The notes under the pieces were generated by a model, which had not been told where the DNA came from, did not search any database, and saw nothing but the letters and a program-made list of their open reading frames with translations. Below, in pieces: positions 1 to 64,000 of a stretch of DNA of 64,000 nt (the first letter of the stretch is position 1; every line of letters starts with the position of its first letter). The DNA is taken from the NCBI GenBank assembly GCA_022447625.1, contig JAKVAX010000008.1, forward strand, positions 62,001-126,000. Reading direction: 5' to 3'. Source of the DNA: Flavobacteriales bacterium. GTDB lineage: Bacteria; Bacteroidota; Bacteroidia; Flavobacteriales_D; Sanyastnellaceae. The position numbers were made by a program, and so were the translations under genes.

Positions 1-113
1 TTGAAGAAGCTATTCTTTGGCATGGAGGCGAGGCTGAAGAATCGCTCCAAGCATTTAAGCAGCTTGGAGCTGAAGATCGTGAAAAAGTATTGGTATTCTT
101 AAGATCACTATGA
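1..113 (+). CDS. C-terminal end of a DUF1111-type di-heme oxidoreductase (5' end outside window)
   Basis: The frame entered at base 3 runs 36 residues to TGA at 111-113. It contains EAILWHGGEAEESL and ends in VLVFLRSL. This ILWHGGEA...FLxSL ending is characteristic of the DUF1111 / thiol-oxidoreductase-like family of periplasmic c-type di-haem proteins. The haem motifs would lie upstream, so the assignment rests on the tail alone. The stop overlaps the next ATG (ATGA), which implies translational coupling with the imelysin-like lipoprotein. I recall DUF1111 and imelysin genes as frequent neighbours in Bacteroidota, often with iron-related functions. Confidence 0.6.
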   Translation, partial: EEAILWHGGEAEESLQAFKQLGAEDREKVLVFLRSL

Positions 114-1198
114 CGCGATTTATCCTCTTTCTAGGTGGCTTGTTAGTTGTCGCTGGGTGCAGTGAATCAGCACCGAAAAAAACTCCAATTGACCGCAATC
201 AGGTTAAGAGTGATATGGTTCATGGAATGATCCTTCCAGCAAATGCTGAATTCACTTTGAAGGCTTCCGCGCTAGCGAAATCAATAGAAATACTCCACGA
301 TTCGATATCAATCTCAAACTTGGTTTCAGCGCAGCAAGCATGGATGGGAGCGCACGCCGCATGGGCTGCCTGTTCGTTCACACAAGTAGGAGACATTGCG
401 GATACATTCATCCATAACAAGTTATATACCTGGCCGTCAAATGAACAGTCCATTGAAAAGAACCTTGCCGCAAATGAGACCTTCGGAGAAGATTTTGCCG
501 AAGGTATAGGATCAAATTCAAAAGGACTCGGAGCCATTGAGTACTTGTTGTTCGGCGATGGAACCATGCCAGCTGAAGAACACGTGCAGTTGTTGATGGA
601 TGATCCCAAACGTGCGTCGATGGCGTTTAGCCTTGCTCAGAATGTGCAAGAACGTTCAGCTCAATTAGAAGCGCGATGGAATGAAGAAGCGCAAGCTTTC
701 ATCGATAACCCGCGCACAGGGGTGAGTGGTAGTTTGAACCAACTGGTAAACTTGTTGATTCGCGAAACGGAAAATCTCAAGATTCAACAACTGCAGCGAC
801 CTCTTGGGTTGACGAAAGGTGATGGGCCAGATCCCACAGCATCGCAAGCATTCCGCAGTGGTGCTTCGTTGCAAAGCATCCAGCAAACCGTGGCAACAAT
901 AAAGCGCTGGTACTTCGGGAATGACAAGGAGTATTCGTTTGATGAACTGCTTCTTGACCCGGCTTCACGAACCCCTACTGATGAACAAACCCATCAAAAG
1001 GTGCAGAGTGCAATTGCTGCGGTGGAATCAGCTGTGAAGGCAGTAGACGGTTCTTTGGAAGCGGCATTATTTCATGATCAAGATGACGTACTCACCTTAC
1101 ATGATAAAGTCGCAGAGCTTTACGTCATTCTGAGCGTAGATTTAGCTTCAGCTCTTGGTGTTCAAATAACCATGGGTGATAACGACGGCGATTCCTGA
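110..1198 (+). CDS. Imelysin-family (M75-like) lipoprotein
   Basis: A 362-residue protein with a lipoprotein signal: hydrophobic residues 4-14, then lipobox VAGC with Cys17. It is predicted to be anchored facing the periplasm. Residues 139-150 (GLGAIEYLLFGD) match the core motif of the imelysin / iron-regulated IrpA family, and the all-helical remainder fits that fold. The classical GxHxxE metal motif reads GLGAIE here, with Gly where His is expected, so peptidase activity is doubtful and a binding role in iron or copper handling is more likely. It overlaps the upstream DUF1111 gene by 4 bases and converges with the next gene, one base separating its stop from that gene's original stop. One copy of the dispersed 13-mer lies at codons 52-57. 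Confidence 0.8.
   Translation: MTRFILFLGGLLVVAGCSESAPKKTPIDRNQVKSDMVHGMILPANAEFTLKASALAKSIEILHDSISISNLVSAQQAWMGAHAAWAACSFTQVGDIADTFIHNKLYTWPSNEQSIEKNLAANETFGEDFAEGIGSNSKGLGAIEYLLFGDGTMPAEEHVQLLMDDPKRASMAFSLAQNVQERSAQLEARWNEEAQAFIDNPRTGVSGSLNQLVNLLIRETENLKIQQLQRPLGLTKGDGPDPTASQAFRSGASLQSIQQTVATIKRWYFGNDKEYSFDELLLDPASRTPTDEQTHQKVQSAIAAVESAVKAVDGSLEAALFHDQDDVLTLHDKVAELYVILSVDLASALGVQITMGDNDGDS
265..277 (+). repeat. Dispersed 13-mer TTCCGCGCTAGCG, copy 1
   Basis: Exact copy inside the imelysin-like gene, sense orientation, read as Ser-Ala-Leu-Ala. The core CGCTAGCG is an 8-base palindrome. Confidence 0.8.
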
Positions 1199-1199
1199 T

Positions 1200-1235
1200 C
1201 TATTCTGGGCAGTCGGTTCCGAATACTTCAAGAAA
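1200..1235 (-). pseudogene. Out-of-frame original C-terminus of the secreted protein encoded just upstream
   Basis: Reading the minus strand in the frame shifted relative to the annotated ORF gives FLEVFGTDCPE followed by TAG at 1202-1200. The DLL..FLxxFGTxC ending is the usual continuation of the CPGDFNGDGTINAADLL calcium-loop tail of secreted Bacteroidota proteins. The shift sits in the short CTC/CTT run at about 1233-1243, consistent with loss of two bases or gain of one. Confidence 0.75.
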
Positions 1236-1995
1236 GGAGGAGATCGGCGGCATTGATCGTACCGTCACCATTAAAATCTCCCGGACAAGTACCGCCCCCC
1301 ACTTCAATTTCATCTCCTGAAACCGTGATGTCATCAACGGCGAAGGAAGGATCGGTCGCTACACCATCATCATTACTGGTCCACAAAAAGCCAATTTGAA
1401 CGTTGGGGTTTTCGTCAGCAGATGCCGGTAAGGTGACCGTGCGAGCAGTCCATTGTCCTTGCGGTGAACAGATTCCGGAGAAGGTCTTGGGCGTTTCATC
1501 CAATTGAGCCCAAGTGTTTCCGTCATGGTACCAGACGGCGGCATTGTCTTGTACATTCCCGCCTTCGAGGTAGAGGAAGTTGAGCACAATATTCTCATGA
1601 CCAGTACAATCGATTACAGGCGATTCGACACGTCTATTGGTCGTTCCGCATGGCAGGAGTCCACAGAATCCGGCAAGACCTTCATAGTACGCTGCACCTT
1701 GGTCAGCTGGAATACCAAGGACTGTTTGATTACCGACGTGCAAAGTTGGGTTTGATCCGCAGGTGGCGCCGCAAGCACCTTCTCCAGTATTGTTCTCCAT
1801 GGCACTGACATACCAAACATTCGATGAGGCTTCATTCAGTCCGGTTTCAGTTACCGTCCAGTTGCCATTGGGTGAAACATAGGAGGTGACCAGGGTACCT
1901 TGATTGCATCCGGTTCCAAAGTCTTCGGAGAAAAGGATTTGAGCTTGCAGGCTAGCGCCGAACAAGAGACAGGTCATGAGGCCAAGAATTCGCAT
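1228..1995 (-). CDS. Secreted protein with dockerin-like calcium loop, C-terminus frameshifted
   Basis: A 255-residue ORF starting with signal peptide MRILGLMTCLLFGASLQAQ, followed by a beta-rich region with several Cys (EDFGTGCN, GACGATCGS, LPCGTTN) and an acidic aspartate-rich end (WTSNDDGVA, SFAVDDITVSGDE). This resembles the MAM/jelly-roll domains of extracellular Bacteroidota proteins. It ends in CPGDFNGDGTINAADLLLS, an EF-hand or dockerin type I-like loop, then stops prematurely. The expected remainder (FLEVFGTDCPE) is present in another frame, so the gene carries a frameshift or the assembly an indel. Exported to the surface or outside by inference; ligand unknown. A terminator for gdhA separates it from the next minus-strand gene. 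Confidence 0.65.
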   Translation of the reverse strand: MRILGLMTCLLFGASLQAQILFSEDFGTGCNQGTLVTSYVSPNGNWTVTETGLNEASSNVWYVSAMENNTGEGACGATCGSNPTLHVGNQTVLGIPADQGAAYYEGLAGFCGLLPCGTTNRRVESPVIDCTGHENIVLNFLYLEGGNVQDNAAVWYHDGNTWAQLDETPKTFSGICSPQGQWTARTVTLPASADENPNVQIGFLWTSNDDGVATDPSFAVDDITVSGDEIEVGGGTCPGDFNGDGTINAADLLLS

Positions 1996-2042
1996 CTAGT
2001 TAAGGATTTCAGATGCTATAAGTTACGCCAGATGAACGGAAA

Positions 2043-2070
2043 ATAAAAAAGGCCACCCGAAGGTGACCTT
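2043..2070 (-). terminator. Rho-independent terminator after gdhA
   Basis: On the minus strand, stem AAGGTCACC / GGTGGCCTT (one G-U pair) closes a TTCG tetraloop and is followed by TTTTTTATTT. It lies about 20 bases downstream of the gdhA stop codon. Confidence 0.85.
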
Positions 2071-2091
2071 TTCAATTTTATGATGAAGGGA

Positions 2092-3450
<1,359 letters not shown>

Positions 3451-3470
3451 TCAGGTTATTTTGAACGGCC

Positions 3471-3479
3471 GCAAAGTTA
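3471..3479 (-). promoter_or_regulatory. Bacteroidota -7 element (TAACTTTGC) for gdhA
   Basis: The minus-strand TAACTTTGC matches the TAnnTTTG element of Bacteroidota housekeeping promoters. It ends 20 bases before the gdhA ATG, giving a short leader. Confidence 0.6.
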
Positions 3480-3573
3480 GATGAATTTTCGCGTATAAAT
3501 CCATACAAAATTGTAACACGAAACACCCACTATACACGACTTTGAAGAAAATTAGTAAGTGTTAAATATACAC

Positions 3574-4362
3574 TTATAGCGAGGCTGTTCGTCCTCCGTC
3601 AACCGGAACGTTGATTCCGTTGATGTAAGCAGCTGAAGGTGAGGCAAGGAAAGAAATCGCCCATGCCACTTCTTCTGGTCTACCTACACGCTTCATTGGA
3701 ACTTGTGCTTCCATACCGGCACGGACATCATCCTGGCTTTTTCCAGTCTTTTCAGACTTACGTTCGATGATTCCCGTTAGACGAGCTGTGTCAGTGGCTC
3801 CAGGAAGTACATTGTTCACTGTAATACCAAATGCACCAAGCTCATTGGCAAGGGTTTTTGACCAATTGGCCACGGCGCCGCGGATTGTATTTGACACACC
3901 AAGGTTCGGTAAAGGCTGTTTTACGGATGTACTAATCACATTAATGATTCGTCCGTATCCCGCCTTTTTCATGCCAGGAACGAGTTTGGTAGCCAAGATG
4001 TGGTTGCAAACGAGGTGTTGATTGAATGCAATTCGAAATCCTTCCACTTCTGCATCAATGGCTTGACCGGGTGGTGGGCCTCCAGTATTGTTGATCAAGA
4101 TCTGTGCTTCGTTTTCTACCAGGAATCCGTCAAGTGCTTTTTCCAAACTATCAGGATGTTGGAAATCTGCAGTCAAAGTCATGTTTTCCTTGCCGTTGAT
4201 TTCATTAATCTCAGCCACTGCTTTTTGCAGCGAAGCCTCGTTGCGAGCCACCAAAACAATGCAGGCTCCCATGCTCGCTAATTCTTTGGCTGTAGCGAAT
4301 CCAATTCCTTGTGTACTACCGCACACCATCGCGGTATAGGGTGAAAGATCTAATTGCATCAT
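3574..4362 (-). CDS. SDR-family NAD(P)-dependent oxidoreductase
   Basis: Classical short-chain dehydrogenase of about 262 residues. It has the cofactor loop GSTQGIG near the N-terminus, NNTGG (the NNAG equivalent), a Ser within INVISTSVKQ, and the C-terminal VDGG. The canonical YxxxK is atypical: around the expected site the protein reads NLGVSNTIRGAVANWSK, so Tyr is not obvious and catalysis may be modified. Start chosen at ATG 4362, not an upstream codon, because TATCTTGCG lies just three bases before it, giving a near-leaderless mRNA. Substrate unknown; the overall sequence is of the type often labelled 3-oxoacyl-ACP reductase-like. Divergent from the next lipoprotein gene. Confidence 0.85.
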   Translation of the reverse strand: MMQLDLSPYTAMVCGSTQGIGFATAKELASMGACIVLVARNEASLQKAVAEINEINGKENMTLTADFQHPDSLEKALDGFLVENEAQILINNTGGPPPGQAIDAEVEGFRIAFNQHLVCNHILATKLVPGMKKAGYGRIINVISTSVKQPLPNLGVSNTIRGAVANWSKTLANELGAFGITVNNVLPGATDTARLTGIIERKSEKTGKSQDDVRAGMEAQVPMKRVGRPEEVAWAISFLASPSAAYINGINVPVDGGRTASL

Positions 4363-4365
4363 GGG

Positions 4366-4374
4366 CGCAAGATA
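4366..4374 (-). promoter_or_regulatory. -7 element directly before the SDR start codon
   Basis: The minus-strand TATCTTGCG is followed by CCC and then ATG at 4362. The spacing is the same as at panD, the DUF3109 gene and the gene at 55721, and suggests a leaderless transcript. Confidence 0.5.
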
Positions 4375-4442
4375 CGCTTTCGAATGTGTTCGTACCTTGA
4401 AACGAAACAAGAAGCGTCAAGCTTCGTATACATGGAGACGTC

Positions 4443-4967
4443 ATGAAAAATCTAGGACACATACTCTGTTTTGTGCTTTTCATCGCTTGTGGAGAAGCTC
4501 CACAAGCGGAAGAAGAGAATGCACAAGTAGAAGAGACTACCAGTACCACCATTGCTACCTTCGATTTAAGGAGCGTCGGCGTTGCCCTCGAAGGCAAAGT
4601 GCCATCATGGATGCCTGAAGGTAGTTTTCCGGTAGTCACCAAGGACTCTAACTCAGGTATTGTCTCGATCACTTATTCCCCTGAATTGATCGCAAAGCTC
4701 GTCCCAGACAATCGCTCTTTAAGTGAGGCGAAGCTCGAGATTCAAGATGAAGCCGTATTCGACGTGGCTATTTTAGAAGAGGGTTCTGATCTCCTCATGT
4801 TCGAGCAAAAACTGCCTACCGGCGAATCGGTAGGAGTACAAATTGTTCGTGTTATGGATGTTAACGGACAAGGATATCATGTCTACTCAGATGAGAATGT
4901 CGAATTGACAATTTATGAAGCACGTCAGTTGGCTGAATGTGTTAATTCACTGTTAGTGATACAATAA
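4443..4967 (+). CDS. Hypothetical lipoprotein
   Basis: A 174-residue protein that I do not recognise as a named family. The N-terminus MKNLGHILCFVLFIACGEA is a lipoprotein signal with lipobox FIAC, followed by an acidic, Thr-rich linker (QAEEENAQVEETTSTT). The mature part contains LEGKVPSWMPEGSFPVV and a region ending in ECVNSLLVIQ. The mix of short strands and helices suggests a compact periplasmic domain. Divergently oriented from the SDR gene with an 80-base spacer and followed by a secreted protein on the same strand; no functional link is evident. Confidence 0.7.
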   Translation: MKNLGHILCFVLFIACGEAPQAEEENAQVEETTSTTIATFDLRSVGVALEGKVPSWMPEGSFPVVTKDSNSGIVSITYSPELIAKLVPDNRSLSEAKLEIQDEAVFDVAILEEGSDLLMFEQKLPTGESVGVQIVRVMDVNGQGYHVYSDENVELTIYEARQLAECVNSLLVIQ

Positions 4968-5030
4968 ATCCCTAGTAATCAGCTGGTTTTTCTCGCATCA
5001 ATTGTAATTTTGTAGTACAAATAACGAATC

Positions 5031-5810
5031 ATGCGACTACTTCTTATTGCACTTTTCGCGATGGCATCGCTGGCTGCTAACGCTGGAGTTTATGTTTATT
5101 CTGGGATTTACCAAGGCCGAGATCTATACGTAAAGAACCCTTTCTCTGCTGATGGAGTTGGTTTCTGTGTGTTCGAAGTAAAAGTAAATGGAGAACTCAC
5201 TACCGACGAAGTGAACTCGAGCGCCTTCGCTATCGATCTAGCCATGTTCGAGCTGAATATCGGAGACCCAATTGAAGTAGTTATTCGTATCAAAGATGAC
5301 TGTGAACCACGCGTCATTAATCCAGAAGACATCTCTCCACGATCTACTTTTGAGGTAGAGAATATCAGCGTTTCAGGAGAGAACAAGCTCAGCTTTGTTA
5401 CCTCAAACGAAGGCGGTCCACTACCGTTCACAGTAGAACAATTCAAGTGGAACAAATGGGTAGAGGTAGCCACCATCAACGGCAAAGGCGATGGCGGACA
5501 TCAATACGAGGTGGATATTCGTTTCCACGAAGGTGTGAACACTTTCCGCGTGAAGCAGCGTGATGCTGCAGGCACCAAAACTTCAGACAAAGTAGACGTT
5601 GATTCCTCTACTGCGGCCGTTTCTATGGTCAGCAACAAGATCTACGATAAAGTAGAATTCAGCGCCGCATGCGCCTACGAAGTATTCGATGAATATGGCG
5701 TTCTCGTTACCAAAGGCAACGGCCCAACCATTGATGCCTCTTCTTGGGGTAAAGGCCAGTACTTCGTCAATTATGGGAAGACGTTTGGGGCGGTTGTTAT
5801 GAAGAAGTAG
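5031..5810 (+). CDS. Secreted protein, possible T9SS C-terminal signal
   Basis: A 259-residue protein with signal peptide MRLLLIALFAMASLAANA. The mature part is beta-rich with short Tyr/Val strands (GVYVYSGIYQGRDLYVKNPF) and two Ig-like segments. The last 45 residues (EVFDEYGVLVTKG ... GKGQYFVNYGKTFGAVVMKK) resemble the short type A sorting domain of T9SS substrates: an internal turn, a GxYxV strand and a basic end. Surface or extracellular location is inferred; no catalytic motif seen. Separated from neighbours on both sides and followed by a spacer with repeats. Confidence 0.7.
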   Translation: MRLLLIALFAMASLAANAGVYVYSGIYQGRDLYVKNPFSADGVGFCVFEVKVNGELTTDEVNSSAFAIDLAMFELNIGDPIEVVIRIKDDCEPRVINPEDISPRSTFEVENISVSGENKLSFVTSNEGGPLPFTVEQFKWNKWVEVATINGKGDGGHQYEVDIRFHEGVNTFRVKQRDAAGTKTSDKVDVDSSTAAVSMVSNKIYDKVEFSAACAYEVFDEYGVLVTKGNGPTIDASSWGKGQYFVNYGKTFGAVVMKK

Positions 5811-5811
5811 T

Positions 5812-5836
5812 TCCGGCGTCCGGTATTTGGCGTCCG
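5812..5836. repeat. GGCGTCC-type short repeat
   Basis: The spacer contains GGCGTCCGG followed by TTTGGCGTCCG. A near-identical arrangement (GGCGTCTGG then CTGGCGTCCG) occurs at 14721-14741. Both lie just downstream of a plus-strand stop codon. Confidence 0.5.
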
Positions 5837-5900
5837 TTTTTTTTAATGGTCTTTTGCGCATCTTTCATAGAAGGAGCGTTGAAAGAAGGCTCTTATTTAC

Positions 5901-5918
5901 GCCCTAAGCCCTAAGCCT
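5901..5918. repeat. GCCCTAA-type short tandem repeat
   Basis: Two and a half units of GCCCTAA directly before the epimerase promoter region. Related GCCTAAA-type tracts lie at about 11096, 14819 and 15466. Confidence 0.5.
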
Positions 5919-5951
5919 CACGAAGTGTTATCTTCGCCCAAAACACATTCC

Positions 5952-6353
5952 ATGCCCAACAAAATTGAACATCTAGGGATTGCGGTGAGTGATCTTGAGG
6001 CTTCTGAAAAGATCTTTACTGACGTACTTGGTGCGGCACCTTATAAGCGTGAAGAGGTTGAAAGCGAAAACGTGATTACGTCTTTCTTCAAGGTGGGGGA
6101 GAATAAGATTGAACTACTCCAGGCGACTTCTGAGGATAGTGCGATTGCGAAGTTCATCGCTACGAAGGGAGAGGGAATTCATCACGTTGCCTTTTCTGTG
6201 GATGATATCCAGATGGAGATTGATCGCTTGATGGACTTGGGTTACCGAATGATACACGAAAAGCCGAAAGAGGGAGCGGATGGAAAGATGATTGCCTTCC
6301 TTCACCCGAAAGGTTCAAACCGTGTGTTGGTTGAGTTGTGCGCTGATAAGTAG
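5952..6353 (+). CDS. mce: Methylmalonyl-CoA epimerase
   Basis: A 133-residue single-module VOC (glyoxalase fold) enzyme that would interconvert (R)- and (S)-methylmalonyl-CoA in propionyl-CoA/succinyl-CoA metabolism. The N-terminal KIEHLGIAVSDLEASEKIF, the central GEGIHHVAFSVDDI and the C-terminal VLVEL carry the His/His/Glu metal ligands of the family. Start placed at ATG 5952, since a start at 5925 would add nine residues unlike any family member. TTATCTTCGCCC lies 14 bases upstream of this ATG as a plausible -7 element. The stop is three bases from the convergent outer-membrane gene. Confidence 0.93.
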   Translation: MPNKIEHLGIAVSDLEASEKIFTDVLGAAPYKREEVESENVITSFFKVGENKIELLQATSEDSAIAKFIATKGEGIHHVAFSVDDIQMEIDRLMDLGYRMIHEKPKEGADGKMIAFLHPKGSNRVLVELCADK

Positions 6354-6356
6354 GGA

Positions 6357-7214
6357 TTAACGTCCGTACTTCTTACGCATCTTTTTGCCCCAAAGCTGAT
6401 CACCGCGCTTCTCGGTACCTTTTCCTACACAATCACCTACTTTCTGGTAGCTGAAGAGCAAGATTCGAACACTAAGGATGATCGGACGATACCTTGTGTT
6501 GAACATAGGTAAGGTCGATTTCCCGTCGTAGAATGGGTAAATATTGAGAATCGGAGTCTCAATTGTAGGGATGATGAAAACGCCTGATTCCAGACGAATA
6601 CCGTAGCCTAACTTCGCATGAAGCTGTGCCTGTAATGGTCCTGCTTCTTCTACCGTGTTCAGGAGTTCTGGTCCTTCATAGGTGCGACGGTCAATCAAGC
6701 GGTAATCCACATTGGCACCAAGGCTGAATTGAAGGAAACTCCAATCGTTAAGTTGGGTAATGTGATTTGCATTTCCATAAATCCCGAGGTAACCGTGTGA
6801 AAAGCTTCCTTGATTATTGACTGAAACCAGCAGACTGTCGCTGGTATTGACTCTTCCGTTAAAGTTTTCGCTAGCGCGTAATTGTTTCCAATGCAATCCG
6901 AAATCAACGTAGTGAACGAAGACCGGGTCTTTGACGAAGTGCTGTCTTCCCACCTCTAAGTAGAGGCCAAGCTTGCCTGCAGCGTCAAAGGTTCCTGAGT
7001 ACAATGTGTCGACTCCTGACTCTGTGTTCAATAGACGCGTATCAGCACGTTGACTCGCATTCGGGATCATGTAGGTCAACCCCGGGCCAAAGTGCCATCC
7101 GTTCGGACTGTACTTTCCACCAATTTGGTAGAGAGGTCGGTGTTGTCTACCGCTTTGCGCTTCGGCCGTTAGACCAAAAAGAACAAGCGAAACAAAGATC
7201 AGGAAGCGTGTCAT
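6357..7214 (-). CDS. Outer-membrane beta-barrel-like protein of unknown function
   Basis: About 285 residues with signal peptide MTRFLIFVSLVLFGLTAEAQ. The mature protein has alternating strand patterns with aromatic girdles (YLEVGRQHF, VFVHYVDFGLHW, YGIRLESGVFIIPTIETP) as in small outer-membrane barrels. It ends in a strongly basic tail (KMRKKYGR). Start chosen at ATG 7214, because the minus-strand TACTTTAG precedes it by a few bases and the upstream Met adds only MILRYFSS. No named family recognised. Convergent with mce. Confidence 0.7.
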   Translation of the reverse strand: MTRFLIFVSLVLFGLTAEAQSGRQHRPLYQIGGKYSPNGWHFGPGLTYMIPNASQRADTRLLNTESGVDTLYSGTFDAAGKLGLYLEVGRQHFVKDPVFVHYVDFGLHWKQLRASENFNGRVNTSDSLLVSVNNQGSFSHGYLGIYGNANHITQLNDWSFLQFSLGANVDYRLIDRRTYEGPELLNTVEEAGPLQAQLHAKLGYGIRLESGVFIIPTIETPILNIYPFYDGKSTLPMFNTRYRPIILSVRILLFSYQKVGDCVGKGTEKRGDQLWGKKMRKKYGR

Positions 7215-7249
7215 ACTACTAAAGTAACGCAGAATCAATCAGTTTCGTT

Positions 7250-8599
7250 TCAAGAATTGATTTCAGCGAGGATGGCTTGCTCAATCTCTTCGCTATCCCA
7301 CAGCTCTTCGATGTCTGGACGATCCATTACGCGTTTCATGATTTTATCTTGCACATCACCGTTGCGTAACGCTTCGTCGTAAGGGATATGCGTGAACGTC
7401 ACTTGTGAGTACAATGGAATCCATTTGTCTGGATGGCGTTCATTGAATCGCTTTTCAATTTTCTTTTGAAGAAGGAATTGCGGATCCGCCGTTTTATCGC
7501 GCATTTCAATGTAATTGCGAAGTGCCAATTCTAGAATGGCATCAGCCTCAGGCTTGCGTTTCTTCGAGAACTGCTCAAAGGTCTTTTCCCAATCACCATT
7601 GTTCGCCTCGAAGATTTCTTCAAAAACAGAGCAATCTTCGAATCCGCTGTTCATTCCTTGTCCGTAGAACGGGACAATGGCGTGAGAAGCGTCTCCCATC
7701 AAGCAAATCTTATCTTCAAAATGCCACGGATTGCAACGAATCATGACCAATGAAGACGTTGGATTTTCGTGGTAATCTTGGATGTATGTCGGCATGAGGT
7801 CTACCGCATCCTTGAACTCTCGTTCGAAGAACTCACGAATCTCTTCTGTGGTATTCAGTGATTCGAATGAATCTTTCCCTTCATATGGGAAGAAGAGCGT
7901 ACATGTGAAACTTCCATCTTGATTCGGAAGGGCAATCAGCATGTACTCACCACGCGGCCAAATATGCAATGCGTTGGTCTCGATTCGATGTTTACCATCC
8001 GCAGTTGGCGGGATGGTCAACTCTTTGTAGCCGTGATCTAGGTACGCTTGCTCGAAGTTGAAACGATCCACCTTCATCAAACGTGAGCGGACAGCAGAGA
8101 ACGCACCATCGGTTCCGAAGATGCGGTCGTACTTGACTTCTTTAATCTCGCCAGTCACCGTGTTCTCTAGGTGAAGGATGTTCTCCTTCATGTTGATGTC
8201 GTTCACCCTCGTGTCAAAGGCTACCGTTACTTCATCGTATTCATCTGCCTTCTCAAGGAGGAGTTTGTTCAGACCACCACGAGATACGGAGTAGATCGCT
8301 TGTTGATCTTTCCCGTATTGCTGAAAACTGAGGTTTCCTGCTTGGTCGTGCATCACACGACGATACATAGGGATGGCTGCATCACGAACAGCATCAGCAA
8401 CTCCGGCCATTTCTAGCGCTTTCCAACCACGGTCAGACAAGGCGAGGTTAATCGATCGTCCGCCGATGTAATCGGCTTTACGTGGGTCACGTCGACGTTC
8501 GTAGATGTCTACCTTGAATCCTCTGCGGGCTAAAAAGAGCGCAAGGAGGCTTCCTACGAGGCCGCCACCGGCTATTGCAATGCGTTCGTTTGTGTTCAT
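7250..8599 (-). CDS. kmo: Kynurenine 3-monooxygenase
   Basis: A 449-residue FAD-dependent aromatic hydroxylase converting kynurenine to 3-hydroxykynurenine, the route to quinolinate and NAD or to tryptophan degradation. Motifs are the dinucleotide loop IAIAGGGLVGSLLALFLARR, the KMO-specific GGRSINLALSDRG, and the second FAD motif CLMGDASHAIVPFYGQGMN. The C-terminal helices of the family are present. Its ATG overlaps the stop of the upstream PLP-enzyme gene by four bases, so the two are co-transcribed. No other kynurenine-pathway genes are visible here. Confidence 0.96.
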   Translation of the reverse strand: MNTNERIAIAGGGLVGSLLALFLARRGFKVDIYERRRDPRKADYIGGRSINLALSDRGWKALEMAGVADAVRDAAIPMYRRVMHDQAGNLSFQQYGKDQQAIYSVSRGGLNKLLLEKADEYDEVTVAFDTRVNDINMKENILHLENTVTGEIKEVKYDRIFGTDGAFSAVRSRLMKVDRFNFEQAYLDHGYKELTIPPTADGKHRIETNALHIWPRGEYMLIALPNQDGSFTCTLFFPYEGKDSFESLNTTEEIREFFEREFKDAVDLMPTYIQDYHENPTSSLVMIRCNPWHFEDKICLMGDASHAIVPFYGQGMNSGFEDCSVFEEIFEANNGDWEKTFEQFSKKRKPEADAILELALRNYIEMRDKTADPQFLLQKKIEKRFNERHPDKWIPLYSQVTFTHIPYDEALRNGDVQDKIMKRVMDRPDIEELWDSEEIEQAILAEINS

Positions 8600-9750
8600 C
8601 CTAGAGCTTGTTCAATATCTTTAATAAGGTCGTCGGCATCTTCGATACCTACACTTAGTCTGATCAGTGAGTCAACAACCCCTGACTTCTCGCGTTCTTC
8701 TTTTGGAATAGAAGCATGAGTCATGGTTGCAGGGTGACCACAAAGTGATTCAACTCCTCCGAGTGACTCAGCAAGGGTGAAGAGTTTGAAGCGAGCTACA
8801 GTCGCTTTCGCAGTCTCCAGGTCGTCTTGCTTCAATGTGAATGACATCATTCCACCGAAGTCATGCATCTGACGTGCTGCTACATCGTGATTTGGGTGAT
8901 CTTCCAATCCTGGGTAGTAGACTTTGTCAACTTTAGGATGCGAATTCAGGTATGCTGCAATTTTCTTTCCGTTGGCTGTGTGTTGCTTCATACGAATGTG
9001 GAGGGTCTTGATTCCACGAAGAACGAGGAAGCAGTCCATTGGTCCGCTCACGGCACCACAGCTATTCTGCAAGGTGTAGAGTTTCTCTGCGAGTGCATCA
9101 TCTTTGACTACAAGCGCACCCATCACTACGTCTGAGTGACCACCGATGTACTTGGTTACTGAGTGCATCACGATATCAGCTCCGTGATCCATTGGATTTT
9201 GAAGCGCTGGTGAGGCGAAGGTGTTGTCGACTCCCAATAGGACGTTGCGAGAAGCGCAGCGTTCCGCGATAGCGGCAATATCAACCACCTGAAGAACAGG
9301 GTTTGTTGGAGTTTCAACCCATACCAAACGCGTATTCTCAGTCATGTACTGCTCTACGTTGTTGGCATCGCGAAGATCAACGAAGGTGAATTTGATTCCG
9401 TACTTCTCAAACACCGTGCGGAAGATTCGGTAAGTACCACCGTAGAGGTCATTCACCGAAATCACTTCATCACCGGGGTTCAAGAGTTTGATGACGGCGT
9501 CAATGGCTGCCAAGCCACTTGAGAAAGACAAACCGTGCTTGCCATTTTCAAGTGCCGCAAGGCTTTTTTGCAATGCATCACGCGTTGGGTTGTGCGTACG
9601 TGAGTATTCGTATCCTTTGTGGTTACCGATTCCTTCTTGAACGTAAGTTGACGTTTGAAAGATTGGTGTCATGATCGCACCTGTGCTTGGATCCGGCTCC
9701 ACCCCAGCATGAACCGCCTTCGTGCCGAATTTCATATCCTTAGTCTCCAT
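8596..9750 (-). CDS. Cystathionine gamma-synthase/lyase family PLP enzyme
   Basis: About 384 residues of the Cys/Met metabolism PLP family. The motifs are YEYSRTHNPTRDALQ, FSSGLAAIDAV, ETPTNPVLQVVDI and the PLP lysine in HSVTKYIGGHSD. LGGVESLCGHPATMTH is typical of cystathionine gamma-synthase and gamma-lyase, which cannot be separated by eye. Start placed at ATG 9750 (METKDMKFGTKAVHAG), because the longer form adds an unconserved dozen residues and the minus-strand TACATTGC lies upstream as a -7 element. Four-base overlap with kmo. Confidence 0.9.
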   Translation of the reverse strand: METKDMKFGTKAVHAGVEPDPSTGAIMTPIFQTSTYVQEGIGNHKGYEYSRTHNPTRDALQKSLAALENGKHGLSFSSGLAAIDAVIKLLNPGDEVISVNDLYGGTYRIFRTVFEKYGIKFTFVDLRDANNVEQYMTENTRLVWVETPTNPVLQVVDIAAIAERCASRNVLLGVDNTFASPALQNPMDHGADIVMHSVTKYIGGHSDVVMGALVVKDDALAEKLYTLQNSCGAVSGPMDCFLVLRGIKTLHIRMKQHTANGKKIAAYLNSHPKVDKVYYPGLEDHPNHDVAARQMHDFGGMMSFTLKQDDLETAKATVARFKLFTLAESLGGVESLCGHPATMTHASIPKEEREKSGVVDSLIRLSVGIEDADDLIKDIEQALG

Positions 9751-9788
9751 CTGTTGCTTCTGTAAATTGGTCGTGCAATGTATCAAAT

Positions 9789-11009
9789 CTATCCCGCCTG
9801 CTCAACCTTTCGTTTGGCTGTTCTACGAAGCCATCCCGGCAAGATCGCAGCACCAACAAAGATATAAGGGAAGTAGGTCAATAATCGCCAGATGACGGCC
9901 ACAAGTACCAACAATACAGGTGCAAGTGCCGCATTCTCCCATGGAAGGTAGTTGAAGAACGCTGGAAGCAGCAGTTCAGCAATACCACTTGAACCTGGGG
10001 TAAAGGAGATCAAGAGGATCACCCACATCACCAGCTGTCGACCATAAACTTCGAAATGATCGAACCCAGCAGTAAAGGCAAGGAAGATAAAATTCAAGGT
10101 GAGGAAACGGGCGGTCCAGCTTACGGCTGTAGAAGCCATGGCTTTGGCCCAAAATCCAATGCTGTTTCCTTTGAACTCTTCACTACTGATGATAATTTCG
10201 TCACCCAACTTTACCATATGGTGTTGCCAGCGACGAAGGAAGCCAAAAGAGAATAGCTTGACTAAGAATAGTTTCGTTTGGTGCGGGAAGAAAAAGACTC
10301 CCAGGAGTATGGTCGTCGTGAGCAAGACAATGAATCCATAGCCCGCGTAGAACAGCGTGCGAAGTAGCTCAGGTGTCACAAGATCGAAGAGCCCTTCGGA
10401 AGGGAATAGGCGATCTCCTCCAATAATTACAAAGAGCAACGGTACCATGACGATGTAGAAGATTTCATCCATCATCGCCGTGATGAAAATAGTAGCGGTT
10501 GATTTTCCGAGGTTGATGCCTTCTCGGTTCACGACGAAGATGGCAACGCCAGATCCTCCCACGACACTCGGCGTAAGCGCACTAGCAAACTCCCAGAGCA
10601 TGATGACATCAAAGCTTTGACGCCATGTCAAAAACTTATTGGTCAACAATCGAATGCGATAGATGTAACCGGCATCGCGGAACACGACCATTAATAACGC
10701 CAGAGCAATTGCGATCCATGCATTTTCTTTCCACGAATAGTTAGAGAGTAGTTCCCCAGCGTAGGATTCGATGTAGCCGCCGCCTTCTTGCAACACGAAC
10801 TCCTCAGGGTCAGAGGTGTCAGGAGCTCCGTTTTCATTGGCATCAACCCAGGCGTGCGTTCCCACTTGACCATCGGTTACAGGAATGTAAGTAGGCTTGG
10901 TTAAGTTCCACCACAACAATCCTCCAGCAGCAATCAAGCCGATCAACACCGGGATCATGATCCGACGCCAAGAGAGGCGTTTTTTTATGTCTTCTTCATT
11001 CTCTGCCAA
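9789..11009 (-). CDS. Flippase-like membrane protein (LPG synthase TM / UPF0104 family)
   Basis: A 406-residue integral membrane protein of the lysylphosphatidylglycerol-synthase transmembrane family, without the aminoacyl-transfer domain. One N-terminal TM (about 18-36) is followed by a soluble stretch with the calcium-loop-like DANENGAPD at residues 56-64, then roughly seven TMs. It contains the family signatures ALTPSVVGGSGVAIF and SFTPGSSGIAELLLP. Family members are proposed to move or modify lipids; the substrate is unknown. A second family member lies at 20549-21856, also with an insert between TM1 and TM2. Start 29 bases before a repeat-containing spacer. Confidence 0.85.
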   Translation of the reverse strand: MAENEEDIKKRLSWRRIMIPVLIGLIAAGGLLWWNLTKPTYIPVTDGQVGTHAWVDANENGAPDTSDPEEFVLQEGGGYIESYAGELLSNYSWKENAWIAIALALLMVVFRDAGYIYRIRLLTNKFLTWRQSFDVIMLWEFASALTPSVVGGSGVAIFVVNREGINLGKSTATIFITAMMDEIFYIVMVPLLFVIIGGDRLFPSEGLFDLVTPELLRTLFYAGYGFIVLLTTTILLGVFFFPHQTKLFLVKLFSFGFLRRWQHHMVKLGDEIIISSEEFKGNSIGFWAKAMASTAVSWTARFLTLNFIFLAFTAGFDHFEVYGRQLVMWVILLISFTPGSSGIAELLLPAFFNYLPWENAALAPVLLVLVAVIWRLLTYFPYIFVGAAILPGWLRRTAKRKVEQAG

Positions 11010-11037
11010 CGCGGCTCAAGTTAGTAAAAGGGCTAAC

Positions 11038-11113
11038 GGCGAAAAGGCGAAAAGGCGAAATGTTTTGGGTTAATTATTGTTGTACCAACAACCATAGCCC
11101 TTCAGCCCTTTAG
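11038..11113. repeat. Intergenic repeat element, copy A
   Basis: Contains three GGCGAAA-type units, then TGTTTTGGGTTAATTATTG, TGTACCAACAAC and a CCCTTCAGCCCTTTAG tract. It aligns over about 80 bases with the spacer at 14752-14841. Both copies abut the 3' end of a minus-strand gene. Confidence 0.6.
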
Positions 11114-12142
11114 TTATTCCTCTGCCCAAACCCTCGTGCCTTCTGTACAATTGGTGCAAATATCGATTTGGTCACGAGACCGGAGAATAGATTGACGAAA
11201 ATCATGGTAAGCCGGGCCATTCCAGATGGAGTGGAAACCATCTTCGGCGGTGTCGCCGAGTTGATGGGTGGCGTCTTTATCGAAGCAACAAGGGACCACT
11301 TTTCCATCCCAGGTGATAACACAGCCTTGCCACATGCGCCAGCACTGATTGAGCAGCTTGTTTTTGATCGTCCAGGTACCATCTTTTTGTTGACGATAGC
11401 GGGAGTATTTGGTATCGTCAGGGATGAGTGGATTGCCGTTTTCGTAATCGTAAACTTGGGCTGTTTTGAGTCGAACTTCATCCACGCCGAGTTCAGCGGC
11501 TAGATTGTGCACGTCGTCGATCTGATGCTCATTGGGTTTGACCACTAAGAACTGGAAAATGACGTGCGGAGTTGATGAACCCATTTCTTCGCGGGCCTTC
11601 AAGATGTTACGTGTTCCCTTTAGAACCTTTTCGAGTGATCCTCGAACACGGTATTGCTCGTAGGTTTCTTGCGTGGTGCCGTCAATAGATACAATCAATC
11701 GTGACAGTCCGCTTTCCACTGTTTGCCTAGCTTTTTCCTCCGTAAGGAAATGAGCATTGGTGGAAGTTGTTGTATAGATGCCGCGGTCACTGGCGGTCTT
11801 TACCAAGTCTGTGAATTGAGGGTGTAGGTATGGTTCGCCCTGAAAGTAGAATATGATATTGCCAAGCGTCTTCGAAGTATCAGAAAGAAGGTTGTCAAGA
11901 GTTTCCTTGCTCAACCTTCCAGTGGCTCTCGTGAACTGACGCAGTCCTGACGGGCACTCAGGACATCCCAAGTTGCAAGTGGTCGTAGGTTCAATCGATA
12001 GCGAAAACGGGCCACCCCAGTGTAGGGGCCTACGGGTGAGTCTTGAAAGATGGTAACTCAGCCAAAGTCCAAAGAAGTTTGCCACCTTCCGAATTGAAAG
12101 GGCTTTCCACTGTTCTCGTCGGTCTTGCCAAATGCGTTGCAC
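11114..12142 (-). CDS. Radical SAM / SPASM-domain protein
   Basis: A 342-residue protein with the [4Fe-4S] motif CNLGCPEC after SIEPTTT, the SAM-domain strands SLEKVLK and RLIVSIDGTT, and a C-terminal SPASM-like Cys set (QCWRMWQGC, VVPCCFD, DICTNC) for an auxiliary cluster. Such proteins often mature peptides or modify polysaccharide-linked substrates; the substrate is not indicated here. Start is GTG at 12142: no upstream ATG exists, and TAACTTTG lies only four bases before it, implying a leaderless message. Upstream of the flippase-like gene but separated from it by a repeat. Confidence 0.88.
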   Translation of the reverse strand: MQRIWQDRREQWKALSIRKVANFFGLWLSYHLSRLTRRPLHWGGPFSLSIEPTTTCNLGCPECPSGLRQFTRATGRLSKETLDNLLSDTSKTLGNIIFYFQGEPYLHPQFTDLVKTASDRGIYTTTSTNAHFLTEEKARQTVESGLSRLIVSIDGTTQETYEQYRVRGSLEKVLKGTRNILKAREEMGSSTPHVIFQFLVVKPNEHQIDDVHNLAAELGVDEVRLKTAQVYDYENGNPLIPDDTKYSRYRQQKDGTWTIKNKLLNQCWRMWQGCVITWDGKVVPCCFDKDATHQLGDTAEDGFHSIWNGPAYHDFRQSILRSRDQIDICTNCTEGTRVWAEE

Positions 12143-12146
12143 GAAA

Positions 12147-12154
12147 CAAAGTTA
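12147..12154 (-). promoter_or_regulatory. -7 element directly before the radical SAM GTG start
   Basis: The minus-strand TAACTTTG is followed by four bases and then GTG at 12142. The spacing to the start codon is the same as at three TATCTTTGC genes, which supports both the GTG start and leaderless transcription. Confidence 0.55.
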
Positions 12155-12205
12155 GGGCATCGGAGCTTGACAAAGTGTAACAAACTGTAGTTGCCATTCG
12201 TCATT

Positions 12206-12218
12206 TTCCGCGCTAGCG
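12206..12218 (+). repeat. Dispersed 13-mer TTCCGCGCTAGCG, copy 2
   Basis: Exact copy in the divergent spacer between the radical SAM gene and the DUF5686 gene, hence not coding. Confidence 0.8.
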
Positions 12219-12273
12219 ATACTAAAACTCGTAGTTTCTTGTTGCAATACTAGACCAAATACAACGTGCGCTC

Positions 12274-14700
12274 ATGATGCTTTGTCGTCGTACCTTCCTT
12301 TTTGTCGTTTTTTTGCTATCTCTCACGGGCCTTCAAGCCCAGGTGTCTGGACGTGTCATTGATGCACAAACGAAGGTGCCGATGGCCTTTGTGACGGTGG
12401 TAGTAGAAGGACAACAAGCAGGTTCTTATACCGACATTGATGGGAAGTTCGATATTCCTCAAGTAGCACAGGGTGCAACCTTGGTTTTCAGTTTCGTTGG
12501 TTACAAAAGTACACGGGTTGAGTTCAAATCAATGCAATCACAGCTATTGGTTGAATTGCGTCCTGAGCGTGTAGAGTTAGCAGAAGCCGTGGTTATTCCA
12601 GGAGAGAATCCGGCAGAAGCATTGATGCGGAAGGCCATCAAGAACAAAAAGGTCAACAATCCAGAAGAGTCGAGGAGTTTCGTCTATGACGCCTACAATA
12701 AGCTCGTTTTTACTGCGCTCCCTGACAGTGTTTACATTGACAATCCTCAAAAAGTAGCAGAGCTAGATACTTCAGATCAAGAGGCCTTGAAGTTCTTTGA
12801 TGAACAGCATCTCTTCCTAATGGAGTCGATTAGTGAGCGTAGATTTCTGAGCAAGGGAAAGGATACGGAGATCGTGAAGGCCAGCAAAGTGTCAGGACTT
12901 CAAGCTCCAGATTTTGCGTTGTTGAGCACACAGTTGCAATCGTTCTCTATCTATCGTGATGAGTTCAGTTTGATGGATCTGCGCTATTTATCTCCTTTCC
13001 ATTCCAGTGCGATTAGTAAGTACCTCTTCATCATCGAAGACACGACTTATCATGATCAGGATACCGTGTTCGTCTTGTCGTTCAGACCACGAACAGGGAA
13101 AAAGATCAATGGGTTGAAAGGTGTACTTCACCTCAACAGCAATGGATACGCTGCGCAAAGTGTGATTGCAGAACCCGCGACAGCAACAGAAACCTTTGGA
13201 ATTCGCATTCGCCAACGGTATGAGTTTATCGATGGGCAGCAGTGGTTTCCTGTACAATTGAACACTGATCTCACCTTCAATAACATCGAAGTGGGTTTCA
13301 TGGAGGTTGTTGGCATCGGTAGATCTTATCACTCCAATATTCTATTGGATCCAGAGTTGAAAAGACGAGACGTTGGTGAGATTGCCTACCGAATGGAAGC
13401 GGCGACGGTGCGTCAACCAGAAGAATTTTGGAATCAGTACCGAAATGACTCCCTTGATTCCCGAGAGCTTCAGACCTACGAATGGATGGACAGCCTCTCG
13501 AATGAATTCAAGTTCGATCAGAAGTACCGTTGGTTCCAGGCCTTTATGTCTGGGAAGCTGAAGATGGGCAAGGTCGATTTCGATTTGAGCCGACTAATGC
13601 GTTTCAACGATTACGAAGGTTTCAGACTAGGAGGTGGATTGGCGACCAACGATGATTTCATTCGAGACCTTTACTTGGGTGGTTTCGTGGGTTATGGTTT
13701 CAAAGACCGAGAACTTAAAGGAGGGGGAGATATCACTTGGAAGATTCGCCGAATGTCGAACACTTCTCTTTCTGTAGCCTATTACTCAGAAGTTTTTGAA
13801 CGCGGCGGAAGTCAATTCCCGGGAGATAACTCGTGGTTATCGGACGCGGGTTACTATCAACTCTTCATCAATCAAATGGATCGCTTAGAGGTGGCGGAAG
13901 CCGCTATCACTTCAAACTTACCGGGCTATCTTAAGGTGACCGCCAAAGTGCGCACGGGTAACCTGATTAATAATTTGAATCAGCAACTGATTTCCACTCC
14001 GAACGATGAGGTTACCTTATTCCATGATCGTGCACCCATCAATGAAGCGGAGTTGAATATCCGATGGAGCTTCCGTGAGAAACAGATTCAGACGGTGAAT
14101 CGTCGTGTTTCGCTAGCGCGGAAATGGCCACTCGTCGGCGCTCAACTAATTGCTGGTGAATACGAAGCCGGGGATGAAACGAGTGATTACTTGCGCCTTC
14201 AGGTCTCACTAGACCACACCTTCCGTATGCCGATTTTAGGTGATCTGTCTTTCTTCGCTCACGCCGGAAGAATCTATGGAGACGCCCCAGCCTTGCGTCA
14301 ATTCTCCATCCGCGGATCACAAAATGACTTCTCGGTAGCTACTCCTCGCGCCTTCGAAACCATTGCCCCTGGGAGCGTTTTCATGGATGAATACGCGGCC
14401 CTTCACATCCGACATAGCTTCCGAGATTTGTTATTCAGCAGACCAAAGTGGAAGCCGCATTTCGTCCTAGTACACAGCATGGCTATCGGAAACAGCGGAG
14501 ATCGCGATCACCTAACACCCCTTGCCGCAGGTGAAATCTCTCAAGGCTATTTTGAATCAGGCATAGAACTCAAACACCTCCTCGTTTCAGGGTTCTCATC
14601 CTTCGGTATCGGTGCCTTTTACCGCCATGGGTCATACAATGAAGGAGAGTTTCTAGACAATGTGACCTTTAAGTTGAGTCTTGGGTTTGTGTCTTCTTAA
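12274..14700 (+). CDS. CarboxypepD_reg-like / DUF5686 outer-membrane protein (paralogue 1)
   Basis: An 808-residue protein. Signal peptide (about residues 1-23, ending LQAQ), then a carboxypeptidase-regulatory-like beta-sandwich (VSGRVIDAQTKVPMAFVTVVV ... GKFDIPQV ... FSFVGYKS). The long DUF5686 region includes PGENPAEALMRKAIKNKK, where family members read NPAHxIIR. The C-terminal half is strand-rich with a terminal aromatic residue (FKLSLGFVSS), as in outer-membrane barrels. Function of the family is unknown; surface or envelope assembly is inferred. A second member lies at 33086-35560 beside lptB. A 13-mer copy lies upstream and another within the gene. Confidence 0.85.
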   Translation: MMLCRRTFLFVVFLLSLTGLQAQVSGRVIDAQTKVPMAFVTVVVEGQQAGSYTDIDGKFDIPQVAQGATLVFSFVGYKSTRVEFKSMQSQLLVELRPERVELAEAVVIPGENPAEALMRKAIKNKKVNNPEESRSFVYDAYNKLVFTALPDSVYIDNPQKVAELDTSDQEALKFFDEQHLFLMESISERRFLSKGKDTEIVKASKVSGLQAPDFALLSTQLQSFSIYRDEFSLMDLRYLSPFHSSAISKYLFIIEDTTYHDQDTVFVLSFRPRTGKKINGLKGVLHLNSNGYAAQSVIAEPATATETFGIRIRQRYEFIDGQQWFPVQLNTDLTFNNIEVGFMEVVGIGRSYHSNILLDPELKRRDVGEIAYRMEAATVRQPEEFWNQYRNDSLDSRELQTYEWMDSLSNEFKFDQKYRWFQAFMSGKLKMGKVDFDLSRLMRFNDYEGFRLGGGLATNDDFIRDLYLGGFVGYGFKDRELKGGGDITWKIRRMSNTSLSVAYYSEVFERGGSQFPGDNSWLSDAGYYQLFINQMDRLEVAEAAITSNLPGYLKVTAKVRTGNLINNLNQQLISTPNDEVTLFHDRAPINEAELNIRWSFREKQIQTVNRRVSLARKWPLVGAQLIAGEYEAGDETSDYLRLQVSLDHTFRMPILGDLSFFAHAGRIYGDAPALRQFSIRGSQNDFSVATPRAFETIAPGSVFMDEYAALHIRHSFRDLLFSRPKWKPHFVLVHSMAIGNSGDRDHLTPLAAGEISQGYFESGIELKHLLVSGFSSFGIGAFYRHGSYNEGEFLDNVTFKLSLGFVSS
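14111..14123 (-). repeat. Dispersed 13-mer, copy 3 (reverse orientation)
   Basis: CGCTAGCGCGGAA on the plus strand inside the DUF5686 gene. It is read as Ser-Leu-Ala-Arg-Lys, a frame different from other copies. Confidence 0.8.
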
Positions 14701-14720
14701 GTGAAGGGAGAATATGCTCC

Positions 14721-14741
14721 GGCGTCTGGCTTCTGGCGTCC
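14721..14741. repeat. GGCGTCC-type short repeat, second copy
   Basis: GGCGTCTGGCTTCTGGCGTCC just after the DUF5686 stop. It corresponds to the repeat at 5812-5836. Confidence 0.5.
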
Positions 14742-14751
14742 GAATCTTCTA

Positions 14752-14841
14752 GGGCGAAATGGCGAACAGGCAAAATGTTTAGGGTTTAATACTATGGTAC
14801 CACCAACTTAAGCATTAACACTAAAGCCTATAGCCTAGCGC
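14752..14841. repeat. Intergenic repeat element, copy B
   Basis: GGCGAAA / GGCGAAC units, then ATGTTTAGGGTTTAAT, GGTACCACCAAC and a CTAAAGCCTATAGCCTAGCG tract. It parallels copy A (11038-11113) in order and spacing. Confidence 0.6.
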
Positions 14842-15420
14842 CTAGTAAGACTCCGCCTTCCACAACCGATACGCCGCCTCCAACTCCTCGTAATACTCCT
14901 CCCCGTATTTGCGGATGATTGACGACTTACAGAATCGGAATACGGGCATTTGGAGTTTGGCTCCACAGTCGCACGCAGGTTTACAGATGTGCCATTTGTG
15001 GTAGTTGACGGCGTCGAAGTCTTTGAGGGCTTTGATGCGGATGGGGTAGAGGTGGCAGCTGATTGGTTTGTGCCAGTCGATCTTCTTGTCAAGATATGCC
15101 GCTTCAATACCGCATTTTGCTGTACCATCTGCATCGAAGATGGTGTAAGCACATTCAGCGTCATTAACGAGAGGGGTGGTGTAATCACCATCTTGATCCA
15201 CCACGAAGAAACCATTTTCTTCAATGCTTTTGATCCCTTCTTCTGTCATGTATGGCTTCACGTGAGGGTATACTTGCTCAAGTAAATCCAGTTCACTTTC
15301 CTCTAGCGGCGCACCGCTGCTTCCCTCTACACAACAGGCACCCTTGCATGCAGCAAGGTCACACATGAACTGCTCATCAAACAGCTCCGTCGAAATAATA
15401 GTCCTCCCGATCTGGATCAT
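14842..15420 (-). CDS. DUF3109 family cysteine-rich protein
   Basis: A 192-residue cytoplasmic protein of the DUF3109 family. Conserved cysteines occur as CDLAACKGACC, ECAYTIFD, CGIEAAY, SCHLYPIR, HICKPACDC and RFCKSS, a pattern like zinc or Fe-S binding YkgJ-type proteins. The biochemical role is unknown. The start codon at 15420 follows TATCTTTGC by three bases, predicting a leaderless transcript. The 3' end abuts an intergenic repeat and converges with the DUF5686 gene. Confidence 0.88.
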   Translation of the reverse strand: MIQIGRTIISTELFDEQFMCDLAACKGACCVEGSSGAPLEESELDLLEQVYPHVKPYMTEEGIKSIEENGFFVVDQDGDYTTPLVNDAECAYTIFDADGTAKCGIEAAYLDKKIDWHKPISCHLYPIRIKALKDFDAVNYHKWHICKPACDCGAKLQMPVFRFCKSSIIRKYGEEYYEELEAAYRLWKAESY

Positions 15421-15423
15421 GGG

Positions 15424-15432
15424 GCAAAGATA
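15424..15432 (-). promoter_or_regulatory. -7 element TATCTTTGC three bases before the DUF3109 ATG
   Basis: The minus strand reads TATCTTTGC-CCC-ATG. The same element and spacing occur at panD and at 55709. Confidence 0.6.
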
Positions 15433-15435
15433 GTG

Positions 15436-15486
15436 CGTTAGGCGTTAGAAGGCGGTCAGTAAACACTAAAGCCTAAAGCCTAGTCA
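15436..15486. repeat. GGCGTTAG / GCCTAAA short repeats
   Basis: GCGTTAGGCGTTAG followed by CACTAAAGCCTAAAGCCTAG. It resembles the end of repeat copy B at 14819-14841 and lies in the spacer before the T9SS operon. Confidence 0.5.
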
Positions 15487-15577
15487 CACTAATCAAACAA
15501 TCCTTGTTGATACAATCCTAAAGCTCAACACTTAGGTGGCTAGGGTCTTGGTAATTTCAACCTCAAGACGTTAAGTC

Positions 15578-16615
15578 ATGAAGAACCTGATCCTATTAAC
15601 GCTGTTGCTTTTGAATTTGGCTGTTTTCGGCCAAGCTCCAGCAGCGATAAACTATCAAGCGGTGGCGCGCACTACCGACGGTGCACCGCTTATTGAAGAA
15701 GAACTACTTGTCCGTATTGGAATTGAAGCGACCTCTATTGGAGGGAACTTGATGTGGGAAGAAGAACATGTGGTGACGACCGACGGATTCGGTCTCTTCA
15801 CCTTGAATATTGGAGAAGGAGCTTCGACCGGAAACGGACTATCACCCACTTTTGCTCTCATCAACTGGGGAGCAACGATTTACTTCCTCAAGGTTGAAGT
15901 AGATGGTGGAAATGGATATGAAACCCTCGGCACCTCCCAATTGGTGAGTGTTCCGTACGCTCTTTATGCCGAGGAAGCGGGCAACGTAGAAGATGCCCTG
16001 ATCACTGACTTCTCCTTTGAGAATGATTCCCTTCTGATTACTGAAGGTGGAGAAGACTGGTGGTTGGATATTGGCCCTATCCTCGATGAGGCGCTGGCTG
16101 GTGAAAGCATCAACCTTGTCCAGCTGGTGGAAACCGATTTGAATATTGTGGAAGGCGATGACGCCTTCGTTGTTGATATGAGCTCCCTTCAAGACGATGA
16201 AGACTGGTCGCAAAGCGAAACAGCGGTGTACCAAAATGATCGTCCGGTAGGAATTGGGACGGCGACGCCGAGTTCTGATTTTGAAGTGCAGGGTTCTATT
16301 GGGATGGCCGTTGTTCAGTTTCAAGGTCCGGTGAATGCGACCCTTGACGACACGCACAATATTATTCTTGCTAACGTAACCAATGGTGACCTCACCTTCA
16401 CCCTTCCAGATGCATCTACTTGCACCGGAAGGATTTATACTTTCAAACGTTTTGGGAATCCACCCCTGAGTTCCATTGTAACCATCGTTCCGGTTAACGG
16501 AGCTGAGATCGACACTGAAACAGAGTGGTTGATGGATGGGTTTGACGGACAAGTTGTCAAACTCATTTCTGACGGTAGCAACTGGTGGGTACTCAGTAAT
16601 GAAACGATCAATTAA
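15578..16615 (+). CDS. Secreted adhesin-like protein (NYQAVAR family), first gene of T9SS operon
   Basis: A 345-residue protein with signal peptide MKNLILLTLLLLNLAVFGQ. The mature N-terminus AINYQAVARTTDGAPL and the later FLKVEVDGGNGYETLGTSQLVSVPYALYA are the hallmark of a large Bacteroidota family of secreted proteins that resemble phage tail-fibre or adhesin N-domains. The C-terminal domain is beta-rich (ATLDDTHNIILANVTNGD), as in trimeric fibre tips. The stop codon overlaps the next ATG by one base, so it belongs with the cargo, PorP/SprF and OmpA genes. Role as a surface fibre is inference. Confidence 0.8.
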   Translation: MKNLILLTLLLLNLAVFGQAPAAINYQAVARTTDGAPLIEEELLVRIGIEATSIGGNLMWEEEHVVTTDGFGLFTLNIGEGASTGNGLSPTFALINWGATIYFLKVEVDGGNGYETLGTSQLVSVPYALYAEEAGNVEDALITDFSFENDSLLITEGGEDWWLDIGPILDEALAGESINLVQLVETDLNIVEGDDAFVVDMSSLQDDEDWSQSETAVYQNDRPVGIGTATPSSDFEVQGSIGMAVVQFQGPVNATLDDTHNIILANVTNGDLTFTLPDASTCTGRIYTFKRFGNPPLSSIVTIVPVNGAEIDTETEWLMDGFDGQVVKLISDGSNWWVLSNETIN

Positions 16616-17343
16616 TGCGCCTCCTCCTGACCCTATTTTCGTTATTCCTCGTTTCCACAGGAGGGGCGCAGATCGTGTTGGGCCGACAAGTCATCGGCTC
16701 AGCTGCGGTGAATGGAAGTACCTCGACCATTTCTGTGAACTCCAATACTGGCGAGGCCCGCGTGGGGTCTCCTTCCGGATCTACGGTGTCGTTGACAGAG
16801 GGTTTTGAACAACCATCTGATCTCACGCCGCTATTGGTGGAGTACGAGATTTCATACGCTGAATGCTGGAATGGCAGCAATGCATTCTTGATCTTCACTA
16901 CCCTTAGCGGATGTGGAGGAAATTATGACATCTCAATTACCCAAAACGGTGTCGAGCAAAGTCAAGGCTCCTTGGGAGTTGGATTATATACCTTGAGTAT
17001 TACCGCAGGTGGTGGGTGCACCTTCGAAGAAGAATTTGAAATCGCCTTGCCTGGGTTGGGCCCATGTTATTTAGTCGCACCCAATACCATCACTCCCAAC
17101 GGAGACGGTGTGAATGACGACTGGAATATCTTTTGGCTGGCCTATGAAGAATACGCAACGAATACGGTAACAATTGTCAATCGTTGGGGAGTTGAAGTCT
17201 GGAATGGAAGTAACTACGACAACACCAATGTGGTGTTCAATGGAACGAATTTCGATGGAGAAGAGCTTCCTGAAGGCGTCTATTATTACAACCTTGATTA
17301 CGGGTCAGGAAATATAAACGGTCACATCAATCTACTGCGATGA
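16615..17343 (+). CDS. T9SS type B cargo with gliding-associated C-terminal domain
   Basis: A 242-residue protein with signal peptide MRLLLTLFSLFLVSTGGAQ, a central region with two Cys (SYAECWNG, LSGCGGNYD), and a C-terminal type B sorting domain: APNTITPNGDGVNDDWNIFW, IVNRWGVEVWNG, NFDGEELPEGVYYYNLDY. Such domains direct export through the T9SS and attachment to the surface by a dedicated PorP/SprF protein. That partner is the next gene, with which it overlaps by four bases (ATGA). Confidence 0.92.
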   Translation: MRLLLTLFSLFLVSTGGAQIVLGRQVIGSAAVNGSTSTISVNSNTGEARVGSPSGSTVSLTEGFEQPSDLTPLLVEYEISYAECWNGSNAFLIFTTLSGCGGNYDISITQNGVEQSQGSLGVGLYTLSITAGGGCTFEEEFEIALPGLGPCYLVAPNTITPNGDGVNDDWNIFWLAYEEYATNTVTIVNRWGVEVWNGSNYDNTNVVFNGTNFDGEELPEGVYYYNLDYGSGNINGHINLLR

Positions 17344-18230
17344 GAGGGATGTTGATCATATGCGCATTACTCCTTGGCCTGTCTTCTCAAGCACAGCAAG
17401 AATGGGTGTACTCGATGCAAGCACTCAATCTTTATGATGGCAATGCCGCAGCAGCGGGGATGTACGAACATGCATCCATCAATCTACGTTACCGTCAACA
17501 ATTTAGCGGGTTCAGCGGTTCGCCAACCACAGCATTCCTTTCGGCAAATACATCTTTTGGATCATTGAATGGCGGCCTTCGTTTGAAAAGAGAAAGCATT
17601 GGAGCTTTTGATCGAACAATGGTAGCGCTTCACCTTGCTTACCGACTCGATGTTGGACCCGGACAACTTTCATTTGCCTTGGGAGGTGGAATTCGAAATG
17701 AGCAATTAGACGTTAGTGAGATTACCGTTTCTACAACAGATGTTGATGTACTGATCAATTCAGAAGCCATTACAAAACCACTTCTAGAGGGGGCCATGCT
17801 GTATCGTTCTAAACGGTTCTTTGCGGGTATTGAAGTGGGTCATCTGCTAACGCAGGAACGCAGAGCTTCAGGTAGCGACACACGCATGGAGTCACTTGCC
17901 ATGATCGGGACTCAGCACCGCTTGAACTCTATGTTGTCATTGCGTCCGATGATTGCTGCTCGATACGATGTTGATGGAGCCCTATTGCCAGAAGCACAAG
18001 TAGGGCTATGGTGGAAACAAACTTTATGGATAGGTGCAGGCTACAGACTGTCATCAGAAGCCTATGGATTTGTAGAGTATCGAATTAAAAGAAAACTACG
18101 CCTGGCATATGGCTTTGGAGTTCCTACTGAAGGTGTGGGCAGTGTCTCTAACGGACATCATGAAGTAATGCTCGGATTCCTCTTCGGAAAGAAGCAACGT
18201 AGTGTACAAAGCATTAGATACTTTCAATGA
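17340..18230 (+). CDS. PorP/SprF family T9SS membrane protein
   Basis: A 296-residue outer-membrane protein of the PorP/SprF family, with signal peptide ending SSQAQ and motifs SMQALNLYDGNAAAAGM, RYRQQFSGFSGSPTTAF and the C-terminal HHEVMLGFLFG. Family members bind the attachment complex and pair one-to-one with type B cargo encoded next door. Four-base overlaps on both sides place it inside a single transcript with its cargo and the OmpA protein. Confidence 0.93.
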   Translation: MRGMLIICALLLGLSSQAQQEWVYSMQALNLYDGNAAAAGMYEHASINLRYRQQFSGFSGSPTTAFLSANTSFGSLNGGLRLKRESIGAFDRTMVALHLAYRLDVGPGQLSFALGGGIRNEQLDVSEITVSTTDVDVLINSEAITKPLLEGAMLYRSKRFFAGIEVGHLLTQERRASGSDTRMESLAMIGTQHRLNSMLSLRPMIAARYDVDGALLPEAQVGLWWKQTLWIGAGYRLSSEAYGFVEYRIKRKLRLAYGFGVPTEGVGSVSNGHHEVMLGFLFGKKQRSVQSIRYFQ

Positions 18231-20140
18231 GAAAGGTGTTGTATATACTCGCTTTGCTGAGTTGCGTTTCCGCGCTAGCGAATAAAAGCCACGCCCAATC
18301 AAACGTGACCATAGAGCGCATTCACGACTTGGATAAAGTGGATGGTTTCATGACCGGAATTCACCCGCAGGGAATTTTCATGGAAGTGAATGCTACTGAC
18401 CTTGGATTGATCACAGACCAAGGAGATGTTGACTACCGAGCGCAAACACAATTCGCACGCAGAGGAGATACATGGGCTAGTTTTCCTGCAGACCTGGAAG
18501 ATTTTGGCTTTGGTTTTACTGGTAATTCAGACCTCGGAACGGTTTGTTATTTCAGCGATACGCTGGTAGTCATGTCGTTGATGGACTTCAAAGTGATGTG
18601 GGACGAAGGAACTGTGGTTACTGCGCGTATGATGCGTAGTTCAGTTGATAATTTGATGCCTGTCTTTGTGCCACCAGCAGGGTATAGAGCAATTCACCCA
18701 AGCATTTCACCTGATGGGTCACAGATTGTGTTTGCGAGCAATATGCCGGGCGGGTTAGGTGGTTTTGATCTCTACTATGTGAATCGCCTGGGCGGCGGAA
18801 ATTGGAGTGACCCTATTTCGTTAGGTCCCGTGATTAATACTTCAGGAAACGAAGTGTTCCCAAGCTGGAATGGAAGCCGGTTGTGCTTTTCGAGCGATAC
18901 CCACGCCGGTCTCGGTGGCTTTGATTTATACTACAGTGATCGCAGTAGCCAATGGAAGGAAATGGAGCGCTTTGAAGAACCTATCAATAGCCTTGGAGAT
19001 GATTTCTTGCTCTTATGGTTAAGCGATGAGGTGGCGCTGTTCAATAGCGATCGCGAAGGAGAAGATGCCGTCTATCGTCTAGCACCAGTGCCTAAGCAAG
19101 CTCCCATGAATGAACTAACGGCGCTTCTGGAATGTGCTGGAACACCTGTGCAAGGAGCCAAGGTGAGGATTCGGAATTCCTTGGGTGAAACTGTCATCAA
19201 TGGCACCACTGGGGAAGAAGGGAAGTTTCCGATTGATAAGCTAGAGCTGAATCAAAAGTACCGTGCGGTATTCGAAGATGTGGCACCCGAAGTATTACGC
19301 GCGAGTTACCTCTATATCATTGATGCCGTTGGAAATCGCATTATGGTATTCACCCCAGGAGGAGATGGAAGCTTTTATTTCGAGTTGTTGCCATTTGAAG
19401 ATGGTGAAGGACTTCAAGCAATGGACAATATTGATGAAAGTACCTTGTTGAATGTGGCTGTTGAAGGACAAGTCTACGAGAACGAACCTGGAGATATTGG
19501 TAAAGGTGAACCCATCTATATCATGGATGAGAATGGCGAGCTCATGGCCTTGGCTTACACCACCGAAAAAGGGAAGTTTAGGTTTGATGAGTTGAGTCCG
19601 AATGCGAGCTACACCTTCAAATTGGATGAAGAAAGCTCGGCGCTCAATATGATCATCTACGACAAAGGACAAGAGATTGTCATTCCGGTGATTGATGATG
19701 AAGCGGTGTATGAACGGGTGCAGGAAGGTGAGCAAATACAGCTGAAGAACGAGAATGGAGACGAGATTGTGATTCGTCAAGATGACCTCTTCGTTATTCA
19801 AAACATCTACTACGAGCTGAATAGGGCGGAGTTGAATGTGGTAGCGAAATACCAACTAGATCAGTTGGCTGAGATCATGATCAAGAATCCTGAAATTCGA
19901 ATTGAGTTGGGTTCGCACACTGATTGCAGGGGAGAGGATGATTACAACCTAGAGTTATCAGAGCGGAGAGCCGCTTCCGCGCTAGCGCATATGAAAAAGA
20001 AAGGCATCGCCATTGCTCGAATGACAGCAAAAGGATACGGCGAAACGGTGTTGTTGAATGGCTGTGATGACGGCGTGGAATGTTCGGAAGACGAACACGC
20101 TTTGAACCGAAGAACAGAGATACGAATCATCATCCGTTGA
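18227..20140 (+). CDS. OmpA-family protein with PD40 repeats (PorE-like T9SS partner)
   Basis: A 637-residue protein. Signal peptide to about residue 24 (SHAQ), then WD40-like PD40 repeats (IHPSISPDGSQIVFASNM, GLGGFDLYYV twice), carboxypeptidase-regulatory-like modules (GTTGEEGKFPIDKL, YTTEKGKFRFDEL), and a C-terminal OmpA peptidoglycan-binding domain (YELNRAELN, ELGSHTDCRGEDDYN, LSERRAASA, RRTEIRIII). This architecture is typical of the OmpA proteins that follow porP/sprF in T9SS loci. Two 13-mer copies lie in this gene, one in the signal peptide region. Confidence 0.92.
   Translation: MRKVLYILALLSCVSALANKSHAQSNVTIERIHDLDKVDGFMTGIHPQGIFMEVNATDLGLITDQGDVDYRAQTQFARRGDTWASFPADLEDFGFGFTGNSDLGTVCYFSDTLVVMSLMDFKVMWDEGTVVTARMMRSSVDNLMPVFVPPAGYRAIHPSISPDGSQIVFASNMPGGLGGFDLYYVNRLGGGNWSDPISLGPVINTSGNEVFPSWNGSRLCFSSDTHAGLGGFDLYYSDRSSQWKEMERFEEPINSLGDDFLLLWLSDEVALFNSDREGEDAVYRLAPVPKQAPMNELTALLECAGTPVQGAKVRIRNSLGETVINGTTGEEGKFPIDKLELNQKYRAVFEDVAPEVLRASYLYIIDAVGNRIMVFTPGGDGSFYFELLPFEDGEGLQAMDNIDESTLLNVAVEGQVYENEPGDIGKGEPIYIMDENGELMALAYTTEKGKFRFDELSPNASYTFKLDEESSALNMIIYDKGQEIVIPVIDDEAVYERVQEGEQIQLKNENGDEIVIRQDDLFVIQNIYYELNRAELNVVAKYQLDQLAEIMIKNPEIRIELGSHTDCRGEDDYNLELSERRAASALAHMKKKGIAIARMTAKGYGETVLLNGCDDGVECSEDEHALNRRTEIRIIIR
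18268..18280 (+). repeat. Dispersed 13-mer, copy 4
   Basis: Exact copy in the signal-peptide codons of the OmpA-PD40 gene, read as Ser-Ala-Leu-Ala. Confidence 0.8.
19975..19987 (+). repeat. Dispersed 13-mer, copy 5
   Basis: Exact copy in the OmpA domain of the same gene, again read as Ser-Ala-Leu-Ala but in an unrelated protein context. Confidence 0.8.
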
Positions 20141-20176
20141 TGGATTTTTTTAACCCATCGCTCTGAGAAAGAAAGC

Positions 20177-20185
20177 TATCTTTGC
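20177..20185 (+). promoter_or_regulatory. -7 element TATCTTTGC three bases before panD
   Basis: TATCTTTGC-GGC-ATG. The transcript would start at or next to the panD start codon. Confidence 0.6.
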
Positions 20186-20188
20186 GGC

Positions 20189-20539
20189 ATGTTACTACAG
20201 GTAATGAAATCCAAGTTGCACCGCGTGACAGTCACGCAGGCAGACTTGAACTACATCGGAAGTATTACAATCGACGAAGACCTTATGGATGCAGGTAATC
20301 TGCTCGAAGGAGAACGTGTACAGATTGTAAACCTGATGAACGGAGAACGTCTGGAGACATACGTGATCAAGGGAGAACGTGGGTCAGGAATGATCTGCTT
20401 GAACGGACCGGCAGCACGTAAAGTGGCAGTGGGTGATGTGGTGATTGTGATCTCATACGGATACATGACTCCAGAAGAGGCAAATGACTACAAGCCTACC
20501 TTGGTATTCCCTGATACGGAAACCAATAAACTTGTCTAA
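20189..20539 (+). CDS. panD: Aspartate 1-decarboxylase proenzyme
   Basis: The 116-residue length and sequence match pyruvoyl-dependent PanD, which makes beta-alanine for pantothenate and CoA synthesis. The self-cleavage site is Gly24-Ser25 in YIGSITID, exactly the family numbering when ATG 20189 is used, which supports this start. Further family features are Lys9, [17 protein letters not shown] and [12 protein letters not shown]. Leaderless promoter just upstream. Followed after nine bases by a flippase-like gene and rfaE2. Confidence 0.97.
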
Positions 20540-20548
20540 GTACCGCCT

Positions 20549-21856
20549 TTGAAGCGATTGGTCAATATTTTTAAGTATATCCTATTCCTCGGAATTGGGG
20601 TCTTCTTGTTTTACCTAGCAATGCTAGGTGTAATCAGAGGACCGCAACTTGTCGAGTCTCCTTCTGTAAGGTTCGAAATGGGGTCAGGTCATGGTGATTG
20701 TGACAGTGGACTTTCTGGACTGCGTGTGTCGGCTGCTGATAAAGCACATCGTGGTACCCCATACGAAGTCACAGATACACTAGGAAACGTGGTGCTCTCA
20801 GGTGCCATTGTAAATGAAGCAATGGATGAGAAGGAATATGTTTCTGAGTGTTTGTCACCGGGACATTACAACTTCGTTCTTCCTGAACCGCCCGAAGGAG
20901 AATATAGCTTCTCTATCCAAGGAGTAGACTTAACGGACCAATTGATCAATGATATGAAGCGTGCTTCCATCCCTGGAATTGCGCTCTCCTTTCTCTTTGG
21001 ATATCTCGCGATTGTCAGTCGTGGTATTCGCTGGCAGTACCTTTTGGAACCATTGGGCTACAAGCCAAAGACGATCAATGCTGTGAACTCTGTAGCATTT
21101 GCCTACTTCGCCAATACCTTCGTCCCACGCAGCGGTGAGCTGGCCCGTTGCGCTGCCTTGAATCAGTCAGACGATATACCAGTCGACAAGCTCTTCGGAA
21201 CCGTGATTTCTGAACGTGTAGTTGACATGGTGATGCTCGTGATTTTTATGTCGGTAGCGCTGATTTCGAATCTTGATGCGTTCCAAACCTTGCTTGATCT
21301 TTCAATTGGAGGCGGTGAAGAAGTAAACGAAGAAGACTCAAACTTACTAGTAACAATTGGCCTAGTTGTGATCGGATTTGTGGTGGCACTTGGGTTCATG
21401 TTCCGTCGCTCCATTGTGTCGAGCAAGCTCTACGGAAAAGTCAAAGGCTTCCTGAGTGGTGTTGGAGACGGACTCAAAAGCGTACTGAAAATGAAGCGCC
21501 GAGGGGCCTTTATCTTCCATACCTTCTTTATCTGGGGCATGTACTTCGGGATGGCCTACGTTATCTACATGAGCATTGATGCGACCAGCCACATGACCGT
21601 GACACAATCACTTTTCGTAATGGTTGCTGGAGGTTTCGGTATGATTCTACCTGCTCCGGGAGGAATCGGATCTTACCACTGGACCGTGAAACTCGGCTTC
21701 ATTGCCTTGGGCATGAGCGGAGCACTTGGGTTTGCTGTGGCCAATGTAATGTGGCTGACACAAACGGTTATGATCGTAGTGACTGGTGGGATTGGTTACC
21801 TTCTTTTGATGTGGGGTAACATCCGCAAAGAACGTCAAGCCAATGCTGCAGAATAG
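20549..21856 (+). CDS. Flippase-like membrane protein (LPG synthase TM family), TTG start
   Basis: A 435-residue membrane protein. The frame opens after the in-frame panD stop region, and TTG 20549 is the only usable start before the first TM (VNIFKYILFLGIGVFLFYLA). Between TM1 and TM2 lies a soluble insert of about 110 residues with a beta-sandwich look (GLRVSAADKAHRGTPYEVTD, GHYNFVLPEPPEGEYSFSI). The remaining part is the LPG-synthase TM core (FANTFVPRSGELARCAAL, LPAPGGIGSYHW). Lipid translocation or modification is inferred from the family. The 3' end overlaps rfaE2 by 14 bases. Confidence 0.85.
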   Translation: MKRLVNIFKYILFLGIGVFLFYLAMLGVIRGPQLVESPSVRFEMGSGHGDCDSGLSGLRVSAADKAHRGTPYEVTDTLGNVVLSGAIVNEAMDEKEYVSECLSPGHYNFVLPEPPEGEYSFSIQGVDLTDQLINDMKRASIPGIALSFLFGYLAIVSRGIRWQYLLEPLGYKPKTINAVNSVAFAYFANTFVPRSGELARCAALNQSDDIPVDKLFGTVISERVVDMVMLVIFMSVALISNLDAFQTLLDLSIGGGEEVNEEDSNLLVTIGLVVIGFVVALGFMFRRSIVSSKLYGKVKGFLSGVGDGLKSVLKMKRRGAFIFHTFFIWGMYFGMAYVIYMSIDATSHMTVTQSLFVMVAGGFGMILPAPGGIGSYHWTVKLGFIALGMSGALGFAVANVMWLTQTVMIVVTGGIGYLLLMWGNIRKERQANAAE

Positions 21857-22331
21857 TCTCGAAAAGTTTCTTGATTCTTGCCGCGAGAGCGGAAAGAAGA
21901 TTGTCTTCACCAACGGTGTCTTCGATATTCTTCACGTGGGTCACGTAACCTACCTCGAAAAAGCCGCAGAACATGGTGATGTGCTCATCGTTGGCGTCAA
22001 TGACGATGATAGTGTTCGTCGCTTAAATAAGGGGCCAGAACGTCCGATCAACCCCGAAGATGCGCGCGCCAAGATCATCGCTTCACTTAAGAGTGTAGAT
22101 CACGCGGTTATTTTCGGTGAAGACACTCCTTACGAGCTCATTCAGCTCATCCAACCCGATGTCTTAGTCAAGGGCGGGGATTACGACCCAGACTGTACTG
22201 ACGGGTCTGATAAGCGTTATATGGTAGGTTCTGATGTCGTTCGCGCCAAAGGCGGAACGGTGGCTTCCATACCTCTCGTTGAAGGATTCTCTACTACGGG
22301 GATTGTTTCGAAGATGAGGGCTGCCAAGTAG
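21843..22331 (+). CDS. rfaE2: D-glycero-beta-D-manno-heptose 1-phosphate adenylyltransferase
   Basis: A 162-residue nucleotidyltransferase-fold enzyme that activates heptose-1-phosphate as ADP-heptose for LPS inner core. It has the HxGH signature in GVFDILHVGHVTYLEKA, the GVNDDDSVRRLNKGPERP segment, and PLVEGFSTTGIV in place of the ISSTxx motif. It stands alone, without the RfaE1 kinase domain, as is common in Bacteroidota. Overlap with the upstream membrane protein suggests joint expression, consistent with envelope lipid metabolism. Confidence 0.93.
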   Translation: MLQNSLEKFLDSCRESGKKIVFTNGVFDILHVGHVTYLEKAAEHGDVLIVGVNDDDSVRRLNKGPERPINPEDARAKIIASLKSVDHAVIFGEDTPYELIQLIQPDVLVKGGDYDPDCTDGSDKRYMVGSDVVRAKGGTVASIPLVEGFSTTGIVSKMRAAK

Positions 22332-22357
22332 ACCGTGGACTGTGAACGGTGGACCGA
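22331..22357. repeat. GGACYGTGRAC-type short repeat
   Basis: GACCGTGGACTGTGAACGGT followed by GGACCG directly after the rfaE2 stop. Imperfect tandem units of this kind are common in Bacteroidota spacers. Confidence 0.45.
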
Positions 22358-22415
22358 GGGTGTCACTTCGCTTTCTGGAAATTCCCCTGATAAAGAGAAC
22401 CCTTTATCTCTAGAC

Positions 22416-22446
22416 AAAAAAAGGGGCAAAAGCCCCCCTTTTTTAA
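22416..22446. terminator. Bidirectional terminator between rfaE2 and accC
   Basis: A-rich stretch, AAGGGGC stem, AAAA loop, GCCCCCCTT stem, then a T-run. On the minus strand it also gives a GC stem plus T7. It serves both convergent operons. A smaller hairpin GATAAAG/CTTTATC lies at 22389-22408. Confidence 0.8.
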
Positions 22447-22461
22447 ATATCCTAAGAAAGA

Positions 22462-23796
22462 TCAGATCTCGAAATCGTCCATGAACTTCGTGGTGAAGTT
22501 TCCGGCGCGGAACTGTTCGTCTTTCATCAATTTCTGATGGAATGGAATCGTTGTTTTGATTCCCTCAATGATGTACTCGTCGAGTGCGCGTTGCATTTTC
22601 TTGATCGCTTCTTCGCGCGTTTGCGCTACAGTGATCAATTTCGAGATCATTGAATCATAGAATGGAGGTACACGGTATCCTGCGTATGCGTGTGAATCAA
22701 CACGAACTCCGTGTCCGCTAGGAGCGTGGTAGTCTGTGATTCCACCTGGTGAAGGGATGAATCCTTTCGTAGGGTCTTCCGCATTAATACGGCACTGGAT
22801 AGAGTGCATCTTCGGGTAGTAGTTACGTCCACTAATTGGGTGTCCGGCTGCGAGTTTGATCTGTTCTTTGATCAAATCGTAGTTTACTACTTCTTCAGTA
22901 ATCGTGTGCTCTACCTGGATACGTGTATTCATCTCCATGAAGTAGAAGTTGCGGTTCTTGTCAACCAAGAACTCAACGGTACCTACTCCTTCGTACTTCA
23001 CCGCTTCTGCTGCGCGGATGGCTGCTTGACCCATGTGCTCACGGAGCTCATCAGTCATGAAAGGAGAAGGAGTTTCTTCTACTAGCTTTTGGTGACGACG
23101 CTGGATCGAACAGTCACGCTCAGAAAGGTGACATGCTTTTCCAGACTGGTCAGAAGCGATTTGGATTTCGATGTGGCGAGGTTCTTCAATGAACTTCTCC
23201 ATGTACATCCCGTCGTTACCGAAGGCAGCGCCTGCTTCACGTCGAGTTGTTTCCCATGCTTCTTTTACTTCATCATCATCACGACAAATACGCATTCCTT
23301 TACCACCACCACCGGCAGTAGCTTTCATGATGACAGGGTAACCGATCTCATTTCCATTCTTGATGGCCTGCTCGAGGTCAGCGAGCAGTCCTTCAGAACC
23401 AGGAATAGTTGGTACACCTGCATCTTTCATGGTTTGCTTCGCCGAAGCTTTGTCACCCATCGAGTCGATGTTCTCTGGGCTTGCTCCGATGAATTTGATG
23501 CCGTTCTCTTGGCAAGCGCGAGAGAACGTAGCGTTCTCACTAAGGAATCCGTATCCTGGGTGGATCGCATCCGAGTTAGTAATTTCTGCAGCGGCAATGA
23601 TGTTTGGGATCTTCAAGTATGAATCCACACTTGGAGCTGGACCAATACACACAGCTTCGTCTGCAAAGCGCACGTGAAGGCTATCAGCGTCAGCAGTTGA
23701 ATACACTGCCACGGTCTTGATGCCCATCTCTTTGCAGGTACGGATTACACGTAGTGCAATCTCACCGCGGTTGGCGATCAGAATCTTGTTAAACAT
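22462..23796 (-). CDS. accC: Acetyl-CoA carboxylase, biotin carboxylase subunit
   Basis: A 444-residue ATP-grasp enzyme that carboxylates biotin on AccB using bicarbonate and ATP, the first step of fatty-acid synthesis. It begins [20 protein letters not shown]. The glycine-rich ATP loop is [13 protein letters not shown], and the catalytic region is [14 protein letters not shown]. Encoded 24 bases after accB in the order fabH-accB-accC, which is typical for the phylum. A strong terminator closes the operon. Confidence 0.97.
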
Positions 23797-23820
23797 GATG
23801 TGGCGTTTTCAGTGAAATGA

Positions 23821-24354
23821 TCACGAAGGATCAATAACGATCAAAGGCTGGTCGTATTCTACAGGTGTAGAATCATCTACCAATACCTTCACTACTTTAC
23901 CTGAAACCTCAGCTTCGATCTCGTTAAAGAGCTTCATCGCTTCGATGATGCACACACAATCTCCAGGTTTGATGGTCTGTCCAACTTCAATGAAGTTTTC
24001 TTTGTCCGGTGAAGGACGGCGGTAGAACGTACCGATCATTGGAGATTTGATCGTAATGTAGTTTGAATTCTCTTCAGCAGCTGCAGGTTCAGCAGCAGCC
24101 GGTGTCGGCGCCGCTGAAGGCGCAGGTGCTGCCACAGGTTGTGGAACTGGAGCAGCAGGCATCGCCATTGCTGGCATTCCTTGCACAGGCATCTGTACAG
24201 GCATGATCTGCGCTTCAACTTCTTGCTTGCGGCCTTTCTTATTTGGCATGTCTGACTTGATCGTGATCTTGAAGTCTTTCTGTTCGATTTCAACTTCAGT
24301 TACGCCAGCTTTCGCGACGAATTTGATCAGGTCTTGAATCTCGTTAAGGTTCAT
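23821..24354 (-). CDS. accB: Biotin carboxyl carrier protein of acetyl-CoA carboxylase
   Basis: About 177 residues. The N-terminal helical part (MNLNEIQDLIKFVAKAG) is followed by a Pro/Ala-rich linker (PVPQPVAAPAPSAAPTPAAA) and the biotinyl domain with the acceptor lysine in IEAMKLFNEIEAE. Start placed at ATG 24354; the longer frame begins with TTG 24378 and adds eight residues atypical for AccB. It carries the carboxyl group between AccC and the carboxyltransferase. Confidence 0.95.
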   Translation of the reverse strand: MNLNEIQDLIKFVAKAGVTEVEIEQKDFKITIKSDMPNKKGRKQEVEAQIMPVQMPVQGMPAMAMPAAPVPQPVAAPAPSAAPTPAAAEPAAAEENSNYITIKSPMIGTFYRRPSPDKENFIEVGQTIKPGDCVCIIEAMKLFNEIEAEVSGKVVKVLVDDSTPVEYDQPLIVIDPS

Positions 24355-24400
24355 ACCTAAGCTTTTTTTGGTTGTCAAAAGTTAGAAATTCCTTGCGGAT

Positions 24401-25411
24401 TTATTGGTTTACACTCGCACCGTCGTATGCCCACTTCAAGTAGACCGCGCCCCAGGTGAATCCGCCACCAAAGGCTGAGAGTACGATGTTTTCTCCTTTC
24501 TTCAATTTGGTTTCCCAATCATTCAGGCACAATGGGATGGTAGCTGCGGTAGTGTTACCGTAGCGCTGAATGTTGATCATCACCCTTTCGTTGGTTAATC
24601 CCATGCGACGAGCAGTGGCATCGATGATGCGCAAGTTAGCTTGGTGAGGAACCAGCCAAGCAACATCTTCTGATTGCAAATTGTTCTTCTCCATGATCTC
24701 TGCAGATACGTCAGCCATGCTTGTCACAGCTGCCTTAAATACAGGTTGGCCATCTTGGTATACAAAGTGTTCTTTGTTCGCTACTGATTCCGCGCTTGCT
24801 GGCTTACGAGAACCTCCTGCTTTCATATGCAAGAACTCTTCACCTGAACCATCAGAACGAAGAATAGAGTCAATTACTCCATGTCCTTCTGAATCTGGTT
24901 CCAGCAGTACTGCTCCAGCACCGTCACCGAAGATGACACACGTTTTACGGTCTTCATAGTCAACGATCGCAGACATCTTATCTGCTCCCACAACCACTAC
25001 TTTCTTGTGCTTTCCTGATTCAATGAACTGGGCACCTGTAGTCAAGGCATAAATAAACCCGGAACAAGCGGCCATGATATCAAAGCTGTACGCGTTGGTT
25101 GCTCCAACGTGGTTTGCGATAATATTGGCAGTTGCCGGGAATACCATGTCGGGGGTTACAGTAGCGCAGATCAACAAATCGATCTCATCGGCAGAAATGC
25201 CGCGCTTCTTGAGGAGCTTGTTGACAGCTTCAATCGCCATCACAGAGGTTCCTTTTCCTTCTCCTTTTAGAATGTGACGTTCTTCGACTCCGGTCCGTGT
25301 ACGGATCCATTCGTCAGAAGTGTCTACCATCTTTTCCAGGTCAGCGTTTGTCAGGATGTCATCTGGTACATACCCTGCTACCGCTGTAATTGCCGCGTGA
25401 TTTTTAGCCAT
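24401..25411 (-). CDS. fabH: 3-oxoacyl-ACP synthase III
   Basis: The 336-residue KASIII initiates fatty-acid synthesis by condensing an acyl-CoA with malonyl-ACP. The catalytic triad is visible: Cys in [11 protein letters not shown], His in [10 protein letters not shown] and Asn in [11 protein letters not shown]. The C-terminal [13 protein letters not shown] is also typical. A terminator separates it from rpmF, and TAACTTAGC at 25444-25452 gives it its own promoter. Directly upstream of accB. Confidence 0.97.
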
Positions 25412-25443
25412 GCGTTTTCTACTGGTCGGTTAATTGATAAGCC

Positions 25444-25452
25444 GCTAAGTTA
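25444..25452 (-). promoter_or_regulatory. Putative -7 element for fabH-accB-accC
   Basis: The minus-strand TAACTTAGC resembles TAnnTTTGC with one change and lies about 32 bases upstream of the fabH ATG, between the rpmF terminator and the gene. Confidence 0.4.
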
Positions 25453-25520
25453 GCGTTTTGATAATACTGGCAAGGAGAAAATGTAGCTTTCTGCTCTTGG
25501 TTTTCCAGATATCATGGCTT

Positions 25521-25548
25521 AAAAAAAATGGGAGCCAATGAGGCTCCC
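25521..25548 (-). terminator. Rho-independent terminator after yceD-rpmF
   Basis: Perfect 7-base stem GGGAGCC/GGCTCCC with a five-base loop, followed on the minus strand by AT8. It lies 27 bases after the rpmF stop. Confidence 0.88.
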
Positions 25549-25574
25549 AATATATTCGAGGGAAAAGATCTTTC

Positions 25575-25760
25575 TTAATCTTCTTTTTCCATAACCACGC
25601 GGCCCTTATAATAGAGCTTGCCTTCGTACCAGTGCGCCTGGTGACGTAGGTGTGGTTGACCTGTCGTTTGACAAGTTGAAATCTCAGGCGCTTCGGCCTT
25701 GTAGTGTGTGCGGCGCTTCGCCGTACGTGCTTTCGATTGCTTTCGTTTAGGATGTGCCAT
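25575..25760 (-). CDS. rpmF: Ribosomal protein bL32
   Basis: A 61-residue basic protein starting [20 protein letters not shown], the L32 N-terminus. [16 protein letters not shown] segment follows, where only one Cys of the possible zinc ribbon remains, as in non-zinc (C-) forms. Preceded by yceD at 12 bases and followed by a terminator. Confidence 0.97.
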
Positions 25761-25772
25761 CGTTCAACCTTT

Positions 25773-26282
25773 TTATTTCAATCCTTTTAATGCTTCCCAC
25801 CGTGGGTCAATGTCATCGTCTTCGTCGTCATCTTGGAGACTATCCAAGAGGTCAAGAGCGTCTTGGTCACAATCATCTTCATTATCGCAAACGCGACGTG
25901 AAGGGAGTGCCAAGTGTGAATATTCATAGAGATACTGTTCCAATTCGAGAATGTGCTCCGCTTGACTCACCACTAAGATTTCATCTTCGGTAATTTTCGT
26001 TTCATCGCCATACTTGACAATAAGACGGTCTTCATGAGTAACCTCGAGGGTAATTGGCATTCCACATCGGTCGCAGGTGTCTTCTACCTTACCTTCCAGT
26101 GAAAAGTCGAGAACCATCATGGTGCTTTGCTTCTCTAACTTGAGATCAACTGTAAAGTTTCCTTTACTGATCTCAGAATACTCAAACTCTTCAAAGAACG
26201 ATTCGTTTATCACGAAATCAAAGGTGTGAACACCTGCCTTGAGACCCAAGAAGGGAATATGATAGGCAGTAAAAGGATTCAT
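25773..26282 (-). CDS. yceD: DUF177 (YceD) family protein
   Basis: A 169-residue protein in front of rpmF, the conserved position of the DUF177 family, which has been connected with 23S rRNA accumulation in bacteria and plastids. It has DTCDRCGMPITLEV and CDNEDDCDQ (possible zinc-binding Cys), ELEQYLYEYSHLALPSR, and an acidic tail (DDDEDDDIDPRWEALKGL). The PRWEALKGL ending is a family signature. Promoter TATCTTTGC lies 19 bases upstream. Confidence 0.92.
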   Translation of the reverse strand: MNPFTAYHIPFLGLKAGVHTFDFVINESFFEEFEYSEISKGNFTVDLKLEKQSTMMVLDFSLEGKVEDTCDRCGMPITLEVTHEDRLIVKYGDETKITEDEILVVSQAEHILELEQYLYEYSHLALPSRRVCDNEDDCDQDALDLLDSLQDDDEDDDIDPRWEALKGLK

Positions 26283-26301
26283 ACCTTCAAAAATTAGGAG
26301 T

Positions 26302-26310
26302 GCAAAGATA
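26302..26310 (-). promoter_or_regulatory. -7 element TATCTTTGC for yceD-rpmF
   Basis: Perfect match to the Bacteroidota -7 element on the minus strand, 19 bases before the yceD start codon. Confidence 0.6.
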
Positions 26311-26383
26311 GTGGAAACTCTTCGATATCAAAAGTTTTCAACGACTTTTCTGGCTTGGCCAAGTAAAGTCGGAAAAACACCCA

Positions 26384-27418
26384 CTAGCGAAGTGGATTTG
26401 CTTTCATCTCTCGATATACCTTACGGTACTTATATACATCAATCGCTGTGAAGATGGCTGCGCGCAACGACCCTTCGTTTGCTTGTCCTTTCCCAGCAAT
26501 CTCATATCCCGTGCCGTGGTCTGGACTTGTGCGTACAATTGGCAAGCCGGCTGTATAATTTACACCACTGTCAAAAGCCAAAGCCTTAAATGGTGCTAGT
26601 CCTTGATCATGGTACATAGCCAACACTCCATCGAACTGCTGGAACGCTGCCGTACCGAAGAATCCATCGGCACCATATGGTCCTTTCACGAACATTTCAT
26701 GCTCCACTTCACGAATCGCAGGAAGAATAATGTCGAGTTCTTCTGTACCCAACAAACCATTGTCACCAGCGTGCGGATTCAAGCCGAGTACTGCAATTTT
26801 CGGACGATTCACTCCGAAATCTCTTTGCAGGCTTTCATGCATGAGGCGCAGCTTCTTGATGATAGATTCCTTTGTCAAGTTGGCACTTACATCTTTTAAT
26901 GGTACGTGTCCGGTAGCCACTCCAATGCGCATGCGATCCGAAACAAGGAACATCAAGCTCTCTTCTACATTCGCCATGCTCGCTAGGTACTCAGTATGAC
27001 CTGGGAAGTTGAATTCATCACTTTGGATCGTGTCTTTATTAATCGGACAGGTAACTAAAACGTCGATTTTATTCGAGGCTAAATCTTCAACGGCAGCCTT
27101 CAAGCTTTTGAACGCGTAGGCGCCTGCTTCCTTGTCTGGTGAACCTAAAGTTGGCTCCCATTTATCGTCCCAAACATTGACAACGTTGATTTTCTTTGGG
27201 TTGACCTCTTCAGCCGAGGAGGTACTATTTAGACGCACATCACCCATGTCGAGTACCTTGCGGTGAAAACGCAAGATATCCGTATTTCCGTATATGATCG
27301 GAAGAACAATTTCGTTCATGCGCTGATCAGCAAAGACCTTTAGAATGGTCTCAATTCCAATCCCATTTGGATCACCGATCGTTATCCCTACACGTACTTG
27401 ATTCTCTACTTTACTCAT
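26384..27418 (-). CDS. pdxA: 4-hydroxythreonine-4-phosphate dehydrogenase
   Basis: The 344-residue PdxA oxidises 4-phosphohydroxy-threonine in pyridoxal phosphate synthesis. It starts with the family-typical VGITIGDPNGIGIE. Metal-binding His residues are in FPGHTEYLA, LNPHAGDNGLLG and MYHDQGLAPFK, and the C-terminal TSPDHGTGYEIAGKG is diagnostic. Four-base overlap with the upstream aminopeptidase gene. Confidence 0.96.
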   Translation of the reverse strand: MSKVENQVRVGITIGDPNGIGIETILKVFADQRMNEIVLPIIYGNTDILRFHRKVLDMGDVRLNSTSSAEEVNPKKINVVNVWDDKWEPTLGSPDKEAGAYAFKSLKAAVEDLASNKIDVLVTCPINKDTIQSDEFNFPGHTEYLASMANVEESLMFLVSDRMRIGVATGHVPLKDVSANLTKESIIKKLRLMHESLQRDFGVNRPKIAVLGLNPHAGDNGLLGTEELDIILPAIREVEHEMFVKGPYGADGFFGTAAFQQFDGVLAMYHDQGLAPFKALAFDSGVNYTAGLPIVRTSPDHGTGYEIAGKGQANEGSLRAAIFTAIDVYKYRKVYREMKANPLR

Positions 27419-28848
27419 AGCTCGTAGCGCACTTTAATGAATTCAACTAACAAGCGAACCCCAACTCCTGTTCCACCTTTGGTGCGATAAGATTGAGGAG
27501 CGTGTAAGAATGATGGGCCAGCAATGTCAAAGTGAATCCATGGGTAATCTGTAAAGTGCTGCAAGAATTTCCCTGCAGAGATATGACCAGCTTCTCCTCG
27601 TCCGAGATTTGACATGTCGGCAACATCTGAGGCTAGCTCTTTCCCGTACTCATCCCACAATGGGAAGCGCACAACGCGCTCGTAAGTATCGTATGCAGCG
27701 GCCTCGAGTTTCTTGAATTCACCATCGTCTGCTGTTCCCATGACGCTCGTTGCGTAGGTGCCGATGGCACGAACAGAAGCTCCTGTCAAGGTAGCCGCGT
27801 TCATCACCAATTCTGGATCGTATTTCTTAGCATATGCCAGTGCATCGGCTAATAGTAAACGTCCTTCAGCATCCGTGTTCTTCACCTCTACGGTTGTGCC
27901 ATCGTACATCGTAATCACGTCACCAGGTACGTAAGCGTTTCCATCCGGACGGTTATCTGTGGCAGGTAAAAGAGCAATCACATGAACAGGGAGTTCCAAT
28001 TCGGCGATAGCCTTTATAGAACCAGCCATCATAGCCGCCCCTGCCATGTCACTCTTCATGAAGTCCATCGACATTGGCGTCGGCTTCAAGCTCATACCAC
28101 CAGTATCGTAAACCACACCTTTTCCAACCAATACAATCGGCTGCTTATTCACGGCATTGGCGGGCTTGTATTCTGCAATGGTGAAAGTTGGAGGGTCAAT
28201 CGAACCTTTATTTACGGCCAATAGACCTCCCATTTTCAACGACTGAATCTTACGCTTCGACAATACATTCACGTCAAACCCGCTCTCCTTACCGGCTTGC
28301 TCTACAGCATCGGCGAGGTCTGTCGCTGTCAAATGTGAAAGCGGGCGATTGACCAAGTCGCGTGTCCAGAAAACGTTATCAGTAAGGGTGTTGAGGTCTT
28401 TGACTTCTTTGCTGTTCAAATCGCCATCGATCAATCCAATTTCCTTTAATTCGTGATCTTTCTTGCCAGGATTTGAAAGGAGCCGATTGAATTGGTAAGC
28501 CGTTAATTTTGCACCTTCGGCATGGAGCAATGATACTTCAGCGTCGCCCGTGTGGTTCACGAAGGTCAGTTTTGAAGCTTTTTGTTTGATGGCTAGCGCC
28601 GAAGCGGAGCTCCCTGTTACACGAAGGGCTTCTTTTTCATTCGCTGAATCGATCGACCCCACTGAAAAAGCATAACGAACGTCACCGTCTTCAACGAAGG
28701 TGATCATCGATTGCTTCTTCTTCAATCCGTTCTTCACTTGCTTTGTCGCCTCCTTGCTGAATTCCTTCGGAACGGACTTCCCGTCGAGGAGATGAAATAC
28801 CATCGCATTCGATGGTATTTTGCGCAAAACTTTAAGTGTAATTCCCAT
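27415..28848 (-). CDS. M17 family leucyl aminopeptidase
   Basis: About 477 residues, a cytoplasmic two-zinc aminopeptidase of the M17 family. The metal and catalytic segments are VGKGVVYDTGGMSLKPT, MKSDMAGAAMMAG and NTDAEGRLLLADALAYA. The Lys and Arg active-site residues are present. Start set at ATG 28848 (MGITLKVLRK), because TATCTTGCG at 28865-28873 lies just upstream and would be inside the longer frame. Followed by pdxA in the same transcript. Confidence 0.94.
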   Translation of the reverse strand: MGITLKVLRKIPSNAMVFHLLDGKSVPKEFSKEATKQVKNGLKKKQSMITFVEDGDVRYAFSVGSIDSANEKEALRVTGSSASALAIKQKASKLTFVNHTGDAEVSLLHAEGAKLTAYQFNRLLSNPGKKDHELKEIGLIDGDLNSKEVKDLNTLTDNVFWTRDLVNRPLSHLTATDLADAVEQAGKESGFDVNVLSKRKIQSLKMGGLLAVNKGSIDPPTFTIAEYKPANAVNKQPIVLVGKGVVYDTGGMSLKPTPMSMDFMKSDMAGAAMMAGSIKAIAELELPVHVIALLPATDNRPDGNAYVPGDVITMYDGTTVEVKNTDAEGRLLLADALAYAKKYDPELVMNAATLTGASVRAIGTYATSVMGTADDGEFKKLEAAAYDTYERVVRFPLWDEYGKELASDVADMSNLGRGEAGHISAGKFLQHFTDYPWIHFDIAGPSFLHAPQSYRTKGGTGVGVRLLVEFIKVRYEL

Positions 28849-28864
28849 GGTCGTTGATTTGGGG

Positions 28865-28873
28865 CGCAAGATA
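28865..28873 (-). promoter_or_regulatory. -7 element for the M17 aminopeptidase-pdxA transcript
   Basis: The minus-strand TATCTTGCG lies 16 bases before ATG 28848 and excludes the upstream in-frame start at 28869. Confidence 0.45.
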
Positions 28874-29046
28874 GCTTTTGTATTCGATAAGCTATCTGCT
28901 GGAATCTTGCGTTATTCCGTTCGGGAAAAGCCTTTTGAGATTGTAATATTGGCAAGGTTTATGTGGCTTGAACAGAAACAAAAAGGGAATTAAACATATT
29001 GCCTTTTCGTTCGTTACCAAGTGAAAGTGTACCTTTAATCTTACTC

Positions 29047-31755
29047 ATGCGAAAACTCGTTTCACTCCTCATTTTTGCTTTCATAAGCATGGCCGCCTTG
29101 GCTACTCACAACAGGGCAGGGGAGATTACTTATACGCACATAAGCGGGTTCACTTACGAGGTTGTCATTACGACATGTACCAAATCTTCGGTTATTGCTG
29201 ACCGTCAATGGTTGAATATCAACTGGGGTGATTTGCCTACCGGCGGAACACTTGACAGCTTAGAACGCGAGTCTATCTCTCCTGTCCCTGACGCTGATGC
29301 CCAGATCAATATCTACCGCGGAACCCACACCTACAGTGGGCCAGGGCAGTATTTGATTCAAATGGCTGACCCGAACCGTAATGAAGGAGTACACAACATT
29401 CCGAACAGTGTTGAAGAGGAATTCTGCGTGCAAACGCTTTTGATCATCAATCCGCAAGCCGGACATAATAACTCGGTTCAACTCTTGAACCCAGCGAAAG
29501 AAGAAGCGTGTTTGGCGCGTGTATGGCAGCACAATCCCGGAGCGTACGATCCCGATGGTGACATTCTTACCTACAGCCTGATTACACCATTAGGCAGAGA
29601 TCTGGACGAAGACGGATGGAACGATCCTGTTCCTGGGTATGAATTGCCAGATGATTACACTGAAAGTCCAGACGATATTTTCTTTATCGACCCGAACGAC
29701 GGTACTGTTACTTGGGATGTGACTTCGTGGCCTCCTGGGGAATACAACATTGCGATTCTCATTGAAGAGTGGCGTGAGGTAGCCGGACAGCTAGTCAAGG
29801 TAGGACATGTGATTCGTGACATGCAAATTCTTGTAGAGCAGTGTCCAAACAACCCACCGATTATTGAAGAAGTGCTTGATACATGTGTAGAGGCCTTCAC
29901 GAACCTGACACTCCAAATCGCAGCATCAGACATCGACGGAGATCCCATCGATTTGGAAGCTTTCGGTGGACCACTGACAGAGGTGGAGAACCAAGCGTTC
30001 TTTACGGATAACAACGACGATACAGGAGTTTTCTCATGGACGCCAGAATGTGAGGAGGTGCGATTGAATCCATATCAAGTCACCTTTAAGGCAACTGATT
30101 TTAGTACAACCGTTGACCTCTCAGACTTCATGACGGTGAACATTACGGTGGTGGCTCCAGCGGTAGAAAACCCAACGGTAGAGCCTGATGGAAATAGCTT
30201 CGTGTTAAACTGGGACCCGAATATCTGTATCGATCACCTGACTGATTTACAGGTGTCACAAAGTGTATATAAGATTTACCGTCGTCAGGGAAGCTATGGT
30301 TTTGAGCCTGATTTCTGTGAAACAGGGGTGCCTGACTACACGGGCTTCGAATTGATTGATACGGTTGAAGGATTAGAAAACACGAACTACATCGATACTG
30401 AAGGCGTCTTCTTCGGTGGTGAGTTCTGTTACATGATTGTCACTTGTTTTCCTGATGGGGCAGAAAGCTATGCGAGTGAAGAATTCTGTGCTTCTATCAT
30501 CAAGGAAGTACCGGTAATGACCAATGCAGATGTGAATGTCACTGACGCGACGAATGGTGAGATTTACGTGGCGTGGTCACCAGCCACACAACTTGATCAA
30601 GAGAATTTCCCAGGGCCTTACTACTATGAGCTCCTGCATGGAGAAGGCTATGGCGGTGCGAACGATGTGATTTTCACTTCAACCCCAAACGCCAACCTCT
30701 TTAATGAGGATACCACTTTTGTCCACACGGGAATTGATACTGAAACAACAGCGCATACTTACCGCGTGAATCTTTTCTCTGGAGAAGACTTTGTTGGATC
30801 GGCCTTCCAGGCGTCAAGCCTTTATCTTGAGCTCGAGTCAGGTGATGAGACCATCACCTTATTCGTCAACGACCTTACTCCATGGACAAATACTCAATAC
30901 GAGATTTACCGATTGGATCCAGGTGAAACTGATTTCGCACTCATTGCTACGGTTGATGAACCAATCTATGAAGATATCGGACTCCCGAACAACGTCGAGA
31001 TCTGTTATTATGTTCAATCCATAGGGGCGTACACCGTTCCAGAATCAGGAACGATTGATCCAATCTTGAACAAGTCGCAAGAAGCCTGTGGATTCGCTGT
31101 AGATCTTACACCTCCTTGTCCTCCTGAGTTAAGTATCGAACCAGATTGTGAACTCGAACAGGCCTTCTTGACATGGACGAATCCAAATGAGTCCTGCGAA
31201 TTAACGGATGATACAGAGTTGTACAACCTGTACTACGCTCCAACAACCGATCAAGACCTGGAATTTGTGGTCACCTTGACAGGGGCTGAATTGACGGAGT
31301 ATATCTGGAATGAAGAAGGTGATTTGAACTCAATTGCTGGTTGCTACGCGGTGACTGCGCTTGATAGTTTAACACCTGACCTCAATGGAGATATCCGACG
31401 CAATGAAAGCGAGTTTAGCAATGTTGTATGTATCGATAATTGCCCGCTTTACTTCTTGCCAAACGTATTCTCACCAAACAACGATGGCTCAAACGATGTC
31501 TTCACGGCCTTCCCGTTCAAGTTTGTTGAAAGTGTTGAGTTCTTCGTCTTCAATCGATGGGGAATACAAGTCTTTGAGACCAGAGATCCGCTCGTTTCTT
31601 GGGATGGAACCGATCAAGAAACAGGTGAGATTTGTGCCGACGGTACCTATTATTATACCGCACGAGTCAATACAATTAGACTCGAAGGAATTGTTGTGGA
31701 GGAACTCTCCGGAACAATTACCTTGCTCGACGGTTTGAATCCAGTTAAAGAGTAA
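29047..31755 (+). CDS. Large T9SS type B surface protein with gliding-associated C-terminal domain
   Basis: About 902 residues with signal peptide MRKLVSLLIFAFISMAALA. The mature N-terminus THNRAGEITYTHISGFTYEV is typical of a Bacteroidota family of gliding-associated cargo. Several fibronectin/cadherin-like beta modules follow (residues about 300-780, with YKIYRRQ, YEIYRLD and YNLYYAP strands). The C-terminal type B domain reads FLPNVFSPNNDGSNDVF, FVFNRWGIQVFETRDP, DGTYYYTARV. Start taken at ATG 29047, since a start at 28999 would put 16 polar residues before the signal peptide. Exported by the T9SS to the surface; ligand unknown. Confidence 0.9.
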   Translation: MRKLVSLLIFAFISMAALATHNRAGEITYTHISGFTYEVVITTCTKSSVIADRQWLNINWGDLPTGGTLDSLERESISPVPDADAQINIYRGTHTYSGPGQYLIQMADPNRNEGVHNIPNSVEEEFCVQTLLIINPQAGHNNSVQLLNPAKEEACLARVWQHNPGAYDPDGDILTYSLITPLGRDLDEDGWNDPVPGYELPDDYTESPDDIFFIDPNDGTVTWDVTSWPPGEYNIAILIEEWREVAGQLVKVGHVIRDMQILVEQCPNNPPIIEEVLDTCVEAFTNLTLQIAASDIDGDPIDLEAFGGPLTEVENQAFFTDNNDDTGVFSWTPECEEVRLNPYQVTFKATDFSTTVDLSDFMTVNITVVAPAVENPTVEPDGNSFVLNWDPNICIDHLTDLQVSQSVYKIYRRQGSYGFEPDFCETGVPDYTGFELIDTVEGLENTNYIDTEGVFFGGEFCYMIVTCFPDGAESYASEEFCASIIKEVPVMTNADVNVTDATNGEIYVAWSPATQLDQENFPGPYYYELLHGEGYGGANDVIFTSTPNANLFNEDTTFVHTGIDTETTAHTYRVNLFSGEDFVGSAFQASSLYLELESGDETITLFVNDLTPWTNTQYEIYRLDPGETDFALIATVDEPIYEDIGLPNNVEICYYVQSIGAYTVPESGTIDPILNKSQEACGFAVDLTPPCPPELSIEPDCELEQAFLTWTNPNESCELTDDTELYNLYYAPTTDQDLEFVVTLTGAELTEYIWNEEGDLNSIAGCYAVTALDSLTPDLNGDIRRNESEFSNVVCIDNCPLYFLPNVFSPNNDGSNDVFTAFPFKFVESVEFFVFNRWGIQVFETRDPLVSWDGTDQETGEICADGTYYYTARVNTIRLEGIVVEELSGTITLLDGLNPVKE

Positions 31756-31756
31756 C

Positions 31757-32371
31757 ATGTTCACAGGAATAATCGAGGCCCTTGGTGAAGTCAAAGGCGT
31801 AGAACAGGAAGGTGATAACCTTCACTTTACTATTTCATCTCCCTTTACAGACGAACTGCAAATTGATCAAAGTGTTGCCCATAATGGCACGTGTTTGACT
31901 GTGGTGAAAATTGACGGTGACGAATACGTAGTGACTGCCATTGATGAAACCATCATTCGTACGAACGTTGGTGAATTAGCCTCTGGTGATAAGGTGAACC
32001 TCGAACGTTGTATGATTATGGGAGGAAGGTTAGACGGACATATCGTTCAAGGCCACGTTGACATGGTTGGTGAGGTGACCGATGTGAAGGAAGAGGATGG
32101 GAGTTGGCGCGTATACGTAAAGCACGAAGTCACTAAAGTCGACGAAGGCTATGTTACGGTTCCTAAAGGGAGTATTACGGTAAACGGAGTGTCTCTGACA
32201 GTGGTAGACTCTTCACCTGGCCATTTCAGTGTGGCGATCATTCCTTACACATGGGAACACACTAATTTCCACGCCTTCAAGGCGGGAACAAAAGTGAACC
32301 TTGAGTTCGACATTATCGGGAAGTACGTAGCGCGAATGGCTGCGATCAATCAAACACCTTCGGCTTCCTAA
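31757..32371 (+). CDS. ribE: Riboflavin synthase, alpha subunit
   Basis: A 204-residue enzyme that dismutates two lumazines to riboflavin. It starts [12 protein letters not shown] and has two lumazine-binding repeats: [12 protein letters not shown] with [17 protein letters not shown], and [14 protein letters not shown]. The gene follows the cargo gene with one base between stop and start, and its 3' end overlaps the convergent lptB by 26 bases. No FMN riboswitch is visible upstream. Confidence 0.95.
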
Positions 32372-33086
32372 GCTCGAAGTTCTGACCCAAGTATACCTTT
32401 CTTACTTGCTCGTCTGCAGCTAGTTCTTCTGCAGTTCCTGCTTTCAGAATGTTTCCTTCAAAAAGGAGGTAAGCTCGATCCGTGATTGACAACGTTTCTT
32501 GTACGTTGTGGTCTGTGATCAGAATACCGATGTTCTTTCTTTTCAATTGAGCAACGATCTTCTGAATGTCTTCCACTGCAATGGGATCAACTCCAGCGAA
32601 CGGCTCATCGAGCAGGATGAATTTAGGGTCAGTAGCCAATGCGCGGGCAATCTCAGTTCTACGGCGTTCTCCACCGGAAAGGAAGTCACCACGGTTCTTG
32701 CGTACGTGCTGCAGACCAAATTCATTGAGGAGTTGTTCCAGTCGGTCTTTGCGTTCTTGACGGTTTAGCTCAGTCATTTCTAAGATGGCCATGATGTTAT
32801 CTTCAACACTCAGCTTACGAAATACACTGGCTTCCTGAGGGAGGTAACCTACACCTAGTTTGGCGCGTTTGTACATCGCTTCGTCAGTGATTTCTTGATC
32901 GTCCATGAAGACCATGCCTTCGTTGGGTCTGATCAAGCCTACGATCATATAGAAACTTGTCGTTTTTCCGGCACCGTTTGGTCCGAGTAGGCCAACGATT
33001 TCTCCTTGATTTACTTCAATGGAAACACCCTTCACAACGGTGCGTTTCCCATATCGCTTGACAATATTCTCTGCTCTCAGCTGCAT
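32346..33086 (-). CDS. lptB: LPS export ABC transporter ATP-binding protein
   Basis: A 246-residue ATPase of the LptBFG complex that extracts LPS from the inner membrane. It shows Walker [12 protein letters not shown], signature [15 protein letters not shown], Walker [14 protein letters not shown] and the H-loop [10 protein letters not shown]. The LptB-specific [20 protein letters not shown] is also present. Its ATG overlaps the stop of the upstream DUF5686 gene by one base, linking that protein to envelope assembly. Confidence 0.96.
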
Positions 33087-35560
33087 TAGAAATCGAACTG
33101 GAATTTGGCTCGAATACCGAACTTTACAATGTCTGGGTTATCGAGGTATGACAATCGCCACAGACCATCAACGCGGAGGAACTTGAAAATATTCTCCACC
33201 CCTAGGGCTGCTTCTACGTAGGGTTTGGTGAGCACGTTGGTCTCAGGAGGAAGTACCATTTCTTCCTGATTGCTCGGGTCAAAATTACCTACAACTCCTT
33301 TAACCGTAGCAACCTCACGCCACTTTAGTTTTCGCATCAACGGAATTCGGTTCAGGAAGAGCCCATCGGCGTGATAAGTGATCGAAGCACTTACCCATTC
33401 GTCACTTACGAACTCGAAGAAGTTCATGGTGTTGAATGCCGTTTCGTCGTAGAAGAAGGTCTCGTTACCTTGGTGAAGTTGCAATAGCGGATAAGGTAGC
33501 TGTCCCCAGTAGCGTCCTGTCTCAGCCCAAATTCGGGCATAACCAAGTGGGCCAAATCGAACCTTGTCTTTCACGCGGACTACCAATTTTTGGTATTCGT
33601 AGTCACTGTTAATCACATCTTTTAGTCCGAGGGTGTAGGCTACCTCGAGGGTTGGGTATTTCGTACCGAGTGATACACGCTCAAATTCACCACTGAGGAA
33701 TTTCTCCTTGTAAGCGAATCGTGTGTAGAAGGTCAATTCTGCCGTTGTGAGGTTGTCTACAGGTTCAATTTGTCGAATGTCATTCAATCGCTCATAGCGC
33801 AGCGCACCTAGAGGGGAAAGCGTTCGGTGTGTGAACACAATCTTATTGGATAACCCGTAGAACCACTCTCGTTCGAAGTAGCTCTTGGCTTCAACCACAT
33901 TGGTCAACTTATTCGCTGGGTTTCGCCGGAAGATACTCGAGAGTACGTTGTCTTGTTGGAAGGCCCCAGGTGCTTGACCTAATTGTTCCACATCTTCCTT
34001 TCCAGAGATACCGAAGACCATCCGCGGTTGCTTGGATAGCATCCAGGTGATGCCTCCGCCGTACTTGAATCGACGATCTCGCAGGCCGTAGGCTGCGTAT
34101 CCTTCAATCAATACCCGCTTAGAAAAGTCATTGCTTGTTCGTCCACCCAACCTGAAGCGATGTCCTTCAACCGGATTGAAACTATACAAGGTGAAGTAGG
34201 GTCCATACTCAAAGTTTCCGCGTACATAGTAGCCGGAGACAAAGAGGGAAATCACGTCAGCAATGGTTCGGAACTGGGGGACCGTCTTGATGGAGTCAAC
34301 CATTTGGTAGACGCTCTTCTCGTTATCTGTCAGCTCAATATGCCGTCGATCGTCCCAGAATTCTTCGCCTTGTTCCGTCGCATTTTCTTCGACGATGATA
34401 TCAGAGATGCCTTTATAGAATTCGCCTTCTCTGGCTTCGTTGATCTGGAAGTCTCTGTAAGTCGTAGTTTTTCTTCCGTAGAAGCCCATCGTTCTCTCCG
34501 TCAGGTTGAAGTCAACTAGAAGCTCATCTCGTGTGAGCATCCATACTTCCTTTTGTACCTCGTTATACTCTTGGCGGACCTTGAGTTTATTGATGAAGTT
34601 GATGTTTGCGTCTACTGCAATCGATGCTTCAACTTGTTTCACGGCGTAGGTGGTGTCGTTTACCCACATATCACCCGTAAAGGTCAATTCTTGTTTACGC
34701 TTCGGTTGGAATTTGATCTGGTAACACCATTTGCCTTCGATGTAAGTACTATCCATGAGGTAGTAATCATAGAAGGTGAAGCCAAGACCAGAGATCGGTG
34801 AGACAAAACTCTTGCCGAAAACGATAATATTATTGTCATAGATGTTTACGTTCTGGTACATATCCCCCAAGAACTGCGAAACACTCTTATTTTCAATACC
34901 AGAGACTTTAGTGGCAAGGATGATTTCCTTTTCCGTCTTCGGGTTCTTCCGGTAGTAGAACTCCGAGATATTCTCGGTCATGAAAATCGGGAGGTAGATC
35001 TTTTCTTCCGTACTGTCAATGTTATCGAACACGAATTCAAAAGGCTTCATGATTTTCCGCTCTCGGAATTCATCCGTGAGGTTGTTAAGGTCGAATTCTA
35101 CTTTGTTGTAGAGCTCGTACTCATAGGCCTCAAGTTTCTCACGGTTATTGATCTTGCGGTTCTTCTGAACTGCACGGATGATTGGGTGTGCCGGATTCTC
35201 TTCGTCTCCCGCTGTGACCTCTGCCACTTCGAGGGCGATACTTGAAACACCTAATTCGAAGTTGATGACTTGGGTTTGGTCAAGCTTTACCGCTTTTGTG
35301 CTTGGCTTGTATCCAATGAAGCTAGCGCGGATGCTGTCACTGGCGTAATATGTTTCGAGGAAATAATTCCCATTGAAGTCGGTAGTCGTACCGCTTTTGG
35401 TGCCAATGAAGCTGATATTCACATAAGGAAGCGCTTCTCCCGTTTCAGCGTCGGTAACCTTACCTGAAACCACTGTTTTTTGGGCGAACGAAGACAGGGC
35501 CAACAAACAAAGTAATGGCAATAGGAGTAGCTGGCGGTATGTGTTCCGCAAGTGATTCAT
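33086..35560 (-). CDS. CarboxypepD_reg-like / DUF5686 outer-membrane protein (paralogue 2)
   Basis: An 824-residue protein with an N-terminal hydrophobic signal ([17 protein letters not shown]), then a carboxypeptidase-regulatory module ([19 protein letters not shown] ... GNYFLETYY ... ASFIGYKPS). The DUF5686 body contains [20 protein letters not shown]. The C-terminal barrel ends in [11 protein letters not shown] with a terminal Phe, as expected for BAM-assembled outer-membrane proteins. Translationally coupled to lptB. A partial match to the 13-mer (two mismatches) lies at 35320-35332. Confidence 0.88.
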
Positions 35561-35675
35561 TAGGCTAGTAGCCTTGTCTTATAACGAATTTACGAGATTC
35601 CCTTGCTTTGTTTCACAAGTAAAGAACGCACTTACCAACGAATTCGGTGTGTTAAATGGCGTAAAAGTCAAATTG

Positions 35676-36494
35676 CTACGCGAATTCTTGATCGCGTTCG
35701 CGGGCCTTTTTCCAAACCCGACGAGATATCAAAATACTCAACTCATAGAGCACCAAGACTGGCATCGCTACTAAGATTTGGCTTGTGAGATCAGGAGGTG
35801 TAATGATAGCTGAAAGCACAAGAACTGCTACCAGCGCGTGTCTGCGGAACTTCTTTAAGAGTTCCGGTGTCACAATTCCGGCCTTCGATAGGAAGTACAC
35901 AGCAATCGGCAACTGGAAGATGATTCCGGTAGCCAGGGTAATAGACGCCACCAGCTTCATATATGACATGATGGTGATCGTAGACTCTACATCGGCGAGC
36001 TTGTAGTTTCCTAGGAATTGGAGCGAAAGAGGCACAATTCCATAGTATCCGAAGAGGACGCCACTGAAAAACAGGAGGGCTGTGTAGAATACTACTCCAC
36101 GAACTGCTGATGACTCTGTTTGACGTAATCCTGGTTTGATGAATCGCCAGAATTCCCAGAAAACATAAGGGAAGGCAGTAATGAATCCACCAATCAACGA
36201 CACCATGATGTGCGCGGTGAATTTCCCGAGCATCGTGGTGTTGATGATCTTGTAGTCAATAGATTTAACGCATAAGCGATCTCCAAGTCCGAGAAGGTCA
36301 GATAGTTTGCACCAAGCTCGAAAAGAAGGGAAGTCTAGTTGCCTTGGGCCAAAGATGATCTCATCGAAGACAAAATCTTTGAAGATGAAGAAGACGATCG
36401 CAATTACGAAAATGGCGATCACCGAACGCATCAGTCTAAAACGTAACTCCTCGAGGTGCTCGAGGAAACTCATATCATTTTTGTCTTCGCTCAT
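35676..36494 (-). CDS. tatC: Twin-arginine translocase subunit TatC
   Basis: A 272-residue inner-membrane protein with about six TMs. The family start MSFLEHLEELRFRLMRS carries the conserved Glu. Later, WRFIKPGLRQTE, PIAVYFLSKAGIVTPELLKKFRRHA and AIITPPDLTSQI are diagnostic. It recognises twin-arginine signal peptides. Positioned seven bases after kdsD, so co-transcribed; tatA/B genes are not in the window. Confidence 0.95.
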   Translation of the reverse strand: MSEDKNDMSFLEHLEELRFRLMRSVIAIFVIAIVFFIFKDFVFDEIIFGPRQLDFPSFRAWCKLSDLLGLGDRLCVKSIDYKIINTTMLGKFTAHIMVSLIGGFITAFPYVFWEFWRFIKPGLRQTESSAVRGVVFYTALLFFSGVLFGYYGIVPLSLQFLGNYKLADVESTITIMSYMKLVASITLATGIIFQLPIAVYFLSKAGIVTPELLKKFRRHALVAVLVLSAIITPPDLTSQILVAMPVLVLYELSILISRRVWKKARERDQEFA

Positions 36495-36501
36495 GGTGCG
36501 A

Positions 36502-37467
36502 TCAGAAAATTCCTTCTCTCAGAATGTCGTGCAAATGTACGATGCCTTTGTATTTCCCGTCCTCTAAAACTAAGACTTGGGTGATGCTATTTGCTTCCAT
36601 CATGTGGAAAGCATCTACTGCTAGCTGGTCATGCGCGAGTGTCTTCGGTGAACGGCTCATAATGTCAGCAGCCAAAGTGGTCTTGAGATCAAGGTCTTTT
36701 TGCAGCATTCTCCGCACATCCCCATCAGTCACGATGCCGAGTAGTTCATTTCCATCGACCACGGCAGTAGCACCTAATCGCTTCTCTGAAATCTCAATGA
36801 TGACTTCTCGCACAGGTGTTAGTGGACTAACCACTGGCGATTGTTCCTTCGACATAACATCTGCTACCGTTGTGTACAGACGTTTGCCGAGTGCACCTCC
36901 AGGGTGGTATTGAGCAAAATCGTTCGCTGTGAAACCGCGCTGCTCCATCAGGGCTACTGCGATCGCGTCTCCCATCGCGAGCTGTGCTGTGGTGCTTGTG
37001 GTTGGCGCGAGGTTGTTCGGACACGCTTCTTTTTCTACCGTTGTGTTGATGATGTGGTCAGCACGCTGAGCTAAAAAAGAGTCGAGATTCCCGACCATTC
37101 CGATCAAGGTGTTTCCCATCGACTTCACCAGTGGGGCGAGCGCTTTGATCTCTGGAGAATTTCCACTTTTTGAAATACAGATCACCACATCATCCGGCTG
37201 CACGATACCGAGGTCGCCATGGATGGCATCAGCCGCGTGCATAAATAATGCGGGTGTTCCAGTAGAATTGAAGGTTGCTACCAGCTTATTCGCGATATTT
37301 GCGCTCTTACCTATTCCGGTGAACACCACCCTTCCCGGGGAAGAGAGGATCAAATTCACGATTTCCGTGAACGCTTCGTTGATGTAAGCTGTAAGTCCGC
37401 TTACTGCTTCTGCTTCAAGAAGTAGGGTCTTTCTCGCAGAGGATGTAATTGACGTGTGATTTTTCAA
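36502..37467 (-). CDS. kdsD: Arabinose-5-phosphate isomerase (KpsF/GutQ family)
   Basis: About 321 residues: an SIS sugar-isomerase domain (GRVVFTGIGKSANIANKL, FMHAADAIHGDLGIVQ, ISKSGNSPEIKALAPL) plus two C-terminal CBS repeats (MSKEQSPVVSPLTPV, ITQVLVLEDGKYKGIVH). It makes arabinose-5-phosphate for Kdo synthesis. No ATG exists near the N-terminus. TTG 37467 gives the usual family length; TTG 37512 would add 15 residues. Upstream of tatC and divergent from recQ. Confidence 0.9.
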   Translation of the reverse strand: MKNHTSITSSARKTLLLEAEAVSGLTAYINEAFTEIVNLILSSPGRVVFTGIGKSANIANKLVATFNSTGTPALFMHAADAIHGDLGIVQPDDVVICISKSGNSPEIKALAPLVKSMGNTLIGMVGNLDSFLAQRADHIINTTVEKEACPNNLAPTTSTTAQLAMGDAIAVALMEQRGFTANDFAQYHPGGALGKRLYTTVADVMSKEQSPVVSPLTPVREVIIEISEKRLGATAVVDGNELLGIVTDGDVRRMLQKDLDLKTTLAADIMSRSPKTLAHDQLAVDAFHMMEANSITQVLVLEDGKYKGIVHLHDILREGIF

Positions 37468-37557
37468 GGTCGGGTATGAATGACAGAAACGCTGTTTTTC
37501 CCCGTTCTGCAAGGAAAAGAATCGTTATATTTAACAGAGCAAAAGTAGAAAAATCAG

Positions 37558-39759
37558 ATGACCACAATGGAACTTGAGCCGAAAGACGCGCTTAAAAAGT
37601 TCTTCGGGTTCAGTGGGTTTAAGGGAGACCAGGAAAAAGTAATTCATAGCCTGCTCGCCGGCCACGACACCTTTGTAATCATGCCTACGGGCGGAGGTAA
37701 GAGCTTATGCTATCAATTACCGGCCCTGATGAGCGAAGGAACTGCTATTGTAGTTTCTCCACTTATCGCACTGATGAAGAATCAGGTAGACGCGATTCGC
37801 GGATTCTCAGAAGACGAGGGAGTAGCCCATTTCCTCAACTCTTCACTTAATAAAAGTGAGATCGCCCGAGTCAAAAATGACTTGACAGAAGGACGAACAA
37901 AACTGCTTTATGTGGCGCCTGAGTCACTTACGAAGCAAGATAATATTGACTTCCTGCGCACGGTAACCATTTCGTTTGTCGCTATTGATGAAGCCCATTG
38001 TATTTCAGAGTGGGGTCATGACTTCAGACCGGAATACCGACGCCTCAAACCCATCATTCGAGAAATTGCGGATGTGCCGGTGATTGCCCTCACTGCCACT
38101 GCCACTCCTAAGGTGCAACAGGATATTCAAAAGAACTTAGGAATGGTCGATGCGAAGGTGTACAAGAGCTCCTTCAATCGACCAAATCTATTTTATGAGG
38201 TACGCCCTAAGAAGGAAGCCGTCAAGCAAATCATCCAGTACATCCGCAACCATGAAGGTAAAAGCGGCATCATCTACTGCCTTTCGCGAAAGAAAGTAGA
38301 AGAACTGGCGCAGATGCTTCAGGTGAACGGAATCAAGGCACTACCATACCACGCGGGTATGGACGCTAATCAACGTTCAAGCGGTCAAGATCAATTCCTC
38401 ATGCAAGATGTGGATGTGATCGTGGCGACGATTGCCTTCGGTATGGGAATCGATAAGCCGGATGTACGCTTTGTGATTCACTACGACATGCCGAAGTCAC
38501 TGGAAAGCTACTACCAAGAAACGGGTAGAGCCGGACGTGACGGCGGAGAAGGGGTGTGCATCGCATTCTACAGCTATAAAGACATTGAAAAGCTCGCCAA
38601 GTTCCTTCAAGGGAAACCAGTGGCAGAGCAAGAAGTCGGACTTCAACTCATCCAAGAAGTAGTCGCGTATGCGGAAACTTCGATGTCTCGTCGCAAATTC
38701 ATTCTCCACTATTTTGGTGAAGAGTTTGATGAGGTGAACGGACCAGGAGCTGAGATGGATGACAATAGTCGCTATCCTAAAGAACGCTACGAAGGGAAGC
38801 CATTCCTTGACCTTTACCTCAAAGCAGTCAAAGGGTGCGATGAGATCCACAAAGGGAGATACATTACGAACGTTTTGACTGGACATGAATCTGCGGAAAC
38901 CGATACTTATCGAGCGAGCAGCTCAGCGTTCTGGAAAGCAGGTGAGGAGAAAGACGAGAAATTCTGGAATGCAGTAGGCCGACAAGCAGTTGTCATGGGT
39001 TACTTACGTAAAGAGATCGAGTCTTACGGGGTGTTAAAAGTCACTCCAAAAGGAGAGGAGTTCATGGCCAATCCGCACAGTGTGACTTTGATTGCGGAAC
39101 GTGATTTCTCTGATGTTGATGATAAGGATGCAGTTGTTTCCAATACGCGTCAAGCTGGCTCTGGAGCCATGGATCAGACACTTCTGCGCATGTTGAAAGA
39201 TGAGCGCAAGAAGCAATCGAAAGCGAAGAACCTTCCGCCATACGTGATCTTCCAAGATGCTTCCTTGGAAGAGATCGCCACTCATTACCCAACGTCGATT
39301 GACGAACTAACGATGATCAGCGGGGTAGGACGAGGTAAAGCCATGAAGTTTGGCCAGCCGTTCATCTCCTTGATTAAAAGTTATGTTGAAGACAACAACA
39401 TTGACCGTCCGCAAGACATGGTGGTGAAGTCTGTGGTGAAGAAGAGTGGTTCGAAAGTGCATATCATTCAGAACATCGATCGCAAACTTCCATTGGATGA
39501 CATTGCGAAAGGTGTAGGGAAGGAGTTGAATGAACTCATCGAAGATCTAGAGCGCATCGTTGCTTCTGGAACGAAGGTGAATATCGACTACTACTTGAAT
39601 GATATCCTGGATGAAGATTCTCAAGCAGACATCTACGAATACTTCATGGAAGCAGAATCTGATTCGTTAGAGGAAGCAACTGAGGAGTTCGAAGATGACT
39701 TCACAGAGGAAGAACTTCGCCTAATGCGTATCAAGTTTATGAGTGAGGTGGCTAACTAA
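37558..39759 (+). CDS. recQ: ATP-dependent DNA helicase RecQ
   Basis: A 733-residue RecQ helicase. Motif I is MPTGGGKSLCYQLPA, motif II AIDEAHCISEWGHDFRPEY, and motif VI YYQETGRAGRDG. The RecQ-Ct zinc region at about residues 375-405 reads SRRKFILHYFGEEF ... GPGAEMDDN, with none of the four zinc cysteines of E. coli RecQ. A winged-helix part, an HRDC domain (about 545-615) and a further helical C-terminal extension ending in an acidic segment follow. Divergent from kdsD. Its 3' end overlaps the convergent M20 gene by eight bases. Confidence 0.96.
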   Translation: MTTMELEPKDALKKFFGFSGFKGDQEKVIHSLLAGHDTFVIMPTGGGKSLCYQLPALMSEGTAIVVSPLIALMKNQVDAIRGFSEDEGVAHFLNSSLNKSEIARVKNDLTEGRTKLLYVAPESLTKQDNIDFLRTVTISFVAIDEAHCISEWGHDFRPEYRRLKPIIREIADVPVIALTATATPKVQQDIQKNLGMVDAKVYKSSFNRPNLFYEVRPKKEAVKQIIQYIRNHEGKSGIIYCLSRKKVEELAQMLQVNGIKALPYHAGMDANQRSSGQDQFLMQDVDVIVATIAFGMGIDKPDVRFVIHYDMPKSLESYYQETGRAGRDGGEGVCIAFYSYKDIEKLAKFLQGKPVAEQEVGLQLIQEVVAYAETSMSRRKFILHYFGEEFDEVNGPGAEMDDNSRYPKERYEGKPFLDLYLKAVKGCDEIHKGRYITNVLTGHESAETDTYRASSSAFWKAGEEKDEKFWNAVGRQAVVMGYLRKEIESYGVLKVTPKGEEFMANPHSVTLIAERDFSDVDDKDAVVSNTRQAGSGAMDQTLLRMLKDERKKQSKAKNLPPYVIFQDASLEEIATHYPTSIDELTMISGVGRGKAMKFGQPFISLIKSYVEDNNIDRPQDMVVKSVVKKSGSKVHIIQNIDRKLPLDDIAKGVGKELNELIEDLERIVASGTKVNIDYYLNDILDEDSQADIYEYFMEAESDSLEEATEEFEDDFTEEELRLMRIKFMSEVAN

Positions 39760-40930
39760 GCTCTGTTAGCGCGATCCAAGCCATTAATCCTGTTCCTACT
39801 GCAATCGCCGATTCATCGATGTTGAATGTTGGCGTGTGTACTGCTGAGCTATTTTCGCCGTTGGCGGAAGCAGTGCCTAGTCTGTAGAAACAACCGGCCA
39901 TGTGCTGGCTGTAGTAGGCAAAGTCTTCAGCAGTCATGCGTAGGTCAAGATCAATGACATTCTCTGAGCCCAGGTAGTCTTTAGCTGCTTTTTTTGCTCT
40001 TGCTGTGAGTTCAGGTTGGTTGATCAAGAAAGGATAGCCTTTTCGAATGTCTACCTCTACTTCTACACCGTTGGCTGCACAAGTACTTTTGGCTACCTGT
40101 TCAATGAGTCTATGGGCTTTGCTTCTCCATTCTTCATCCAAGGTTCTGAAGGTTCCAGCAACCTGCACCTCGTTGGGGATCACATTGGTTGCTCCTTCAG
40201 CGATAATGCGACCAATAGACAGGACGGTTGGGACTTCAGGCGGAGCGTTCCGACTGGTAATTTGCTGAAGCGCAACCACCATTTGAGCAGTTGCATATAC
40301 AGGGTCATTGTTCTTATGTGGCAAGGCGCCATGGCCACCTCTTCCTTTGACCGTAAAATAGAGCTCGTCGCAGCTCGCCATGTACATGCCGCTTCTGAAT
40401 CCTACTTTTCCTGCTTCTAATTCTGGGAAGACGTGTTGACCAACGATTCCTTGAAGTTCATTCGAAAGCGCTCCTTCTTTGATCATCAAACTTGCCCCAC
40501 CTGGGAGTACTTCTTCTCCTGGTTGGAACACAATGTGAGCTTCACCCGCCCATTCATTTCTTAATTCATGCAGAATGAAGGCAGCTCCTAAAGCACACGA
40601 CGTATGTACATCATGACCACAAGCATGCATGACACCCGGATTGGTTGAGCGATATGCTACGTCATTCATCTCTTGAATGGGAAGGGCATCCATGTCACCA
40701 CGCAGTGCGAATTGTTTGCCTCCGGCTTTCCCTTTGACCTTCGCTACAATGCCCGTTCCGGCGTAGCCGTCATCAAAAGCAATTCCGCGATCAGCGAGTT
40801 TAGATTTGATAAAAACCGAAGTCTGCTCTTCTTTAAAGCTCAGCTCAGGATGTTGATGAAGATGCTGGCGAATCTCGATTAACTCAGGTGCAATGCGTGC
40901 TGCTATGTCTTTAATACGCTTACTCTCCAT
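39752..40930 (-). CDS. M20 family metallo-amidohydrolase
   Basis: A 392-residue amidohydrolase of the N-acyl-amino-acid / hippurate hydrolase group. Metal-site segments are MHACGHDVHTSCALG, FQPGEEVLPGGA and the C-terminal MTAEDFAYYSQHMAGCFYRLG. The dimerisation insert GRGGHGALPHKNNDP is typical. Cleaves N-acylated amino acids or related amides; the exact substrate cannot be read. Its start overlaps the TauE-like gene end by 11 bases. Confidence 0.9.
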   Translation of the reverse strand: MESKRIKDIAARIAPELIEIRQHLHQHPELSFKEEQTSVFIKSKLADRGIAFDDGYAGTGIVAKVKGKAGGKQFALRGDMDALPIQEMNDVAYRSTNPGVMHACGHDVHTSCALGAAFILHELRNEWAGEAHIVFQPGEEVLPGGASLMIKEGALSNELQGIVGQHVFPELEAGKVGFRSGMYMASCDELYFTVKGRGGHGALPHKNNDPVYATAQMVVALQQITSRNAPPEVPTVLSIGRIIAEGATNVIPNEVQVAGTFRTLDEEWRSKAHRLIEQVAKSTCAANGVEVEVDIRKGYPFLINQPELTARAKKAAKDYLGSENVIDLDLRMTAEDFAYYSQHMAGCFYRLGTASANGENSSAVHTPTFNIDESAIAVGTGLMAWIALTELS

Positions 40931-41318
40931 TGTTGATGAACAGTTTAAATACCGATGACCAAATCAAACGAGCTGAAACATAAAGCATGAGAATTCCGAA
41001 GATGAAACGAACGATATTCGGATTGATCTTCAGGGCGACTTTTGAGCCGAGATAACCGCCAATGATGAAGGTGAGGGCGACGACAGCCGCGTATTTCACA
41101 TTCATCTGGTCAGCCTTATAGTAGTTCATGAATGCCAAGATACCTACCGGTGGAAGCATGATCGCCAAGCTGGTTCCTTGCGCTCCCAATTGATTCATAC
41201 CCATGAAGTACATGAGGGCTGGAACGATAACAACGCCACCTCCAATTCCAATGAATCCACTTAGAATTCCGGCACAAAGACCGATTCCAATAAGTATGAT
41301 CAGTTGTGACATGTCCAT
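40920..41318 (-). CDS. Half-size TauE/SafE family membrane protein
   Basis: A 132-residue protein with about four TMs and one repeat of the sulfite exporter TauE/SafE (DUF81) fold. The signature is GILSGFIGIGGGVVIVPALMY near the N-terminus, then GYLGSKVALKINPNIVRFIFG. Full-length members have two such repeats (about 250 residues), so this is a single-repeat form that would need to dimerise. Ion or organosulfur export is inferred from the family only. Overlaps the M20 gene. Confidence 0.82.
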   Translation of the reverse strand: MDMSQLIILIGIGLCAGILSGFIGIGGGVVIVPALMYFMGMNQLGAQGTSLAIMLPPVGILAFMNYYKADQMNVKYAAVVALTFIIGGYLGSKVALKINPNIVRFIFGILMLYVSARLIWSSVFKLFINNGE

Positions 41319-41409
41319 TTGCTCAGCATTTACAGCGAAGATGATGAATGTTTACCAAAGATAGACTCCCTTCACTTGAAACGATTAACATGCGGTTATG
41401 AAGAGGACT

Positions 41410-44400
41410 TTAGAAGTCCATCGAGAGCGATAAGTGGAAGACACGGTCTTGAATCATACCGTCATCTACTCCCCATGCCCAATCAGCGCGCACGAAGTAG
41501 CCTAATACTCGTGAACGAAAACCAAATCCGTATGACCAAATAATTGGTTCACGGTTGTTGTCCACGGTTACCGTAATCGGGTTCTGTTCGTAGACTACCT
41601 GATTGAATCGGTTGTCATCTGAATAAGGGTGGAGTCCAGTCCATGCAGAACCTACGTCTGTGAAAGGTACAAACTGGAAGTTCTCTACGAAGTCAGATTT
41701 GATCGGCTTGTTCAAGAAGTACTTGAACACAGGCCAACGCACTTCAGCATTGATTCCAGCAAAGCTATTACCGTTACGTGCGTTTACCCAGAAACCACGC
41801 ATAGGTGCTGCAAGTGTTTGATAGAAGTAATTCTGATCATCTGCAATCGGCGTATCGTCGTCAATGCGTTGGAATAGCCAATTATCTACACCACCGAGGT
41901 AGTACACCAATCGACGAGCTCCAATACTCGTGCTTCCCGCAGCGCGGAATGCGAAGATCATATCGCGGTGGATACGTTCGTAATGTCTGAAGTCAGCTCC
42001 AAATACCATGAAGTCACTTACACGATCTTCCGCATCAAGGTAGGCTTCAGCCCAAAGCTTGTAGCGTGTTCCCCAGCGAAGATTCAGTCCGCGAGAAATG
42101 GTGTTGTCGAAGACGTATTCGCCACGCACCCCAACATTATGTAAGAACTCGTTCGGACGATCCAGGTTCGTTGGGTCTGTACTTAAGTAAACCGATCGGT
42201 CTTGACGGTAAATCGCCGTTGCACGGATACTCGTCAATTCGTTGATCGGATACTTTAATTCGTACTCAAAGGTGTGCGTATGTACTTGAACAATCGAGAG
42301 GTTGTTGATCACCCGACGCGTTGACTGGCGCATGAATTCATAACGCTTGTCTATTCTACCAGAGAGGTCTTCGAATGACAGTCCATAGTCATTGTTATCG
42401 AGCCCACCAGACAAGCGGAAGCCACCCACGATCTTATAGTCTTCAAACAGATCGCTCACCCCAAGTCTAATTACACCAGAGATCCCTGGGAACATTGTGG
42501 TAGGACCCGTAAAGGGCTGGTAGAACTGATTCGAGAAGGTGTTGTCAACCTGACTCAATACGTAATCAGTTGCGAAGTTGAGACGGTAATTCCGGGGTTT
42601 CGGTAATACGAATGGTGTCTCTAAACTGTCTTCCGCGCTAGCGTTTTCAGCCACAGCCGTATTCTCATCTAATTGAATAGACTCCTTCTCATATTCAAAG
42701 TCTGTTGGGTCATCTTCAAACTTGTAATTATCGATGTCGACCTGCTGATCTTTTTGATCTCGGTATTCAAAAACCTGCACATCAGCGTGATTCGAACTTG
42801 GAGCATCTGGTGTTGCCGTGGTCCCAGAACTTTGAGCAGAAGAAGTAACCTCCTGCGCACCGTTACCTTCATAATAAGCAAGCTTACCGTCTTCAACGAA
42901 GCTTAATTGCCAATTGCCGGTCTTATGGTCAAACTGATAATCTACGGGAGGATTCGGAAAGTCAGAAAGCTGCTTCGATACCGTGAAGAAGCGGTAGTGG
43001 ATAACCGTATCAATACGCGAAATCACACTATCAATTGAGGCCATGTAGCGATTACGTGCACCGGCATCTTCTCCAAGGAAGGTGTAGTGCTCGTCATCGA
43101 AGGCGTACGGATGCGTCTCGTAAATGTCAGGTGAGTTGGTGACACGCTCTAGCTTTCGTGAATTCAGATCAAAGATGTATATGTCTGTTTGGAGCTCGAA
43201 AGGTTCGTTTGGAACATCCACGCGGAGGGTGTCGTCAGGACGGTTACTCGCGAAGATCACTCGATTCCCATCGGCAAGGAACTGCGGATTCAAATCATCA
43301 TAGATGTCTGTCGTTAGTTGTTCTTGGTTGTTACCAATCACCTGGTAGAGGTAGAGGTCTGAGCGCCCACCTTTCACTCCGGTGAAGATCATTTTTCTTC
43401 CATCAGGTGAGTACGACATGTCTACCACCTTATCAATACGGAAGAGCTCCTTGACTGTGTGTTTCTTATCAATAGTATTGTAGTTGCCGATGAACGGACG
43501 TCCACGATCTTCGAATACATAAGTCAAGATCTGTCCTGAAGGGTGCCACGCTAGAATAGGGTAGGTGTCATCGACAATGCGGTCGAGTTTGTGGTCTTGT
43601 TTCAGGATGCGTTTCTTCTTTCCTGTGGTCTTGTCGTAAATCCAAATCTTGTATTGCCCTAGCTCATTGGTCACAAAGGCGACTTGTTGTCCGTTCGGGC
43701 TCAATTCTAACTCGCTGTAAGTGTACTTGCCTCGCCACTTCACAGGTAGTTCTCCAATGCGGCGCTTCCACTTCTCTTCTTTGAACAGTTGCTGACCGTC
43801 ACGATCAGAGAGCATGAACTCGTCTTTGAGTTTGTTTTGCTTCTTCGAGAATAACGGGTCGAATTGCGGACCGGATTTGCGGCGTATGTCTTGTTCGAAT
43901 TGCTGCTGGTAATAAGCCAAGAACTCTTCCGTAATCGTATCTAAGCTTGTGCCTAGTACGAAAAGGAAGCCGCTTTCAATACTGCGGCTAATCCTCGTCA
44001 TGTAGAGAATGTTCGGGATCACACTTTCACCGTAGACGTCTGATATGTATTTCCAAAGAGCGTGCCCTGCATAGGTGGCTTGATCACCTTCTAAGCGGTT
44101 GAACTTCTCGTAGCTTCCGCTGAGAATTCCATCGCGAATGTATGCTGCTTTATCTGCTGACCAGGGCTCTGCGGCATAAGACAGGAGTCCGTCTTGATAC
44201 CATGCAGGAATAGTCAATAGCGTAGAATTCTTGATGACATCTTTCCAATCGCCAGAGAACATCATTTGATTGAACATTACTAAGGCGAGTGATTCGCGTA
44301 GTTGACGTTCAAATTGAATATAGTCTCCTTTGAAATAAAGGAAAATCTTGGAGCCGATGATGCGTGTGGAACCTCCAATATTGTAGGATTCCTCTCCGGT

Positions 44401-44727
44401 GATTCCAATGTTGCTTTGTCGGAATTCGCTTTGTTTGTTATAGAGAATGATTTGAATCTTCTCTTCGAGGGCAAAGTCAAACAAGGTCTCTAAATATTCT
44501 AGGTTTTGCTGTGCTGAAAGCACAGTGTAGCCTGCGAGTTCCTTGCCTCCTTGATAGTAGTAAACTTCGAAGTTCTCCCCTGGATAGTACTGCCAAAAGA
44601 AGTCACGATACTGCACACGGTTCTTCCCAAATTCTTGTTGGGAGCCCGTGTAGAATTGACCTTGAACAGCAAGAGGTGCCAATAAGACAGCCAGCAAGGC
44701 GATCAGATATGTGGAGAGGCTTTTCAA
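41410..44727 (-). CDS. Large PD40 / beta-barrel outer-membrane protein
   Basis: An 1105-residue protein with signal peptide ending AVQGQ. Residues about 25-290 resemble the peptidase-MA-like region found before TolB repeats (YYYQGGKELAGYTVLSAQQN, LTIPAWYQDGLLSYAAEPW) but show no HExxH. Then PD40 beta-propeller blades (YSELELSPNGQQVAFVTNE, VDMSYSPDGRKMIFTG, RVIFASNRPDDTLRVD). After an acidic linker at about 640-710, a C-terminal barrel ends in RVFHLSLSMDF. It resembles Bacteroidota proteins annotated as TolB-like or translocation proteins. Role unknown. The 13-mer copy at 42631 lies in the acidic linker. Confidence 0.8.
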   Translation of the reverse strand: MKSLSTYLIALLAVLLAPLAVQGQFYTGSQQEFGKNRVQYRDFFWQYYPGENFEVYYYQGGKELAGYTVLSAQQNLEYLETLFDFALEEKIQIILYNKQSEFRQSNIGITGEESYNIGGSTRIIGSKIFLYFKGDYIQFERQLRESLALVMFNQMMFSGDWKDVIKNSTLLTIPAWYQDGLLSYAAEPWSADKAAYIRDGILSGSYEKFNRLEGDQATYAGHALWKYISDVYGESVIPNILYMTRISRSIESGFLFVLGTSLDTITEEFLAYYQQQFEQDIRRKSGPQFDPLFSKKQNKLKDEFMLSDRDGQQLFKEEKWKRRIGELPVKWRGKYTYSELELSPNGQQVAFVTNELGQYKIWIYDKTTGKKKRILKQDHKLDRIVDDTYPILAWHPSGQILTYVFEDRGRPFIGNYNTIDKKHTVKELFRIDKVVDMSYSPDGRKMIFTGVKGGRSDLYLYQVIGNNQEQLTTDIYDDLNPQFLADGNRVIFASNRPDDTLRVDVPNEPFELQTDIYIFDLNSRKLERVTNSPDIYETHPYAFDDEHYTFLGEDAGARNRYMASIDSVISRIDTVIHYRFFTVSKQLSDFPNPPVDYQFDHKTGNWQLSFVEDGKLAYYEGNGAQEVTSSAQSSGTTATPDAPSSNHADVQVFEYRDQKDQQVDIDNYKFEDDPTDFEYEKESIQLDENTAVAENASAEDSLETPFVLPKPRNYRLNFATDYVLSQVDNTFSNQFYQPFTGPTTMFPGISGVIRLGVSDLFEDYKIVGGFRLSGGLDNNDYGLSFEDLSGRIDKRYEFMRQSTRRVINNLSIVQVHTHTFEYELKYPINELTSIRATAIYRQDRSVYLSTDPTNLDRPNEFLHNVGVRGEYVFDNTISRGLNLRWGTRYKLWAEAYLDAEDRVSDFMVFGADFRHYERIHRDMIFAFRAAGSTSIGARRLVYYLGGVDNWLFQRIDDDTPIADDQNYFYQTLAAPMRGFWVNARNGNSFAGINAEVRWPVFKYFLNKPIKSDFVENFQFVPFTDVGSAWTGLHPYSDDNRFNQVVYEQNPITVTVDNNREPIIWSYGFGFRSRVLGYFVRADWAWGVDDGMIQDRVFHLSLSMDF
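42631..42643 (+). repeat. Dispersed 13-mer, copy 6
   Basis: Exact copy, antisense to the PD40/barrel gene, which reads it as Ala-Ser-Ala-Glu in the acidic linker. Confidence 0.8.
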
Positions 44728-44791
44728 AGTGAAGCTTAAATATAACTAAAAGTACCGCGAAGATTGTGCCAGAATCCCCGAATTTGCGGTA

Positions 44792-44800
44792 TATCTTTGG
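44792..44800 (+). promoter_or_regulatory. -7 element TATCTTTGG for the MBL-fold gene
   Basis: The sequence matches TAnnTTTG and lies 26 bases upstream of ATG 44827, supporting that start over 44764. Confidence 0.5.
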
Positions 44801-44826
44801 CATTTCAAACTAATACAGGTTCAGCC

Positions 44827-45483
44827 ATGATCTCCCTAAGAAAATTCACCTTCAATGCATTCGCAGAGAATACGTATTTGCTGTACGATGAAACGAAGCA
44901 GGCGATCATTATTGATCCTGGTATGATGGATAACAGCGAAGAGCGTTTGATGTTGAACGCTATCGCGGAAGAAGAGTTAAACCCTGTGAAGGTTGTGCTC
45001 ACACACGGACACATCGACCACGTCCTAGGCGTTGATTTTTGCATGAAGAAATTCGGTATTCCGTTGGTGTCTCACAAAAAGGCGCTGCCAACAATTGGTA
45101 TGGCTGAACAAGTGTCTCGGATGTATGGGCTGCCATTCACTACCTGTCCTGATCCCACTGAATTTATTGAAGAAGGCGAACAACTCACTTTCGGAAACAG
45201 TAGCATGGATGTCCTCTTCGTTCCGGGTCACGCCCCTGGCCATGTCGCTTTCGTAGATCATGACGGGAAAAAAGTAATCGCCGGAGATGTCTTATTCCAA
45301 GGTTCTGTAGGCCGCGTCGATCTCCCAGGAGGTGATGCGCCTTTGTTGGCTAAGAGCATTCAAGAGAAAATGTACGCCCTTCCGGATGAAATGATCGTTT
45401 ACTGCGGACATGGTCCCGAAACAACGATCGGCATCGAAAAGCAGAGCAATCCCTTTGTTCGTCCAGGGTTCAGTGCCTTTTAA
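44827..45483 (+). CDS. MBL-fold metallo-hydrolase (glyoxalase II-like)
   Basis: A 218-residue metallo-beta-lactamase-fold enzyme. It has the metal motif THGHIDHVLG, the later FVPGHAPGHVAF and GDVLFQGSVGRVDLPG, and VYCGHGPETTIG. These fit the hydroxyacylglutathione hydrolase-like branch, but the short length and lack of the C-terminal glutathione domain leave the substrate open. Its stop abuts the stop of the convergent histidine kinase with no spacer. Confidence 0.9.
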   Translation: MISLRKFTFNAFAENTYLLYDETKQAIIIDPGMMDNSEERLMLNAIAEEELNPVKVVLTHGHIDHVLGVDFCMKKFGIPLVSHKKALPTIGMAEQVSRMYGLPFTTCPDPTEFIEEGEQLTFGNSSMDVLFVPGHAPGHVAFVDHDGKKVIAGDVLFQGSVGRVDLPGGDAPLLAKSIQEKMYALPDEMIVYCGHGPETTIGIEKQSNPFVRPGFSAF

Positions 45484-46527
45484 TTAGGCTTTTTCAAGCG
45501 TAAAAGAGAAGGTAGTTCCCAGGTCAGGACTACTACGCACATTGATCGTTTGATCGTGTACGTCGATGATGTGTTTGACGATTGATAGTCCCAATCCAGA
45601 TCCACCACCATGGCGTGAGCGCGACTTGTCTACGCGATAAAAGCGTTCGAAAATACGAGGAAGGTGGTCCTCAGAAATTCCAATTCCGTTGTCGGCTACC
45701 TCTACCAGAATGTTGTCTTCCATATCATAGAAGCGGATTCTGGTTTCACCGTCTTCGGCTCCGTAGTTGATACTGTTGGCAACCAGGTTGATGAATACCT
45801 GCTCGATCTTCGGCCGATCGCCCACCACCTGAATAGGCTTTTCATTGGCGTTCTTCAGACGCAAACGGACATTGGCCTTTTTGGCCTTTTGCTCGAGTGA
45901 TTCGATGACCTCTTTTGCAAGTTCAACAATGTCGAAACGTGTTTCATGCAGCTGGTATCTCCCGCCTTCGATGCGTGTGATTTGATCGAGGTCTTCAATC
46001 AGTGTTACGATTCGGTCTACGTTACGTGCCGCCTTCATCAAGAACTTGCGATTGTTCTCTTCGTCTTCCAAGGCTCCTTCCAAAAGCGTTAGAATGTATC
46101 CCTGGATATTGAAGACCGGAGTCTTGATCTCGTGTGCGAGGTTACCGATGAAATCTCTTCGGAACGAGTCTTGCTCTTTGAGCTGAGAAATTTCTTCAAT
46201 CTTGCCTTCAGCCCAAACCATCACCTCGTTGTTCACCTTGGTCATGACATCTTCATTCATCGAAATGTCTTTGCGTTTTTCGCGCTGACTTTTGAATCGG
46301 TGAATGGTCTTGTAGATGATTTTGACCTTTTGATAGATGAATTTCTCCACCGCCCATGAAGAAAGCACAAAGGAACTAACGAAGGTCAGTGCCGCTGCTA
46401 TTGTCAGGAGCCCAAAATTGGCCTTGTCTCCTTTAGCTAGGTCGTATAGAAAGAGAATGACGGTGACAACCAGCGTAATGTAAACACTGATGCGCACCGC
46501 GACATCCCGTGGTGTTTGAACAGCCAT
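45484..46527 (-). CDS. PhoR-like sensor histidine kinase
   Basis: A 347-residue kinase. Two TMs (about 12-28 and 40-60) are separated by only a dozen residues, so no periplasmic sensor domain is present. A coiled linker leads to the H-box NLAHEIKTPVFNIQGY, N-box NLVANSINYG, G1 VADNGIGI, and G2 GGGSGLGLSIVKH. The HEIKTP plus FNIQGYI region resembles PhoR. It is encoded 12 bases after a PhoB-like regulator, which it should phosphorylate. Signal unknown; phosphate is only a possibility. Confidence 0.92.
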   Translation of the reverse strand: MAVQTPRDVAVRISVYITLVVTVILFLYDLAKGDKANFGLLTIAAALTFVSSFVLSSWAVEKFIYQKVKIIYKTIHRFKSQREKRKDISMNEDVMTKVNNEVMVWAEGKIEEISQLKEQDSFRRDFIGNLAHEIKTPVFNIQGYILTLLEGALEDEENNRKFLMKAARNVDRIVTLIEDLDQITRIEGGRYQLHETRFDIVELAKEVIESLEQKAKKANVRLRLKNANEKPIQVVGDRPKIEQVFINLVANSINYGAEDGETRIRFYDMEDNILVEVADNGIGISEDHLPRIFERFYRVDKSRSRHGGGSGLGLSIVKHIIDVHDQTINVRSSPDLGTTFSFTLEKA

Positions 46528-46539
46528 GGACTGAGCTGA

Positions 46540-47217
46540 TTAATCGTTGAACTTGTACCCGACTCCCTTTACTGTTTTGAAGTAATGTTCACCGAGTTTC
46601 TCGCGCAATTTACGGATATGAACGTCGATTGTACGATCTCCTACAATGACGTCATTACCCCAAACGCTTGAAAGAATGGTTTCGCGTGTGAATACACGTC
46701 CGGGCTGAGACATGAGCAATGAAAGCAATTCAAACTCTTTCTTAGGAAGTGTGAGCTCGTCGCCATTCTTCACTACGATGTAGCGCTCCTTGTCAATTGA
46801 GATTCCTTTCGACTTCTTCTTTTTCTTGTTTTCGTCCATTGCTGCACGTCTGCGTAACGTGGCTTTGATGCGCGAAATGAGTACACGTGGTTTGATCGGC
46901 TTGGTGATGTAATCATCGGCGCCAGCATCAAATCCTGCGATTTGTGAGTAGTCTTCACCACGTGCTGTAAGGAAGGAAATCAAGGTGCCTTTCAATTCAG
47001 GGATTTCTCGAATCTGCTGACATGTTTCCATGCCATCCATCTCTGGCATCATGACATCAAGAAGGATGAGGTCAGGCATCACTTTTCGCGCGATACGAAT
47101 CGCTTCTTTACCGTTGTTCGCAGTGTGAACCTCGAAGTTTTCTTTCTCTAGGTTGTACTTGACTAGATCGATGATGTCTTGTTCATCATCTACAAGTAGG
47201 ATCTTCGCTTTATCCAT
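46540..47217 (-). CDS. OmpR/PhoB-type response regulator
   Basis: About 225 residues. The receiver domain has acidic pair DDE (LLVDDEQD), phospho-Asp in LILLDVMMPEMDG, and Lys in YITKPIKP. A Lys-rich linker (ENKKKKKSKG) leads to a winged-helix effector (PKKEFELLSLLMSQPGRVFTR, DRTIDVHIRKLREKLG, TVKGVGYKF). Start at ATG 47217, where the receiver domain begins. Pairs with the downstream kinase. Confidence 0.94.
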   Translation of the reverse strand: MDKAKILLVDDEQDIIDLVKYNLEKENFEVHTANNGKEAIRIARKVMPDLILLDVMMPEMDGMETCQQIREIPELKGTLISFLTARGEDYSQIAGFDAGADDYITKPIKPRVLISRIKATLRRRAAMDENKKKKKSKGISIDKERYIVVKNGDELTLPKKEFELLSLLMSQPGRVFTRETILSSVWGNDVIVGDRTIDVHIRKLREKLGEHYFKTVKGVGYKFND

Positions 47218-47329
47218 GGCAATGCCTTCTAAATACACCTCAAAATTACTGGGGTGACGTTAAGTGAACGTTAACGGGCTTTTACGGAACCCATTTACAT
47301 TCGCTTTGCCTAAGCTAAGAAGTCTTGCG

Positions 47330-48388
47330 CTAATCTTTGATTCTACTGAAGCGTAAAGCTTTCAACATAAAGTCAGGAAGTGGCTTTTCCGGATCTCTTT
47401 TCGCTACATTCAGGTAGATTCCCCACTTTTCTACGATCGGCACTTTGTGCACCTCAATCATCTCAAGCCATGTTTCATCCGGGTCATCGATGTAAGTACA
47501 ATGCACCTTGGTGTTCCCCATATCTAGGGCGTCATTACTGTCACAACGGAAAGCAAAGCCTTTCTTCGATAGCGCCTCGCCCAACGATTTCATTCCGCGA
47601 ACATCCAGTCCGAGGTGAACGAATCCGAGGTCAGCCCATATACGGTCTTTGAAGATGCGTTCTGCGTTACGCTCCGTGTCTTGCACCAACTCGATGAAAT
47701 TGCGTGCAGAAATCTTCGCAAATCCTCCCCCTGGGGGTTGAGTTTGTTCGAGCACCACACGACGATGAGCACGTTGTCCACCTGGGATGTCTTTCCATTC
47801 TGCATGCACTCCTGTTTCATCAAGCGTTACCTTGTCGTAACCGAGAATGTCAGAGTAGAGCTGAATGGCTTTATCTATGTCTGAAACACCGATAGTACAC
47901 CCAACCACACCTCCAGAGATGTGCTTACTTGGTGTATACCAATCGCCTCCGGCTACATACTGAAAGATATTGTCATCAAGGTCGTGCAGGAAGAAGGTCT
48001 TGGAACCATCGAATCGGTCGCGAAGATCGCTCATACGCAGACCATCTTGTGATTTGCAGTAGTTGTAGGCAGCTTCCACATCCGGACATTTCACTTGAGT
48101 CACATAGATTCCGAGGTCGCCCATTTCCGGACGCTCTTTAGGTCCTACTGGTCCAAAGCTAGTGGCGCGAATTACTTCCATGGCGCATCCACCTGCTAAG
48201 TTGAGGATCATTGAGGCGCGCTTGGTAATCACATCACCACGGGTGTGGTCTTGCATTAAGGGCGCAGCGGCCACAGAATCAAAGAAGGGAATATCTAAGC
48301 CGAAGTACTTTCGGTAGAATTTCAACGAAGCGTCCATGTCGCTCACAGCTACACCGATGTGCTGAAAGCCATTAATTCGATAATCCAT
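47330..48388 (-). CDS. Tandem VOC-domain protein
   Basis: A 352-residue protein with two vicinal-oxygen-chelate modules: residues about 5-155 (NGFQHIGVAVSDMDASLKFY ... NIFQYVAGG) and about 160-335 (GVVGCTIGVSDIDKAIQLYS ... GFVHLGLDVRG ... ETWLEMIEV). His and Glu ligands appear in both halves. It lacks the C-terminal signature of 4-hydroxyphenylpyruvate dioxygenase, which it could be confused with by size. Six bases after the acyltransferase gene. Reaction unknown; a dioxygenase or isomerase is possible. Confidence 0.8.
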   Translation of the reverse strand: MDYRINGFQHIGVAVSDMDASLKFYRKYFGLDIPFFDSVAAAPLMQDHTRGDVITKRASMILNLAGGCAMEVIRATSFGPVGPKERPEMGDLGIYVTQVKCPDVEAAYNYCKSQDGLRMSDLRDRFDGSKTFFLHDLDDNIFQYVAGGDWYTPSKHISGGVVGCTIGVSDIDKAIQLYSDILGYDKVTLDETGVHAEWKDIPGGQRAHRRVVLEQTQPPGGGFAKISARNFIELVQDTERNAERIFKDRIWADLGFVHLGLDVRGMKSLGEALSKKGFAFRCDSNDALDMGNTKVHCTYIDDPDETWLEMIEVHKVPIVEKWGIYLNVAKRDPEKPLPDFMLKALRFSRIKD

Positions 48389-48393
48389 GTGGT

Positions 48394-49677
48394 CTATAAC
48401 AACTCGTTTTGAAAATGCGATACCACGCTTTTCCAGTTGGCTAGGTTCGATGCCCTGTCAATCGCGGCTCTTGCTTTCTTGTATCTCCGGATGTCTGCTG
48501 CAACATCCAGTCCAGGCAATGCAATAATACCACTGACAACCATGGTAATCAAGAAGTAGAGGTAGTAATTCCCTTCTGTCAGGAAAACAAGGGTACAGAC
48601 TCCAGCGGCTAAGAATAAAGGGAAGTACAAAAGGGCGAATACTAGTCTGAAGGTCTGGTTGAAGTGAGGATCAATCACAATCTTCTTCACCGTTGCTAAT
48701 ACCAATTGCCAAGGCAGAGCGAAGAATAGAATGGCAGGAAGTCCTAGGGTCAACTCAAGGATGCTTCCAAAGGTGTGTTTCGGCACCACTTCCATGGTGT
48801 GCTGCACACAGGCTTTTGGATCTACCTTTTCTTCTTCTGTCCAAGCCATCAGCGTTTCCGCGTTAGCGAGCAATTGATCAACCTCACGCAACTTCAACTC
48901 ATCTCTATACGCATGCAGTTTGTCGTGAATTCCAATCCACTCTTTGTAGCCTTTGCCTTCAATCATCACCATTTCAGCAATGCGCAAGGCAGGGTAGAGC
49001 TTGGCCGGACCAAGATCAAGCATGGTGCAGGAAAGCTTCTCGCGAATACGCTCCATCACCGCTTTGTGACGAGTGATGCGGTCTTCATCAGAGAACAGTA
49101 GATCATCCACCTCAAATGCTTGTCCGTAATGAACAACCAACGAGGCACGGGCGATATGATAGTGGCTATAATCAACGCCTACAGGAACGATCTGTACCCC
49201 TCGAAGGTTATGCTCATTCCCACCTAGTTCAAGGAGGTAGGCGATTCCCTTCTTCACCGGACGAAGCAACTTACGTGCACCGTGATTTCCTTCAGGGAAG
49301 ATTCCGATGGTAGCACCTAGTTTGAGACGACCAATGGTAGTCAGGAAGGTCTTGTCGTTGCGTTTACCCATGTCCGATACCTTATCGCGGAAGCGATATA
49401 CTGGCATCATATTTAGGGCGAAAACGAAAGGTCGAGCCAAGGCGCTCTTGAATACATCAGCACGTGTCAAGAAGTGCACTTGCCTTGGAGCAGTTAGACA
49501 GCAAAGCAAGGGGTCCATCAATGCATTCTGGTGGTTGGAAACGATCACCACAGGCTTACCATTCAACGGGAAGCGCTGACGACCAATCACCAACCAACGG
49601 CGGTAGAGGAGTCTAGCTGCGATGTAGATAAACGGCTTCAGAATGCCGTACAGAAGTGACTGTTTACGAACCTTCAT
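48394..49677 (-). CDS. 1-acyl-glycerol-3-phosphate acyltransferase-like protein
   Basis: A 427-residue protein with an N-terminal LPLAT domain. The catalytic motif is VSNHQNALMDPLL (His and Asp separated by five residues, as in a GPAT-like subgroup, not the usual four) and the second motif is IGIFPEGNHGARKLL. Two C-terminal hydrophobic segments (about 310-380) anchor it to the membrane. It would acylate a glycerophosphate or lysolipid. A near-match to the 13-mer lies at 48856-48868 (one mismatch). In a minus-strand run between pheT and the VOC gene. Confidence 0.87.
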   Translation of the reverse strand: MKVRKQSLLYGILKPFIYIAARLLYRRWLVIGRQRFPLNGKPVVIVSNHQNALMDPLLCCLTAPRQVHFLTRADVFKSALARPFVFALNMMPVYRFRDKVSDMGKRNDKTFLTTIGRLKLGATIGIFPEGNHGARKLLRPVKKGIAYLLELGGNEHNLRGVQIVPVGVDYSHYHIARASLVVHYGQAFEVDDLLFSDEDRITRHKAVMERIREKLSCTMLDLGPAKLYPALRIAEMVMIEGKGYKEWIGIHDKLHAYRDELKLREVDQLLANAETLMAWTEEEKVDPKACVQHTMEVVPKHTFGSILELTLGLPAILFFALPWQLVLATVKKIVIDPHFNQTFRLVFALLYFPLFLAAGVCTLVFLTEGNYYLYFLITMVVSGIIALPGLDVAADIRRYKKARAAIDRASNLANWKSVVSHFQNELL

Positions 49678-49683
49678 GGGTGA

Positions 49684-52128
49684 TTAGCTGCGTAGTTCAG
49701 CACCCAATTCTTTAGACAGGGCATCTTGAATACGTTGCATGGTCTTGTCGATCTTTTTATCGGTCAAGGTCGAATTTGGATCCTGCAATGTGAAGGATAC
49801 GGCGTAGCTCTTCTTGCCAGCTCCAATGTTCTTTCCTTCGTATACGTCGAAGAGATCTACCTCTGTCAACAGCTTGCGCTCTGTGTGGAATGCAATCTTC
49901 TCAATCGAGTCAAAAGTCACTCCTTGATCAAGCACCATAGAGAGGTCACGACGTACTGCAGGGTATTTCGAAATCTCTTTGAAGCTCACCGAAACGTGAG
50001 CACTGGCTTGAAGCAAGGCGTTGAAATCAATCTCCGCAAAGTAAACCGGTTGATCGATGTCGAATTTTTTCAAAAGCGCTGATGAAACCGCCCCGAACTG
50101 GCCCAGTTTGTTCTTCTTCGTCTCAATGCTCAATGAGCCAACAAAGAAGTCATATTCATTCGCCCTATGGCTGAAGTTGAGACCAGTACACGCAGCTAAG
50201 GTGTCAATGGCAACACGCAGGTCAGTGAAGTCAACCATGTCGCCAGCGTTATTCCAGCTTTCAGGTAGCTTCTTTCCGGTGATCCAAATACCCAACATCG
50301 GAGTTTCGCGCGTTCCTTCTCCATCTACGTGGTAGACACGTCCGAATTCGAAGAGCTTTTGATCTGTGTAACGGAAATTGATATTTCTCGAGATCACCTC
50401 AAGTCCTTGGTAAAGCAGCGTTTGACGCATTTGGGCCAAGTCTTGACTCAACGGATTCTTCATGCGAACTGCTGTGCTCGCGTTGAGTTCTGGCAGGTCA
50501 AGAACCTCCGTGTAGCTCAATTTCGTCAGCGAGTTGTTCATGATCTCCTGCATTCCTCGCGCTACGAAGGCTGAAGAAAGCTTGTTGACCAATTTCTCAG
50601 GATCCGGGTTGGGTGCGTAAGACAGCGTGCTGTTCAAACGCTCCGGCAGTTCAATATTGTTGTACCCATAGATGCGCAGAATCTCTTCAACCACATCAGC
50701 TTCGCGGGTTACATCTTTTCTATAAAGTGGGGCGGTGACGTTGAATTGGCTATCGCCGGAATCGTTCACGTCAAAATCGAGGTCTTTCAGGATGTCGATT
50801 ACTCGCTCACGCGGAATCTCTTTTCCGATCAACTTGTTTGCACGGTTCAGGTCAACTTCAATCGTCGCCTGTTCCATAGCTACTGGGTAGTAATCGTTGA
50901 CCTTGCTCGAAATTGTTCCGCCAGCTATTTCTGCGATAAGCAGTGCGGCACGCTGAAGTGCGTAGATCGTTGTTGTCGGATCAACACCACGCTCAAAACG
51001 GTAAGCGGCATCGGTGTGGAGTAGGTGGCGCTTTGAGGTCTTGCGCACGTGCACCGCGTCGAATACGGCGCTTTCAAGGAATACATTCTTGGTTCCTTCA
51101 GTGATTCCACTCTTTTCTCCACCGAATACTCCAGCGATACACATGGGCTTCTCGGTATCGCAAATCATAAGATCTTCAGCACTTAGCTCGCGTTCTTCTC
51201 CGTCAAGTGTGACGAATTTCTCGCCTTCAGTGGCCATGCGAACCACCACCTTGTCACCGGCAATTTGATCGCGATCAAAGGCGTGCAGTGGTTGTCCGAT
51301 TTCGTGCATCACGTAGTTTGTGATGTCTACAATATTGTTGATCGGTGCCAGACCGATGGCTTTCAAGCGATTTTGCAGCCACTCTGGAGAGTCTGCTACC
51401 GTAACACCAGAAATATTCACCCCAGCGTAGCGCGGACAAGCAGCTAATGCGACTACATCAATAGCGCTTCCGTTTTCTGTTCCTTCGCTAAACGCGGAAA
51501 CGTCTGGAAGACTTATTGGAGCCACATTGCTCATGCGAATGTCTTCGGTGTGGATCATCGAAGCACGCAGGTCACGAGCTACACCGTAATGCGAAATCGC
51601 ATCGGTACGGTTAGGTGTAAGTCCGATTTCAATCGTGTGGTCGTTTTCGATATTGAAGTAGCTCGCCGCAGGAGTTCCCACTTCCGCGCTAGCGTCTAAA
51701 ACCATAATGCCATCATGCGATTGACCCAGGCCAATCTCATCTTCAGCACAGATCATTCCCAAGCTCACTTCACCGCGAATCTTCCCTTTTTTGATAACGA
51801 AAGGCTCCCCTTCAGATGGGTAGAGCTTCGCACCTACCGTAGCGACCACTACTTTCTGTCCAGCGTCAACGTTGGGAGCACCACATACAATCTGCAGTAG
51901 TTCTTCACCACCCACATCCACCTTCGTCAAGCTTAAGCGATCAGCGTTTGGGTGTTGCCATTTTTCTTTGACCTCACCAATCACCAATCCTTCGAGTCCG
52001 CCGGGGATGCTTTCAAAGGCATCTAAGCCCTCTACTTCCAATCCGGTGTTGGTTAGGATTTCACTGGTTTTTTCAGGGTTCAGCCCTGAATCGAAAAGTT
52101 CGTTAAGCCACTTGTACGAGATCTTCAT
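49684..52128 (-). CDS. pheT: Phenylalanyl-tRNA synthetase beta subunit
   Basis: The 814-residue length is normal for the bacterial beta chain. N-terminal MKISYKWLNELF, a tRNA-binding OB domain (VIGEVKEKWQHPNADRLSL), the B3/B4 editing region, the catalytic-like core and a C-terminal FDX-ACB domain (SFTLQDPNSTLTDKKID) are all present. Together with PheS it charges tRNA-Phe. pheS is not adjacent: it lies at 57316-58332 on the opposite strand. One 13-mer copy is inside. Confidence 0.97.
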   Translation of the reverse strand: MKISYKWLNELFDSGLNPEKTSEILTNTGLEVEGLDAFESIPGGLEGLVIGEVKEKWQHPNADRLSLTKVDVGGEELLQIVCGAPNVDAGQKVVVATVGAKLYPSEGEPFVIKKGKIRGEVSLGMICAEDEIGLGQSHDGIMVLDASAEVGTPAASYFNIENDHTIEIGLTPNRTDAISHYGVARDLRASMIHTEDIRMSNVAPISLPDVSAFSEGTENGSAIDVVALAACPRYAGVNISGVTVADSPEWLQNRLKAIGLAPINNIVDITNYVMHEIGQPLHAFDRDQIAGDKVVVRMATEGEKFVTLDGEERELSAEDLMICDTEKPMCIAGVFGGEKSGITEGTKNVFLESAVFDAVHVRKTSKRHLLHTDAAYRFERGVDPTTTIYALQRAALLIAEIAGGTISSKVNDYYPVAMEQATIEVDLNRANKLIGKEIPRERVIDILKDLDFDVNDSGDSQFNVTAPLYRKDVTREADVVEEILRIYGYNNIELPERLNSTLSYAPNPDPEKLVNKLSSAFVARGMQEIMNNSLTKLSYTEVLDLPELNASTAVRMKNPLSQDLAQMRQTLLYQGLEVISRNINFRYTDQKLFEFGRVYHVDGEGTRETPMLGIWITGKKLPESWNNAGDMVDFTDLRVAIDTLAACTGLNFSHRANEYDFFVGSLSIETKKNKLGQFGAVSSALLKKFDIDQPVYFAEIDFNALLQASAHVSVSFKEISKYPAVRRDLSMVLDQGVTFDSIEKIAFHTERKLLTEVDLFDVYEGKNIGAGKKSYAVSFTLQDPNSTLTDKKIDKTMQRIQDALSKELGAELRS
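51682..51694 (+). repeat. Dispersed 13-mer, copy 7
   Basis: Exact copy, antisense to pheT, which reads it as Ala-Ser-Ala-Glu. Confidence 0.8.
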
Positions 52129-52183
52129 CGACCTTGAATTTTTAAGTCTGCTAAAGTACTAATTTCAACTGGCTGAGAGGCCT

Positions 52184-52196
52184 CGCTAGCGCGGAA
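52184..52196 (-). repeat. Dispersed 13-mer, copy 8 (reverse orientation)
   Basis: Exact copy in the divergent spacer between pheT and the PAS gene. It lies four bases before the first TGAC-N4-GTCA palindrome. Confidence 0.8.
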
Positions 52197-52198
52197 TC

Positions 52199-52212
52199 CT
52201 GACGAAGGTCAG
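52199..52212. promoter_or_regulatory. CRP/FNR-type palindrome CTGAC-N4-GTCAG, site 1
   Basis: CTGACGAAGGTCAG, perfect five-base arms, about 180 bases upstream of the PAS gene. It is one of four such sites in this island. Confidence 0.6.
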
Positions 52213-52326
52213 TTGCCAATGTGATGAATGTTCCAGACGAATTGCTATTCGTGCCTCAAATTTGTGCTCAACGAGGCGAGAAACTTAGAGGAAATACGCT
52301 GTGATCACAAGGCCAATCACTTAGCC

Positions 52327-52338
52327 TGACGGAGGTCA
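52327..52338. promoter_or_regulatory. CRP/FNR-type palindrome TGAC-N4-GTCA, site 2
   Basis: TGACGGAGGTCA is centred about 26 bases before TACCTTAGC at 52358-52366, a -7-like element. If that element is used, the site would lie near -41, the classical activator position of this family. The PAS gene starts at 52384. Confidence 0.65.
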
Positions 52339-52383
52339 ACTCAATGCGCAAATCTCCTACCTTAGCCTCATACAGACCGTAGG

Positions 52384-52869
52384 ATGAATCGTTATATCGA
52401 CAAAAAGGACGCCTTAAAAGAAGGAGCTGGTCAGCTTCTCTTTGACACCGCAGCAGAAGGATTGATGCTGGTCAATGGTGAAGGCGAAATCTTGATCGTT
52501 AATCAACAGCTTGAAGATATGTTCGGGTACAAGGGCAATGAATTGATCGGAGAAAAGATCGAAGCATTGGTGCCTCAACGCATTCGCAAGCAACACGTTG
52601 GTCATCGCGACGCCTATCACGCCAACCCGCACAAGCGCTCGATGGGGAAGGGGATGGATCTGTTGGCGGTAAAGAAAGACGGAGAAGAGTTTCCAGTAGA
52701 AATCAGCTTGAACTACATGCGAAACGAAGAGGGTGACTTGGTGGTCATGGCCTTGGTTACTGATATCAGCGATCGAAAACGCGCTGAAATTGCACTTCAA
52801 GACTTGAGTGCTTCCTTGAGAGAGGGTCGGATCGAAGCGCGATTTGCTTTAAGGAGAGCTAACGTTTGA
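52384..52869 (+). CDS. PAS-domain remnant of a sensor kinase
   Basis: A 161-residue protein consisting of one PAS/PAC domain: FDTAAEGLMLVNGEGEILIV, FGYKGNELIGEKIEALVP, KDGEEFPVEISLNYM, VVMALVTDISDRKRAE. It then stops within about 20 residues. In this family the PAC segment normally leads into HisKA and HATPase domains. Here only the last residues of a kinase survive, in another frame (52853-52927), directly before the regulator gene. So the kinase core seems to have been deleted. The PAS protein may still be made. Two TGAC palindromes lie upstream. Confidence 0.85.
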   Translation: MNRYIDKKDALKEGAGQLLFDTAAEGLMLVNGEGEILIVNQQLEDMFGYKGNELIGEKIEALVPQRIRKQHVGHRDAYHANPHKRSMGKGMDLLAVKKDGEEFPVEISLNYMRNEEGDLVVMALVTDISDRKRAEIALQDLSASLREGRIEARFALRRANV

Positions 52870-52927
52870 AAGTAAAGAGCATTCGGGATCACGATTCACG
52901 ATAACCCTTCCTATACGAGATCTATGA
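52853..52927 (+). pseudogene. C-terminal tail of a histidine kinase, core deleted
   Basis: The frame encodes GELTFESKEHSGSRFTITLP followed by IRDL and TGA at 52925-52927. The FESKE..GS.FTITLPI ending is the standard last strand pair of a HATPase_c domain. The TGA overlaps the ATG of the REC-CRP gene (ATGA), the coupling expected of an intact kinase-regulator operon. The frame differs from that of the PAS ORF, and a TAA at 52850-52852 precedes it. Confidence 0.8.
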
Positions 52928-53991
52928 AAAAGATACTGTTGATCAAAGACAATGAGGCCATGCGCGAAAACACAGCAGAAATGCTGGAGTTGGCGAACTA
53001 TGAAGTGGTGACTGCAGAGAATGGTAAGGTAGGTATGGAGAAAGCCAAGAGCGTTTCTCCTGACTTGATCATTTGCGACATCATGATGCCAGAGTTGGAT
53101 GGTTACGGGGTGTTATATTACCTAAGTAAAGATCCTTCGACAGCAGCGATTCCGTTCATTTTCTTGACCGCTAATGCGAAAGCTAGCGAAGTGCGCAAAG
53201 GGATGAACATGGGGGCTGACGACTACCTCACCAAACCATTTGAAGAAATGGACTTGTTGAGTGCGGTTGAAAGTCGTTTGCGAAAAGTGGAATCGATTCA
53301 ACGTGAATACGATCCTTCAGAAGAAGGTTTCGACGCCTTCTTGTCAGATGCACGTGGGGTAGCTGACTTAGAAGAGCTTTCTAATGATCGAAAGTCGCGC
53401 ATGTACTTGGCTAAAGAAGTCATCTTCCGTGAAGGAGATTTTCCGAATTACCTCTACTTGCTTCGCAAAGGAAAGGCGAAGATCATTAAGACAGATCACT
53501 ATGGGAAGGAGTTGGTTGTTCAACTCGTAGCTCAGGGTGACTATTTCGGATTCATGTCGATTCTAGAAGGAAAAGACCACAAGGAAACAGCGATCGCATT
53601 AGAGAATGCCGAAGTGCTGATGATTCCTCGTGCTGATTTCTTGACGTTGATTGAAAGTAACCGTGATGTGGCGGTGCGATTCATTCGCATGTTGGCGGGA
53701 TCTATTCATGAGCAAGAACTTCGTTTGCTTCAATTGGCTTACGCGCCAGTTCGCGAGCGCACGGCGTGTGCCTTGTTGGAGCTCTATAATCGCTTTGTCA
53801 AAGAAGGTAACGCTGAGATGATTCGCATCTCTCGTGACGATCTAGCATCAATGGTGGGGACGGCAATGGAATCGTTGATCCGCACCTTGAGTGATTTCAA
53901 AGAAGACGGAACGATTACTGTAGAAGGAAGATCGATCACCGTGAACAAGCCTGAAGTACTGAGCCAATACTGTGGTCAGCCGGTAGGCTAA
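52924..53991 (+). CDS. Response regulator fused to CRP/FNR-type effector (REC-cNMP-HTH)
   Basis: A 355-residue regulator. The receiver domain (1-120) has phospho-Asp in LIICDIMMPELDG, Thr in FLTANA and Lys in YLTKPFEE. The first acidic residue of the usual pair is replaced by Lys (LLIKDNEAM). A cyclic-nucleotide-binding-like beta-roll follows (about 155-270, VIFREGDFPNYLYLLRKG, DYFGFMSILEG), then a CRP helix-turn-helix (ISRDDLASMVGTAMESLIR). The Glu and Arg of the recognition helix (E...R) fit TGA-containing half-sites. It probably controls the four TGAC palindromes around it. Confidence 0.9.
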   Translation: MKKILLIKDNEAMRENTAEMLELANYEVVTAENGKVGMEKAKSVSPDLIICDIMMPELDGYGVLYYLSKDPSTAAIPFIFLTANAKASEVRKGMNMGADDYLTKPFEEMDLLSAVESRLRKVESIQREYDPSEEGFDAFLSDARGVADLEELSNDRKSRMYLAKEVIFREGDFPNYLYLLRKGKAKIIKTDHYGKELVVQLVAQGDYFGFMSILEGKDHKETAIALENAEVLMIPRADFLTLIESNRDVAVRFIRMLAGSIHEQELRLLQLAYAPVRERTACALLELYNRFVKEGNAEMIRISRDDLASMVGTAMESLIRTLSDFKEDGTITVEGRSITVNKPEVLSQYCGQPVG

Positions 53992-54008
53992 TCCCCTCTT
54001 ATACAGAA

Positions 54009-54026
54009 AGCTGACCGAAGTCAGCT
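54009..54026. promoter_or_regulatory. CRP/FNR-type palindrome AGCTGAC-N4-GTCAGCT, site 3
   Basis: Perfect seven-base arms around CGAA, between the regulator stop (53991) and the small ORF at 54075. TCCTTCGAAC follows at 54046-54055 and recurs at 54415-54424 near the Usp gene. Confidence 0.65.
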
Positions 54027-54074
54027 CCCTGGCTGGCGTATCGATTCCTTCGAACATAATACTACCGATTCAAT

Positions 54075-54272
54075 ATGAAACTCGCATTGAATACAGACCA
54101 GACCATCGGAGGCTTTCGAGAGCAGTTCAATCAACTCTTTCCTCGACTATCCATTCAATTATTCACTCAGCCTCACGGCGTTGGAGAAGGCTCCCCAGCT
54201 GCGGAGAAAGTGGATGAATGCGACAGATCACTCTGTGCCGGTAGAACACACCTATTTCAGAAACCACATTGA
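54075..54272 (+). pseudogene. Truncated small Bacteroidota protein
   Basis: A 65-residue ORF. Its first 50 residues (TIGGFREQFNQLFPRLSIQL, then FTQPHGVGEGSP) resemble the N-terminal half of a roughly 110-residue Bacteroidota family that I recall with the pattern TI..F...FP.L.I.FF..H..GEGS. The second half, normally another copy of the fold ending in WTLxxQNxKG, is missing and the frame ends in HLFQKPH. This suggests an internal deletion like those in its neighbours. Function of the family unknown. Confidence 0.45.
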
Positions 54273-54366
54273 GCTCTCGGATCGCATGCAGCGATTTGAA
54301 GAGTGATGGAAGGAGTGGAAGAATGATTTCAACCGCTTCCTCAGCAAGTGGATGCAAAAAACCTGA
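54172..54366 (+). pseudogene. Out-of-frame coding remnant with internal stop
   Basis: In the +1 frame relative to the ORF at 54075, the sequence reads as plausible protein (LEKAPQLRRKWMNATDHSVP, VEHTYFRNHIELSDRMQRFE), stops at TGA 54304, and continues WKEWKNDFNRFLSKWMQKT to TGA 54364. Codon use looks coding-like. I do not recognise the family. The final stop lies inside palindrome site 4. Confidence 0.3.
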
Positions 54367-54376
54367 CAAATGTCAG
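54363..54376. promoter_or_regulatory. CRP/FNR-type palindrome CTGAC-N4-GTCAG, site 4
   Basis: CTGACAAATGTCAG, five-base perfect arms, about 70 bases upstream of the Usp-like gene. TCCTTCGAAC at 54415-54424, as near site 3, may mark the promoter. Confidence 0.65.
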
Positions 54377-54445
54377 TTTGATGACTGGGGCACATCATAG
54401 TGTCCCGGCATCTATCCTTCGAACTTTGTAACCAACTTTTCCGTT

Positions 54446-54760
54446 ATGGAAAGAATTCTGGTACCCACCTATTTTTCCAAGTACGCGAACTACGCGGCTG
54501 AAGTAGCAGCTGATATTGCGAAGCAAACGGGCGCGCGCGTCTTTCTTTTGCATGCACTTGATATTCCGCATTACGGAACGAATGATCGTTTCGATGACGT
54601 CCCAGATACGGCTGAAGGCATCTTCATGCTGAAGCGGGCCAAACAGGAATTCCATAAACTCATCTCTCAGCCTTTCTTTGAAGGAATCTTCCACAAGAGT
54701 GTGAGTCGCTCTTTGAGTATGTATACCAACAAACCAGTGTTGGTCATTCCAGAAGGATGA
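54446..54760 (+). CDS. Internally deleted universal stress protein
   Basis: A 104-residue protein. Residues 1-80 (MERILVPTYFSKYANYAAEV ... ARVFLLHALDIPHYG ... FMLKRAKQEFHKLIS) are the N-terminal part of a Bacteroidota UspA. Residues 81-104 (IFHKSVSRSLSMYTNKPVLV) look like the very end of the second Usp domain. Single-domain Usp proteins are about 140 and tandem ones about 280 residues, so an in-frame deletion is likely. The usual PTDFS reads PTYFS, losing the Asp of the nucleotide site. Preceded by palindrome site 4. Confidence 0.75.
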   Translation: MERILVPTYFSKYANYAAEVAADIAKQTGARVFLLHALDIPHYGTNDRFDDVPDTAEGIFMLKRAKQEFHKLISQPFFEGIFHKSVSRSLSMYTNKPVLVIPEG

Positions 54761-54771
54761 TTTATTTGAGC

Positions 54772-54793
54772 ATTGACTGCAGGCGCTGTCAAT
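54772..54793. other. Inverted repeat ATTGAC-N10-GTCAAT downstream of the Usp gene
   Basis: Perfect six-base arms with a ten-base spacer between the Usp stop and the convergent TonB-like gene. It shares TGAC/GTCA half-sites with the four palindromes but has a different spacing. It could be a weak terminator stem or a spare operator. Confidence 0.3.
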
Positions 54794-54842
54794 TCAAGCT
54801 ATGTATCAAATAGCAAGAAGGGGAGGGCGAAAGTTCTCCTCT

Positions 54843-55583
54843 TTAATTCCCCACTCTCACACGCCCCTCTCCATTCACAATGGCGAAGGTCACAGGTAGG
54901 ATGAAGTTGCTTCCAATGGATTGCTCGTTGCGCTCAGCTGGAGTCCAAAGGGGCTTGTCCCAAACGCATTCCAAAGCCGCTTGATCGAGGAAGTAGTGTG
55001 CACTTTCGGACACGGCAACGTCGCGTACCAATCCGCCTTCATCGATGCGGAATGAGACTTTTACTGTTCCCGAGATGTCTTTTTTGAGCGCTTCTTTTGG
55101 GTAGAGCGTATTCTCTTGAATAAAGGTCACGAGTTCTAAATAACCTCCAGGGAACTGAGCCGGCTTGTCGGTGACTTTGTTGTTGTAGATCGATTGTGGA
55201 TCAGGGTATACGCGATCAGCTTTCGCTTGACCGTTCCACTCCCAACGTTTCCAGATGCCACATTTCTGTCCTTTGCAGAAGTAGCCTTCTGACTCTATTT
55301 GTCCGTTGCGATAGTAGTAGCTGAACTGCCCGTCTTCCACGGATAGGTCTTTGTCGGCATAGGTGCCTTGCATCTTCAGTTTTCCCGAGATGTAATACAT
55401 GCGTACGGTTTTGTCTCCGTTACCTTCGGAAACGATGGTGCGGTAGTACTGCGCCATTGAATCGTGTGATACGGGCTCGTAGGTGCTACTGAGGTACTCG
55501 CGTTCTGACGACTGAGCGAACGATTCCGCGCTAGCGAAAAAGATCACCACGACCAGAAACAGTATGCGTTGGATCAACCACAT
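54843..55583 (-). CDS. MORN-repeat plus TonB C-terminal domain protein
   Basis: A 246-residue protein with signal peptide ending SFAQ. Residues about 65-125 carry MORN-like variant repeats (ISGKLKMQGTYADKD, FSYYYRNGQIESEGYF, GIWKRWEWNGQAK). The C-terminal TonB domain is VKVSFRIDEGGLVRDVAVSE ... LDQAALECVWDKPLWTPAER. There is no N-terminal anchor beyond the signal peptide, so it is likely periplasmic or surface-exposed and not a classical energy transducer. A 13-mer copy lies in the signal-peptide codons. Confidence 0.85.
   Translation of the reverse strand: MWLIQRILFLVVVIFFASAESFAQSSEREYLSSTYEPVSHDSMAQYYRTIVSEGNGDKTVRMYYISGKLKMQGTYADKDLSVEDGQFSYYYRNGQIESEGYFCKGQKCGIWKRWEWNGQAKADRVYPDPQSIYNNKVTDKPAQFPGGYLELVTFIQENTLYPKEALKKDISGTVKVSFRIDEGGLVRDVAVSESAHYFLDQAALECVWDKPLWTPAERNEQSIGSNFILPVTFAIVNGEGRVRVGN
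55524..55536 (+). repeat. Dispersed 13-mer, copy 9
   Basis: Exact copy, antisense to the TonB-domain gene, which reads it as Ala-Ser-Ala-Glu within the signal peptide. Confidence 0.8.
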
Positions 55584-55708
55584 GTGATGGAGTAAAGGTT
55601 CTCAAGTAGCAAAATAGCACCTTAGAGTTGTGGTTATTAACAAACCAGCCCTAGTTATTAACAATCCGGTGGTAGTGGCGTGGGTGTTTTTTGCGTGGAG
55701 AGAGCGCG

Positions 55709-55717
55709 TATCTTTGC
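55709..55717 (+). promoter_or_regulatory. -7 element TATCTTTGC three bases before ATG 55721
   Basis: TATCTTTGC-GGT-ATG. Element and spacing are identical to panD and the DUF3109 gene. Confidence 0.6.
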
Positions 55718-55720
55718 GGT

Positions 55721-56062
55721 ATGGATTACCAGTTTGAAATGCAGTGGCAGTCGGTAGTGAAGCGCGTGACCGAGCAGTTTGGAGAAGATATCGACCTGCA
55801 ATCGATCATTTACCTGGTAGGTGTACAAGAGCTTGGACAAGGCTTTCGGAAGTTTAAGAAAGATGAAAAGGTAGACCTCATGCACATTGCAATTTGCACC
55901 TTGTTAGAGCCGTACGGATACTATGAACTGATCGGAAAAGATGAAGATGGGTGGCCGCATTTTAAACGCCAAAAAGCATTGCCCGGCTTGAATTCCGAGG
56001 ATCAGGAAATGTTAATGAAACGTGCGATAGTACAGTACTTCGAAGAACTGGAAGAGATTTGA
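55721..56062 (+). CDS. Conserved-looking small cytoplasmic protein, unknown function
   Basis: A 113-residue protein without signal peptide or TM: MDYQFEMQWQSVVKRVTEQF, a helical middle (IIYLVGVQELGQGFRKFKKD), CTLLEPYGYYELIGKDEDG, and an acidic helical end. I recall similar short proteins in other Bacteroidota genomes but no assigned function. The start at 55721 is set by a -7 element three bases upstream, predicting a leaderless message. Two bases separate its stop from the convergent lipoprotein gene's stop. Confidence 0.75.
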   Translation: MDYQFEMQWQSVVKRVTEQFGEDIDLQSIIYLVGVQELGQGFRKFKKDEKVDLMHIAICTLLEPYGYYELIGKDEDGWPHFKRQKALPGLNSEDQEMLMKRAIVQYFEELEEI

Positions 56063-56063
56063 T

Positions 56064-56447
56064 CTACTCGATCGTTACTGACTCTTCATTTGTTTCTTCT
56101 TCTTCGATCTTGATGATCCCTTGCCCGTAAAGTGTTCCTTTAGCAGCTTCAATATCTAGTACTACGAAACCAGCTTGTCCTTGCTTGTAGAAGTCAGTGA
56201 AGTTGAAAGAAACCTTCCCTGAAGCATTCGTCGTTTGTGTGGTATCAAAACGAATCTCACCAATCTGATCATCACTCGGAGTACCTACGGCGTACAAACG
56301 TACTTCAGCTCCAGATACTGCTGATCCGAATGAATTCACCACCTGAACAGTTGCAATCGTCTCCTCTACTTTGTTACACGAGAGAATGGCTACGCTAAAT
56401 AGCATTACCATGATTGCTCCCAATCCTATCGTTTGTCTTTCCTTCAT
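56064..56447 (-). CDS. Small lipoprotein with carboxypeptidase-regulatory/Ig-like domain
   Basis: A 127-residue protein with lipoprotein signal (IMVMLFSVAILSCNKVEE, lipobox ILSC, Cys24). One beta-sandwich follows: ATVQVVNSFGSAVSGAEVRL, TTQTTNASGKVSFNFTDF, GFVVLDIEAAKGTLYGQG, as in periplasmic carboxypeptidase-regulatory-like folds. It ends in an acidic tail. Location outer membrane or periplasm. Divergent from the cyclophilin lipoprotein gene. Confidence 0.75.
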   Translation of the reverse strand: MKERQTIGLGAIMVMLFSVAILSCNKVEETIATVQVVNSFGSAVSGAEVRLYAVGTPSDDQIGEIRFDTTQTTNASGKVSFNFTDFYKQGQAGFVVLDIEAAKGTLYGQGIIKIEEEETNEESVTIE

Positions 56448-56460
56448 GGGTCAGAATTCT

Positions 56461-56469
56461 TAATTTCGC
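56461..56469 (+). promoter_or_regulatory. Putative -7 element TAATTTCGC for ppiase-pheS
   Basis: TAATTTCGC differs from TAnnTTTGC at one base and lies 46 bases before ATG 56516. Confidence 0.35.
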
Positions 56470-56515
56470 TGGTTCGGAAACACCCGAGCCAATTACAAAA
56501 AAACAAAAAATTACG

Positions 56516-57316
56516 ATGAGATCCCCACTTTTATTGATTGTAGGCCTCCTAACTTGTGTTATTCTTGGAAGTGCTTCTGGCTGTAATGACGGAACTTCAA
56601 GCACCGAAAACGAGGTTGATTCAGCAGTTAATGTTACTGGAAACGAGTCTGATATGACAGGTGGGGACGAGCAAGCCCCTGATGCAACTATGGAAAAGAA
56701 AAGACCACAGGTGAAGATCATGACCGAGTACGGTGATATGATCATTGAACTCTACAATGAAACACCAAAGCACCGTGACAATTTCCTCAAACTGGTTGAA
56801 GACGGGTTCTACAATGACCTTCTCTTCCACCGTGTGATGAATGAATTCATGATTCAAGGTGGTGATCCAGATTCTCGAGGAGCGGCACCAAACGTTCAGC
56901 TCGGACGAGGCGGACCCGGGTACACCGTAGAAGCAGAATTCAACGATCAGTTTGCTCACGTGAAAGGAGCGCTTGCTGCGGCACGCCAGCCAGATCAGGT
57001 GAACCCGCAGAAAGCTTCTTCAGGTAGCCAGTTCTACATCGTACATGGGAAGCCACAGATTCCACAAGAGATGTTGATGCAGATGGAAAACCGCTTCAAC
57101 ATGCGTCGTGATAGCACGAACCAGTTCCGTTACTCTGATGATATCATCAAGGCATACACGGAAAATGGTGGTTACCCATACCTCGATCAGGAGTACACTG
57201 TATTCGGACAAGTAATCGAAGGGTTGAGTGTGATTGATTCTATTGCCGTGGTAAAAACTGACCGTGCGAACCGTCCGTTCGAAGACGTGAAGATGACCAT
57301 GGAAATCTTCAAGTGA
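56516..57316 (+). CDS. Cyclophilin-type peptidyl-prolyl isomerase lipoprotein
   Basis: A 266-residue protein. Lipoprotein signal MRSPLLLIVGLLTCVILGSA followed by SGCNDG (lipidated Cys), a Thr/Glu-rich linker, then the cyclophilin fold: MTEYGDMIIELYNETPKHRD, FYNDLLFHRVMNEFMIQGGD, KGALAAARQPDQ, SSGSQFYIVHGKPQ. It would catalyse proline isomerisation of periplasmic or outer-membrane proteins. Start 56516 is preferred over 56414 because it begins the signal peptide. Its TGA overlaps the pheS ATG (TGATG). Confidence 0.93.
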   Translation: MRSPLLLIVGLLTCVILGSASGCNDGTSSTENEVDSAVNVTGNESDMTGGDEQAPDATMEKKRPQVKIMTEYGDMIIELYNETPKHRDNFLKLVEDGFYNDLLFHRVMNEFMIQGGDPDSRGAAPNVQLGRGGPGYTVEAEFNDQFAHVKGALAAARQPDQVNPQKASSGSQFYIVHGKPQIPQEMLMQMENRFNMRRDSTNQFRYSDDIIKAYTENGGYPYLDQEYTVFGQVIEGLSVIDSIAVVKTDRANRPFEDVKMTMEIFK

Positions 57317-58332
57317 TGAAAGATAAGATTGAAGGACTTCTCGCGAAAGTGAAGGAAGCTGCGCCGAATAGCGCAGAGGAGATCGAGAAGTTCCGTATTG
57401 AATTCCTAGGACGTAAAGGGCTGCTCAAAGACCTCGCTGCGGAATTCAAAGCCGTGCCGAATGAGCAGAAGCGTGAGATCGGACAATTGCTGAACCGTCT
57501 GAAGACAGACGTGCAGGAGAAGATTGAAACGTTGAAGTCTGCCGTTTCTTCCGGACCAGCTGCCGATGCTTCTGGGGAAGATATGACGCGTCCGCACGGA
57601 CAAGAACTTCCTGGTGCACGTCACCCGATCTCCATTGTGCGTTCTGAGATCCTAGACATCTTTTCGCGTATTGGATTTACGGTGGCTGAAGGACCAGAAA
57701 TCGAAGACGATTGGCACGTGTTCTCAGGGTTGAACTTCCCGCCAGAACACCCAGCGCGTGATATGCAGGATACCTTCTTCGTTGAAGGCGATGACCGTCT
57801 GTTGCGTACCCACACTTCTTCAGTGCAGGTGCGTGAGATGGAAAAGAAAGATCCCCCATTCCGCATTGTGATGCCAGGACGTGTTTTCCGTAACGAAGCG
57901 GTATCTGCGCGTTCGCATTGCGCCTTCCACCAGATCGAAGGACTGTACATCGATAAAGACGTCTCTTTTGCTGACTTGAAGCAAACCTTGTTGTACTTCG
58001 CACAAGAGTTCTTTGGGAAAGCGAAAATCCGTTTGCGTCCGTCGTACTTCCCATTCACTGAGCCAAGCGCTGAGATGGATGTGTACTGGGGACTAGAAAC
58101 AGAAACGGATTACCGTATTACGAAGGGAACCGGATGGCTTGAAGTATTGGGCTGTGGAATGGTTGACCCGAATGTTCTGAAGGCTTCTGGAATTGATCCT
58201 GAGGTGTACAGTGGGTTCGCTTTCGGAATGGGTATCGAACGTATTACAATGCTGCGTTACCAGATCGGTGATCTTCGCATGTTCTTCGAGAACGACATGC
58301 GTTTCCTATCGCAGTTTACCTCGGTTAGTTAA
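57316..58332 (+). CDS. pheS: Phenylalanyl-tRNA synthetase alpha subunit
   Basis: A 338-residue catalytic alpha chain. N-terminal coiled coil, then class II motif regions: TRPHGQELPGARHPI, FTVAEGPEIEDDWHVFSGLN, RVFRNEAVSARSHCAFHQIE, and C-terminal GLETETDYRITKGTGWLEVL ... GFAFGMGIERITML. Start at ATG 57316; a GTG at 57313 would add one residue. Coupled to the cyclophilin gene, whereas pheT lies 5 kb away on the other strand. Its 3' end overlaps the convergent kinase gene by eight bases. Confidence 0.97.
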   Translation: MKDKIEGLLAKVKEAAPNSAEEIEKFRIEFLGRKGLLKDLAAEFKAVPNEQKREIGQLLNRLKTDVQEKIETLKSAVSSGPAADASGEDMTRPHGQELPGARHPISIVRSEILDIFSRIGFTVAEGPEIEDDWHVFSGLNFPPEHPARDMQDTFFVEGDDRLLRTHTSSVQVREMEKKDPPFRIVMPGRVFRNEAVSARSHCAFHQIEGLYIDKDVSFADLKQTLLYFAQEFFGKAKIRLRPSYFPFTEPSAEMDVYWGLETETDYRITKGTGWLEVLGCGMVDPNVLKASGIDPEVYSGFAFGMGIERITMLRYQIGDLRMFFENDMRFLSQFTSVS

Positions 58333-60343
58333 GATTCGGTAGATCGAATACTACGGTGCAGCCTTGATTCTCTTCAGAGTCAAGGTGAATCTTCGCACGG
58401 ATTTTTTCGCTGGCAATCTTTACGAGGTACAATCCTAATCCCGCTCCCGTTGACTTGTGTGTTCCTTTGACAAACATGTCGAATACTTTGTCTCGCACCT
58501 TTTCTGCGATACCTAAACCGTTGTCTTCTATCTGGAGTTTCGCGCCGTCTGAATCGGTCACGATAGAGATCTTACAGTAATCTTCAGGCGTACCTTTGCG
58601 GTAAGAGATGGCATTTTGAATGGTCTGTTGCAAGATCACCTTCATCAATTTGAAGTCGCTAAAGAAGGCACCGTTCTCTTCAATGTCCCAAAGCATGCGA
58701 ATGCCCTGAACTCCGACCAATTCCTTCTCTTGAAGCTGGTACTTGAGCTTATTGAAGTCGATCTGCTCTACCTTAATATCTACCTTCTTGTAATCCACCG
58801 CGCGCGACAGATTCACGAGGATGTCGTCCATTTGATCACTACATGAGGCGATCAACCCGAGGTACTTCTTGGTGCTGGCATTGTGCTCTTCTTTCTCCAA
58901 CAGACGCAAGAGACTCTTGATACTCGTCAGCGGTGTACGAAGGTCGTGTGACGACTTGTAGATGTAGGTATTCAGTTCCTTATTGGCCTTTCGCAGTTCG
59001 CGTGTACGCTTGTATACTTTCCATTCTAAGACCTTGCTCAGCTTGCGCTTCTGACTGAATTCACGAAGCAAAAGGAAGATGACAATCGTGAAAAAAACCA
59101 GTCCGATAATGATGATGTTGCGCATTCGCGCGAAACGTGACTCTTCATGTTGCGTGCGCGTATCGGTTTCAACACGTGCGTACGGTTCTGGGTTGAACTT
59201 GCTACTTCCACTGGCTCTTTTCAGGGCAGAGATTTCAGCTTTGTGGTTGAATAGAGAGATGCTGTCGGCAAAAGCCAAGGCAACATATGCTTCTTCGAAT
59301 CGATTGCGTTTCTGGAAGAACTCAGCTTTTCTACGCGCAATGCGTTCTTGCCAGAACACCTCGTTCTCGATGACTGCCAATCCTTCCGCGTCATGGAAAG
59401 CAAGTAAGGCATCCGCATCGCGGTTTCCAATGGCGTATAAATCTGCTAGTCTGAAATGAACTTCAATGGCATCAGCCGCTGACAGCCCACCCATGAATTC
59501 AGCAGCTTTTTCTTGGTAGATGATGGCCTGTCGGATGTCTCGATTGCGCTTGAAGAGATCAGCTAGGCGCTGCAAGAAGAAGGCGCTTTGATTTGGGCTA
59601 TCGAGGTTCTCCGCTACTTCTACTGCTTCAGCAGCTACAGCTCTTGCACCGGCATTGTCTTGCTCTGCTTGGTAGGTGCGCATCAGCCATTCGTAGTTCT
59701 CCAAGCGCTCATCATCCATATCGTAACTGACATAGATTTCATTGGCTGCTTCGAGGTACTTACGGCTCGAATCGAACTCCGCAATATTGAAGTAGACCAC
59801 CCCAAGTTCTTCAATGGCCACTGCTCGGCGCATATCATCAATGCTCGGATCGTCAATCAGCATTTTTAGCAGCGTCTCCGCCATTTCCGCTTCTCCGCTA
59901 CGGGAATGAATGATGGCTGTTTTGAAACGTGCATTGACTGCTTCATCGTGGTTGTCAGCCTCTTCGAAGTATTGAAGCGAACTGGCGTAGTATTCGAGGG
60001 CTTTGGTGTAGCTGTTCTGTCCGAAATAGATTTCACCCGCGTAGTAGCTACTCTCTCCTAGAAGTTCTGGATCCGTGGTGTGATAAGGAACGCTGTTGAA
60101 GGTTTGAATGGCGCGCACCGGCTTATCGAGGTGCATGAATGACTTCCCTTTTTTGAGGAGGTAGGCTGCCATTTCTTCGCCGTGGAATCCCTTCGTTTCG
60201 AGGGAGTCTACCATTTCAACGAAACGCAAATGGTCTCCAACTTGCCATGCTTCTTCGGCACGTTCTTGCAAGGTGTTTGATTGCGCTAGCGCGGAAACGC
60301 TACACAACAATACCACTAGTATGGAGACAGTTTTCAAATACAC
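58325..60343 (-). CDS. TPR-containing membrane histidine kinase
   Basis: A 672-residue kinase. Signal peptide (MYLKTVSILVVLLCSVSALA), periplasmic TPR repeats over residues about 20-390 (PVRAIQTFNSVPYHTTDPEL, YTKALEYYASSLQYFEEADN), a TM near 405 (IIIIGLVFFTIVIFLLL), a short coiled coil, then the H-box SSHDLRTPLTSIKSLLRL, N-box QQTIQNAISYR, G1 IEDNGLGIAEKV and G2 STGAGLGLYLVK. No receiver domain or adjacent regulator, so its partner is elsewhere. Signal unknown. A 13-mer copy lies in the signal peptide. Confidence 0.9.
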   Translation of the reverse strand: MYLKTVSILVVLLCSVSALAQSNTLQERAEEAWQVGDHLRFVEMVDSLETKGFHGEEMAAYLLKKGKSFMHLDKPVRAIQTFNSVPYHTTDPELLGESSYYAGEIYFGQNSYTKALEYYASSLQYFEEADNHDEAVNARFKTAIIHSRSGEAEMAETLLKMLIDDPSIDDMRRAVAIEELGVVYFNIAEFDSSRKYLEAANEIYVSYDMDDERLENYEWLMRTYQAEQDNAGARAVAAEAVEVAENLDSPNQSAFFLQRLADLFKRNRDIRQAIIYQEKAAEFMGGLSAADAIEVHFRLADLYAIGNRDADALLAFHDAEGLAVIENEVFWQERIARRKAEFFQKRNRFEEAYVALAFADSISLFNHKAEISALKRASGSSKFNPEPYARVETDTRTQHEESRFARMRNIIIIGLVFFTIVIFLLLREFSQKRKLSKVLEWKVYKRTRELRKANKELNTYIYKSSHDLRTPLTSIKSLLRLLEKEEHNASTKKYLGLIASCSDQMDDILVNLSRAVDYKKVDIKVEQIDFNKLKYQLQEKELVGVQGIRMLWDIEENGAFFSDFKLMKVILQQTIQNAISYRKGTPEDYCKISIVTDSDGAKLQIEDNGLGIAEKVRDKVFDMFVKGTHKSTGAGLGLYLVKIASEKIRAKIHLDSEENQGCTVVFDLPNLN
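60284..60296 (-). repeat. Dispersed 13-mer, copy 10
   Basis: Exact copy, sense to the TPR kinase gene, read as Ser-Ala-Leu-Ala in its signal peptide. Confidence 0.8.
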
Positions 60344-60413
60344 GGTAGAAGCTAGGACATGTACAAATTACACTTAGTTGTTTTCATTCGTTGTAGGAAT
60401 CGACTGATATTCA

Positions 60414-61448
60414 CTACGCTAGCTCATCCATGCGCTCGAGGGCTACTTTCAGTAGGTCGATGCTTCCTTGGATGTCTTGTTTGTGCGCCATTTCAATCAC
60501 ACTATGGATGTGACGCGTAGGGATCGAAATCGCCCCGCTAATCACGCCACCTTCCGTCATTCGCTGGATTCCAGAGGTGTCGGTTCCCCCAGCAGTCAGG
60601 ATCTCTGGCTGCCACGCAATTTCATTTTCATCGGCTACCTTCTTCAAGAATTTCACCATGCGTGGATCACAAATTGCACTGGCGTCCATGATCTTAATGG
60701 CTGTTCCTTTTCCTAATGAAGTGACTTTCTCGTGCGCTTGGGCTCCCGGCGTATCGAAGGCAATCGTGGTGTCTAGTCCCAAACCAAAGTCTGGTTGGAT
60801 GGCATGTGCCGCAACCATGGCTCCGCGAATCCCTACTTCTTCTTGAACGGTGAATACCCCGTACACATCGTATGCTGGATCTTTCAGCTGCTTTAGTGCT
60901 TCAATCAAGATGAAAACACTCACGCGGTTATCGATCGACTTACAGTTCACGCAATCACCCATTTCAATCAGACCACGTTCACGTGACACGGTGCTTCCAA
61001 TCGGAATCAACTCGCGCACTTCATCTGCACTCATGCCGAGGTCAATGAAGTAATCTGAAATCTTCGGTGCCTTATTACGCTCCTCTGGCGACATGATGTG
61101 GATTGGCTTTGAGCCCATCACACCCACCACATCTTTCTTCCCGTGCACAATCACTCGCTGCGCCGTCAAGGTCTTCGGATCAAATCCACCGAGGGTATGG
61201 ATGCGGCAAAAGCCATTATCATCCACATGGGTTACGATAAACCCAATCTCATCCATATGCGCAGCGATCATGACCTTCTTCGATGAACGTCCTTTCTTAA
61301 TCGCGGTCACATTCCCCATAGCATCCACTTCCACGTGGTCAACATGAGGGGTAATTTCTTTGATGACAAGGTCACGCACCAAGTCTTCGTGCCCTGGCGC
61401 TCCTGGAGTCTCGCAAATCGTAGCGAGGAGTGAAGTATTTAGCTGCAT
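60414..61448 (-). CDS. M42 family aminopeptidase
   Basis: A 344-residue two-metal peptidase of the M42 (tetrahedral aminopeptidase / glutamyl aminopeptidase) family. Metal-site segments are IAAHMDEIGFIVTHVD, CVNCKSIDNRVSVFIL, TVQEEVGIRGAMVAAHA, GLDTTIAFDTPG, and the C-terminal IPTRHIHSVIEMAH. Cytoplasmic peptide degradation. Isolated by spacers on both sides. Confidence 0.94.
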   Translation of the reverse strand: MQLNTSLLATICETPGAPGHEDLVRDLVIKEITPHVDHVEVDAMGNVTAIKKGRSSKKVMIAAHMDEIGFIVTHVDDNGFCRIHTLGGFDPKTLTAQRVIVHGKKDVVGVMGSKPIHIMSPEERNKAPKISDYFIDLGMSADEVRELIPIGSTVSRERGLIEMGDCVNCKSIDNRVSVFILIEALKQLKDPAYDVYGVFTVQEEVGIRGAMVAAHAIQPDFGLGLDTTIAFDTPGAQAHEKVTSLGKGTAIKIMDASAICDPRMVKFLKKVADENEIAWQPEILTAGGTDTSGIQRMTEGGVISGAISIPTRHIHSVIEMAHKQDIQGSIDLLKVALERMDELA

Positions 61449-61797
61449 GCGTTTTCCGGTTAATCAAATGTAGGGGTAACGCATAGGGATGTAGTGGGGG
61501 GTGGGGGTGAAGTATAAAGGGGGGGTGGTTGAAAACCCCTCCAACCTCCCCGGGACCCCTCCCGGCCTCCCCTTTGCAAGGGGAGGTGCGTTTTGGGGAA
61601 GGGGAGTTCTTGAAATGAGGTCGTTGTAGGGCAGAGCGGTCGTGTTGGATTGCCTGAGGGGCAATCCCTACGAACGTTATTGAGTTGCGGCTTCGCTGCG
61701 CTCAGCAACGGAATTTATCAAATAGGGTATGCTTACCCCCCCCCTCAAAGAAGGACTTTTCCCTCCCCTCGTTGAGGGGAGGCCCGAAGGGGAGAAA
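61449..61797. repeat. 349-base spacer with GC-rich hairpins and dispersed repeats
   Basis: No credible gene. It holds a perfect hairpin CCTCCCCTT-TGC-AAGGGGAGG at 61566-61586 and a second one, CCTCCCCTC-GTT-GAGGGGAGG, at 61762-61782. Between them lie a C/G-rich tract, a GGGGCAATCCCTACGAACG segment (61661-61679) and a GCTTCGCTGCGCTCAGC tract. The stems share the CCTCCCC/GGGGAGG core. Neither is followed by a T-run, so a repeat family is more likely than terminators. Confidence 0.65.
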
Positions 61798-62799
61798 TTA
61801 TTCCTGGTAGATCACCTCCATCACCGTCTCCCCAGCAGCTTGCAGCGTCTCCTTATCGATCACGCTCATGTCGTCTTTGTGGGTGTGGTGGAAGGCGCCG
61901 TAGCCCATGGGTAGGACGTCAATGTGGTATTCCACGATGTTGGCGCTTGGGACACCTCCTTCTGAAGTGACGAAGTAGTTGTCGTCAATGGTGATGGGCG
62001 TTTCTTCTGCGCGGAAGTACTTTGTGTGTCCGAGTTTACGGGCGGTGCGCCATACTTTGTCTACCACGTTTGGTGATAGTTGTACAGAGGTTCCTTCGCG
62101 GTTGAATACGGCGTCTTTTCCGCCGACCATGTCGAGGAGGATGCCGTAGCTGGCGCGGTAGCCGATTTTGTGCTTGTTGGCTGACCAGTACTGTGAGCCC
62201 AGACACCAGTCGAGGTAGCTTTCTTCGTCGTCTTCTACCCATTCTGGGGCACCGTAGTCTTCGGTGTCAAAGAAGATAATGTCGATGCCGACGTCGGTCA
62301 TTTGTTGGTTGAGTTGGCGTGCTACTTCGAGGAGTACACCTACACCTGAACCACCGTCGTTGGCTCCGGCGATGGGTTCGTTTTTACGTGTGCTGTCTTT
62401 GTCAGCGTACGGACGAGTATCCCAGTGTGCGTAGAGCATGATGCGCTTCTTCTTGTCTACTCCGTATTGGCCAATGATGTTTTTCATGGCGAGCGGCGTG
62501 CCGTCCCATGCTTCTACTGTGGCTTCTTGTACGATAACCTCAGCACCGAAAGTAGTGAGCTGAGCAGCGAGCCAATCAGCACAAGCAGCGTGTTCCGGCG
62601 TGTTGGGTACACGCGGACCAAAATCAACTTGTTTCTGAATGTAAGCGTAGGCTGAATCAGCATTGAATGTTGGGGTAACAACCTTCGGTTTGCTGTCTTG
62701 AATCGTACGATGATCCTTGTTCTCTTCGGGCTGACAAGCCCAGAAGCCAGTGACAAGGAATGTTGCAATAAAGAGTAGGTGGAGGAGCTTATGCTTCAT
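61798..62799 (-). CDS. M28 family metallopeptidase lipoprotein (possible glutaminyl cyclase)
   Basis: A 333-residue protein with lipoprotein signal (LLFIATFLVTGFWACQPEEN, Cys22). M28 zinc segments are MLYAHWDTRPYADKD, AGANDGGSGVGVLLEVARQ, IIFFDTEDYGAPEW and YGAFHHTHKDDMS. Similar Bacteroidota proteins have been described as glutaminyl-peptide cyclotransferases, which share this fold, so an aminopeptidase or a cyclase is possible. Periplasmic face. Its ATG lies inside the 3' end of cysS (11-base overlap), so co-transcribed. Confidence 0.9.
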   Translation of the reverse strand: MKHKLLHLLFIATFLVTGFWACQPEENKDHRTIQDSKPKVVTPTFNADSAYAYIQKQVDFGPRVPNTPEHAACADWLAAQLTTFGAEVIVQEATVEAWDGTPLAMKNIIGQYGVDKKKRIMLYAHWDTRPYADKDSTRKNEPIAGANDGGSGVGVLLEVARQLNQQMTDVGIDIIFFDTEDYGAPEWVEDDEESYLDWCLGSQYWSANKHKIGYRASYGILLDMVGGKDAVFNREGTSVQLSPNVVDKVWRTARKLGHTKYFRAEETPITIDDNYFVTSEGGVPSANIVEYHIDVLPMGYGAFHHTHKDDMSVIDKETLQAAGETVMEVIYQE

Positions 62800-64000
62800 G
62801 TGTCCAGGTAGTACCTTCTTTGGCGTCCTTAATTTGAACGTTGATTTTGTTCAATTCGTCTCTGATCTTATCGGCAATGCCCCAGTTCTTTTCTGCTTTG
62901 GCATCAGCACGCAATGCAATCACAAGGTCCATGACACTATCGAGTAGGTCATTGTCTCCGCCAGCTGCTTCTTCTTCGATTTTCAGACCGAGGACGAAAC
63001 CAACGAATTCATTCATGGTTGTCTTGAACGCTTCCAACTGTGCTTCATCCATTGAAGCCGTTCCAGCGGCGATCGAGTTGATTTGCTTCACTCCCTCGAA
63101 CAACACAGAGATCAAAATCGGTGTGTTGAAGTCGTCGTTCATGGCGTCAAAACAACGCTGGCGCCAAGCGACTACATCAAAGTCTCCAGCTGCACCAGCA
63201 GTGAGTGATCCCATCGCAACCATGGCATTTGAGAGCTTCTTGAATCCTCGTTCCGAAGCTTGCAGCGCTTCATTCGAGAAATCGAGCGTGCTCGCGTAGT
63301 GGCCTTGTAGCATGAAGAAACGCACCGTCATTGGTGAGTAGCCTTTGTCAAGAAGTTTATGGTTTCCGGTGATCAATTCTTCCGGAGTAAATCCATTTCC
63401 TTCAGACTTCGACATCTTACGGCCATTTACTGTAAGCATGTTACCATGCATCCAGTAGGTAACCGAAGCCTCGCTATTTGCACCTTTATTTTGAGCAATT
63501 TCACATTCGTGGTGAGGGAACTTTAGATCCATGCCTCCGCCATGAATATCAAATTGATCTCCGAGGTATTTTGTGCTCATAGCAGAACACTCCAAATGCC
63601 AACCAGGGAAACCTTGTCCCCAAGGCGAAGGCCAACGCATGATGTGACTATCGTCCGCGTTTTTCCAGATAGCAAAGTCAAGCGGATCACGCTTTTCACT
63701 TTGTCCGTCAAGGGCACGCGTGTTATTCATCAGCTCGTCAATCTTCCTTCCTGAAAGATCTCCATAGCCGTGTTCTTCATTGAATTTCTTTACGTCGAAA
63801 TAAACAGAACCATTTACTTCATATCCATAGCCATTGTTGATGATCTTTTGAACCATCTCAATCTGCTCAATGATATGACCCGTAGCTGTTGGCTCAATCG
63901 AAGGAGGCAGGATGTCGAATATACGCATCACATCATGGAAGTCATTCGTATACTTCTGTGCCACTTCCATAGGCTCTAAATTCTCTAGTCGAGCCTTTTT
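62789..64000 (-). CDS. cysS: Cysteinyl-tRNA synthetase, N-terminus outside window
   Basis: The open frame continues to the window edge: residues KKARLENLEP precede MEVAQKYTNDFHDVM, so the gene is partial at its 5' end. Present are the zinc-site region GWHLECSAMSTKYLG with DIHGGGMDLKFPHHECEIAQ, the KMSKSEGN motif and the C-terminal helical tRNA-binding part ending KINVQIKDAKEGTTW. The HIGH motif would lie beyond 64000. Charges tRNA-Cys. Confidence 0.96.
   Translation of the reverse strand, partial: KKARLENLEPMEVAQKYTNDFHDVMRIFDILPPSIEPTATGHIIEQIEMVQKIINNGYGYEVNGSVYFDVKKFNEEHGYGDLSGRKIDELMNNTRALDGQSEKRDPLDFAIWKNADDSHIMRWPSPWGQGFPGWHLECSAMSTKYLGDQFDIHGGGMDLKFPHHECEIAQNKGANSEASVTYWMHGNMLTVNGRKMSKSEGNGFTPEELITGNHKLLDKGYSPMTVRFFMLQGHYASTLDFSNEALQASERGFKKLSNAMVAMGSLTAGAAGDFDVVAWRQRCFDAMNDDFNTPILISVLFEGVKQINSIAAGTASMDEAQLEAFKTTMNEFVGFVLGLKIEEEAAGGDNDLLDSVMDLVIALRADAKAEKNWGIADKIRDELNKINVQIKDAKEGTTWTHEA

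Follow-up and report, generated by a model that had tools for sequence, protein, structure and literature searches.

The locus considered here raises the question of whether a series of short open reading frames, lined up around an uncut regulator gene and beneath intact operator-like sequences, are genes in the course of being lost or short forms that have been kept for functions of their own. The window analysed is a stretch of 64 kb (positions 62001-126000 of contig C75) from the Flavobacteriales genome G000, whose assembly comprises 3.9 Mb in 76 contigs and is 99.8% complete; the named relatives with which it was compared are Flavobacteriales and other Bacteroidota. The island in question begins at operator 1 (52200), ends with a short Usp ORF (54760) and contains a PAS-only ORF, a receiver-CRP regulator with REC, cNMP-binding and Crp HTH domains (Pfam), a 65-aa ORF and a 104-aa Usp-like ORF. 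We think it very probable that this island is the decaying remains of a FixLJ-FixK-like oxygen-response module, and that G000 has also lost the cbb3 oxidase cluster that was the probable target of the module.

An earlier note on the same DNA, which had weighed recent decay against selected short forms, proposed a comparison with intact orthologous islands, and such islands exist. In G002, a member of the same genus with a regulator that is 97% identical, the island is complete and encodes a kinase of 512 aa (PAS, HisKA and HATPase domains), a REC-CRP regulator of 355 aa, three small ORFs (65, 115 and 134 aa) and two genes of the Usp family, the first of which (Usp1) has two Usp stretches according to Pfam. 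The whole gene set is likewise present in G001 (same genus, regulator 80% identical) and in G007 (same family); in these three genomes it includes an ORF of 113-128 aa, Usp1 of 282-288 aa and Usp2 of 265-291 aa, together with ORF134. The kinase and Usp genes of G016 are full-length, ORF134 not being among the genes listed at that locus, and the contig of G026 begins within the kinase and carries full-length genes 3' of the regulator. Intact orthologues in close relatives, as expected for pseudogenes, are thus available for the island. No Pfam family matched ORF115 or ORF134 of G002 at 0.01. The 65-aa small ORF of G002, which lies between the regulator and ORF115 (L047, 1171-1365 bases after the regulator start on the gene strand) and has hydrophobic stretches, found no match in the 80 named loci that represent the best 80 of 567 confirmed relatives.

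Relative to G002, five stretches of 630, 365, 230, 473 and 1375 bp are missing from the island, three of them at direct repeats of 6-11 bp. They hit the kinase (twice), the G002-type 65-aa ORF, ORF115 with ORF134, and Usp1 with Usp2, such that six of the seven genes are broken and the regulator alone is uncut. The estimate of at least three damaged genes in the earlier note was therefore an understatement, the further 230-bp deletion having removed most of the G002-type 65-aa ORF. At the upstream end, operator 1 (TGACGAAGGTCA, 52200-52211, the same in G002) has pheT (minus strand, start 52128) on one side and the kinase remnant on the other, and operator 2 (TGACGGAGGTCA, 52327-52338) retains its half-sites around a spacer that is not as in G002. 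The kinase remnant (52384-52869, plus strand) is a 161-aa ORF in which the first ~144 of 512 codons are followed by two deletions and a frameshift; 630 bp are absent at J1 (52815-52817, 2-bp repeat) and 365 bp at J2 (52840-52847, 7-bp repeat GATTTGC), and because of these two deletions the kinase is PAS-only, in agreement with the earlier statement that it had been deleted. The 3' end of the kinase gene persists out of frame (52848-52927, plus strand), with one of its codons turned into a stop (S488*). The regulator gene (355 aa, 52924-53991, plus strand) has an open frame and is followed by operator 3 (TGACCGAAGTCA, 54012-54023, the same in G002), by J3 (54029-54035, 6-bp repeat TGGCTG), where 230 bp and with them most of the 65-aa ORF of G002 are gone, and by the 3' remnant of that ORF (54036-54062, plus strand). 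The 65-aa ORF of the window (54075-54272, plus strand), which had been said to match only the first half of a Bacteroidota family, indeed consists of codons 1-48 of the 115-aa gene and, beyond J4 (54219-54220; 473 bp absent, no exact repeat), of the end of the 134-aa gene read out of frame. The out-of-frame remnant with an internal stop that was reported behind it can be identified as the 3' part of the 134-aa gene (54220-54354, plus strand), which has an internal TGA at codon 118 (54304-54306) and has lost its own stop codon as well.

Beyond operator 4 (TGACAAATGTCA, 54364-54375, the same in G002) lies the 104-aa fusion ORF (54446-54760, plus strand). Alignment to G002 confirms that it combines 80 residues of one Usp protein with 24 of another: the 1375-bp deletion at J5 (54673-54684, 11-bp repeat TTCTTTGAAGG) joined the front of Usp1 (residues 1-80) to the last 24 residues of its neighbour Usp2, and the repeat sits in codons for FFEG in both genes alike. 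Residues 2-57 match PF00582 at profile positions 3-58 of 141 only, which falls short of a complete Usp domain (~141 positions). The Asp of PTDFS, to which we ascribe an ATP-site role in Usp proteins, has been replaced, and the PTYFS seen earlier results from D9Y, one of five changes (K2E, D9Y, Y15N, G23D and A52V) derived on the G000 branch. Farther downstream, at site J6 (54840-54849, 9-bp repeat TTTTAATTC), G002 has an extra 1383 bp that were set aside as a candidate for a sixth deletion; they hold a 397-aa ORF that is not listed at this site, after Usp2, in G001, G007 or G026, and J6 is therefore more likely to be an insertion in G002 than a deletion in the window. This ORF (L047:5293-6483), flanked by the 9-bp repeats, matches the CAP12/Pycsar TIR domain below threshold.

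The deletions are concentrated in the island to a degree that exceeds chance expectation. The flanking sequences align to G002 at 94-95% identity with one gap in 8164 bp upstream and none in 6697 bp downstream, and the island has 5 indels in ~5.6 kb as against ~8 large indels, counted by eye, in ~140 kb of collinear C75 and G002 sequence (Poisson P ~2e-5, or 5e-4 with the background doubled). The exact repeats at the five junctions (2, 7, 6, 0 and 11 bp) add up to 26, a sum that was reached in none of 20,000 trials with random deletions of the same sizes (mean 3.5); J1 and J4 have no real repeat. Further copies of Usp1, Usp2 or the kinase were not found in the G000 assembly, in which the sole other Usp gene is located on C5 and has a score resembling that of the G002 gene at 3311312. 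In a 200-kb stretch of G002, 121 of 178 ORFs of at least 80 aa have a partner in the 152-kb C75 (the stretch is longer than C75, and 57 have none), and partner coverage falls below 80% in seven of the 121, four of which belong to the island; conversely, 117 of 125 C75 ORFs have a G002 partner and 8 have none, and the partners of the 117 include no shortened one. Shortened ORFs outside the island include C75:20455-20661 and C75:136164-136760, the partners of G002 genes of 458 and 269 aa. G000 may decay somewhat more than G002 in general, the counts outside the island (3 vs 0) being too small to tell.

The surviving island sequence bears its own marks of decay. With G001 as outgroup, the differences separating G000 from G002 were placed on one or the other branch; they are given here as nonsynonymous:synonymous counts, leaving out 2 nonsynonymous and 34 synonymous island changes that the outgroup could not place. 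On the G000 and G002 branches, respectively, these counts are 3:4 and 2:6 for the kinase parts, 9:15 and 1:19 for the regulator, 1:3 and 1:2 for ORF115, 6:0 and 2:0 for ORF134, 5:2 and 0:2 for Usp1, and 0:1 and 0:2 for Usp2, for island totals of 24:25 and 6:31 (Fisher P 0.003). The controls, pheT (3:25 and 3:36) and 11 ORFs on C56 (44:201 and 29:161), amount to 47:226 for the 12 genes together on the G000 branch; a difference between island and controls is seen for G000 (P 6e-6) and not for G002 (P 0.8). The dN/dS-type check that had been suggested thus reveals relaxed constraint, and the loss of purifying selection that is expected of pseudogenes is observed for the island on the G000 lineage. 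For the remnants alone, the difference between 15:10 on the G000 branch and 5:12 on the G002 branch is below significance (P 0.07), and that between 15:10 and the controls on the G000 branch is pronounced (P 8e-6).

The regulator shares in this relaxation despite its open frame. Its 9:15 on the G000 branch stands against 0:20 on that of G002 (P 0.002), where in this test only the one nonsynonymous count, L179L, a step within a multi-change codon, was taken as synonymous; against the controls, P is 0.03. The changes derived on the G000 branch are E8K, V38M, K84N, E86K, A148D, T160M, Q220K, T315M and Q334E. An alignment of 20 regulators shows no variation at E8 and V38 in the 19 besides that of G000, and K or R at position 84; G000 itself has K, M and N, respectively. 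Two of these are catalytic positions of receivers, E8 belonging to the acidic pair and K84 being the invariant Lys. The phospho-acceptor Asp is retained in G000, and T315M is located within the HTH, adjoining a conserved ESLIR stretch.

Elsewhere in the genome, G000 has lost a gene cluster that might explain why the island is no longer maintained. The cluster in G002 (1449494-1459549) comprises hemN, a copper-type P-ATPase, a fused ccoN/O (PRK14485), a ccoP-like gene, CcoG and ORFs of 64, 145 and 248 aa, with one CTGACN4GTCAG between the P-ATPase and ccoN. In G000, a net deletion of ~9.6 kb leaves ~53 codons from the start of hemN fused to the terminal part of the 248-aa gene; around the join, ~50 bp are poorly aligned. 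The operator upstream of the hemN remnant has been kept (CTGACCTAGGTCAG; G002 differs by one half-site base), and the remnant itself has a count of 4:0, one of the four changes being at the junction. The only PF00115 match in G000 is the aa3-type subunit I, and G001, G002, G007 and G016 have a second subunit I beside hemN. Across 60 genomes, with G000 excluded, ccoP occurs in 21 of 32 genomes with a full regulator vs 6 of 27 without one (P 0.0015), and within the same family in 17 of 24 with vs 0 of 12 without (P 5e-5). These are hand counts at E <= 1e-15 for ccoP, a threshold adopted because no genome scored above the cut-off of TIGR00782 itself, and at E <= 1.7e-60 for the regulator. A kinase-like match lies within 1.5 kb upstream of the regulator in 79 of the 80 named loci (best 80 of 567 confirmed relatives), and the 49 full-length loci among these 80 include ccoN/O in 25 cases, hemN in 26, Usp1 in 19 and ORF115 in 3. 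The pair of PAS kinase and REC-CRP regulator (loci L066-L145) is widespread in Bacteroidota, and about half of its full-length loci are near cbb3 and hemN genes. Such linkage and co-occurrence suggest that the cbb3 oxidase set is the target most likely controlled by the island module. We infer that its loss preceded the decay of the island, and deletion of the oxidase cluster is a likely cause of that decay; seven of the 24 family genomes with the regulator are without ccoP at the chosen threshold, so that the module may persist where the oxidase is lost.

The claim of the earlier note that all operators stay perfect holds insofar as the sites are intact, although the spacer of operator 2 differs in G002, and their persistence gives no evidence of selection. 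The 64-kb window contains four matches to TGACN4GTCA, all within the island, a number that is by itself mildly above chance (mean 1.36; four were reached in 4 of 100 shuffles). Operators 1, 3 and 4 are unchanged in G002 and the half-sites of operator 2 are conserved. When the same five deletions were placed at random, all four operators were spared in 9-17% of trials (9% and 12% with no protection of the regulator; 13% and 17%, from 124 and 81 accepted trials, with it protected), and selection on the operators is therefore an unneeded assumption. Operator 1 is 72 bp before the start of pheT and 184 bp before that of the kinase; being nearer to the former, it possibly has a role at the intact pheT. 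For the longer CTGACN4GTCAG, G000 has 5 sites and G002 has 8 (reversed control 3 and 5), a small genome-wide excess; of the five sites in G000, one is within an ORF, one precedes the kinase remnant or, on its other side, pheT, and three stand before the 65-aa ORF, the Usp fusion and what is left of hemN. A wider regulon based on TGACN4GTCA was considered and discarded: G000 has 76 such sites vs 41 in the reversed control, and 13 of the first 15 are inside ORFs of at least 120 aa, for which reason only CTGACN4GTCAG was used. In the 80 named loci (best 80 of 567), counts that cover all positions, promoter or not, give 256 TGAYN4RTCA vs 40 and 112 in two controls, and 36 strict TGACN4GTCA vs 22 and 13. 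As sites and gene linkage suggest, the regulator may act at TGAC-N4-GTCA-like sequences.

The same observations bear on explanations other than decay. It is very unlikely that the PAS-only protein, the 65-aa ORF and the Usp fusion are short forms under selection that gained new functions beneath the same operators. The frames of 161, 65 and 104 aa are open, the Usp fusion is in frame and the operators are intact; but an in-frame Usp join is expected by chance in one case out of three, the operators survive by chance in 9-17% of trials, and the remnants stand at 15:10 against 47:226 for the controls, the Usp1 part at 5:2 with the Asp of PTDFS gone. Thus, of the two possibilities between which the earlier note had left the choice, selection on short forms finds no support in these counts, and recent decay is the reading to retain because of the intact relatives, the branch-specific relaxation, the stop codons in the remnants, the absence of second copies and the deletion of the probable target operon. 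It is also very unlikely that the regulator persists as a kinase-free, phosphorylation-independent transcription factor for which the operators have been kept. Its open frame, the retained phospho-acceptor Asp, the intact operators and the position of operator 1 near the intact pheT would be compatible with such a role; the 9:15 as compared with 0:20 in G002, the substitution T315M in the HTH by ESLIR, and the location of the five CTGACN4GTCAG sites of G000, one intragenic and four before cut genes (or, in one case, before pheT), argue against it.

Some observations speak against the decay reading: the open frame and retained phospho-acceptor Asp of the regulator, the P of 0.07 for the remnants against G002, the family genomes that have the regulator and no ccoP, the small excess of CTGACN4GTCAG, the closeness of operator 1 to pheT and the lack of a real repeat at J1 and J4. 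The whole case also rests on one assembly in 76 contigs, and some or all of the deletions might be absent from the organism through an assembly or sequencing fault. In favor of such a fault is the gene for subunit I of the aa3 oxidase (ctaD), which in G000 has a 4-bp deletion and frameshift at position 182821 of C56 (L203, G000:C56:176001-190000) even though it is otherwise strongly constrained (2:38), a combination that resembles an error. We nevertheless rate this explanation of the island as highly improbable. Misassembly would not make the stop codons, the lost stop or the 24:25 seen in the surviving island sequence, the damage strikes two probably linked loci on different contigs, and the junction repeats of 0-11 bp are shorter than the words used by assemblers. 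No bd oxidase was found in G000, G002 or G016, and a genuine ctaD frameshift would leave G000 with no intact oxidase of the types searched. Because an aerobe is unlikely to lack every intact oxidase, the frameshift is probably a sequencing or assembly error; single indels in the G000 assembly therefore need checking. An error in ctaD would not account for the island, where the surviving sequence bears its own marks of decay. If the frameshift were real, G000 would show a Flavobacteriales lineage in the midst of abandoning oxygen reduction. That G000 is losing aerobic respiration altogether, with cbb3 deleted, no bd, the module decaying and ctaD frameshifted, seems to us exceedingly improbable.

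The decay of a FixLJ-FixK-like module can be pictured as follows. In G002, a PAS-HisKA-HATPase kinase adjoins the regulator, as it should in such a module. The best structure match of the PAS domain is the sensor kinase 10jx (E 1e-15), followed by the haem PAS structures of FixL (2cmn, E 2e-11) and DosP. Of 89 loci with a PAS match, a few genomes being counted twice, 88 retain the His that aligns with that of the FixL RHDSY motif, which we take to be the PAS haem ligand in FixL. In the relatives, a PAS histidine kinase, probably haem-based, would phosphorylate the receiver-CRP regulator, and the latter, to judge from sites and linkage, would act upstream of its own island and of the cluster with the cbb3 oxidase, the copper ATPase and hemN. 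The most likely scheme, by analogy with FixLJ-FixK, is that oxygen sensing by the kinase leads to phosphotransfer to the receiver-CRP protein and to activation of cbb3 and stress genes. In G000, as comparison with G002 shows, the ~9.6-kb deletion accounts for the loss of the oxidase cluster, and the five island deletions have damaged the kinase, Usp1, Usp2 and three small ORFs. The operators would linger where deletions and substitutions have yet to strike, which is consistent with chance. The island would represent a closely bracketed case of the death of a regulon, in which targets and sensor are deleted, the regulator changes at catalytic positions with its frame still open and the operators linger as chance permits. 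It warns against taking intact operators or short open frames as good evidence of function, and it connects to cbb3 respiration a Bacteroidota pair of kinase and REC-CRP regulator of which no description was found among the literature matches listed.

The island can be compared with several known systems. Like the FixL-FixJ-FixK system of rhizobia, it combines a PAS histidine kinase, a receiver and a CRP-type regulator, with cbb3, CcoG and hemN genes as probable targets. Unlike that system, it occurs in a different phylum, its receiver and CRP parts are fused in one protein, and the best match of its PAS domain, for which haem binding is a prediction, is the 10jx kinase and not FixL. The position of the FixL Arg, presumably R220, is occupied by Met in G002 and by M, L, V, I, R and others in the aligned rows shown. 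The 104-aa fusion resembles the Usp family (PF00582) in that its residues 2-57 fit the profile, and departs from it in ending at profile position 58 of 141 and in the altered Asp of PTDFS. Bacterial pseudogenes under deletional bias, as described by Kuo and Ochman (2010; PMC2916853), are young disrupted genes with faster substitution and kilobase deletions, and the island likewise exhibits young disruption, accelerated substitution and deletions on the kilobase scale. What sets it apart from those pseudogenes is that one lineage is losing a regulator together with a probably linked set of targets, and that a single island has been struck by five internal deletions, each separate from the others.
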